DNA from: Pseudomonadota bacterium
GTDB lineage: Bacteria > Pseudomonadota > Gammaproteobacteria > Burkholderiales > Rhodocyclaceae
DNA: 39,869 nucleotides
Assembly (NCBI GenBank): GCA_021782315.1
Contig: JAJXVG010000007.1
Location: forward strand, 1 to 39,869
Direction: 5' to 3'
Within the stretch, counting starts at the first letter, position 1; each line of letters begins with the position of its first letter. The notes under the pieces were generated by a model. It did no database searches. It saw only the letters and a list, made by a program, of their open reading frames with translations, and was not told the DNA's origin. The translations under genes were made by a program, and so were the position numbers. Below are positions 1-39,869 of the stretch, in pieces.

Positions 1-130
1 CCAGAAGATGAGGGTGCTGCGCAAGCTCTGCTATCCGATGGACGACCTCGAAGCGATGGAATTCCTGCTCGACAAGGTCAAATCGACCAAGGGCAACCAG
101 GAATTCTTCGACGCGATGCGCCGGGGTTGA
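1..130 (+). CDS. rho: Transcription termination factor Rho, C-terminal end (partial)
   Basis: This is the last 42 codons of an ORF entering from the left edge, read from base 2 and ending in TGA at 128-130. The peptide contains VLRKLCYPMDDLEAMEFLLD and ends FFDAMRRG, which matches the conserved C-terminus of Rho (family pattern LRK-hP-D---AMEFL-dkl--TK-N--FF--M). Rho is the hexameric RNA-dependent ATPase/helicase that ends transcription at Rho-dependent sites. Only the tail after the motor core is present, so no catalytic motif can be checked. rpmE lies just downstream on the same strand, a usual order in betaproteobacteria. Confidence 0.88.
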   Translation, partial: QKMRVLRKLCYPMDDLEAMEFLLDKVKSTKGNQEFFDAMRRG

Positions 131-143
131 CAATAAACGTTGC

Positions 144-177
144 AAGCTCGTGAATATTCAACGATAATCACGAGCTT
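144..177 (+). promoter_or_regulatory. Perfect 10-bp inverted repeat in the rho-rpmE gap
   Basis: The arms AAGCTCGTGA (144-153) and TCACGAGCTT (168-177) pair perfectly around a 14-nt AT-rich loop. No T-tract follows, so this is not a standard intrinsic terminator for rho. It lies in the rpmE leader, about 46 nt before the start codon. It could be a weak terminator, an RNA stabiliser or a leader element for L31 control; the sequence does not decide. Confidence 0.5.
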
Positions 178-222
178 CCCAGATCGGCCACATCCGCCGG
201 TCGCTCGTTTAAAGGACAAAAG

Positions 223-447
223 ATGAAAGCCGATATCCACCCGAATTACAAAGAAGTGCAAGTGACCTGCTCCTGCGGCAGCACTTTCACCACCCGCTCG
301 ACCATGAGCAAGGACAGCTTCCACGTTGAAGTCTGCGCCCTCTGCCACCCGTTCTACACGGGCAAGCAAAAGATCGTGGATACCGCCGGTCGCGTTGAAC
401 GCTTCAACCAGAAATTCGGCGCCATGCGTGGCAAGGCTGCTGCCTGA
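223..447 (+). CDS. rpmE: 50S ribosomal protein L31, zinc-binding (C+) form
   Basis: This 74-residue protein begins [20 protein letters not shown], which is diagnostic of bacterial L31. L31 sits on the large subunit and forms an inter-subunit bridge. Cys16, Cys18, Cys38 and Cys41 (CxC and CxxC) make the zinc site, so this is the C+ paralogue used under zinc-replete conditions rather than the Zur-controlled C-minus form. The start is supported by AAAGGACA upstream. It follows rho on the same strand and is closed by a strong intrinsic terminator 20 bp after its stop. The length is normal for the family. Confidence 0.97.
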
Positions 448-467
448 TCAACTTGGATTACGGTATA

Positions 468-495
468 AAAGGCAGCCTGTTGGCTGCCTTTTTTA
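468..495 (+). terminator. Rho-independent terminator after rpmE
   Basis: A 10-bp stem, AAAGGCAGCC / GGCTGCCTTT, with loop TGTT is followed by a run of T residues (CCTTTTTTATTT). It lies between rpmE and the glycosyltransferase gene on the plus strand. Confidence 0.92.
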
Positions 496-507
496 TTTCT
501 GCTCGAC

Positions 508-2130
508 ATGCCTGACTTTCCTGCACTGATACGACGCGGCATCCGCCTTCCACCATCCGGCTGGATGCTGGCGGCCATGCTCGCCTTCTACGTGCTGGCA
601 GGCCTTTTCGGTCGCGACCCGTGGAAGGGCGAGGACGCCATCCACATCGGCACGGCCTGGCACATGCTGCATTACGGCGACTGGCTGTCGCCCGAACTGG
701 CCGGCCGGCCGTTCCACGAACCGCCACTCTACTACTGGAGCGCGGCGATAACCGGCAAGCTCTTCGCTTGGTTGTTGCCGGCGCACGAAGCCATCCGGAT
801 GGCCAGCGGCATCTGGGTGACCCTGGCCCTGATGGGCCTCTATTACGCCAGCCGGGAACTCTACGGCGAAGAGGATGCCGCGGCCGGCCCGCTGCTGCTT
901 GCCGGTTGTGCCGGCCTGCTTTTCCACGCCCACGACGCCCAGCCCATGCTGGTCGCGCTTGCCGCCTACAGCGGCACCCTCGCCGCCCTCGCCGCCCTCG
1001 AGCGAAAACCCAGACTGGCCGGCATCGTCTACGGACTGTCGGTGGCCGCCTGCCTGCTCGGAACCGGCATCGCCCCCACCCTGCCGCTGCTCGCCGCCGC
1101 CCCCGTCGCCTGCTACCTGTCGCCGAATCGTCGGCAGGCGCTGCTGACGCTCTTCATCGGCCTCGCCCTGGCAACAACGCTTATCCTGCCCTGGCCGCTG
1201 CTCCTCTACAACCTTGAACCAACCCGCTTCCACGGCTGGCTGGCAACAGAGCTGGCCCCCCTGAAGACTCCCTTCTCCTTCATCGGCGGCGGCAGCTTCC
1301 TGCTCATGCTGCCATGGTTCGCCTTTCCCGCATTTCCTCTGGCCGCATGGACGCTATGGATCAGGCGCCATGCCATCAGGGCGCCGGGGCAGTTTCTGCC
1401 GCTGGCATTCCTGATCATCACCCTGCTCATGCTGGCCTGGGCCTACCGCCCCCAGCAAATACCCGCCCTGCTCCTGCTGCCGCCGTTCGCCCTGCTTGCC
1501 ACTCCCGGCGCCCTGGCCTTGCGGCGAGGCGCCGCCAACGCCTTCGACTGGTTCGCCATGTCCACCTTCAGTGTTTTCGTCGGCATCGTCTGGCTGGGCT
1601 GGTCGGCGATGGTACTCGGCTGGCCGGGCAAGATGGCGGAGCGGGCATCGATCTTGCGGCCGGGATTCGTCGCCCAGTTCGATCTTCTGGCGCTAGCCAT
1701 CGGTTTGCTGGCAACCGCCTGGTGGATCTGGCTGATCTTCACCGCACCGCGTTCTCCCTACCGCAGCCTGACGCACTGGACCCTCGGCTTCACCACGCTC
1801 TGGCTGCTGGCGGCAACCCTGGTCATGCCCTGGTTCGATTTCAACAAGTCCTATCGGCCGATTGCCCAGGCCATCGCCGACAAGCTCCCGGCCGACCACG
1901 GCTGCGTGGCCGAGCGCGCCCTGAACAACACCCAGCTCGCCTCGCTTTCGTATTTTGCGGCGCTCGAACCGGTCGCCGAAACATCGAAGGCAGGACTGGC
2001 TTGCAACTGGCTGCTGGTCGTCGGCGATACGCGCCGCGGGGTGGCCGCGCCCAACAGCCGGTGGACCAAGGTATGGGAAGGTAACCGCCCGGGCGACCAC
2101 AAGGAGACCTTCCGTCTTTTCCGGCGCTGA
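508..2130 (+). CDS. ArnT/PMT-type membrane glycosyltransferase (GT39/GT83-like)
   Basis: This 540-residue polytopic membrane protein resembles the dolichyl-phosphate-mannose protein mannosyltransferase / ArnT superfamily (PMT_2). Such enzymes move a sugar from a polyprenyl-phosphate carrier to lipid A, protein or another acceptor on the periplasmic side. A first hydrophobic segment (about 19-36) is followed by an acidic loop, GRDPWKGEDAIHIG, in the place where the family has its catalytic acidic residue. RPFHEPPLYYW then matches the conserved K/HPPLYYW motif. About ten further hydrophobic helices follow, and then a short soluble tail. The ATG start lies just after the rpmE terminator, so it needs its own promoter. 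No aminoarabinose or lipid-A genes are adjacent, so donor and acceptor are unknown. The gene next door (orn) is convergent. Confidence 0.8.
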   Translation: MPDFPALIRRGIRLPPSGWMLAAMLAFYVLAGLFGRDPWKGEDAIHIGTAWHMLHYGDWLSPELAGRPFHEPPLYYWSAAITGKLFAWLLPAHEAIRMASGIWVTLALMGLYYASRELYGEEDAAAGPLLLAGCAGLLFHAHDAQPMLVALAAYSGTLAALAALERKPRLAGIVYGLSVAACLLGTGIAPTLPLLAAAPVACYLSPNRRQALLTLFIGLALATTLILPWPLLLYNLEPTRFHGWLATELAPLKTPFSFIGGGSFLLMLPWFAFPAFPLAAWTLWIRRHAIRAPGQFLPLAFLIITLLMLAWAYRPQQIPALLLLPPFALLATPGALALRRGAANAFDWFAMSTFSVFVGIVWLGWSAMVLGWPGKMAERASILRPGFVAQFDLLALAIGLLATAWWIWLIFTAPRSPYRSLTHWTLGFTTLWLLAATLVMPWFDFNKSYRPIAQAIADKLPADHGCVAERALNNTQLASLSYFAALEPVAETSKAGLACNWLLVVGDTRRGVAAPNSRWTKVWEGNRPGDHKETFRLFRR

Positions 2131-2183
2131 GCCCCCGCAGGGGTCTTGGTGAGCAGTGGGCTCAGCAGCCGGCAAACGCGCAG

Positions 2184-2729
2184 TCAGCCCCTGAGGAAGT
2201 GCTCGCGGTAATACTTCAACTCATCGATGGATTCGTAGATATCGGCCAGCGCCGTGTGCTTGCTCTTTTTCTTGAAGCCTTTGTAGATTTCGGGCTGCCA
2301 CCGCTTGCACAGCTCTTTCAGCGTGCTGACATCGAGATTGCGATAGTGGAAAAAGGCTTCCAGCGTCGGCATGTAGCGCGCCATGAAGCGACGATCCTGG
2401 CCAATGGAGTTGCCGCACATCGGCGAATGTCCGGCCAGCGAATATTTCTTCAGAAAGGCCAGGGCTTCGCATTCGACAGCCGCCTCGTCCATGGTCGATG
2501 CCCGGACCTTGTCGATCAGGCCGGAACGACCGTGGGTTTTCTGGTTCCAATCGTCCATACCGGCAAGAGTTTCGTCGGATTGACGCACGACCCAGGCCGG
2601 CGATTCGGCGACCATGGCCAGATTCGAATCGGTGACCACCATCGCCATTTCGATGATGCGGTCGCCATCCGGGTTCAAGCCGGTCATTTCCATGTCCAGC
2701 CAGACGAGGTTGTTTGCATTGCCTGCCAT
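2184..2729 (-). CDS. orn: Oligoribonuclease (DEDDh 3'-5' exonuclease)
   Basis: The 181-residue protein opens with [20 protein letters not shown], the first DEDD motif, with Asp12 and Glu14 as metal ligands. A central Asp lies in [11 protein letters not shown], and a C-terminal His/Asp pair in [10 protein letters not shown] completes the DEDDh set. Orn degrades 2-5-nt RNAs and pGpG, the last step of c-di-GMP breakdown, and acts in the cytoplasm as a dimer. Length and motifs are typical. It is divergent from the M48 protease gene, with a 56-bp gap that must hold both promoters. The pGpG link is of interest because an HD-GYP phosphodiesterase lies 2.4 kb away. Confidence 0.97.
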
Positions 2730-2785
2730 ATAATTGCCCGAATCCTTGAAACCCGCGATTTTCGCACAGCTTTGGCCCGATATCC

Positions 2786-4036
2786 GTGACCTCCGATTTC
2801 ACCCTTGTTTTTCTGAGCTTTTTCTCGCTGACCCTGCTTGTCAGGCTTTGGCTGAAGTGGCGCCACATCGCTTTTATCGCGGCCCACCGCGCCGCCGTGC
2901 CGGCCGAGTTCGCCGGCCGCATCGCGCTGCCGGCCCACCAAAAGGCGGCCGATTACACCATTGATCGCTGCCGATCGGCCGTTTGGGGTATTCTGATCGA
3001 GGCCGCGCTTCTCCTCGCCCTGACCTTGGGCGGCGGATTGACGCTGCTCCACGGGGTCTGGTCGCCCCATCTGGCCGGCCTGCCTTACGGCGTGGCGATG
3101 ATCGTCAGCGTATTGGCCATTTCCGGACTGATCGACCTGCCCCTGTCGTTGTACAGACAGTTCGTCATCGAAACGCGCCACGGCTTCAATCGAATGACCC
3201 TAGGCCTGTTTTTCACCGATCTAACCAAGCAAACCCTGCTCGGGCTGGCCATCGGCGTGCCGGTCATCCTCGCCGTACTCTGGCTGATGGGCGCCATGGG
3301 GCAATACTGGTGGCTTTACGTCTGGCTGTTCTGGAGCGCCTTCAACCTGCTGATCATGTTCGTCTACCCGACCTGGATCGCACCGCTCTTCAACAAGTTC
3401 TCGCCGCTCGAGGATGGCGACATGAAATCGCGCATCGAAGCCCTGTTGATCCGCTGCGGCTTTCGTTCCTCGGGGCTGTTCGTCATGGACGGTTCGAAGC
3501 GATCGAGCCACGGCAATGCGTATTTCACCGGCTTCGGCGACAACAAGCGCATCGTCTTCTTCGACACCCTGCTGTCCCGCCTGGAGGGACCGGAGATCGA
3601 GGCAGTCCTCGCCCACGAACTCGGCCACTTCCGCAGGAAACACGTGCTCAAGCACATGGCGCTGAGTTTTGCCGGCTCGCTCGTTTTTCTCTGGCTACTT
3701 GGCCAACTGATCGAAGCACCCTGGTTCTATGCCGGCCTCGGCGTCGCAGCGCAGAGCACCGCCCTGGCGCTGATCCTCTTCTTCCTCGTCATGCCGGTAT
3801 TCACCTTCCCCTTCAGCCCGCTGAGCAGCTACCTGTCACGTCGGCACGAATTCGAGGCCGATGCCTACGCGGCGGAACACGCCGAGGCCGCCGACCTCGT
3901 ACAGGCACTGGTCAAGCTCTACCAGGACAATGCGTCCACCCTGACGCCTGACCCGCTACACTCGCTGTTCCACGATTCGCACCCGCCGGCCACGCAGCGT
4001 ATCGCGCATCTGCAGCAACTGGGCAAACCGGCATGA
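2786..4036 (+). CDS. M48 family membrane metalloprotease (Ste24-like)
   Basis: This 416-residue integral membrane protease has several N-terminal hydrophobic segments (about 5-24, 70-90, 100-120, 150-200). The zinc motif HELGH is at [14 protein letters not shown], and the third ligand is probably the Glu of [14 protein letters not shown]. The order and length fit the Ste24/CAAX-protease type of M48 rather than the shorter HtpX. Bacterial members are inferred to act in membrane-protein quality control; no prenylated substrate is expected. The start codon is GTG (GTGACCTCC) with a weak ribosome-binding site, so the exact start is uncertain. It is divergent from orn and 62 bp upstream of rsgA, probably co-transcribed. 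The orn / M48 / rsgA neighbourhood is recurrent in betaproteobacteria. Confidence 0.93.
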
Positions 4037-4098
4037 TGGCGATTTGCCCGCCCGTCGACGCATCAAACGATTTTCCGAAGCGGGCGAAAGACTGAGCG

Positions 4099-4965
4099 AT
4101 GGAAGGTCGCGTCATCGCCGCCCACGGTCGCCAATACGTCGTCGAACTGGCCGATGGCCGGCGACTACCCTGTTTTCCCCGCGGCAAGAAAAGCGATATC
4201 GCCTGCGGCGATCATGTGGAGATCAAGCAGACCTCCGACGATCAGGGCGTCATCGAGGCGATCCAGCCGCGCACCAGCCTGCTCTATCGTTCCAACGAAA
4301 TCCGGCAGAAGCTGATTGCCGCCAACGTCGACCAGATCGTCATCGTCGTCGCCACCGAACCGGCCTTTTCCGACGAACTGATCAGCCGCGCTCTGGTCGC
4401 AGCCGAGAGCGAGGAAATAAGCCCGCTGATCGTTCTCAACAAATGCGATCTGAGCGACAGACTGGCCGCCACCCGCGAACAGTTGGCGGTGCTGAGCGGA
4501 CTGGGCTATCCGGTTCTCGAACTATCCGCCCGCCAACACGCGGAGGATCTTCGTCCCGGCCTGACCGGCCGGACCAGCGTTCTCGTCGGGCAATCCGGCA
4601 TGGGCAAATCGACGCTGGTGAACGCCCTGCTGCCCGAAGCCGGGGCCGCCACCAGGGAAATATCGCTGGCGCTCGACTCGGGCAAGCACACCACGACGCA
4701 CGCCACCCTCTATCATCTGGACGCCGCCAGCCACCTGATCGATTCGCCCGGCTTGCAGGAGTTCGGCCTCGGCCACCTTGACCGCCAGGAAATTGAAAGC
4801 GCCTTCCCGGAATTCCGCCCCTATCTCGGTCAGTGCCGATTCCGCGACTGCCGCCATCACCGCGAACCGGGCTGTGCGCTGCTGGCTGCGGTCGAGGCTG
4901 GAAAAATCGATAAAGGACGGTTTTCGATCTATCGCCGGATTGTCGGAACACCACGCGGTAATTGA
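4099..4965 (+). CDS. rsgA: Small ribosomal subunit biogenesis GTPase RsgA
   Basis: This 288-residue circularly permuted GTPase assists late maturation of the 30S subunit. An N-terminal OB-fold (about 1-65) precedes the G domain, whose motifs run in the permuted order: G4 NKCD, then G1 GQSGMGKST, then G3 DSPG (DSPGLQEFGL). The C-terminal zinc knuckle is CRFRDCRHHREPGC. All signature residues are present and the length is typical. The ATG at 4099 was chosen because it opens directly into the OB-fold (MEGRVIAAHGRQYVVEL). It follows the M48 gene by 62 bp. The longer ORF overlapping it in another frame (4044-4781) is a shadow. Confidence 0.97.
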   Translation: MEGRVIAAHGRQYVVELADGRRLPCFPRGKKSDIACGDHVEIKQTSDDQGVIEAIQPRTSLLYRSNEIRQKLIAANVDQIVIVVATEPAFSDELISRALVAAESEEISPLIVLNKCDLSDRLAATREQLAVLSGLGYPVLELSARQHAEDLRPGLTGRTSVLVGQSGMGKSTLVNALLPEAGAATREISLALDSGKHTTTHATLYHLDAASHLIDSPGLQEFGLGHLDRQEIESAFPEFRPYLGQCRFRDCRHHREPGCALLAAVEAGKIDKGRFSIYRRIVGTPRGN

Positions 4966-5083
4966 GCTTGCTCATCGAAATGACAAGACCATCACTTTGT
5001 AACGATTTTTTAACATAGCATTTTTCCCAGCACAAGGTGATAATTCTGAGAAATTCACCACTGCTAGGCCAGAGGAGACAAAC

Positions 5084-6169
5084 ATGGGTGCAGCCCCGCC
5101 AACCATACTGATCGTGGACGACACCCCGGAAAACCTGACCGTCCTCGGCGAATTGTTGCAGCCGACCTATCGGGTCCGGGCTGCCAATTCGGGGCGTCGC
5201 GCCCTGCAGATCGCACAGGCCAGCCCGACCCCCGATCTCATTCTCCTCGACGTCATGATGCCGGAAATGGACGGCTTCGACGTGCTCGCCGAATTGCGCG
5301 CTTCACCTGTCACGCAAAACATTCCAGTCATTTTCGTCACCGCCATGGACGGCACTAAGGATGAAGAACACGGCCTGGATCAGGGCGCCGTCGACTACAT
5401 CACCAAGCCGATCCGCCCCGGCATCGTGCTTGCCCGCATCCGGACCCAACTCGAACTCAAACAGTCGCGCGACCTGCTCAGCCACCAGAACGCCTATCTG
5501 GAGGAAGAGGTGGCCCGCCGCATGCGCGAGAATCAGCTGATCCAGGAGGTCAGCATTCACGCGCTGGCAAGACTGGCCGAAACGCGCGATCCGGAGACCG
5601 GCAAACATCTGCGTCGCACACAGGAATATGTCCTGACCCTGGCCCGGGGTTTGCGGCAGCACCCGCGCTTCGCCCACTACCTGGATGAGCGGACCATCAA
5701 TGCCCTGGCCCAATCGGCCCCCCTGCACGATATCGGCAAGGTCGGCATCCCCGACCATATCCTCCTCAAACCCGGCAAGCTGACGCCGGAAGAGTGGGTG
5801 ATCATGAAGACCCACGCCGAACTCGGCAGCAACGCCATTGCCCAGGCCGAGGCCGATGCCGAAAAACCGGTTGAATTTCTTTCCATCGCCAAGCAGATCG
5901 CCCACTCGCACCACGAAAAATGGGATGGCAGCGGCTACCCTGAGGGGCTGGCCGGCGACGCCATCCCGATTGCCGCCCGCCTGATGGCACTGGCCGACGT
6001 CTTCGACGCCCTGACCTGCAAACGCGTTTACAAGGAAGCATTTTCGTTCGAGCGCGCCTACAACATCATTGTCGAAGGCAGTGGGGCGCATTTCGACCCG
6101 GACGTGGTCGCATCCTTCGTCCGGGACTACGAAATCTTCATGTCAATTGCCAAGACCTACGCCGAATAG
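5084..6169 (+). CDS. Response regulator with HD-GYP phosphodiesterase domain (RpfG-like)
   Basis: The 361-residue protein has an N-terminal receiver domain (about 5-122), with acidic pair Asp12/Asp13, phosphoacceptor Asp56 in LLDVMMPEMDG and Lys108 in YITKP. A short coiled linker leads to an HD-GYP domain (about 155-350). The metal and catalytic motifs are intact: HDIGKVGIP, MKTHAELG, HSHHEKWDGSGYP and ALADVFDALT. By family knowledge it hydrolyses c-di-GMP when phosphorylated. The start follows a strong AGAGGAGA site. The next gene, a hybrid kinase, begins 3 nt after the stop, so the two are almost certainly co-translated and the kinases are likely its phosphodonors. No GGDEF or EAL protein was seen in the window. 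Confidence 0.95.
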   Translation: MGAAPPTILIVDDTPENLTVLGELLQPTYRVRAANSGRRALQIAQASPTPDLILLDVMMPEMDGFDVLAELRASPVTQNIPVIFVTAMDGTKDEEHGLDQGAVDYITKPIRPGIVLARIRTQLELKQSRDLLSHQNAYLEEEVARRMRENQLIQEVSIHALARLAETRDPETGKHLRRTQEYVLTLARGLRQHPRFAHYLDERTINALAQSAPLHDIGKVGIPDHILLKPGKLTPEEWVIMKTHAELGSNAIAQAEADAEKPVEFLSIAKQIAHSHHEKWDGSGYPEGLAGDAIPIAARLMALADVFDALTCKRVYKEAFSFERAYNIIVEGSGAHFDPDVVASFVRDYEIFMSIAKTYAE

Positions 6170-6172
6170 TCC

Positions 6173-9100
6173 ATGCCAGGGACTTCCCAGCAAATCAAGT
6201 ACAAGGAAATACGCCAAGCGATCGCCCAGGTAGTTCTTCCCTATGTCGCGCTGGCGGCACTGTGGATATTGTTATCCGACCACTTGATGGACTATCTGGT
6301 GACGGACGCGGCAACGCGCCTGACGGTCGGCATGCTCAAAGGCTGGTTTTTCATCGCCGTTACCGCCGCCCTGCTATCCCTCCTGCTCTATCGCCTGCTG
6401 CGCGTCAGCATGATGCGCCGGGGCGCCGCCGAAGATGCCTGGGCCGTCCTTGAACAGGAAAGGGCACAGTTGCGAACCCTGCTCGATACCATTCCCGACC
6501 TGATCTGGCTCAAGGATCTCGACGGCGTTTACCTGAGTTGCAATCAACGCTTCGAACAATTTTTCGGGGCAAGCGAGGCCGACATCCGGGGCAAATCCGA
6601 TTTCGATTTCGTCTCGCCCGAACTTGCCGAATTCTTCCGCGCCAACGACCAAGCCGCCCTGGTGGCCGACCGGCCGCGCAGCAACGAAGAATGGGTTTCT
6701 TTCGCCAGCGATGGCCATCGCGAACTGCTGCACACCATCAAGGCGCCGATGCGCGACGGTACGGGGAAAGTGATCGGTGTCCTCGGTATCGGCCGGAATA
6801 TCACGCAGAACCACGAGTTGCAGGAGCGCTTCGCCGTCGCCTTCAATGCCGGCCCTGCCGGCATTTCGCTGAGCACCGTGGAAGACGGCGTCTATCTCGA
6901 CGTGAACCGGCGTTATCAGGAACTTCTCGGCTGGCAGCGGGAGGACTTGATCGGCCAACGCTCCGTCGATCGCCATTTGTGGGTCAGCGACCAGGCTCGC
7001 CATGCCTGGCGCGACCAGTTGAAGAAAACCGGCCTGCAACGGGATTATCAGACCGAATGGCGAAAAAGCGACGGGACGCCGATCCAGGTCAGCCTTTCCG
7101 CCGAAATCGTTCACCTCAGCGGCACACCTTACGTGCTGGCCTTTGTCGTCGACATTTCCGAACGCCGGCAGGCCCAGGAACAGATTCAACAACTCGAGCA
7201 ACGGCTGGCCATCGCCTTCAGGGCGGCCCCGGTCGCCGCCTGCATCACCCGCTTGAGCGATGGTCTTCTGGTCGAAGCCAACGAGCGCCTGCTCGACGAA
7301 TATGGCTGGCAACGAGAAGAGCTGCTCGGCAAGACCACCGTCGAGGCGGGCCTCTGGGGCAGCGCCGAAGATCGTCCGCGGATGCTCGAATTGCTGCGGC
7401 AAAACGGCCGGATCATCGACTTCCCCAGCACCGGCATCGGACACGACGGTCGGCAAAGGGAAATCAGCCTGTCGGCCGATACCGTCCAGATGGACGGCGT
7501 CCCTCATCTCGTCGTTTTCGTGGTCGATATCTCGGAACGCAGGGCAGCCGAAAGGGCGCTGGCCGAACGCGAGGAAATCTATCGCAGTATCGTCAGCAAC
7601 GCCGAAGACGGTATTTGCCTGATCGATCCGGAAACCCTGGACTTCATCGAGATCAACGACGGCGCCCTGCACGGCCTGGGCTATACCCGCGAGGAATTTT
7701 CTGGAATCAGGCTGCACGACATCCAGGTGACGATGAGCGAATCCGAAGTCCGGCAAAAAATCCAGCACATCCTGACCGAGGGCCGGGCCGTCTTTGAAAA
7801 CCAGCACCGCCGCAAGGACGGCAGCATCCAGAGTAACCGCGTCTCGGCCGTACAAGTCAAGGTCGGCGGCAAATGCATGTTCAGCAGCATCTGGCATGAC
7901 ATTACGGTAGCCAAGAAGGCAGCGGTAGAACTCGAACAGCATCGCAACCATCTGGAGGAACTGGTCGAGGCCCGCACGGCCGAATTGGAAACCGCCAAAG
8001 AGGCGGCCGAGCAAGCCAGCCGGGCAAAAAGCGCTTTCTTGGCCAACATGAGCCACGAAATACGGACGCCGATGAATGCCATCATCGGTCCCACCCACCT
8101 TGCCGAGCGCCATACCCGGGACGACGAACAACTGGTGCGCCTGAGCAAGGTGTCGGATGCAGCCCATCACCTGCTGTCGATCATCAACCAGATTCTCGAC
8201 ATTTCCAAGATAGAGGCCGACAAACTGGAACTTTTGCCGGTCAATTTCCTGCTTTCCCGCCTTATCGACAACACCAGCGAGTTGGTGCTCGACCGCCTGC
8301 AGTCGCGCGGCATCCGCTTTCATTGCGAAATCGACCCGGCCCTGCCCTCGGTGCTTCGCGGCGATCCCTTGCGGATAGGTCAGATTCTGCTCAATTACCT
8401 GTCAAACGCCGCCAAGTTCACCGAGAGCGGCAGTATTTCGGTCACGGTCGATCTCGTCGGGGCGGACGTCGCCAGCCTGCTCGTTCGCTTTGCCGTCACC
8501 GATACCGGCATCGGCATTGCGCCGGAGCATCAAGGCCGGCTGTTCAGCGCTTTCGAGCAGGCCGACAACTCGACCACCCGCCGCTTCGGCGGTACCGGAC
8601 TCGGGCTCGCCATCGCCCAGCGCCTGGCCCGTTTGATGGGCGGCGAAACCGGACTCGTCAGCCAGCCCGGCCAAGGCAGTACATTCTGGTTTACGGCTCT
8701 CCTGGGCATCGGCGACCGCGCGGAAGACGAGCCTCCCGGACAGATTTCCGCCGGCGAGGCCGAATACCTGCTGACCGGGAAGCATGCCCAGGCGCACATT
8801 CTCCTCGTCGAAGACAACCCGATCAACCAAGAGGTGGCGCTTGAACTCCTGCGCAGCATAGGCTTGCGAGTCGATCTCGCGGCCAACGGCAGGCAGGCCG
8901 TCGACATGGCTGCGGCGACCGCCTACAGCCTGATCCTGATGGACATCCAGATGCCGGTCATGGATGGCCTGACGGCCACCGGTCTCATCCGGCAAAGCGA
9001 ATCGGGGCGGCAGGTGCCGATTCTGGCCATGACGGCCAACGCCTTTGGCGAAGACCGCCAGCGTTGCCTCGATGCAGGCATGAACGACCATATCGCCAAG

Positions 9101-9607
9101 CCGGTCAACCCGGACAATCTGTACGCCACTTTGATCAAATGGCTGGAACCGCTCCCCGTCGATCCTCCTGTCGAAGACCTACCGGCCCAGCCGGTGACCG
9201 CCTTGCCGGAAATGACCGACGAGCATACGCTGACCGCCCTGACCGGGGTGCCCGGACTCGACAGCGGCTACGGCCTGCGGAATCTGCGCGGCAAGTTACC
9301 GAGCTACCTGCGCCTGCTGAAATTATTTCTCGCCACGCACGGCGACGACCATCTGAAGATCGATGCGGCCCTGGCAGCCAAGCAGGTAAAAAGCGCCGAG
9401 CAGATCAGCCACGCCCTGAAAAGCGTGTCCGGCAGCCTCGGCCTGACCGCCATCCACGAAGCAGCGGCGAGCCTGAACAGCGCCTTGCGCAAACAACTCC
9501 CGGCAGCCGAGATTTCATCACTTTTGCAGGGACTCGCCGAACGGATGCAGGAAACCGGAAATGGCCTGCACCCCATCCTCGAGCAGCAACCGAGCCAATC
9601 ACCATGA
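6173..9607 (+). CDS. Hybrid sensor histidine kinase, 4 PAS + HisKA + HATPase + REC + Hpt
   Basis: The 1144-residue membrane kinase has two N-terminal hydrophobic helices (about 20-35 and 52-76) with a very short periplasmic loop. Four PAS domains follow (about 100-215, 220-335, 340-455, 460-580). A coiled coil leads to HisKA with His628 in [11 protein letters not shown], then an HATPase domain (N-box [27 protein letters not shown]). A receiver domain has Asp924 in [11 protein letters not shown], and an Hpt domain has His1080 in [13 protein letters not shown]. This is a complete internal phosphorelay, BarA-like in layout. The residue after NAIIG is Pro ([11 protein letters not shown]), where the next kinase has Leu, which is unusual. 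It starts 3 nt after the HD-GYP gene, and its stop overlaps the next start (ATGA). The input signal is unknown. Confidence 0.95.
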
Positions 9608-12600
9608 TCCCCAGCCCATTGACCAAGCTCCAAGACATCATGACCATCGACGTGCGCAGCCTGCCGCCACACGCCACGCTCCGGGATGCCGCCCGGCTGA
9701 TGTCCGAAGAACATATCTCCAGCCTGCTCGTCATGATCGACGGCAAGGCCCTTGGCATCATCACCGAAAGCAACGTCCTCCGCGCCCTGCACACCCGCAC
9801 ACCGAGCGACATTCGCCTCGACGCCATCATGTCGCACCCCCTGATCACGGCGCCCGGAGAACTCGACCTGCTCAGCGCACGCCACCTGGTGGACCACCAC
9901 GGCATACGTCACCTCGTCGTCTCGACCCCGTCCGGCACCATCGAGGGCATCGTCAGCGATACCGATTTCCGCATGCACCTCGGCGTCGCCGCCTTCCATC
10001 ACCTGCAGACGCTGGAAGGCGTCATGGACCGCAAGATTCCGCAGCTTTCGCCGGAAGCGACGCTCGGGGAAGGTATTGCCTGCATGGTCAAGAATTCCGC
10101 GGACTACCTGATCGTCTGCGACAAGGAAAGGCCGCTCGGCATCATCACCGAGCGCGACATCCCTCGACTGGTCAATGCTTTCCCGCAACCGCACGGCATC
10201 GCCCTGCGGAAAACCATGAGCTCGCCGCTACGCACCGTCAACATCACCGCGCCGGTCGCAACGGCCCTGGAGGCAATGAACCGCTTCCGCATGCGACACA
10301 TGGCCGTCATCAACAATGAAGGCCAGGTCGTCGGTGTCGTCAGCCAGCGCCGCCTTTTCGAGCAACTGGCCCTGGAACGCCTGGAAAATGCCCTGCTGCA
10401 AGCCCGCCAGGAGCGTGACCGCCTGCGCCTGGAAACCCAACTGCAACTCGCTCTGGGCGTCGGCGGCGCGGGTAGCTGGGAATACCAGCACGACCTCGAC
10501 CGCCAGATACTCAGCAAAGGTCTGCTCGAACTCCTCGGATGCAATGCAGACGATGCTCCGGGCACGAGAGCCGACTGGGAAGAGAGAATCCACCCGGACG
10601 ACCGACAACTGCTGAGCGAGGAGGTTAACGGAGAAGCCGGGTCGAATACGGAATTTCGGGTGGTCGAGTACCGAATCCGCCATAGCGACGGGCACTGGTT
10701 GTGGGTGGAGGAACGCAGCTGCGTCACCGAATGCGCGCCCGACGGCAGCAAGAAGATCACCGCCGGCATACTCAACGACATCACCGAACGCCAACTGACC
10801 CGGCAGCAGATCACCCGCCAGAATCGAGCCCTGCGACTGATGAGCTGCGTCGCCCAGACCCTCGTCCGCTACACCGACGAAAAGGTGATGCTGGCCGAGA
10901 TATGCACGGTCGCCATCGACGTCGGCGGCTATCTGGCGGCCTGGGTCGGGGAAATTTCACACGACACCGGCAGGCATGTCATTCCCATCGCGGAATCGGG
11001 GCTTGCCGAAAACTACCTGAGCAGCATCGACATTTCGCTGGAAAATGTGCCAAACGGCCAGGGTCCGACCGGGCGCGCCATCCGCTCGGGCGTGCCGGCT
11101 GTCGTCAGCGACATAGCAAGCGATTCCTCCTTCGAACCCTGGCGAGCGGCGGCACTGGCGCTGGGTTTTCATTCCTCGATCTCGCTGCCGCTCCGGGTAG
11201 ATAGCCAGATTATCGGCGCCCTGACACTCTACTCGGCAAAGATCGCCCCCTTCGACGACGACGAACTCGCGCTGCTTGCCAACCTGGCCGGCGAACTCGG
11301 TCTCGGCCTGAGCATGCAGCGCTCCCGCCGAACCCTGGCCCAGAGCGAGGAAATGCTGTTGCAGGCACAACAGCTGGCACGACTTGGCCACTTCACTTTC
11401 GATCCGGCGACCGATACGCTGAGCGGCTCGCCCATGCACAATGAAATATTCGGTATCGATCCGGGTGAAAAGATCGATACCGAAGGCTGGCGAACCATGA
11501 TCCACCCGGAAGACCGGGACCGCATGAGCAGCTATTCGCGCGATCACGTATTTCGCGGCGGCCAGCCCTTCGACAACGAATATCGACTGATTCGCCGCAA
11601 TGACAGGCAGGTACGCTGGATTCACACGGTCGGCCAATTGCTTTACGGCAATGACGGCCGGGTCAGCCGCCTCTTCGGCACCAGCCAGGACATCACCGAG
11701 CGCAAGCACTTCGAGCAACGCCTGAGCCAAAGTGAAACCGACCTCAAGGAAGCGCAGGCCGTCGCCCACCTTGGCAGTTGGAAACTGGATATCGCCACCG
11801 ACGAACTCAAGCTGAGCGACGAGATCTTCAACATCTTCAGCCTGGAACGGGACAAGCCGCTGAAAATGGCGAGTTTCCACGCATGCATTCACCCTGACGA
11901 CCGCGACCGCGTCCTGGGCGACTGGGAGGCCGCGCTGCGCGGCCGGGGCTACGACAGCGAACATCGTATTTATGCCGGTCGAGGGGTTCGTTGGGTACGC
12001 GAGCAGGCGCACGTGCACTTCGACCCGTCCGCTCGTCCAATCTTTGTGGTCGGTACCGTGCAGGACGTGACCGAAAGACACGAATCCGAAGAGCAATTGC
12101 GCAAACTGTCGCTGGCCATCGAACAAACGCCGCACGGCATCGTCATCACCAACACCCGTGCCGAAATCGAATATGTCAATGAGGCTTTCGTCCGCAATAC
12201 CGGTTACGGCCGCGACGAGGTGATCGGGGTCAACCCCAGGATCATGGCCTCCAATCAGACGGCAAGGGACACCTACACCGCCATGTGGTCGACACTCAAG
12301 CGCGGCGAAACCTGGCGAGGGGAATTCATCAACCGGCGCAAGGATGGTTCCATCTTCACCGAATTTGCGATCATTTCCCCCGTCCGCCAGGCGGACGGAC
12401 AGATCACGCACTACCTGGCCATCAAGGAAGACGTCAGCGAAAAAAAGCGTACTCAATCCGAGTTGGACAATTACCGCCATCATCTTGAAACCGTGGTCGC
12501 CGAGCGGACCGAACAACTGATCCACGCCAAGGAAGAGGCTGAATCGGCGAGTCGGGCCAAGAGCGCCTTCCTGGCCAACATGAGCCATGAAATCAGGACG

Positions 12601-14322
12601 CCGATGAATGCGATTATCGGTCTCACCCACCTCGCCCAGCGCAGCGCCGCCGACCTCGAACAACGCGAGCGCCTGAGCAAGGTGGCCGATGCCGCACAGC
12701 ATCTGATGGCCATCATCAACGACGTGCTCGACATTTCGAAAATCGAAGCCGACAAGCTACAACTTGAAAACACCGATTTCTCGCTCTCCCGCATCTGCGC
12801 CACCGCCTGCGAACTGGTTGCCTCGCGCGCCGAGACGAAACATCTGCCCATTCGCTGCCAATTCGATCCGGCTCTGCCGGCCATGCTGCGCGGAGCCCCC
12901 TTGCGCATCCAGCAGATACTGCTCAATTTCCTGTCGAACGCCATCAAATTCACCGAGCGCGGCATGATCGACCTCAAGGCTCGCCTTATCGAACAGGAGG
13001 CCGGCCGGGTCCTTATTCGCTGCGAAGTGACCGATACCGGTATCGGCATTGCGCCGCGCGAAAAAAGCAGGCTCTTCCTCCCCTTCGAGCAGGGCGATGC
13101 CTCGATCACCCGGCGCTATGGCGGAACAGGCCTGGGGTTGGCCATCAGCCGTCGACTGGCCGAAGCCATGCACGGCACGACCGGCGTCGACAGCACGCCC
13201 GGCCAGGGCAGTACCTTCTGGTTCACCGCCCAACTGACCCAGGCGACATCCGGCGAACAACGCGCACAAACCGGCATCAGCCCACCGGCAAGCCACCGGG
13301 TCGGCGCCCACATCCTCCTGGCCGAGGACAACGACATCAACGCGGAAGTCGCCGGCGACCTGCTGCGTCATGCCGGATTCAAAGTCGACCTGGCCAGGGA
13401 CGGTAGCGAAGCGTTCGCCATGGCAAAACGTCTGCACTACGACCTGGTCCTCATGGACATGCAAATGCCGATCATGGACGGACTTGAAGCCACCCGACAA
13501 ATTCGCACCCTGCCAGGCTGGGGGAAGACGCCCATCCTGGCCATGACCGCCAATGCCTTCGACGAGGACAGGGACACCTGCCTGGCGGCCGGCATGAACG
13601 ACCACGTCGCCAAGCCCGTCGCCCCCCATGTGCTCTATGCGGCGCTCGCCCGCTGGCTCCCTGTCACCCCGATCAGCCAGCCGTCGACCAGTGACAACAA
13701 CAAGGCTGCCAAGATGCTGTCCGGGGTGGTCGGACTCAACAGCCAGTTCGGCCTGCAATCGGTACGCGGTCGAATGGAGAGCTATCTTCGCCTGCTCGCC
13801 AAGTTTTCGGAAAACCATATCGACGATTTCGCCCGCATCCGGGGCAATCTTGCCGACGGCCGCCAGGAAGAGGCCCGTCGCTATGCCCATACACTGAAAG
13901 GCGTATCGGCCACTCTCGGTGCCGTCCTCATCAACGGCATCGCGGCGGAACTCGAACTGGCCATCAAGGAGAACTGGGAAATATCGGCAATCGAACCGCT
14001 GATCGAACTCGCGGAAAATGCCTACGCTTCACTGCGGGAACAGTTGGCCGGTCTCGTTCAGACACCTGCCGCCAGTGAAAAGATCAGTAACGACATCGCG
14101 ACCGCAGCCTTGCTCGAACGCCTGCGGCGCGAACTGCAACAAGGTGAAATCAGCGTTCAGGAACTGGTTCGCCGGCAGGCGAATACCCTGCAGAAAGTGC
14201 TGGGCAACCACCACCGGGAGTTCGAAGAACTGGTCTCCGCTTTCGATTTCGAAGGCGCCCTGGCCTTCCTCAACTACGTCAGCCAGCAACTCCCGCAGAC
14301 CGGAGAGCAGGCGCCCGGCTAA
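9604..14322 (+). CDS. Giant hybrid histidine kinase with four CBS domains, PAS, GAF, REC and Hpt
   Basis: A 1572-residue protein without an evident membrane segment. The ORF track extends it to 9064, but that part lies antiparallel in frame over the preceding gene. The ATG at 9604 overlaps the previous stop (ATGA) and opens directly into the first CBS domain, so it is the better start. Order: four CBS domains (about 5-63, 70-128, 138-192, 200-257), a coiled coil, PAS (about 285-395), GAF (410-570), PAS (590-700), PAS (720-825), PAS (835-950), HisKA with His995 ([11 protein letters not shown]), HATPase ([18 protein letters not shown]), REC with Asp1285 ([11 protein letters not shown]), Hpt with His1429 ([13 protein letters not shown]), and a roughly 80-residue helical tail. 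Tandem CBS modules usually bind adenine nucleotides, which would make this a sensor of cellular energy state; that is inference. The kinase core closely resembles the upstream kinase, suggesting duplication. Confidence 0.95.
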
Positions 14323-15545
14323 TCCAGCCAGCGGCCGACCCCGAGTCCGGCCGCCCGGCCACTGGCCAGGCAGGCCGTCAGCAGATACCCGCCGGTCGGC
14401 GCTTCCCAGTCGAGCATTTCACCTGCAAGGAAAAGCCCGGGCTGCTGTTTGAGCATGAGGTTTTCGTCCAGCCCCGCAAAGACGACGCCGCCCGCCGTGC
14501 TGATCGCTTCATCCAGGGGGCGGGTCGCCGTCACCGGCAGCGGCAGGGCCTTGATGGCGGCCGCCAGACCTGCCGCGTTGTTCAAGGCCTCGGGTCGGAG
14601 AAATTCGCGCAGCAAACCGGCCTTGACGCCTTCGATCCCGGCATGGCGACGCAGATGGTTGGCCAGCGAATCGCGACCGCGCGGCCGGGCAAGATCGGCG
14701 GTCAATCGCTCCAGGCTGCGCCCCGGCGCCAGATCCAGGATAAGGGCGGCCCTGCCGTCGCCGGCCAGCCTGTCGCGCAGGGACGCCGCCAGGGCGTAGA
14801 CCAGGCCGCCTTCGATACCGGTTGCCGTAATATTGAATTCACCCTTTTTCGCCGGCCGGTCGCTGTTTCCCCGGCCGTCGCATTTGGCGCTGACGGCCTT
14901 GACCGCTGCGCCGGCGAAGCGCTCGCTGAAATAAGGACTCCAGGCGACATCGAAACCGCAGTTGGCCGGTTTGAGCGGCGCCACGCATATATCCCGGGCG
15001 GCCAGCAAAGGCACCCAGGCGCCGTCCGAGCCGAGCTTGGCCCAACTGCCCCCGCCCAGGGCCAGGATCGTCGCCGCGGCCGCCACCTCGATTTCACCGG
15101 CCGGCGTGGCAAAGCGCAGGCAACCGTCGGTCGACCACCCCAGCCAGCGATGGCGGACATGAAATTTCACTCCCTGGCCGCGCAGGCGATGCAGCCAGGC
15201 GCGCAACAACGGCGCCGCCTTCATTTCCCTGGGGAAAATCCGGCCCGAGGTGCCAACGAAAGTTTCGATGCCCAGTCCATGTATCCACTCGCGCACCTCG
15301 GCCGGCCCGAAGGCGGCGATCAACGGGGCGAGCTGCCCGGCACGTTCGCCGTAGCGGCCGATGAAATCGACCAGCGGTTCGGCATGGGTAATGTTCATGC
15401 CACCCTTGCCGGCCATCAGAAATTTGCGGCCGACCGAGGGCATGCCGTCGAAAACCTCGATTTCGGTCCGCCCGGTCGCGGCCAGTGCTTCGGCGGCCAT
15501 CAGACCGGCCGGTCCACCGCCGACGATGACAACGGACCGGTTCAT
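14319..15545 (-). CDS. NAD(P)/FAD-dependent oxidoreductase, BaiN/HI0933-like (TIGR03862-type flavoprotein)
   Basis: This 408-residue flavoprotein starts [20 protein letters not shown], a Rossmann FAD-binding GxGxxG motif. [18 protein letters not shown] follows, the second conserved element of the HI0933/BaiN superfamily. The C-terminus has [13 protein letters not shown] and [19 protein letters not shown], the family's closing FAD-contact region. The ORF track begins much further upstream (16070), but that part overlaps the transglutaminase gene. The ATG at 15545 overlaps that gene's TGA (ATGA), indicating translational coupling. The stop codon overlaps that of the convergent kinase gene. The substrate is unknown. 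A second member of the superfamily sits at 34393-35607. Confidence 0.9.
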
Positions 15546-16498
15546 TCGCCGTCGGCGCCCGGGTCGGAAGGCTCTTCGGGAAAAGCCTCCTCGTCTAGCG
15601 GAACGACGGTCACGGCAACCTCGGGCTCCGTGCCGCCACCGCCGAGTATGATGCCGCGCAGCGGGGAAATATCGGAAAAGTCGCGGCCGAAGGCGAGCGT
15701 GATGTGTTCGGTCTCCGGCAACAGGTCGTTGGTCGGGTCGAAATCCACCCAGTCGCTCAACTCCCCCTGGCTGCCCGGGGCATAGACCGAAACCCAGGCA
15801 TGCGAAGCGTCGGCGCCGATCAGGCGGGGCTTGCCCGGCGGTGGCCGGGTCAGCAGGTAGCCGCTGACGTAGCGGGCGGCCAAGCCCAGGGCACGCAGGC
15901 AGGCGATCATCAGGTGGGCGAAATCCTGGCAGACGCCGCGCTTGCTTTCGAGCACCTCGAGAACCGGCGTCGACACCGTGGTAGCCTCGGGGTCGAAGGT
16001 GAATTCGCGGAAAATCTTGGCCATCAAGGCCTGCGCCCCGAGCAGCACCGGCCGGCCGGGCGGAAAGCAATCGGCGGCGTAATCGGCCAGTTCGTGTTTG
16101 ACGCGAACGTGCGGACTTTCAAACAGAAAGCGTGTCGCGTCCAGATCCTCCGGCAGGGGATCGGTCGCGTCGTAGGCCAGGCGGTCGCGTACCAGCTCCC
16201 ATGGCAGCGAGTCATCGAGATCCTTCGGCCGGTGCGGCATGACGGCCACCGTCATCAGCGAGCGGATGAACAACATGTCGTGCGGTGCATGGAAAGCCAC
16301 CCAGGTCACCGGGTTGCCGAAGGGATCGCGCCCATCGCGTCGCCAGGTCGGCGCCGGTTCGATTTCTATACGCTGCTCCTCGACCTGCTGCCAGTCGAGA
16401 ATCCGCGGCGAAAGGTGAAGCTGCTGCTGCGACAACGAAACCGGGCTGCCGTAGTCGTAGCGCGTTTCGTGCAGCACGCGGTAGCGGACGGGTTCCAT
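15542..16498 (-). CDS. Transglutaminase-like cysteine protease/amidase family protein
   Basis: The 318-residue protein has a bacterial transglutaminase N-terminal beta domain (MEPVRYRVLHETRYDYGSPV, about 1-95). A transglutaminase core follows, with the triad Cys190 (SKRGVCQDFAH), His233 (DASHAWVSVY) and Asp254 (WVDFDPTNDL). Members act as peptidases or amidases more often than as crosslinkers. The gene starts 2 nt after the stop of the ATP-grasp/alpha-E gene and overlaps the flavoprotein start, so the three probably form one mRNA. Its C-terminus is acidic and low-complexity. By family knowledge, COG1305 proteins recur beside ATP-grasp/alpha-E genes and may trim or hydrolyse the amide products those enzymes make; that role is a prediction. 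Confidence 0.92.
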   Translation of the reverse strand: MEPVRYRVLHETRYDYGSPVSLSQQQLHLSPRILDWQQVEEQRIEIEPAPTWRRDGRDPFGNPVTWVAFHAPHDMLFIRSLMTVAVMPHRPKDLDDSLPWELVRDRLAYDATDPLPEDLDATRFLFESPHVRVKHELADYAADCFPPGRPVLLGAQALMAKIFREFTFDPEATTVSTPVLEVLESKRGVCQDFAHLMIACLRALGLAARYVSGYLLTRPPPGKPRLIGADASHAWVSVYAPGSQGELSDWVDFDPTNDLLPETEHITLAFGRDFSDISPLRGIILGGGGTEPEVAVTVVPLDEEAFPEEPSDPGADGE

Positions 16499-16500
16499 GC

Positions 16501-19020
16501 TCAGACCGCCATGGTCTGCCGGCTGACATCGCCGACATGGGTGAAGTAGCGCCGGCCCAGCGACTCCGACAGGCGCACGGCGGCGGCGTTCAACGCCTCA
16601 AGCCGGGCGGCCAGATCGTCGCATGGCGGCGAATCGACAGTGTGGTCGAAGTCGACATTTTCCAAACTGGCAAGATCGAACTGGCGCAGAGCTTCCAGCG
16701 CGTCGGCCAGATCCCCTTCGAAATCCGCCTCCAGTTCGCGGGCCATGCGTTCGAGATAGCGCATCAGCACGCTGGCCTGGAAGACGACGCCGTGCGGGTT
16801 GCTGTCGTCAAAGACCAGCAGGTCGACGACCGGCAGCAGTTCCGGCTGGCGGGAGTAGCGCGAACGGTAGGTGATGATCGAATCCGACAATTCGAGCAGC
16901 CATTCGAGGGAACCGCCACAGCGCGAGGACGGCATGCGCAGGAAGTGGGCGAGGGTCATGGCCAGAAAGGAGAGGCGTTCCAGGCGACGACCGACGATCA
17001 GGAAACGCCAGCCATCGTCGCGCGTCATGTTATCCATGGCGAAACCGGTCAACGACGACGAAACGCCAAGGACGCGGTCGAGGAAAGCGATGGCTTCGGT
17101 CAGCGTCGGGTGCACCTTGAGCGCGGCCTGCTGATCGCGCTGCAGGCGGTTCAGGGAATGCCAGTGATCGAGCGACAGACGTTCGCGGACATGGGTCGCC
17201 GACCACATCAGGCTGCGGATGTTGCCGGCCAGTCCGCCGGCTTGCCCGGGGTCGTAAATGGCTTCGAGCAATTCGTGTTCGCTGCCCTCGCGGATCTCCG
17301 TGTTCTCGCCGATTTCCGGCAGAACGCCGAGCCGGCGTGCCAGTTCCATCGCCCAGACCACCACCGGCGTCTTCTGGCCGCCGCCGATGACGACCCGGGA
17401 CAGGGCGACACGCAGCATGCGGGCACTGTCGTCGAAACGCTCGGAATAGCGACCGAGCCAGAACAGGTTCTCGACCACCCGCGAACTCAGGTTGGCGCCG
17501 GCGCGTACCAGGTCGCGCACGCCGACCGACGGTTTGAGCAGTGAAAACTGGCTGACCGGGCCGTTGGTCTGTACCCAGGCATCCTTCGAGGCGCCGCCGC
17601 GCTGCATCGAGATAATGCGCGTATTGGCTCCGGTCGCCACCCGGGCCAGGCCGCCCGGCATCACCGAGTAACCGTCCGGCGTCGTCACCGCGTAGGCGCG
17701 CAGGCCGACCGGGCGGGCCAGCAGGCGATGTTCGTGCACCCGGCTCCAGGTCGGCGCCTGCGACAGATTGACCATTTCCTGGGCAACGTAGGCATGCGGC
17801 CTGGCTTCGATCCGGCGCAGCATGTCGGCCCGCGCCTCCCCCTTCAGTTCCTTGCCGAAGACCGGGTCCATCATCTGGGTCGGATAGGCCGGCTTGATGA
17901 CCAGATCGTCGAAATTTTCCCTGACGTAGTCGAGGGCCGGCTTTTCGCCGCACCACCAGGTCGCCACCGAGGGCATGAGCAGTTCTTCGCCGAGCAGGCG
18001 TCGGCAGACGGCCGGCAAGAAGCCCATCAGGGCGCCGGACGCGAGGAGACCGCTGCCCAGCGCATTGGCGATGACGACACGACCGGCCCGCGCCACGTTG
18101 ACCAGGCCGGGGATGCCGAGCGCCGATTCGCCGCGCAGTTCGAGCGGGTCGCAGTAGGCGTCGTCCTGGCGACGCAGGATGACGTGGACCCGCTTGAGGC
18201 CGCGCAGGGTCTTCAGATAGACGGTATCGCCGCGGACGGTCAGGTCCTGTCCCTCGACCAGCGGAAAACCGAGGTAGCGGGCCAGGTAGGCATGCTCGAA
18301 ATAGGTTTCGTTGTACGGCCCGGGCGTGAGCAGCACCATGTGTGGCTGCTCGTCGCCTTCGACCGGCGCCAGCGCGGTCAGGCCGTCGAGCTGATCGCGA
18401 AAGAAATCGGCCACGTGCTGGACGCGGAGATCGCGGAACATTTCCGGAAAAACGCGCGAGACGATCAAGCGGTTCTCCAGGGCATAACCCGCCCCGGATG
18501 GCGCCTGCGTGCGATCGGCGATGACCCACCAGCGACCGTTCGGCGAACGCGCCAGATCGACCGCATAATGATGCAGCCAGACCTCGCCCGGCGGTTTGAT
18601 GCCGCGGCAGGGCCAAAGGTAGCCATGCTGACCATAGACCAGGGCTGGCGGCAGCAGGCCCTCGGCGAGCAGTGTCTGGCCACCGTAGAGATCGGCCAGG
18701 ATGGCATTGAGCAAGGCGGCACGCTGGGCGACGGCGGCCGACACCTCGGCCCATTCGTCGGGCGGAATGATCAGCGGCAGCGGATCGAGGGCCCACGGCC
18801 GGTCCGCCCCGTTCGGGTCGGCGTAGACGTTATAGGTGACACCGTTTTCCTGGATGCGTTGTTCGGCGAAATCGAGGCGCTGGCGCATTTCGCCCGGCGC
18901 CAGGGTATCAATGTGATTCAGGAACTGTTTCCAGTGCGGGCGTACGGCTCCCCCCACCGCCAACATTTCGTCGTATCGGCGGGGGCTTTGCGAATAGATT
19001 GCGAGGAGTGTGCGGGCCAT
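16501..19020 (-). CDS. Fused circularly permuted ATP-grasp + alpha-E domain protein
   Basis: The 839-residue protein joins two domains that are separate genes elsewhere in this window. Residues about 60-490 are a circularly permuted ATP-grasp (CP_ATPgrasp; DUF404/407 type), with motifs such as VEGQDLTVRGDTVYLKTL, RRQDDAYCDPLELRGESALG and DDLVIKPAYP. Residues about 515-830 are an all-helical alpha-E domain (DUF403) around LFWLGRYSERFDDSARMLRV. ATP-grasp members make carboxylate-amine bonds with ATP, and the alpha-E domain is thought to act with it. The N-terminal YDEM and RPHW motifs fit the family and support the ATG at 19020, although no good Shine-Dalgarno precedes it. A terminator lies between it and the upstream DUF2126 gene. 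The product made is unknown. Confidence 0.93.
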   Translation of the reverse strand: MARTLLAIYSQSPRRYDEMLAVGGAVRPHWKQFLNHIDTLAPGEMRQRLDFAEQRIQENGVTYNVYADPNGADRPWALDPLPLIIPPDEWAEVSAAVAQRAALLNAILADLYGGQTLLAEGLLPPALVYGQHGYLWPCRGIKPPGEVWLHHYAVDLARSPNGRWWVIADRTQAPSGAGYALENRLIVSRVFPEMFRDLRVQHVADFFRDQLDGLTALAPVEGDEQPHMVLLTPGPYNETYFEHAYLARYLGFPLVEGQDLTVRGDTVYLKTLRGLKRVHVILRRQDDAYCDPLELRGESALGIPGLVNVARAGRVVIANALGSGLLASGALMGFLPAVCRRLLGEELLMPSVATWWCGEKPALDYVRENFDDLVIKPAYPTQMMDPVFGKELKGEARADMLRRIEARPHAYVAQEMVNLSQAPTWSRVHEHRLLARPVGLRAYAVTTPDGYSVMPGGLARVATGANTRIISMQRGGASKDAWVQTNGPVSQFSLLKPSVGVRDLVRAGANLSSRVVENLFWLGRYSERFDDSARMLRVALSRVVIGGGQKTPVVVWAMELARRLGVLPEIGENTEIREGSEHELLEAIYDPGQAGGLAGNIRSLMWSATHVRERLSLDHWHSLNRLQRDQQAALKVHPTLTEAIAFLDRVLGVSSSLTGFAMDNMTRDDGWRFLIVGRRLERLSFLAMTLAHFLRMPSSRCGGSLEWLLELSDSIITYRSRYSRQPELLPVVDLLVFDDSNPHGVVFQASVLMRYLERMARELEADFEGDLADALEALRQFDLASLENVDFDHTVDSPPCDDLAARLEALNAAAVRLSESLGRRYFTHVGDVSRQTMAV

Positions 19021-19024
19021 GGAA

Positions 19025-19054
19025 TAAAAAGAAACAGGCCGATCCCCGGCCTGT
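19025..19054 (-). terminator. Intrinsic terminator between DUF2126 and ATP-grasp genes
   Basis: Read on the minus strand, the stem ACAGGCC / GGCCTGT with a 7-nt loop is followed by TTTCTTTTTATT. It ends about 5 nt before the start codon of the downstream ATP-grasp/alpha-E gene. That is an odd place for a simple terminator, so it may act as an attenuator or limit read-through into that gene. Confidence 0.72.
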
Positions 19055-19090
19055 CTTGCGGTCTATCGCCGAAAAATGCGATTTTCCAAG

Positions 19091-22000
19091 TTAGAAACGA
19101 CGCAAGTCTAGCGTAAACGGGTGCTCGGCGCTGGCTTCCGGCGCCTTGACCAACATCCTTCCCGGGCTATGTCCGAAACGGAAAAACCGGGCCAGGCGAC
19201 GGCTTTCGGCCTCGAAGGCGTTGACCGGAAAACTGTCGAAACTACGCCCGCCCGGATGCGCCACATGATATTGGCAACCGCCCAGCGAACGCTGCATCCA
19301 GGTATCGACGAGGTCGAAAACCAGCGGCGCATGGACGCCGATGGTCGGATGCAGACAGGAAGCCGGTTGCCAGGCCCGATAGCGCACACCGGCGACGAAT
19401 TCGCCGTTGGTCCCTGTGTTCTGCAACGGCACGGCAATGCCGTTGCAGGTCAGGACGTAGCGGTCGGGCGCCATGCCCCTGATCTTGACCTGGACCCGCT
19501 CGACAGAGGAATCGACGTAGCGCACCGTACCGCCGCCTCCGCCCTCCTCCCCCATGACGTGCCAGGGTTCTAGGGCATGGCGCAGTTCGAATTCAATGCC
19601 CTTGACGGCAAAATCGCCGTATTTCGGAAAACGGAATTCGAAGTGCGGGGCAAACCACTCGGCCTTGAACGGGTAGCCGGCCTCGGCCATTTCCTGCATG
19701 ACATCCCTGAAATCCTGCTCGGCAAAGAAGGGCAGCATGAAGCGGTCGTGCAGTTCGGTGCCCCAGCGCGCCAGGCGCGCCGGCGCGTAGGGTTCTTCCC
19801 AGAAACGGGCGACCAGAGCGCGCAGCAGGAGTTGCTGGGCAAGCGACATGCGGGCGTGCGGCGGCATTTCGAAGGCGCGCAATTCGAGCAGTCCGAGGCG
19901 TCCGGTCGGACCGTCCGGCGAATACAGCTTGTCGATGCAGAATTCGGAACGATGCGTATTGCCGGTAACGTCGGTGAGCAGGTTGCGCAGGATGCGGTCG
20001 ACCAGCCACGGCGGCACGGCGCCGCCCGGTTGGGGTATCTGCTTGAAGGCGATTTCCAGTTCGTAGAGGCTGTCGTTGCGAGCTTCGTCGATGCGCGGCG
20101 CCTGGCTGGTCGGGCCGATGAACAGGCCGGAGAACAGGTAGGACAGACTGGGGTGGTTGTGCCAGTAGGCGATCAAGCTCTTCAACAGATCCGGCCGGCG
20201 AAGGAAGGGCGAGTCGTTCGGCGTCGCGCCGCCGAGGACGAAATGGTTGCCGCCGCCGGTACCGGTGTGGCGGCCGTCGACCATGAATTTCTCGGTACTC
20301 AGCCGGACCTGGTGGGCCGACTCATAGAGATGCGTGGTCTGGTCGACCAGTTGCTCCCAGCTCCTGGCCGGGTGGATATTGACCTCGATGACACCGGGGT
20401 CGGGGGTGACGCGGAAATGGGTCAGACGCGGATCGGACGGCGGCTCGTAGCCCTCCATGATGACCGGCAGCCGCATTTCTTCGGCCGTCGCCTCGACGGC
20501 GGCGACGATTTCCAGGTAATCGTCGAGTTTCTCGGTTGGCGGCATGAAGAGGTAGAGCCTGCCGTTACGCGGCTCGGCGCACATCGCCAGGCGGGTGATC
20601 CAGCCGGCCGACTCCTTGAAGCGCGGCATCGTCCCGGTCGGCGTTTCCCACGGACGGCTCTTGCCGTGGCCGGTTGCGGCGTCGCCGGCTCTCTCGGTGC
20701 GGCGGCTCTGCATCAAGGGTTGGCGGTCGCTCCCGCCGCTGACGCGGGAACGCAGGTCGGCGTAGCTGGCCAGCGGCGCGATCGCCGTTTCGGCATCCGG
20801 CACATTGACGTAGGGGTAATCGCTGCTCGCCGTCCACGGCTGCGAATCGTAGGGCAGGCGGTAGCCCATGGCCGAATCGCCGGGGAACAGGTAACAACGC
20901 TCGGCGCGCAGGAACCACGGGCCGGTCTGCCACCGGTCCCGGACATTTTTCATGATCGGCAGGACATGGCCGACCGTGTGGGTCATGCCTTGCGTGAACA
21001 CCTTCATCAGGCGTTCGCGCTCCATGGCGTCGTCGACGCGGGAATCGAAGGGATCGACATTGCCGGGCAGGCGGCGCTCGCGCCACATGTAGTAATAGAC
21101 ATCCTCGAAGGCCGGAAAGACATGATCCGTGGTCAGGCCCAGACGTTCGGCGACCCGCTTGAGAAAACGCCCGGCCTGTTCGGTCGTCGCTCCGTAGTCG
21201 ACATTTTCGTCGGCGTAAAGCGCAGGATCCTTCCAGATCGGCTCGCCATCCTTGCGCCAGAAGCAGTTCAACGACCAGCGCGGGAGCTGCTCGCCGGGAT
21301 ACCACTTGCCCTGGCCGAAATGCATCAGACCGTTCGGCGCATATTTTTCACGCAGGCGATGGAAGATGCCGGCGGCGAAAATGCGCTTGGTCGGACCGAG
21401 GGCGGCGGTATTCCATTCGTCGCCGTCGGGATCATCGACGGCGACGAAGGTCGGTTCCCCACCCTGGGTCAGACGGACGTCTAGTTGACCCAGCCGGTCA
21501 TCGACCCGGTGGCCGAGGCTGTCGATCTCGCGCCATTGTTCGTCGGTGTAGGGCTTGGTAACGCGTGGCGCTTCCCAGATGCGAGTGACCTGCATGTGGT
21601 GCGCAAACTCGGTTTCGCATTCGTCGAGGCCGCCGGTAACCGGCGCCGCCGAGCCGGGTTCCGGCGTGCAGGCCAGAGGAATGTGACCTTCTCCGGCGAA
21701 CAGTCCTGAGGTCGGATCGAGGCCGATCCAGCCGGCCCCGGGCAAATAGACCTCGGTCCACGCATGCAGGTCGGTGAAGTCTGCCTCCGGACCGGATGGG
21801 CCGTCGAGCGATTTGACGTCGGCGGTGAGCTGGATGAGATAGCCGGAAACGAAACGGGCGGCGAGACCGAGATGACGAAGAATCTGTACCAGCAACCAGG
21901 CCGAGTCCCGGCAGGAGCCTGAGCGCTTGCCCAGCGTCTCCTCCGGGGTCTGGACGCCAGGTTCCATGCGGATGGTGTAGCTGATGGCCTTCTGCAAACC

Positions 22001-22450
22001 GGCGTTGAGGGCAACGAGGAAATCGACGCTACGCATCGGTTCGCGCGAAATGCCGGCGAGGTACTTCTTGAGTTCGGGCGTTTCCGGCAGCTTGTGCAGA
22101 TAAGGCGTCAGTTCGTGACGTTCCCAGTTCTCGTAGGCGAAGGGGATTTTCTCGGCATGCGGTTCGAGGAAGAAATCGAAGGGATTGATGACCGACATCT
22201 CGGCCACCATGTCCACCTCGATGCTGAATTCGCGGGTCTTTTCGGGGAAAACCAGGCGGGCCAGGTAATTGCCCTGCGGGTCCTGCTGCCAGTTGATGAA
22301 ATGCTTTTCCGGCCCGATCTTCAGCGAATAGGACAGGATGCGCGTCCGCCCGTGCGGACACGGACGCAACCGGACAACCTGCGGCCCGAGACCGATCAGG
22401 CGATCGTAGCTGTAATGGGTCAGGTGATTCAGGGCAACATGGATCGACAC
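19091..22450 (-). CDS. Transglutaminase-like + DUF2126 (putative amidoligase) protein
   Basis: A 1119-residue two-part protein of the COG4196 type. Residues 1-300 are a bacterial transglutaminase module: N-terminal beta domain (HVALNHLTHYSYDR), then Cys180 (KRSGSCRDSAW), His229 (TDLHAWTEVY) and Asp245 (WIGLDPTSGL). Residues about 330-1110 are DUF2126, which Pfam describes as a putative amidoligase, with blocks such as RLTQGGEPTFVAVDD, FGQGKWYPGEQLPRW, GGGNHFVLGG and RLGLLELRAFEMPPH. The start is GTG, supported by CCGGAG seven bases upstream. It lies 70 bp upstream of the ATP-grasp/alpha-E fusion, with a terminator between. Family knowledge places these proteins in a predicted peptide-modification or peptide-synthesis pathway. 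No substrate is known from the sequence. Confidence 0.93.
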   Translation of the reverse strand: MSIHVALNHLTHYSYDRLIGLGPQVVRLRPCPHGRTRILSYSLKIGPEKHFINWQQDPQGNYLARLVFPEKTREFSIEVDMVAEMSVINPFDFFLEPHAEKIPFAYENWERHELTPYLHKLPETPELKKYLAGISREPMRSVDFLVALNAGLQKAISYTIRMEPGVQTPEETLGKRSGSCRDSAWLLVQILRHLGLAARFVSGYLIQLTADVKSLDGPSGPEADFTDLHAWTEVYLPGAGWIGLDPTSGLFAGEGHIPLACTPEPGSAAPVTGGLDECETEFAHHMQVTRIWEAPRVTKPYTDEQWREIDSLGHRVDDRLGQLDVRLTQGGEPTFVAVDDPDGDEWNTAALGPTKRIFAAGIFHRLREKYAPNGLMHFGQGKWYPGEQLPRWSLNCFWRKDGEPIWKDPALYADENVDYGATTEQAGRFLKRVAERLGLTTDHVFPAFEDVYYYMWRERRLPGNVDPFDSRVDDAMERERLMKVFTQGMTHTVGHVLPIMKNVRDRWQTGPWFLRAERCYLFPGDSAMGYRLPYDSQPWTASSDYPYVNVPDAETAIAPLASYADLRSRVSGGSDRQPLMQSRRTERAGDAATGHGKSRPWETPTGTMPRFKESAGWITRLAMCAEPRNGRLYLFMPPTEKLDDYLEIVAAVEATAEEMRLPVIMEGYEPPSDPRLTHFRVTPDPGVIEVNIHPARSWEQLVDQTTHLYESAHQVRLSTEKFMVDGRHTGTGGGNHFVLGGATPNDSPFLRRPDLLKSLIAYWHNHPSLSYLFSGLFIGPTSQAPRIDEARNDSLYELEIAFKQIPQPGGAVPPWLVDRILRNLLTDVTGNTHRSEFCIDKLYSPDGPTGRLGLLELRAFEMPPHARMSLAQQLLLRALVARFWEEPYAPARLARWGTELHDRFMLPFFAEQDFRDVMQEMAEAGYPFKAEWFAPHFEFRFPKYGDFAVKGIEFELRHALEPWHVMGEEGGGGGTVRYVDSSVERVQVKIRGMAPDRYVLTCNGIAVPLQNTGTNGEFVAGVRYRAWQPASCLHPTIGVHAPLVFDLVDTWMQRSLGGCQYHVAHPGGRSFDSFPVNAFEAESRRLARFFRFGHSPGRMLVKAPEASAEHPFTLDLRRF

Positions 22451-22592
22451 GGGCGTACTCCGGGCAATGTGATTGTCAGCTTAAAAGCAAAACCCGAACC
22501 AGCTTTCGCGCCGTTGATTCGCGGGGGTTGGGCGGTATTTCACGCACCGCGCAAAAGCCTCGCGGCATCAAAGCTGCGCCAGATTGGTGCGG

Positions 22593-23015
22593 TCATGGAA
22601 GCTTGACGCAAGCATCCGGGTCCAGCGAAATGAAGGGATTGAAACAGACCTCCCATAAAAAACTGTCCGGATCGGCGAAATAGCCGCGAAAACCGCCCCA
22701 GAATACCTTGTCGGCCGGGCGCACCAGCCGCCCCCCGGCCGCCACCGCTTCGTCCAGGGTGGCCAGCACCGCCGCTTCGGACGGCACGTTATGGGCCAGG
22801 GTAAAGGCGCTGAACCCGCTCCCCACAGGCGACACCGAAGCATCTTCGGCCAGCGCCTCGCGCTCGAACAGGGCGAAGACGAGAGATCCGGCCCGGAAGA
22901 AGGCAATCGCCGCCTGACCGGCCGGCGATTCCCGCCAGCCGAGGGCGTGGTAAAAGGCCCGGCTTCGGGCCAGATCGGCCACGCCGAGGGTGATGAAACT
23001 GATGCGCTGCTCCAT
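22593..23015 (-). CDS. VOC (glyoxalase/bleomycin-resistance fold) family protein
   Basis: This 140-residue protein has the two-repeat VOC pattern. MEQRISFITLGVADLARSRA begins the first beta-alpha-beta-beta-beta unit. The second carries GRLVRPADKVFWGGFRGYFADPDSFLWEV, the usual YFxDPDGxLWE closing motif. VOC proteins use a metal to act on small molecules, and the substrate cannot be told here. The ORF track starts at a GTG eleven codons earlier; the ATG at 23015 was preferred because the conserved fold begins there, but neither start has a strong ribosome-binding site. It lies upstream of the DUF2126 gene on the same strand with a 142-bp gap. Confidence 0.88.
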   Translation of the reverse strand: MEQRISFITLGVADLARSRAFYHALGWRESPAGQAAIAFFRAGSLVFALFEREALAEDASVSPVGSGFSAFTLAHNVPSEAAVLATLDEAVAAGGRLVRPADKVFWGGFRGYFADPDSFLWEVCFNPFISLDPDACVKLP

Positions 23016-23090
23016 GGCGGAAGTGTACTCCGCACCGGTCGAATCCACACGCTTGCCGCGCCGAAATCGGGGCCTGTTCGGATTGGCCGG

Positions 23091-23915
23091 CTAGCACCCT
23101 CGCCCGCCGCTCATCCGGCTAAAACCAAAGCCATCCTGCCCGGCACCCGCGGGCAGGATGCAGATCCTCATCGCCAGCGAGCGAGCCGATTTGTTGATAT
23201 TGGCGGGGAATGGCGAAAACGGGATGGAGCGCTCGATGACCGACTTGATGAAGGCGATTTCGTCGGCCTGATCGCCGGCATTGATCACCGTGAAGGATTT
23301 CAGCGTGCCATCCGGATTAAGCCGGAATTGAACCGATGCCGGATGAACTCCCTTGCTCCGCGGGTCGTTCTTGACGAAAGCGGCGCTGCGGTTCAGACGT
23401 TTGACAAGCCCATCGACGTACATTTCCAGACTGAAGGGATCGGGCGGCGCCTCGTTGGGCCGCAACTCCAGCGTCGTATCCTCCGCCTCCTCCTGCCTTG
23501 ACATCTGCCGCGCCTGCTCCCGCGCCATCGCCATAGAACGCTGGGCCAGCGTCGGCCTGGGCGTCGCTTTCGCCTCCTTGTCCAGATCGTCGAGAAAGCG
23601 GTTCATGTCCGCCTTTTCGGCCGCCGACCATTTCGGGGCGGCCGGCACCGCCATGGTGGACGGACCGCGCGTCGTCATGATCCGCGAGCGAGTCGGGTGC
23701 GGCACCCCGGTCGCGGCGGGCTTTGGCGGCACATTCGGCTTTGTCTCCTTGACCGGTTTTTCGGCCGGTGGGGCCAGACGAGCTTGCAATGGCGGCTGCA
23801 CCCTGTCGCGGGCGACATCATGTGCCGGCAACATCAAAATCAGCGCGTGGATCAGCGCTGAAACGGTTATCGCCCACGGCAAGAGGGTTTCGGGAGGATC
23901 ATTCAGCAAAGACAT
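23091..23915 (-). CDS. TonB/TolA C-terminal-like energy-transducer-type protein
   Basis: About 274 residues. MSLLNDPPETLLPWAITVSALIHALILMLPAH gives a single N-terminal membrane anchor. A long Pro/Lys/Ala-rich, charged spacer (about 40-170) follows. A C-terminal domain of about 90 residues has the TonB-like pattern RLNPDGTLKSFTVINAGDQ and FIKSVIERSIPFSPFP. The topology fits an inner-membrane protein spanning the periplasm like TonB or TolA. No exbB, exbD or TonB-dependent receptor gene is near, so it is an orphan and may not transduce energy. The track ORF starts 51 codons earlier, in sequence without family character. ATG codons at 23924 and 23915 are both possible; I used 23915. It is divergent from the cytochrome gene. 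Confidence 0.72.
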   Translation of the reverse strand: MSLLNDPPETLLPWAITVSALIHALILMLPAHDVARDRVQPPLQARLAPPAEKPVKETKPNVPPKPAATGVPHPTRSRIMTTRGPSTMAVPAAPKWSAAEKADMNRFLDDLDKEAKATPRPTLAQRSMAMAREQARQMSRQEEAEDTTLELRPNEAPPDPFSLEMYVDGLVKRLNRSAAFVKNDPRSKGVHPASVQFRLNPDGTLKSFTVINAGDQADEIAFIKSVIERSIPFSPFPANINKSARSLAMRICILPAGAGQDGFGFSRMSGGRGC

Positions 23916-23979
23916 GGCTCGCATTTTAATTGAGCAAGTCGACCGGGCAGCAAGGAAGCCGAAACAGCAACAACTATTT

Positions 23980-23989
23980 ACAAATTTGT
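23980..23989. promoter_or_regulatory. Palindrome in the divergent TonB-like / cytochrome promoter region
   Basis: ACAAATTTGT is a perfect 10-bp palindrome in the 185-bp gap between two divergent genes, inside a short AT-rich patch. It could be an operator half or part of a promoter. It does not match the FNR-type consensus TTGAT-N4-ATCAA. Confidence 0.25.
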
Positions 23990-24100
23990 TCACTCCCGCT
24001 TGCGCGCAACTGTCGCTTTTGGCGTGGAGCAAACCACGCCACCACCGCGCACCCCGTATAATCCGCACTCCCGGGTCCGGCCCGTCATCGATCGTCTACC

Positions 24101-24556
24101 ATGCGCCAAATCCTGAAATTCAGCATTCTTGCCCTATCGACCGCCATCTTGCTCGCCGGCTGCGGCGAGGTCGAAGACACGCGGCCCGGCCAACCGGTCA
24201 AGCACCGGCAGACGGCCTTCAAGGAAATCGTCAAGGCCTTCGAACCGATGGGCGTGATGCTGCGCGACGGCCGCTACGATGCCGACAAATTTCTGCGCCA
24301 GGCCGAAAACCTGATGAGCAAACGCGAAGCGCCCTGGTCCTATTTCGGCGCCGACACCAATTACCCGCCGACCAAGGCCACGCCCGAGGTCTGGAAACAG
24401 CCCGAGGCGTTCGAAAAGAACAGGCAAGCCTTCTTCACGGCCACCGACGCCCTGCTCCTTGCCGCCCAAAGCAAGGACAAGGCGGCCGTGGAAAAAACCT
24501 ACGATGCCGTCCATGAAGCCTGCAAGACATGCCACAAGCAGTTCAAGGAACGCTGA
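24101..24556 (+). CDS. Cytochrome c'-type (class II) lipoprotein
   Basis: The 151-residue protein has a lipoprotein signal peptide with lipobox LLAGC (Cys21), so it is predicted to be lipid-anchored on the periplasmic face. The helical body ends with a single C-terminal haem motif CKTCH (Cys141, Cys144, His145). Class II cytochromes place the CxxCH near the C-terminus of a four-helix bundle, as here. Such proteins bind gases (NO, CO) or carry electrons; this sequence does not show which. It is followed 22 bp later by an FAD-dependent oxidoreductase on the same strand, a likely two-gene operon. A lipid-anchored class II cytochrome is less common than the soluble form. Confidence 0.88.
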   Translation: MRQILKFSILALSTAILLAGCGEVEDTRPGQPVKHRQTAFKEIVKAFEPMGVMLRDGRYDADKFLRQAENLMSKREAPWSYFGADTNYPPTKATPEVWKQPEAFEKNRQAFFTATDALLLAAQSKDKAAVEKTYDAVHEACKTCHKQFKER

Positions 24557-24578
24557 GCATCACCGAAAGAAAATTCGC

Positions 24579-26192
24579 ATGTTGAGACTGACCGAACTGA
24601 AGCTGCCGCTCGAGCACGACAATGATGCCCTGCGCCCGGCCCTGTGCCGACGCCTGGGCATCGCCGATACCGAGTTGATCGCCTTCAGCATTTTTCGCCG
24701 CAGCTACGATGCGCGGAAAAAATCGGCCATCACGCTGATCTACACGCTGGATTTCGAGGTCGGCGACGAAGTCGCGCTACTCGACAGACTGGCCGGCGAC
24801 CGCAATGTCGGCCCGACCCCGGATAGCCGCTACCGCTTCGTCGCCCAGGCGCCCACCGACCTGAAAAGCCGCCCGCTGGTCATCGGCACCGGCCCCTGCG
24901 GCCTGCTGGCCGGGCTGATCCTGGCACAGATGGGCTTCAGGCCGATTATCCTCGAACGCGGCAAGGCCGTGCGCGAACGGACCAGGGACACCTGGGGACT
25001 GTGGCGCAAGCACAAGCTGAACACGGAATCGAATGTCCAGTTCGGCGAGGGCGGCGCCGGCACCTTTTCCGACGGCAAGCTCTACAGCCAGATCAAGGAC
25101 CCGCAGCACCACGGCCGCAAGGTGCTGGAAGAATTCGTCAAGGCCGGCGCACCGGAGGAAATCCTCTACGTCAGCAAGCCGCATATCGGCACCTTCAGGC
25201 TGGTCAAGATGGTCGAAAGCATCCGCGCCACGATCACCGGGCTGGGCGGCGAAGTCCGTTTCGGCAGCAAGGTCGAGCACATCGACATCGTCGACGGCCG
25301 GGTTCGCGGGGTCGAACTGGCCGGTGGCGAGCGCATTGCCGCCGACCATGTCGTCCTTGCCGTCGGTCACAGCGCCCGCGATACCTTCCAGATGCTTCAC
25401 GAACAGGGGGTTTACATCGAAGCCAAGCCCTTCTCCATCGGTTTCCGCGTCGAGCATCCCCAGGCCCTGATCGACCGCGCCCGCTTCGGCCACAATGCCG
25501 GCAACGAAATTCTCGGCGCCGCCGATTACAAGCTCGTCCATCACTGCCAAAACGGCCGCGCCGCCTACAGTTTCTGCATGTGCCCCGGCGGCCAGGTGGT
25601 CGCCGCCACCTCTGAGGAAGGCCGCGTCGTCACCAACGGCATGAGCCAGTACTCGCGGGCCGAGCGCAATGCCAATGCGGCGCTGGTCGTCGAAGTGAAA
25701 CCCGAGGACTTTCCCGGCGACTATCGGCGCAATCCGCTGGCTGGTATCGACTTCCAGCGGCAATGGGAATCCGCCGCCTTCGTCGCCGGCGGCGGCACCT
25801 ATGCCGCCCCCGCCCAGCGCATCGGCGATTTCCTGGCCGGCCGGCCGTCGACCCGGCTCGGCACGGTCGACCCGTCCTACCAGCCCGGGGTGCACATGAC
25901 CGACCTGTCGAGCTGCGTCCCGCCCTACGTCATCGAAGCCCTGCGCGAAGCCATCCCCGCCTTCGACAAGCAGATACGCGGTTTCGCCATGGCCGACGCC
26001 GTGCTGACCGGGGTCGAAACCCGCACCTCGTCACCGATCCGCATCAAGCGCGGCAACGACTATCAAAGCATCAACACCCGCGGCCTCTACCCGGCCGGCG
26101 AAGGCGCCGGCTACGCCGGAGGCATCCTGTCGGCCGGGGTGGACGGCATCAAGGTGGCCGAAGCCGTCGCGCTGTCCATGCTGGGAAAATAG
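24579..26192 (+). CDS. Large FAD-dependent dehydrogenase (COG2509-type)
   Basis: The 537-residue protein has a roughly 90-residue N-terminal domain (MLRLTELKLPLEHDNDALRP) ahead of an FAD-binding Rossmann motif, LVIGTGPCGLLAGL. NVQFGEGGAGTFSDGKLYS and a closing YPAGEGAGYAGGILSAGVDG follow. This order fits the COG2509 family of uncharacterised FAD-dependent dehydrogenases. The track ORF begins at 24459 inside the cytochrome gene; the ATG at 24579 gives the family-like N-terminus. Two Cys-containing stretches (FCMCPGG, SSCVPPY) are conserved-looking and may have redox or structural roles. The substrate is unknown. The stretch beyond its stop is gene-poor. Confidence 0.9.
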   Translation: MLRLTELKLPLEHDNDALRPALCRRLGIADTELIAFSIFRRSYDARKKSAITLIYTLDFEVGDEVALLDRLAGDRNVGPTPDSRYRFVAQAPTDLKSRPLVIGTGPCGLLAGLILAQMGFRPIILERGKAVRERTRDTWGLWRKHKLNTESNVQFGEGGAGTFSDGKLYSQIKDPQHHGRKVLEEFVKAGAPEEILYVSKPHIGTFRLVKMVESIRATITGLGGEVRFGSKVEHIDIVDGRVRGVELAGGERIAADHVVLAVGHSARDTFQMLHEQGVYIEAKPFSIGFRVEHPQALIDRARFGHNAGNEILGAADYKLVHHCQNGRAAYSFCMCPGGQVVAATSEEGRVVTNGMSQYSRAERNANAALVVEVKPEDFPGDYRRNPLAGIDFQRQWESAAFVAGGGTYAAPAQRIGDFLAGRPSTRLGTVDPSYQPGVHMTDLSSCVPPYVIEALREAIPAFDKQIRGFAMADAVLTGVETRTSSPIRIKRGNDYQSINTRGLYPAGEGAGYAGGILSAGVDGIKVAEAVALSMLGK

Positions 26193-26768
26193 GGTATAGG
26201 GAAATTTCGGTTTGGGGGGGCTCCCCCACTGGCAGTTCGGTGCCTTTTGCCGCCGGTCGGTCCTTTGAAAAGCAGACGCTTAGCGTTTAGGCCGGCGCGG
26301 CTTTATCGCGACGATCCGTGTTGATGGATGGGCTTGGCGTCTGTGTGCCATAGATGCTCCATCACTCCTGGATAGATCACTGGCCTGAAAGACATAAAGC
26401 TAATGTCGCGCACATGGCTGAAGCCGGACCAGAGCAGGCGACTGCCTCTCAACCAGCGTATCGGGCAACCCTGGCTTCGATGCGCTTGATTTCTTCTGTC
26501 GCAGCGGAACACAAGGCGCCGACCCGCCCGTACAAGCGAAAGCCAGGCGGTGAGACAAACCGGCCCAGCAAGAGCGACTTGAACCAAAAACCTGCATTGA
26601 CAGCCATGAGGCAGACCTCGGGATTTGTCTCAACATTCTAGCGATGCAGTTGCCTCCTTAATGATGAGAGATGTGTCAATACGAACATATGCTAGCCAAC
26701 TACAAATTCGCATATTGCTCATTTTTAATGTATAGTTCACATCTTTATTACTTGATTAAGACATCATC
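26193..26768. other. Gene-poor, AT-shifted gap before the soluble chemoreceptor
   Basis: No established gene was recognised in these 576 bases. The first part has a G-run/C-run (GGGGGGGCTCCCCC) that could fold but lacks a T-tract. The middle holds one possible 52-codon reverse ORF, listed separately. The last 120 bases are clearly AT-rich and likely contain the chemoreceptor promoter. Codon-like structure in the longer track ORFs here is poor and none resembles a known family. Confidence 0.5.
26449..26607 (-). CDS. Possible 52-residue small protein
   Basis: This ORF is too short for the supplied track. It starts ATGGCTGTCAATGC with GAGG eight bases upstream, and ends in TGA. The product starts MAVNAGFWFKSLLLGRFVSP and ends in a charged amphipathic helix (TEEIKRIEARVARYAG). 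I do not recognise it. A good Shine-Dalgarno and a plausible helix are the only support; it may be a remnant or chance. Confidence 0.28.
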   Translation of the reverse strand: MAVNAGFWFKSLLLGRFVSPPGFRLYGRVGALCSAATEEIKRIEARVARYAG

Positions 26769-27887
26769 ATGTTTTGGGGTTCTGGTAAAGCTTTGTCAGC
26801 TGCGGGAGCTGAATTGGTCCAATTACGAGCAGAACTCCAAGCAAAAGATACTGAAAATCAACGTCTGCGTTACGAGGCGGATGCTTGTCGTGCCGAAGCA
26901 AAAGCCAAGGATGATGAGTGCGAAACCCTCAAAGCCGTGTTGCACCACCTCTCGGAGTTCAGTCAAACGCTTGGCGGCTCGCAGCAAAGTTTGGCGAGCA
27001 TGGCCAACCTGCTGCGCGAAGAACGAAATCAAGCCATTCAAGCAGCCGAGGTCTCTGTCTCAAGTGGGCAGACGACCACCGAAATCGCCACCAACCTCCA
27101 TCGCTTGGCGGAAAATTCTGCGTCAACTGCCAAAGAGGTTGGGATGTTGGCAAAGCAAGCGGATGAAATCAGTTCCATCGTTCAATTGATTCATGAAATT
27201 GCCGACCAAACCAACCTGTTGGCACTGAATGCGGCAATTGAAGCAGCAAGAGCGGGTGAATCGGGGCGTGGCTTTGCTGTTGTTGCCGACGAGGTGCGTA
27301 AACTTGCTGAACGTACAGCCAAGGCGACGCAAGAAATTGAGTCCTTGGTTGCCAGCGTCAGACAAAACTCGTCTTCAGCAAAAGATGCGATGGATGTACT
27401 TTCCGCCTCTGCAGATGACTATAGTCAGCGCGGTGAAAAGGCCACCGAGAGTATGACGCAGTTGGTCACGTTGAGCCGGAAAATGGAACTGGTTATCGCT
27501 GGCAGCGCCCTTAAAAGCTTCATTGAGGTGGCCAAGGTTGACCATTTGGTTTTCAAATTCCGAATTTACATGGGACTTTTCGGGCTTGAGGCCTTATCGC
27601 CCGGAAGCGTTGCCTCTCATACCGAATGTCGCCTAGGTAAGTGGTATTACGAAGGTGAAGGGCGCGAAAGCTTTAGTCGGCTATCGGATTATCGAGACCT
27701 GGAGGCGCCCCATACCGATGTGCACAAATTCGGTATTGCCGCGCTTAGCGCAATGCAGACTGGAGATATGCCAGCCATGTTACGACAGGTTCAGGCCATG
27801 GAAACAGCCAGCTTGCAGGTAGTTGCTTCCTTGGACCGTATGGCTGAGGCAGCGGCAAACCAACCGGATTTACTTTGCCACCATTAA
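26769..27887 (+). CDS. Soluble methyl-accepting chemotaxis protein with C-terminal CZB zinc-binding domain
   Basis: The 372-residue protein has no membrane segment. Residues about 10-70 are a coiled coil. Residues about 80-230 are a short MCP signalling hairpin, with the conserved tip [22 protein letters not shown] and [16 protein letters not shown]. Residues about 255-360 are a chemoreceptor zinc-binding (CZB) domain: [25 protein letters not shown] and [10 protein letters not shown] supply the likely His/Cys/His/His ligands. CZB receptors respond to zinc or oxidants such as hypochlorous acid, by family knowledge (TlpD, DgcZ). The adaptation and CheA/CheW partners are not in this window. The Shine-Dalgarno is weak. 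Base composition is more AT-rich than the flanks, hinting at transfer. Confidence 0.93.
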
Positions 27888-28183
27888 TTGCCAGCACGCA
27901 AGAGCAGTTCATCGCCATCGAAGCGAGCGGCCACTTGACTGATGGTTCCCATATTTTGGAAAAATTCAAAATTCATAAATTGAGCAGTTGTGGTCAAGAG
28001 TTACGACATGGGAATGTGCAGTCACTGGACGGCGCACAAGGCGATACAATTTGTCGAAAATGCTTAAGCAAAACAAATCATATGCAAAACATTCCCACAT
28101 GGCCGAACACGCGCGGAAACGTCGGGGGTGGCCGGGTCGAGGCAGTGAGCGAGACAATTTGCTTTCCGCAATCCAGCCATTGA
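27875..28183 (+). CDS. Possible small Cys-rich ORF downstream of the CZB receptor
   Basis: This frame opens with TTG at 27875, overlapping the receptor's 3' end, and stays open for 102 codons. Its first 65 residues look protein-like ([20 protein letters not shown]) and contain CGQELRH and ICRKC, which could be a zinc site. The rest looks like non-coding sequence. No family is recognised and the start is poor. It may be a decayed gene fragment. Confidence 0.2.
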
Positions 28184-28346
28184 GCCGAGATAATTGAGGC
28201 CTTGGCTATTCAAATTGGAAGGCGACATCGACCGGCAGTTCCTGGCCGATTCCGGCCATCCGACTTTCCTCTTACCGCCGGTCAGCCAAGCGAGGTTCGG
28301 CGGTGAGGAGCCAGGAATGTATCCGATGCCCCCCCGGCGATCCGCT
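27888..28346. other. Gap between the two chemoreceptor genes
   Basis: Apart from the weak ORF listed above, no gene is supported in these 459 bases. The right part (about 28225-28290) has a short GC-rich stretch with CCGGCAGTTCCTGGCC and TACCGCCGGTCAG. It is loosely like CTGGCAGTTCGGTGCC and TGCCGCCGGTCGG at about 26229-26264. The two could be decayed copies of one intergenic element, but the match is too weak to call a repeat. Confidence 0.35.
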
Positions 28347-29971
28347 TCAGGCGATGCGGAAATTGGCAATTTCCAAAATGAGTCTTTCTGCCAAGCCACG
28401 TAAATCGTGCGATGAGCAACTGACATTTTGTGCCGCCGCATTGTTCTCTTCAAGCATGTTGGCGATGCGCTCCACGTTCCTGGCGATCTCGGTCGACGCT
28501 TCCTTTTGGGCACTCACCGAGGAACTGATTTCGGCAACGCTCTCCATTGATTGCTCGACCGTTTCCCGAGATTCCGAGAGGGTTGCCATTACCTCTCCAG
28601 CCAACACGGTACTGGCTTCTATCGACTTCTCCCCGGCAACGATGGCCTCCTGAACCGCCTGGGATTGCTTCATGATCGAATGGGTCACGGTGTCGATTTC
28701 ACCCGCCGATTTCCCCGATTTCTCAGCCAGTTTCCTGACCTCATCGGCAACCACAGCGAACCCCCGTCCCGTCTCACCGGCTCGAGCCGCTTCAATGGCA
28801 GCATTAAGCGCCAGGAGATTGGTCTGGTCGGCGATTTCGCGGACATCCCGGGTCATTCCAGTAATCGCTTGAGTGCTTTGAACGAATTCGTTGACTGTTT
28901 GAGCGATGCCTTCCATTCTGTATTTGATACAAGTGATTTCATCCACCAGACGGATTACTTTCTGGGAACTCTCCGTGGTGCGGCTGACATTTTCTTCCGA
29001 TCTCCCATGCAGATGGGAAGCCGTCTCGGAAACCGAAGCGATGGACACTGTCAGTTCCTGAATGGCGGCGGAACTCCCTGTCACCGCGGTCAACTGGTGA
29101 TCAGACACTTCGGCCAAGGTTCGCGATGAACCGGACAAGCGTTCCGAGGCCGTGTTTACCTGCTGGCTGGCGTTGAGGACGTTGCTTATCAGCATCTGCA
29201 ACTGCCCCATCATGGTGTTGAAGGCATTTGCCATGCGTCCGATTTCGTCTTGATAGACAAGCTCGGCACGGATGGTCAGGTCACCGCTGGCGGCAATGTG
29301 CGTCATCGTCGCTTCAAGAGAACGCAAAGGCTTGGTCACCTGACGATAAAGCAGAAGGCTGAAGGCCGATAGGCTGATAGGCTGATGGTGGCGAGCAATG
29401 TAGCGCCGGTAATCGCTGCCACTGCATTTGACAGACTCTCATTTAATGCATCGATGGCGGCATCCTTCGAGCGCGCTTTCTCGACGCGCACCGTATCGAC
29501 GATCTGGGTCAGTTCGACGAGATACTGCCCGACGGTGCCATCCAGACTTGCCTCAGCCATCGCTTGCTGGCCGGCAAGCTTGAATTGGGTCATCTCATCG
29601 ATGGCCTTAAAATAATTACCGAGGCTCTCTTTTGCCTGCGCAATCAAGCCAAGTTGAGTATCGTTGCTCGCCTTTTCCTGTTGCAGATCGATACCCTTCT
29701 GCAGGGTCGCCTTGTGGGTTGCCAATCGATCGCTGGCACTCTTGGCCAGGCCGGCATCGGGGGCGGTAACGACACTCATTGCCGCTAATTGCACATCCTT
29801 GAGCTGCGCCACCAGATCGGCGGAGGCCAATGCGGACGGCATGATGTTTTCGGTAACGACCTTGACCGCCGTGGCGTTCCTGCGTGTCTGCAGAATGGAA
29901 TATGCGCCAATTGACGTCATGGCGACCAAGGTAATCAGCAATAGCAAAACAATCCTAACCCGAACACTCAT
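28347..29971 (-). pseudogene. Membrane methyl-accepting chemotaxis protein split by a frameshift
   Basis: Two reverse-strand ORFs make one receptor. The 5' part (from ATG 29971, AGGGAG site eight bases upstream) gives a membrane helix (VRIVLLLLITLVAMTSIGAY), a four-helix-bundle periplasmic sensor (about 30-190) and the start of the second membrane helix; it then stops at 29336. The 3' part (track start 29339, a GTG) supplies HAMP ([20 protein letters not shown]) and a full signalling domain ([20 protein letters not shown]). At the join the coding strand has AGCCTATC twice. Removing one copy gives [20 protein letters not shown], a perfect second helix into HAMP, and a 538-residue receptor of normal layout. 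As it stands the gene is off or broken. It could be phase-variable. Confidence 0.9.
29368..29386. repeat. 8-bp tandem duplication (2.4 copies) at the chemoreceptor frameshift
   Basis: The plus strand reads GATAGGCTGATAGGCTGAT, two units of GATAGGCT plus GAT. Eight is not a multiple of three, so the extra unit shifts the frame. One unit fewer restores the reading frame across the second transmembrane helix. Confidence 0.95.
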
Positions 29972-30380
29972 CAGTGAAACTCCCTTGATACCAGACACTA
30001 CGCGCCAGTAATCGCAAAAGCGATGTAACAAAAACGCAAAGCTAGCCAGGATTCTGAGCTAAAAATTTTGCGGTTTTATTACCCAATCAAGCCACCATTG
30101 ATGAATTTGTGTTTATTTGCATTTTACCGTCGTAAGCGCTCCGCCAAAATTCTGCCGGCTATTCTGAATCCACCCCATGGGGAGCGTCCGCTTTCGGGAG
30201 TCGCTATCTCGATGATCGATTGGCGGCGACGAATCCGGGGGGATGTCAGCCTACAACGAATGCTTGGCCCAGGTGACGACCTTACGTGCCGGGGAAGGCG
30301 CTCGGCACACCGAAGAAGCAAGTATGCAGACCAACGGATTTGCGGCGCAATCCCTTCCCCCTTCTTGACCCTGTTCGAAT
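29972..30380. other. Gap between the chemoreceptor and the CNB-domain gene
   Basis: No gene is supported in these 409 bases. The part next to the receptor start is AT-rich and should hold its promoter (minus strand). Track ORFs here (30068-30454 +, 30124-30321 -) have no family resemblance and overlap the next gene or lack ribosome-binding sites. Confidence 0.5.
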
Positions 30381-30752
30381 TTACGCCGCGGTCGTCACCA
30401 ACAACTTGTTCGTTGCTCGAAGTCGCTCTGCCATCAGGCGCATCACCTGAATAGCGAAATATGGCGTTTGTTGCACCAGGAACTGGAAACGCCTTTCATC
30501 GACAACAACAAACTCACAATCAGTCTTGGCCACCACGCTCGCTGAGTGCGGCCCCGGCGACACCAAGCCCATCTCGCCGACGATGCCGCCATGCACCAGT
30601 GTTTCGACGCGCTGCTTCTGAACAAAGACCTCTGCGGTACCGGTTTCAAGGACGTACATCTGATTGCCCTCATCGCCTTCGCGAAAGAGTGCCTGTCCCG
30701 CCGGAACCATGACTTTTGCCGTGCTGTGAGAGAAGATCTCAATGGGAATCAT
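30381..30752 (-). CDS. Stand-alone cyclic-nucleotide-binding (CNB/CRP-sensor) domain protein
   Basis: The 123-residue protein consists of one CNB beta-roll: VPAGQALFREGDEGNQMYVLETGTAEVF, then the region of the phosphate-binding cassette (GGIVGEMGLVSPGPHSASVVA), then a C-terminal helix (MRLMAERLRATNKLL). In the cassette the usual Arg before the final Ser/Ala is replaced by His (PHSAS for PRSAT), so binding of cAMP or c-di-GMP is uncertain. It has no helix-turn-helix and no enzymatic domain. The ATG start is supported by AGGAG about ten bases upstream. It lies 52 bp after parA on the same strand and may share its mRNA. Small CNB-only proteins are generally thought to regulate a partner protein. 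Confidence 0.88.
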   Translation of the reverse strand: MIPIEIFSHSTAKVMVPAGQALFREGDEGNQMYVLETGTAEVFVQKQRVETLVHGGIVGEMGLVSPGPHSASVVAKTDCEFVVVDERRFQFLVQQTPYFAIQVMRLMAERLRATNKLLVTTAA

Positions 30753-30804
30753 GACTATTTGTCTCCTGCTTATTTTTATGAAGCAATCCTGGCAAATCTT
30801 CTGC

Positions 30805-31431
30805 TCAGTGTCGGCTTACAAGCCAATTCAACAACGGGCGCCATTGAATGTCCATAGCCGTAGAGTTCGAGTCATTGTCGAAAAGCGTCAATCCGGTGTC
30901 GGCCGCTTGTAAATAACGCTGCGACTGCGCGATACAGGTAACAACCGGCAGGTCGAACCGCTCAAGGAATTCAAGCAACTGGACAAAGGCGTGCGTACGA
31001 ACATCGACACGCATCCCGACGACGCCAATATCTACCCGCTCCTTGCGAACAGCCTTGGTTGCAGCAAGTTCCTCAAAGAACTCACGGGTAGCCAGCATAT
31101 CGAATCGCGATGAAGAGACTGGAACAAGCACCTTGTCCACTGCATTCAATGCCTCTTTCAAGCGCTTCCCATGCAAACCGGCAGGCGTGTCCAGAATGGC
31201 GAAATTGCAGTTCTTGGGCGGCATCTGGAACGCCTCTTCGGAAATTTCCCAGTATCGTATGGGGGCCAGGTGACCGGGGCGAGCCGCCAGCCAATGCCGG
31301 CTGGATTGCTGCCGGTCCAGGTCGCCCAAGTAGACGATTTCATCGTGCCGGGCAAACCAGCTTGCTATATGAATCGCCAGGGTTGATTTGCCGCATCCAC
31401 CTTTGGGATTGGCCACCATGATTTTGCGCAT
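30805..31431 (-). CDS. Small ParA/MinD-type P-loop ATPase
   Basis: The 208-residue protein opens MRKIMVANPKGGCGKSTLAI, with the deviant Walker A KGGxGKS/T that defines ParA/MinD ATPases (Lys10 and Lys15). GDLDRQQSS is the switch-I-like motif and FAILDTPAG is Walker B. It has no N-terminal helix-turn-helix, and its length equals type Ib ParA/ParF proteins. Such ATPases form nucleoid-bound gradients that move or space a cargo (plasmid, chromosome origin, carboxysome, chemoreceptor cluster). It is divergent from a gene for a basic, RHH-like protein, with a palindrome between them, and is followed by a CNB-domain gene and chemoreceptor genes. No ParB/parS-type partner was seen. The cargo is unknown. 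Confidence 0.92.
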   Translation of the reverse strand: MRKIMVANPKGGCGKSTLAIHIASWFARHDEIVYLGDLDRQQSSRHWLAARPGHLAPIRYWEISEEAFQMPPKNCNFAILDTPAGLHGKRLKEALNAVDKVLVPVSSSRFDMLATREFFEELAATKAVRKERVDIGVVGMRVDVRTHAFVQLLEFLERFDLPVVTCIAQSQRYLQAADTGLTLFDNDSNSTAMDIQWRPLLNWLVSRH

Positions 31432-31456
31432 ATGAATTGCTTAACTTCCGCTTAGT

Positions 31457-31482
31457 GTATAAAGTGTTTATATAGTTTATAC
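31457..31482. promoter_or_regulatory. 26-bp palindromic operator candidate in the parA / RHH-gene divergent promoter
   Basis: Arms GTATAAA (31457-31463) and TTTATAC (31476-31482) are perfect inverted copies separated by 12 AT-rich bases. The site fills the centre of the 77-bp gap between the two divergent start codons, so it must overlap both promoters. A natural guess is autoregulation by the RHH-like protein, as in ParG/Omega systems. Confidence 0.6.
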
Positions 31483-31508
31483 CGTTGATGCCACTTTAGG
31501 AGCGCAAA

Positions 31509-32060
31509 ATGAGCAAGGAAACCGCAGTCCAGCCCGCCAAGGAAGAAGTCAAAGCATCGGCAGTCGTACCAAAGAATGTGCCGTTAGGCGCCTCTCCCAT
31601 GGATCAGGAAGGCAATCAACAAGTCGCCACTGCCGCTGCGGCAGGAAAGGTCGCCCCCAAGCCCAGGGCTGCGAAGAAAGTGCTTGCCGAAGAACCGGGG
31701 AAGAAGGCGGTTGTTGAAAAATCAACACCGACCCCGAAGCCCCCTGCCAAACAGGCAAAGAAGGCAGCCGTTGCAGCCAAGGAAAAAGTTGCCGCAGCGC
31801 CGAAATCGGACAAGACAGCCAAGGTGAAAAAGCAGGCGCCGAAGAAACCAAGACTGGTCCGCGACAGTTTCACCATTCCGGAAATCGACTACGCGCTCTT
31901 TGCAGCCCTCAAGCAACGCGCGCTGAATGCGGGTGTTGAGGTCAGGAAGGGTGAGGTGTTGCGTGCCGCCCTCGTCACCTTGGCCAGGCTTGATGATGCT
32001 GAACTCGTCAAAGCAATTGGCCTGATTGAACGCATCAAGACCGGGCGCCCGAAAAAGTAA
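31509..32060 (+). CDS. Lys/Ala/Pro-rich protein with C-terminal ribbon-helix-helix-like domain
   Basis: The 183-residue protein has two parts. Residues about 1-115 are low-complexity and strongly basic (AKKAAVAAKEKVAAAPKSDK), like a histone H1 tail, suited to non-specific DNA binding. Residues about 118-183 (RDSFTIPEIDYALFAALKQR, then VRKGEVLRAALVTLARL) show the strand-helix-helix order of RHH DNA-binding proteins, ending in a basic RPKK. A Shine-Dalgarno (AGGAG, seven bases away) supports the ATG. It is divergent from the small ParA gene, so it is probably the ParA partner and possibly its repressor. This is inference from layout; I know of no characterised homologue. Basic tails of this kind also occur on PHA-granule proteins such as PhaM. 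Confidence 0.8.
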   Translation: MSKETAVQPAKEEVKASAVVPKNVPLGASPMDQEGNQQVATAAAAGKVAPKPRAAKKVLAEEPGKKAVVEKSTPTPKPPAKQAKKAAVAAKEKVAAAPKSDKTAKVKKQAPKKPRLVRDSFTIPEIDYALFAALKQRALNAGVEVRKGEVLRAALVTLARLDDAELVKAIGLIERIKTGRPKK

Positions 32061-32144
32061 GCCGAATGCCGGGTTGACTTCCCAGTAAGGAGCCGCCCAT
32101 GAAAAATCAAGCCCACCGGTTTCCTGCCCACCGGAAAACATCGA

Positions 32145-32167
32145 CCAGCCCGGGCGGCCCGGGCTGG
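32145..32167 (-). terminator. GC-rich hairpin after kup (possible terminator)
   Basis: A perfect 10-bp stem, CCAGCCCGGG / CCCGGGCTGG, with a 3-nt loop lies two bases past the kup stop. On the minus strand it is followed by TCGATGTTTT, a poor T-tract, so termination may be weak. It also lies downstream of the convergent RHH-protein gene. Confidence 0.5.
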
Positions 32168-32168
32168 A

Positions 32169-34052
32169 TCAAAGCACGACCTGCGAACCGAGTTCGACGA
32201 CGCGATTCGAGGGAATGCGGAAGAAGGCCGTCGCGCTGCCGGCGTTGCGGAACATCGCGACAAAGATCAGGGCACGCCAGTAGGCCATGCTCGAACCCAG
32301 TTTCGGAATCAGCGTTTCGCGGCCGAGGAAGAAGGAGGTGTCCATCATGTCAATGGCCAGTCCGGCCTCGACGCACAAGGCAAGGGCCGCCGGGATGTCG
32401 GGTTCGTCCTTGAAGCCGTACTGGACGACAACCTGGGCGAAATTGCCCTGCAGGCGATGGACCTCGACCCGGTCGACATCGGGCACGTAAGGCACGTCGA
32501 AAACACTGACGCTGAGCACGATCACCTGCTCGTGCAGGACCTTGTAGTGCTTCAGGCTATGCAGCATGGCATGGGGCACCGACTCGGGGTCCGGGGTCAT
32601 GAATACCGCCGTACCCGAAACCCGTTCGACGCAACCTTCGGAAATACTGGCGATGAAGGGTTTCAATTGCATGGCATCGGCTGCCAGGCGCTCGCCCAGC
32701 AATTCGCGACCACGTTTCCAGGTGGTCAGCAAGATGAAGACGACCATGCCAAAAACCAGCGGGAACCAGCCGCCGTCGGCGATCTTGATCGTATTGGCCA
32801 GGAAGAAGCCGAGATCGATGCAGATGAAGGGCAAGGCGCCGAGGATGGCCCGCAGCGGGCTCCAGCTCCACAGGCGGACGGCCACCGCGATGGCCAGAAT
32901 GTTGGTGATCAGCATCGTGCCGGTGACGGCGATGCCGTAGGCCGCCGCGAGATTGGACGATGTGCCGAAACTGACGACGAGGAGGATGATCGAGATCATC
33001 AGCAGCCAGTTGATGGCGGGCAGGTAGATCTGACCCATTTCCCTGTCCGATGTATGCTGGATCTCCAGGCGGGGCGTGAAACCGAGCTGCATCGCCTGCT
33101 GGGTGATGGAGAAGGCGCCCGAAATGACCGCCTGCGAGGCGATGATGGTCGCCACGGTAGCCAGGATGACCAGCGGATAGCGCCCCCATTCCGGCGCCAT
33201 CAGGTAGAACGGGTTTTCCAGGGTATTCGGGTCAGTCAGCAGCAGGGCGCCCTGGCCGAAATAGTTGATGATCAGGGCCGGCAATACATAGACGACCCAG
33301 GCATATTGAATCGGCTTGGCACCGAAATGCCCCATGTCCGCGTACAGGGCCTCGGCCCCGGTAATGCAGAGAACGACCGCACCCAGGGAGAAGAAGCCGA
33401 GGAGCGAGTTGCCGGTCAGGAAGTGCAGGGCGTAGATGGGATTGATCGCGGCCAGTACGGCAGGATGCTGGATGATGGTGAACACCCCCATGGCCGCCAG
33501 GACGGCGAACCAGAGCACCATGACCGGCCCGAACAGGGCGCCGACTGTAGCCGTTCCCCGACGCTGGAACATGAACAGCCCGACCACGATGATCAGGGTG
33601 ATGGGCAGGATGTAGGGCTTGAAGGCCGGCGTGATGATCTCCAACCCCTCGACCGCCGAAAGCACCGAGATGGCCGGTGTAATCACCCCGTCACCGTAGA
33701 ACAGCGCGGCGCCGCAGAGTCCCAGGGCGACCAGCAATTTCTGTTGCCAACTGCCTTCGATGCCTTTTTGCAGGGCCAGGGTCATCAGCGCGATGATGCC
33801 GCCTTCGCCCTTGTTGTTGGCACGCATGATGAAGGCCACGTATTTCAGCGTGACGACGATGATCAGCGACCAGAAGAACAGGGAGAGAATGCCGAGTACG
33901 TTGTCCGGGGTGATCGGCACCGGGTGGTGCGCACCGCCGAAAACTTCCTTGATCGAGTAAAGGGGGCTGGTCCCGATATCGCAATAGACGATGCCCAACG
34001 CTGCCAGCGTCAGGGTCAGCATGCGCTTCTTGTCTTGCTTTTCTTGCTGCAT
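32169..34052 (-). CDS. kup: Kup-family potassium uptake transporter
   Basis: The 627-residue transporter has about twelve membrane helices (up to about residue 450) and a soluble C-terminal domain. The family signature DIGTSPLYSIKEVFGG is at the N-terminus, and NNKGEGGIIALMTLALQ and FYGDGVITPAISVLSAVEGL are highly conserved Kup blocks. Kup/Trk-KUP proteins import K+ by proton symport, mainly at low pH or under osmotic stress. The residue before DIGTSPLY is Cys (YCDIG) where many members have Gly. The ATG start has GAGG seven bases upstream. It is convergent with the RHH-protein gene. The length is typical. Confidence 0.96.
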   Translation of the reverse strand: MQQEKQDKKRMLTLTLAALGIVYCDIGTSPLYSIKEVFGGAHHPVPITPDNVLGILSLFFWSLIIVVTLKYVAFIMRANNKGEGGIIALMTLALQKGIEGSWQQKLLVALGLCGAALFYGDGVITPAISVLSAVEGLEIITPAFKPYILPITLIIVVGLFMFQRRGTATVGALFGPVMVLWFAVLAAMGVFTIIQHPAVLAAINPIYALHFLTGNSLLGFFSLGAVVLCITGAEALYADMGHFGAKPIQYAWVVYVLPALIINYFGQGALLLTDPNTLENPFYLMAPEWGRYPLVILATVATIIASQAVISGAFSITQQAMQLGFTPRLEIQHTSDREMGQIYLPAINWLLMISIILLVVSFGTSSNLAAAYGIAVTGTMLITNILAIAVAVRLWSWSPLRAILGALPFICIDLGFFLANTIKIADGGWFPLVFGMVVFILLTTWKRGRELLGERLAADAMQLKPFIASISEGCVERVSGTAVFMTPDPESVPHAMLHSLKHYKVLHEQVIVLSVSVFDVPYVPDVDRVEVHRLQGNFAQVVVQYGFKDEPDIPAALALCVEAGLAIDMMDTSFFLGRETLIPKLGSSMAYWRALIFVAMFRNAGSATAFFRIPSNRVVELGSQVVL

Positions 34053-34392
34053 TTGAATACCTCAGGGCTGGAAACGGTGATCCACACCGGTTTCCGTCAA
34101 AAACTGTTTGGACTTTGCCGGCGCGTCTTCAAGTTTCTGACGCACACGGCACAGACAGACGCAAATTAGCGACCACTCTCAATAGACGAAGACCCCCAGA
34201 TCATCTGCAGCCACTTCGACGATTCGAGAATTTCAATAATTCACGACCGTCTTCCAAAATTCAGAACCAGGCGAGACCTTCCCCGGTCGCCCTCCCCCAA
34301 GACCGAACGGCTAATCACAGCTATCCAGCCCGACAATTTTATCGTTTTCTTCCGAATCGAGCAGAGAGAATCGACGTTCCTGCCCCTTTCGC
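34053..34392. promoter_or_regulatory. kup upstream region with a leader hairpin
   Basis: These 340 bases contain no supported gene and should hold the kup promoter (minus strand). At 34070-34095 the arms GGAAACGGTG and CACCGGTTTCC pair with one bulged base. The hairpin would sit about 18 nt ahead of the kup start codon, close enough to affect ribosome access. No known riboswitch class was recognised. Confidence 0.4.
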
Positions 34393-35607
34393 CTATGCGA
34401 ACTGCCCGGCCACCCAGCCTGACGACCAGGCCCACTGGAAATTATAGCCGCCCAGCCAACCGGTCACATCGACCGCCTCGCCGATGAAATACAAGCCCGG
34501 CGCAGCCTTGACTTCCATGGTTTTCGACGACAGGGCGTCGGTCGATACGCCGCCCAGGGTCACTTCGGCCTTGGCGAAACCGAGCGTGCCGGCCGGCATC
34601 AAGGGCCAGCCGTTGAGTTTGCAGGCGATGGCCTCCAGATCGCGCCGGCCGATTTCGCCGAGCGGACGGGAGGCCAGCTTTTCACCGCCCTGCAGCATGC
34701 ACCATTCATACGCGAAGCGGCGCGGCAAATGCTCGGCCAGCAGATTGGCCAGATGCACCCGCCCCTGGCGATGCTCGGCCAGCCAGGCGCCGGCATCGAG
34801 ACCGGGCAGCAAATCGATGTCGATCGGCCGCTTCCTGCCCGGCCGATATTCCTGCATCTGCCAGTAGCTGGAAACCTGCAGGATGACCGGACCGGACAGG
34901 CCGCGATGGGTGAATAGCAGATTTTCGCGAAATGCCGTGTCCTCGAAGCGGGCGGCGGCATCGAGACTGGCACCGGCCAACACCTTCATCGGTTCGAGCA
35001 ATTCCGGTGCCAGGGCCAGCGGTACCAGGGCGGGTTTGGGCGGCACGACCGGAATATCGAATTGTTCGGCCAGGCGGTAGGCAAACGGCGTCGCGCCTAT
35101 CTTCGGAATGGCCAGCCCGCCGCTGGCGACGACCAGGGACTGACAGGAAAAGGCAGCATTGTTGGTAGCGACGGAATAGCGCTTCACCGTTTCGCCGGCA
35201 TGGCGTTCAATGTGCTTAACGGCGCATGGAAAGGCCCATTTCACCCCGGCATCGTCGCAGGCGTCGCGCAGCATGTCGACAATGTCCCCTGCCGACTCGT
35301 CGCAGAACAGTTGTCCGTGCTCGCGTTCGTGATAGGGAATCCTTCGCCTTTCCAACATGGCAAGGAAATCGGATGGCGCAAAACGGGCCAGGGCCGAGCG
35401 ACAGAAATGCGGATTCTGCGACAGATAATTGTCGGCGCCGACCGTGCGGTTGGTGAAATTGCAGCGGCCGCCACCCGAAATGCGAATGCGTTCGCCTATT
35501 TTCTCCGCGTGATCGAGCAGCAGCACGCGCCGCCCTCGCGCTCCGGCCCTGGCGGCGCACATCATGCCTGCAGCGCCGGCGCCGATGACAATGATGTCGA
35601 AATGCAT
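34393..35607 (-). CDS. BaiN/HI0933-family FAD-dependent oxidoreductase
   Basis: The 404-residue flavoprotein starts MHFDIIVIGAGAAGMMCAAR (FAD-binding GxGxxG). EKIGERIRISGGGRCNFTNR follows, the hallmark of the YhiN/BaiN family. The C-terminus has TLGGVSTDALSSKTMEVKAAPGLYFIGEAVDVTGWLGGYNFQWAWSSG, the family's second FAD-contact region. The track ORF starts at a TTG five codons earlier; the ATG at 35607 follows GGATCGGA and gives the usual N-terminus. BaiN was characterised in gut bile-acid reduction, but most members have no known substrate. It has no close neighbours on its strand. Confidence 0.93.
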   Translation of the reverse strand: MHFDIIVIGAGAAGMMCAARAGARGRRVLLLDHAEKIGERIRISGGGRCNFTNRTVGADNYLSQNPHFCRSALARFAPSDFLAMLERRRIPYHEREHGQLFCDESAGDIVDMLRDACDDAGVKWAFPCAVKHIERHAGETVKRYSVATNNAAFSCQSLVVASGGLAIPKIGATPFAYRLAEQFDIPVVPPKPALVPLALAPELLEPMKVLAGASLDAAARFEDTAFRENLLFTHRGLSGPVILQVSSYWQMQEYRPGRKRPIDIDLLPGLDAGAWLAEHRQGRVHLANLLAEHLPRRFAYEWCMLQGGEKLASRPLGEIGRRDLEAIACKLNGWPLMPAGTLGFAKAEVTLGGVSTDALSSKTMEVKAAPGLYFIGEAVDVTGWLGGYNFQWAWSSGWVAGQFA

Positions 35608-36088
35608 GAGTATCCGATCCAAGGGGAAAGCGGGCGTCGAAACGGCGCGGATTCTATCATCCGCGAATTAGGGGCGGCCGCCCCGCAGCGCGGCACCAGC
35701 CGCTTGCCACCCGCTCAATACGATGCCGCAGCGCACAAAACCAGGCATATTGTACAAAACGTCAGTCGGAAAGCGTCCATTCGCCGACAGCTGTCGTAGC
35801 GAAAATACAACAGAGGCGGAGCGAGCCCAGATATCCGCCATGCTACCGAAAAAGATCCTCCGGTATGGATGAAGACCTAGATCAGGCAAGGAAAGCCACT
35901 AAGAACAAGCTTTGCCCTGCAAGGGAGCAAAGGCCATTGCCAATCGGCCAATACAAAAAAATTTCTAAAAAAACTGGAAATACAAAAATAAAGTCATAAA
36001 ATTGTCATGTTGCGTTGCAACAATCAGGACAATTCATTGTTACAATTCACTTGTCGTAATTATTAATTTCCAACTCAAGGAGCTTCCG
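35608..36088. other. Gap upstream of the phasin gene
   Basis: No gene is supported in these 481 bases. The left half is GC-rich without coding character. The right part (about 35950-36070) is strongly AT-rich and should contain the phasin promoter and the short palindrome listed separately. Confidence 0.5.
36009..36021. promoter_or_regulatory. Possible PhaR-type operator upstream of the phasin gene
   Basis: GTTGCGTTGCAAC contains the palindrome GTTGCAAC plus a preceding TTGC half-site, about 68 bp before the phasin start. PhaR repressors of PHA genes bind TGC/GCA-rich sites upstream of phasin genes, so the position and content fit. The match is short and could be chance. Confidence 0.35.
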
Positions 36089-36634
36089 ATGTCTTTCAAT
36101 CCCGAGCAATTCGCCGCCGCCAACAAGGCCGCCATCGATTCCCTGCTGTCCGTTGCCAACACCGCCCTGGCTTCCGCCGAGCGTATCGCCACCCTGAATC
36201 TCGATACCGCCCGCTCCGTGATGGAAGACTCCGTTTCCAACGCCAAGGCCCTGATGGGCGCCAAAGACCCCCAGGAAGCCCTGTCCATCCAGGCCGCCCT
36301 GGCCCAGCCGAGCGTCGAGAAGGCCGTTGCCTATTCGCGTTCGGTCATGGAAATCTCCACCGAAACCCAGGAACAGGTCGTCAAGATGGTTGAAGCCCAA
36401 TTCGGCGACTTCCAGAAGACCGTTGCCGAGATGCTGGAAAAAGCCGCCAAGTCCGCGCCGGCCGGCTCCGACGTTGCCGTCGCCGCCGTTCAAAGCGCCA
36501 TTGCCGCCGCCAATTCCGCTTTCGACAATATGCGCAAGACCGCCAAGCAAGTGACCGAAATCGCCCAGAACAACGTTGCCGCTGCCACCAGCGCCACCGT
36601 CAAGGCCGCCAAGAAGACCGCTGCCGCCAAGTAA
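36089..36634 (+). CDS. Phasin family protein (PHA-granule surface protein)
   Basis: The 181-residue protein starts MSFNPEQFAAANKAAIDSLL, the standard start of betaproteobacterial phasins (TIGR01841/PhaP type). The rest is almost wholly amphipathic helix rich in Ala, with a basic Ala/Lys tail (KAAKKTAAAK). Phasins coat polyhydroxyalkanoate granules and set their number and size. The track ORF starts 29 codons earlier; the ATG at 36089 has AAGGAG six bases upstream and the family N-terminus. It is closed by a strong bidirectional terminator. The basic tail could touch DNA, as described for some phasin-like proteins. Confidence 0.95.
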   Translation: MSFNPEQFAAANKAAIDSLLSVANTALASAERIATLNLDTARSVMEDSVSNAKALMGAKDPQEALSIQAALAQPSVEKAVAYSRSVMEISTETQEQVVKMVEAQFGDFQKTVAEMLEKAAKSAPAGSDVAVAAVQSAIAAANSAFDNMRKTAKQVTEIAQNNVAAATSATVKAAKKTAAAK

Positions 36635-36651
36635 TTCCGGTTCCGGCCAGA

Positions 36652-36680
36652 AAAAAGCCCGCGGCGTCGCGGGCTTTTTC
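36652..36680. terminator. Bidirectional intrinsic terminator between phasin and alpha-E genes
   Basis: The stem AAAAAGCCCGCG / CGCGGGCTTTTT with loop GCGT has a T-run on both strands. It ends the phasin mRNA 18 bp after the stop. It can also end the convergent ATP-grasp/alpha-E mRNA. Confidence 0.92.
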
Positions 36681-36740
36681 ACGCCTGCAATCCGGCGGCG
36701 GGGTCGCCCCGGGCCGCGAAAAGGGAGTTAAAAAAGAATA

Positions 36741-37688
36741 TCAAGCGTCTTCGCTTGTCGGCACCAGGAAGTCCTTGCTGATGCCGTTGCCGAGGAGATA
36801 GATACGATCCATGAAGTCGGTCAGCCATTCGTGCAGGCCATGCTCGAGGATATCCTCGATCCGCCCGTAGCGTAGTTGGGCGTTCAGCATGCCCGCCTGA
36901 CGCAGGGTTTCGCCGGAATGACCGTTGGCGACCAGTTCCAGGTTCTTGACGACGCTGTTCAGGCAGAATTGCAGGGAACGCGGCATGTCCTTGTTGAAAA
37001 TCAGCAGTTCGGCCACCCGCGCCGGGGTGATGACGTCGCGGTAAACCTTGCGGTAGACCTCGAAAGCCGAGACCGAGCGCAGCAGGGCCCCCCATTCGTA
37101 GAAATCGCTAGCCCCTTCATCATCCTGTCGACGCAGCACGTGGTATTTGACATCGAGGATGCGGGCCGTGTTGTCGGCCCGTTCGAGCAGGGTGCCGAGA
37201 CGAATGAAATGGTAGGCCTCGTCCTGGAGCAAGGTGCCGAGCGTCGTGCCGCGCGACAGGGAGGAGCGCATTTTGACCCACTCGAAATACTCGCCGATAC
37301 CGGCGTTCAAAAGTTGCTCGAAGCTCTTTTCCCGTGCTTCCAACCAGGTGCAGTTGAGCGTTTCCCACATTTCCGTGGTCAGCGTGCCGCGTACGGCGTG
37401 GGCATTTTCGCGGGCCATGCGCAGGCAACTGTGGATGGAAGAGAAATTGTCCGGGTCGCTGACCATGAAATGGAGGACGTTTTCTCCGCTGACCTCGGCA
37501 TATTTCGCCGCGTAGGCCTCGTCAAGGCTGTTCAGAGCGATGATGGCATGCCAGTTCTGATTGGCCGCATCGAGCGATTGGGGTACCAGTGACATCTGAT
37601 AAGTGACGTCGAGCAGGCGGGCTAGATTCTCCGCCCGCTCGATATAACGGGACATCCAGAACAGGTGATCGGCAGTTCGACTCAGCAT
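36741..37688 (-). CDS. Alpha-E domain protein (DUF403, COG2307)
   Basis: The 315-residue all-helical protein starts MLSRTADHLFWMSRYIERAE and contains the conserved E-R motif that names the family (RYIERAENLARLLDV). It corresponds to the C-terminal domain of the fusion at 16501-19020, but here it is a separate gene. It starts 3 nt after the ATP-grasp stop, so the two are co-translated. Its biochemical role is not established, but close association with circularly permuted ATP-grasp enzymes suggests it works in the same reaction. Length is normal. Confidence 0.94.
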   Translation of the reverse strand: MLSRTADHLFWMSRYIERAENLARLLDVTYQMSLVPQSLDAANQNWHAIIALNSLDEAYAAKYAEVSGENVLHFMVSDPDNFSSIHSCLRMARENAHAVRGTLTTEMWETLNCTWLEAREKSFEQLLNAGIGEYFEWVKMRSSLSRGTTLGTLLQDEAYHFIRLGTLLERADNTARILDVKYHVLRRQDDEGASDFYEWGALLRSVSAFEVYRKVYRDVITPARVAELLIFNKDMPRSLQFCLNSVVKNLELVANGHSGETLRQAGMLNAQLRYGRIEDILEHGLHEWLTDFMDRIYLLGNGISKDFLVPTSEDA

Positions 37689-37691
37689 GGT

Positions 37692-39104
37692 TTAATTCTC
37701 CAGGACCCAGGTATCTTTGGTGCCGCCGCCCTGCGATGAATTGACGACGAGCGACCCCCGGGTCAAGGCCACCCGGCTCAGCCCGCCCGGCACCATGTCC
37801 ACGCACCTGCCCGAGGAAAGCACGAAGGGGCGCAGGTCGAGGTGACGCGGCGCGATGCCCTCCTCGACGAAGGTCGGGCAGTTGGAGAGGGCCAGGGTCG
37901 GCTGGGCGATATAACCGTCCGGCTTGGCCAGCAGCAATTGGCGGAAGTGTTCGATCTGCGCCCGGGTCGAGGCCGGACCGACCAGCATGCCGTAACCGCC
38001 TGCGCCATGCACCTCCTTGACGACCAGTTCGGCCAGGTTGGCGAGCACGTAGGCGAGGTCGTCCGGCTTGCGGCACATGTAGGTCGGCACATTGTTCAGG
38101 CTCGGTTCCTCGCCGAGGTAGAAACGGATCATGTCCGGCACGTAGGGATAAATCGACTTGTCGTCGGCGACGCCGGTACCGATGGCATTGGACAGTGTAA
38201 CGTTGCCGGCCTGGTAAGCCTTGAGTATGCCCGGCACACCGAGCGACGAATCGGCACGGAAGGCCAGCGGATCGAGAAAATCGTCGTCGATGCGGCGATA
38301 GATGACGTCGACCCGCTGCGGCCCCTGCGTCGTCCGCATGTAAACCACCTCGTCCTTGACGAAGAGGTCGCGTCCCTCGACCAGTTCAACCCCCATCTGC
38401 TGCGCCAGGAAGGTATGTTCGAAATAGGCGCTGTTGTAGGCGCCCGGGGTCAGCACGACGACAGTCGGATTCGACACCCCCTTGGGCGCCACGGCACGCA
38501 GCTTTTCGAGCAGCATGTCCGGGTAATGCTGAACTGGCGCCACCTTGTGCCTGGCGAACAGTTCCGGAAAGAGGCGCATCATCATCTTGCGGTCTTCCAG
38601 CATGTACGACACGCCGGAAGGCACCCGCAGGTTGTCTTCCAGTACGTAGAACTCCCCCTCGCCGGCGCGGACGATATCGACCCCGGCGATGTGGGCGTAA
38701 ACGCCACCCGGCAGATCGACCCCCTTCATCTCGGGGCGATACTGGGCATTGTTGAGTACCTGTTCGGCCGGGATCTTGCCTGCCTTGAGGATTTCCTGAT
38801 CGTGATAGACATCGTGCAGGAACATGTTCAAGGCCTTGACCCGCTGACGCAGCCCCGAATGCAGCGATTTCCACTCGGCCGCCGGAATGATGCGCGGAAT
38901 GATGTCGAAGGGAATCAACCTTTCCTTCCCTGCCTCTTCGCCATAAACCGCAAAGGTGATGCCGACCCGGTGAAAGGCGAGATCGGCCTCCGCCCGTTTG
39001 CGCTCTATGCGTTCGGGCGGCGTCGCCCTCAGCCACTCGTCGTATCCCTTGTAATGCGTGCGGACGCCGCCGGCGGCGTCCACCATCTCGTTATAGAAGT
39101 TCAT
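37692..39104 (-). CDS. Circularly permuted ATP-grasp protein (COG2308)
   Basis: The 470-residue protein matches the N-terminal half of the fusion at 16501-19020 block by block: VEGRDLFVKDEVVYMRT, IYRRIDDDFLDPLAFRADSSLG, LVVKEVHGAGGYGMLVG. ATP-grasp enzymes activate a carboxylate with ATP and join it to an amine. The N-terminal region has the family block YDEWLRATPPERIERKRAEA. The ATG start is preceded by GAGTGG. Unlike the first locus, no transglutaminase or DUF2126 gene is beside it; the neighbours are a phasin (convergent) and a thiolase. The substrate is unknown. Confidence 0.94.
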   Translation of the reverse strand: MNFYNEMVDAAGGVRTHYKGYDEWLRATPPERIERKRAEADLAFHRVGITFAVYGEEAGKERLIPFDIIPRIIPAAEWKSLHSGLRQRVKALNMFLHDVYHDQEILKAGKIPAEQVLNNAQYRPEMKGVDLPGGVYAHIAGVDIVRAGEGEFYVLEDNLRVPSGVSYMLEDRKMMMRLFPELFARHKVAPVQHYPDMLLEKLRAVAPKGVSNPTVVVLTPGAYNSAYFEHTFLAQQMGVELVEGRDLFVKDEVVYMRTTQGPQRVDVIYRRIDDDFLDPLAFRADSSLGVPGILKAYQAGNVTLSNAIGTGVADDKSIYPYVPDMIRFYLGEEPSLNNVPTYMCRKPDDLAYVLANLAELVVKEVHGAGGYGMLVGPASTRAQIEHFRQLLLAKPDGYIAQPTLALSNCPTFVEEGIAPRHLDLRPFVLSSGRCVDMVPGGLSRVALTRGSLVVNSSQGGGTKDTWVLEN

Positions 39105-39249
39105 TTTTCCACTCGTCGCTAAGGATGCCTTGCAGCGGTTTCAGCAGGTTCCATGCCACCCGCAAACCAGCTTTAAATCATGCGCCGAATACCACTTTCG
39201 AACTATTGACGCACCGCAAAGGTGCTGCATATTTTCAAGATGGTGCAAT

Positions 39250-39283
39250 AAAAAAACCCGCCGGATCGCTCCGGCGGGTTTTC
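39250..39283 (-). terminator. Intrinsic terminator after the thiolase gene
   Basis: On the minus strand the stem AAACCCGCCGGA / TCCGGCGGGTTT with a 4-nt loop is followed by TTTTTATTG, 20 bp after the thiolase stop. The plus strand also ends in a short T-run. Confidence 0.9.
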
Positions 39284-39302
39284 ATTTGCAACAACGCCGG
39301 AG

Positions 39303-39869
39303 TCAGGCGCGTTCGAAAATGACCGCGATACCTTGACCGCCGCCGATACACATGGTGACCAGCGCATACTTGCCGCCGATGCGTTCCAGTTCGTACAGGG
39401 CCTTGGTGGCGATGAAGGCGCCGGAGCAGCCGACCGGGTGGCCGAGGGCGATGGCGCCGCCGTTCGGGTTGGTCTTGGCCGGGTCCAGGCCGAGCACCTT
39501 GGAAACGGTCAGCGCCTGGGCGGCAAAGGCTTCGTTGGACTCGATGACATCCATCTGGTCCAGCGTCAGGCCTGCCTTCTTCAGGGCCAGCCTGGTGGCC
39601 GGAATCGGCCCCTCGCCCATGACATCGTTCGGCACGCCGGCGACGGCATAACCGGCGATACGCGCCATGGCCTTGTGACCGGCCTTGGCGGCGACATCGG
39701 CAGCAGCCAGCACAAAGAAGGCGGCACCGTCGTTGATGCCCGAGGCGTTACCGGCCGTGACCGTACCGTCCTTCTTGAAGGCCGGCTTCATCTTGGCCAG
39801 GGATTCCATGGTCGTGCCGCGCTTCAGATGCTCGTCTGTATCGAACACCACTTCGCCCTTGCGGGTCTG
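39303..39869 (-). CDS. Acetyl-CoA acetyltransferase (beta-ketothiolase), C-terminal part (partial)
   Basis: The ORF runs off the right edge; 188 residues and the stop are present. DGTVTAGNASGINDGAA, ESNEAFAAQAL, GGAIALGHPVGCSGA and TMCIGGGQGIAVIFERA are conserved thiolase blocks. GHP supplies the catalytic His, and the Cys of CIGGGQG is the acid/base Cys. The nucleophilic Cys is outside the window. Biosynthetic thiolases of this type condense two acetyl-CoA to acetoacetyl-CoA, the first step of PHB synthesis. A role with the phasin 2.7 kb away is plausible, but no phaB or phaC is visible, and it could serve fatty-acid or butanoate metabolism instead. The track start at 39851 is not the real start. 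Confidence 0.95.
   Translation of the reverse strand, partial: QTRKGEVVFDTDEHLKRGTTMESLAKMKPAFKKDGTVTAGNASGINDGAAFFVLAAADVAAKAGHKAMARIAGYAVAGVPNDVMGEGPIPATRLALKKAGLTLDQMDVIESNEAFAAQALTVSKVLGLDPAKTNPNGGAIALGHPVGCSGAFIATKALYELERIGGKYALVTMCIGGGQGIAVIFERA

Follow-up and report, generated by a model that had tools for sequence, protein, structure and literature searches.

In the window (the whole stretch of 39,869 nucleotides analysed here), a chemoreceptor gene is split into two ORFs at a short tandem repeat. It is likely that this gene once encoded a functional chimeric chemoreceptor, and that it was inactivated by a single slipped-strand duplication of 8 bp in the part that encodes the second transmembrane helix (TM2). 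Such a lesion would be young and revertible on rare occasions, with no sign of an evolved switch. The assembly to which the window belongs, as contig C28, is a draft of 3.39 Mb in 291 contigs, 89% complete and probably a metagenome bin; the two-copy state of the repeat comes from this one assembly.

An 8-bp tandem duplication in the TM2 codons

The receptor gene occupies the minus strand of positions 28347-29971 as two overlapping ORFs of 211 aa and 330 aa (Table 1), which meet in a GTGA at 29336-29339. The 5' ORF is preceded by GGGAG, 8 nt upstream of its ATG. No single frame continues through TM2 into the HAMP domain: the N-terminal frame ends with a TGA at 29336-29338, and the C-terminal frame opens at 29339. 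On the coding strand, the unit ATCAGCCT is present twice without a mismatch, and it is at this repeat that the receptor frame is lost. The tandem, written ATCAGCCTATCAGCCT, is the same repeat that the first-pass annotation had given as two successive copies of AGCCTATC at the join of the two ORFs; both the split and the repeat that it described are confirmed. Two degenerate units come next, ATCGGCCT at 29363-29370 and TCAGCCT at 29356-29362, and TRF delimits an array of about four units of period 8 at 29356-29386 (two perfect and two degenerate).

Table 1. Features of the split receptor gene and of the surrounding low-GC stretch, in window positions
Feature	Position	Strand	Evidence or setting
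5' ORF: Met start, TM1, periplasmic four-helix-bundle sensor (4HB_MCP_1), out of frame inside TM2	29336..29971	-	translation, Pfam
Perfect 8-bp tandem duplication, ATCAGCCT ATCAGCCT	29371..29386	-	sequence, TRF
Degenerate units ATCGGCCT and TCAGCCT, shared by the one-copy state	29356..29370	-	sequence, TRF array
Chimera seam (approximate): LLLYRQV of kinase type, then HAMP of genus-MCP type	29331..29348	-	two-sided alignments
3' ORF: HAMP and MCP signalling domain, hairpin intact, possible GTG restart	28347..29339	-	translation, Pfam
MCP with CZB domain	26769..27884	+	in low-GC stretch
Cyclic-nucleotide-binding protein	30384..30752	-	in low-GC stretch
ParA-like ATPase	30808..31431	-	in low-GC stretch

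The period-8 run extends over 19 bp (29368-29386) with 11 matches, and is the sole period-8 run with at least 8 matches in the window. Shuffled windows contained 0.82 runs of at least 8 matches per window, and the presence of some 8-bp tandem within 40 kb is unremarkable. A tandem of this length that coincides with a frame change is not a product of chance, because runs of at least 11 matches occurred only 0.017 times per shuffled window and the probability of a period-8 run of at least 8 in a random 80-nt zone is 0.0045 (0.45%). The copy number of the unit alters the reading frame: when one copy is subtracted from the coding length (1625 minus 8), 539 codons remain, and the open frame encodes the 538 residues that had been predicted for the one-copy form.

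Sequences with related sensors were gathered from a collection of 84,980 species genomes as well as from the genus and the family. In most homologues with a related sensor domain, the YR[QR] motif that closes TM2 is found at offset 205, counted from the Met; the exceptions are few and mostly without the exact motif, and one has it at 203. In the one-copy window sequence, the YRQ at the TM2/HAMP boundary falls at offset 205 exactly, which independently supports the duplication as the lesion, and 29 residues separate IDALN from RQV, the same number as in the homologues L002 and L078. Register and length thus match those of close homologues, and no lesion other than the single 8-bp duplication was found in the gene. 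Repair of the frame by one additional base would make TM2 three residues longer than in relatives.

None of 91 distinct homologous TM2 regions, all from distant homologues (identity 59% at most), carries a period-8 tandem. Of the 91 homologous frames, 90 continue for at least 300 aa from the Met; the lone exception is most likely L121, whose 273-codon frame runs to its contig end. Comparison with the orthologous gene in related strains had been proposed in the first-pass annotation. No same-species or near-identical orthologue was present in 77 genus genomes, a scan of genome contigs with the single receptor protein yielded no relative, and the exact DNA of the duplication site was not found in viral contigs.

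Both receptor halves are full length and free of further stops. The sensor, HAMP and signalling domains that characterise 4HB-class MCPs all exceed their Pfam cut-offs, spread over the two ORFs: 4HB_MCP_1 in the 5' ORF (E 4.8e-7, 30 bits versus a cut-off of 27), and HAMP (E 1.5e-12, 48.1 bits versus 25) and MCPsignal (E 3.3e-36, 125.2 bits versus 34.6) in the 3' ORF. At 23 columns found near-invariant among 85 relatives, the sensor half shows no deviation. The hairpin of the signalling half is intact, but this half deviates at 19 of the 164 columns found near-invariant among its 16 nearest relatives, and has a long branch (0.82). The 19 deviations may be ordinary divergence, given that this half is an outlier to the clade with which it was compared, or may alternatively reflect relaxed constraint. 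We infer that the lesion is probably young relative to neutral decay.

The duplication most likely arose by strand slippage in the degenerate ATCAGCCT-ATCGGCCT-TCAGCCT stretch, which the one-copy allele also contains and whose degenerate units could have seeded the event. The two-copy product is predicted to be a membrane sensor stub of 211 residues, scrambled in TM2 and without output, and the signalling half would at most be weakly restarted. One copy would correspond to ON and two or three copies to OFF, while a fourth copy would bring the frame back and lengthen TM2 by eight residues. With one copy lost, the gene would be whole again, and such reversion is expected as a rare mutation. A similar situation is found in mexT of Pseudomonas aeruginosa PAO1, where the 8-bp insert is itself a tandem copy. 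As proposed for the receptor, an 8-bp insertion in a coding gene inactivates the protein, and in mexT it is cleanly lost under selection, which restores function (PMC3200333). Reversion of the receptor by loss of one copy, as previously suggested, is plausible given this precedent. However, mexT encodes a regulator for which both alleles are known and reversion has been observed, whereas the receptor is represented by one allele in one assembly. Similarly, the frameshift scars of Mycobacterium tuberculosis (ScarTrek, PMC8339072) involve silencing by an indel that is undone by a second indel; those scars are backed by thousands of isolates, and the receptor by one sequence.

A receptor of two ancestries

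From alignments on both sides of the seam, the receptor is a natural chimera of a 4HB sensor of the Hpt/HATPase sensor-kinase type and a genus-type HAMP-MCP signalling half, an origin that the first-pass annotation overlooked. The sensor half is 58-59% identical to L002 and L078, which are sensors of another architecture. L002 lies in the same genome (contig C183) and is truncated by the end of that contig, which leaves its output unseen; L078 belongs to a genus relative and combines 4HB, HAMP and Hpt. Many betaproteobacterial genes have this 4HB-HAMP-Hpt layout, and some additionally have a HATPase match. In a maximum-likelihood tree, the window sensor falls inside the sensor-kinase clade (branch 99/95), separate from the family's ordinary 4HB MCPs. 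This clade comprises 50 rows labelled kinase, two MCPs and the window, where L002 and a few other contig-cut rows bear the label because an MCP half was not detected.

Over all of its 330 residues, the signalling half shares 59-65% identity with 16 genus MCPs, of which L069 is the best match, and the sensor domains of those 16 proteins do not match the window sensor. Ancestry changes after LLLYRQV, some 10 codons beyond the duplication. With a single copy of the unit, the HAMP register across the seam is perfect, which suggests that the fusion was probably functional before the duplication occurred. The receptor thus has the domain order of 4HB-type MCPs (Pfam 4HB_MCP_1, HAMP and MCPsignal), although over two ORFs, together with their HAMP domain and signalling hairpin; it differs from ordinary members in that its frame is broken in TM2 and its sensor groups with 4HB-HAMP-Hpt-HATPase sensors. 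Additionally, L123 (Candidatus Propionivibrio aalborgensis) and L128 (Accumulibacter) are MCPs with the same sensor type (51-52%), but their signalling halves differ from that of the window (28-31%). Fusion of this sensor type to an MCP output has thus probably happened more than once.

Alternative readings of the split gene

The first-pass annotation had raised the possibility of a phase-variable chemoreceptor that would make chemotaxis heterogeneous in a population. In such a receptor, high-rate changes in the number of 8-bp copies would toggle the gene between ON (one copy) and OFF (two or three). Several features are compatible with such a switch: a tandem direct repeat sits inside the coding frame, its unit length is not a multiple of three, degenerate flanking units could promote slippage, and the gene is otherwise intact. 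The simple-sequence-repeat contingency loci of Haemophilus, Neisseria and Campylobacter likewise have an in-frame tandem repeat whose slippage could toggle the frame (PMC11868660). In contrast to these loci, the receptor has a short array with only two perfect units, and its repeat is not conserved. An evolved contingency locus was expected to keep its repeat at the same place in relatives, and the absence of a period-8 tandem from all 91 TM2 regions, although these are from distant homologues, argues against a conserved switch. A review of phase variation moreover asks for spontaneous switching in both directions above a minimum rate, customarily detectable without selection (PMC11868660), whereas the receptor is represented here by one allele. 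In the collection examined, a literature search returned no phase-variable methyl-accepting chemotaxis protein with a tandem-repeat frameshift. The proposal of phase variation is thus unsupported, and we regard it as very unlikely. The more specific idea that gain and loss of the unit toggles a chemoreceptor with a kinase-type sensor, and so provides bet-hedging in chemotaxis to an apparently free-living bacterium, is a long shot.

An error in assembly or binning could also have produced the duplication, or have brought the two halves together in the first place, in a genome of 291 contigs that is 89% complete, and the frame break does lie only about 10 codons from a seam between differing ancestries. 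However, the k-mers usual in assembly, like any read, should be longer than the 19-bp periodic run, and the perfect HAMP register of the one-copy seam is unlike that of a random join. The two halves also have a similar GC3 (0.65 and 0.63). An artefact is therefore considered unlikely. It is highly improbable, too, that the split gene works as two proteins, with a restart at the GTG producing a soluble HAMP-MCP signaller alongside the sensor stub in the membrane. A GTGA overlap is a layout used in translational coupling, and the 3' ORF begins exactly at HAMP, yet inspection of the sequence revealed no Shine-Dalgarno motif before the GTG, TM2 would be scrambled, and 90 of the 91 homologous frames are unbroken. 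Three of the four bases that can precede TGA give a start codon (ATG, GTG or TTG) by chance, and the overlap was rejected as proof of a two-protein operon for being too likely by chance.

Genomic setting and implications

The receptor lies in a stretch from 26 to 32 kb (26001-32000) with a GC content of 0.51-0.55, versus 0.58-0.67 elsewhere in the window; this seemingly lineage-specific stretch also went unremarked in the first-pass annotation. Within it, the ParA-like ATPase, the cyclic-nucleotide-binding protein and an ORF at 31509-32057 form a block with 77-80% DNA identity in six genus genomes, and in a seventh the ParA and cyclic-nucleotide proteins are on one contig but apart. Similarity of the block stops near 30,390, short of the receptor, and the genes beyond this point differ from genome to genome, so that the receptor pair looks like lineage-specific accessory DNA. 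In the relative G172, where adjacency was compared, the genes flanking the low-GC stretch are on one contig, 75 kb apart, a distance at which their adjacency says little on whether the stretch was inserted. No tRNA was found in the window.

Several other features of the region and its relatives were observed. The module at 30384-32057 may be a small dispersing unit. In one genus relative, a locus (L212, G280:C29:8000-27500) holds within about 15 kb a ParA (68%), a cyclic-nucleotide protein (57%), an MCP with 43% identity to the signalling half and a protein with the same sensor domain (59%). Elsewhere in the window, a gene at 9064-14319 (+) encodes a 1752-residue hybrid histidine kinase with CBS, GAF, several PAS, receiver and Hpt domains, and adjoins a PAS hybrid kinase at 6173-9604 (+).

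Overall, inactivation by a single duplication is an ordinary event of a kind already known, namely a short tandem duplication that causes a frameshift in a probably dispensable receptor. The genome has 18 MCP-signal and 6 CheW-domain matches, and loss of one receptor is therefore probably tolerable. If both alleles were to occur in one population, the duplication would provide a heritable on/off input to chemotaxis outside the usual host-associated pathogens. The chimera itself suggests that phosphorelay-type kinases and chemoreceptors exchange sensor domains at the TM2/HAMP boundary.
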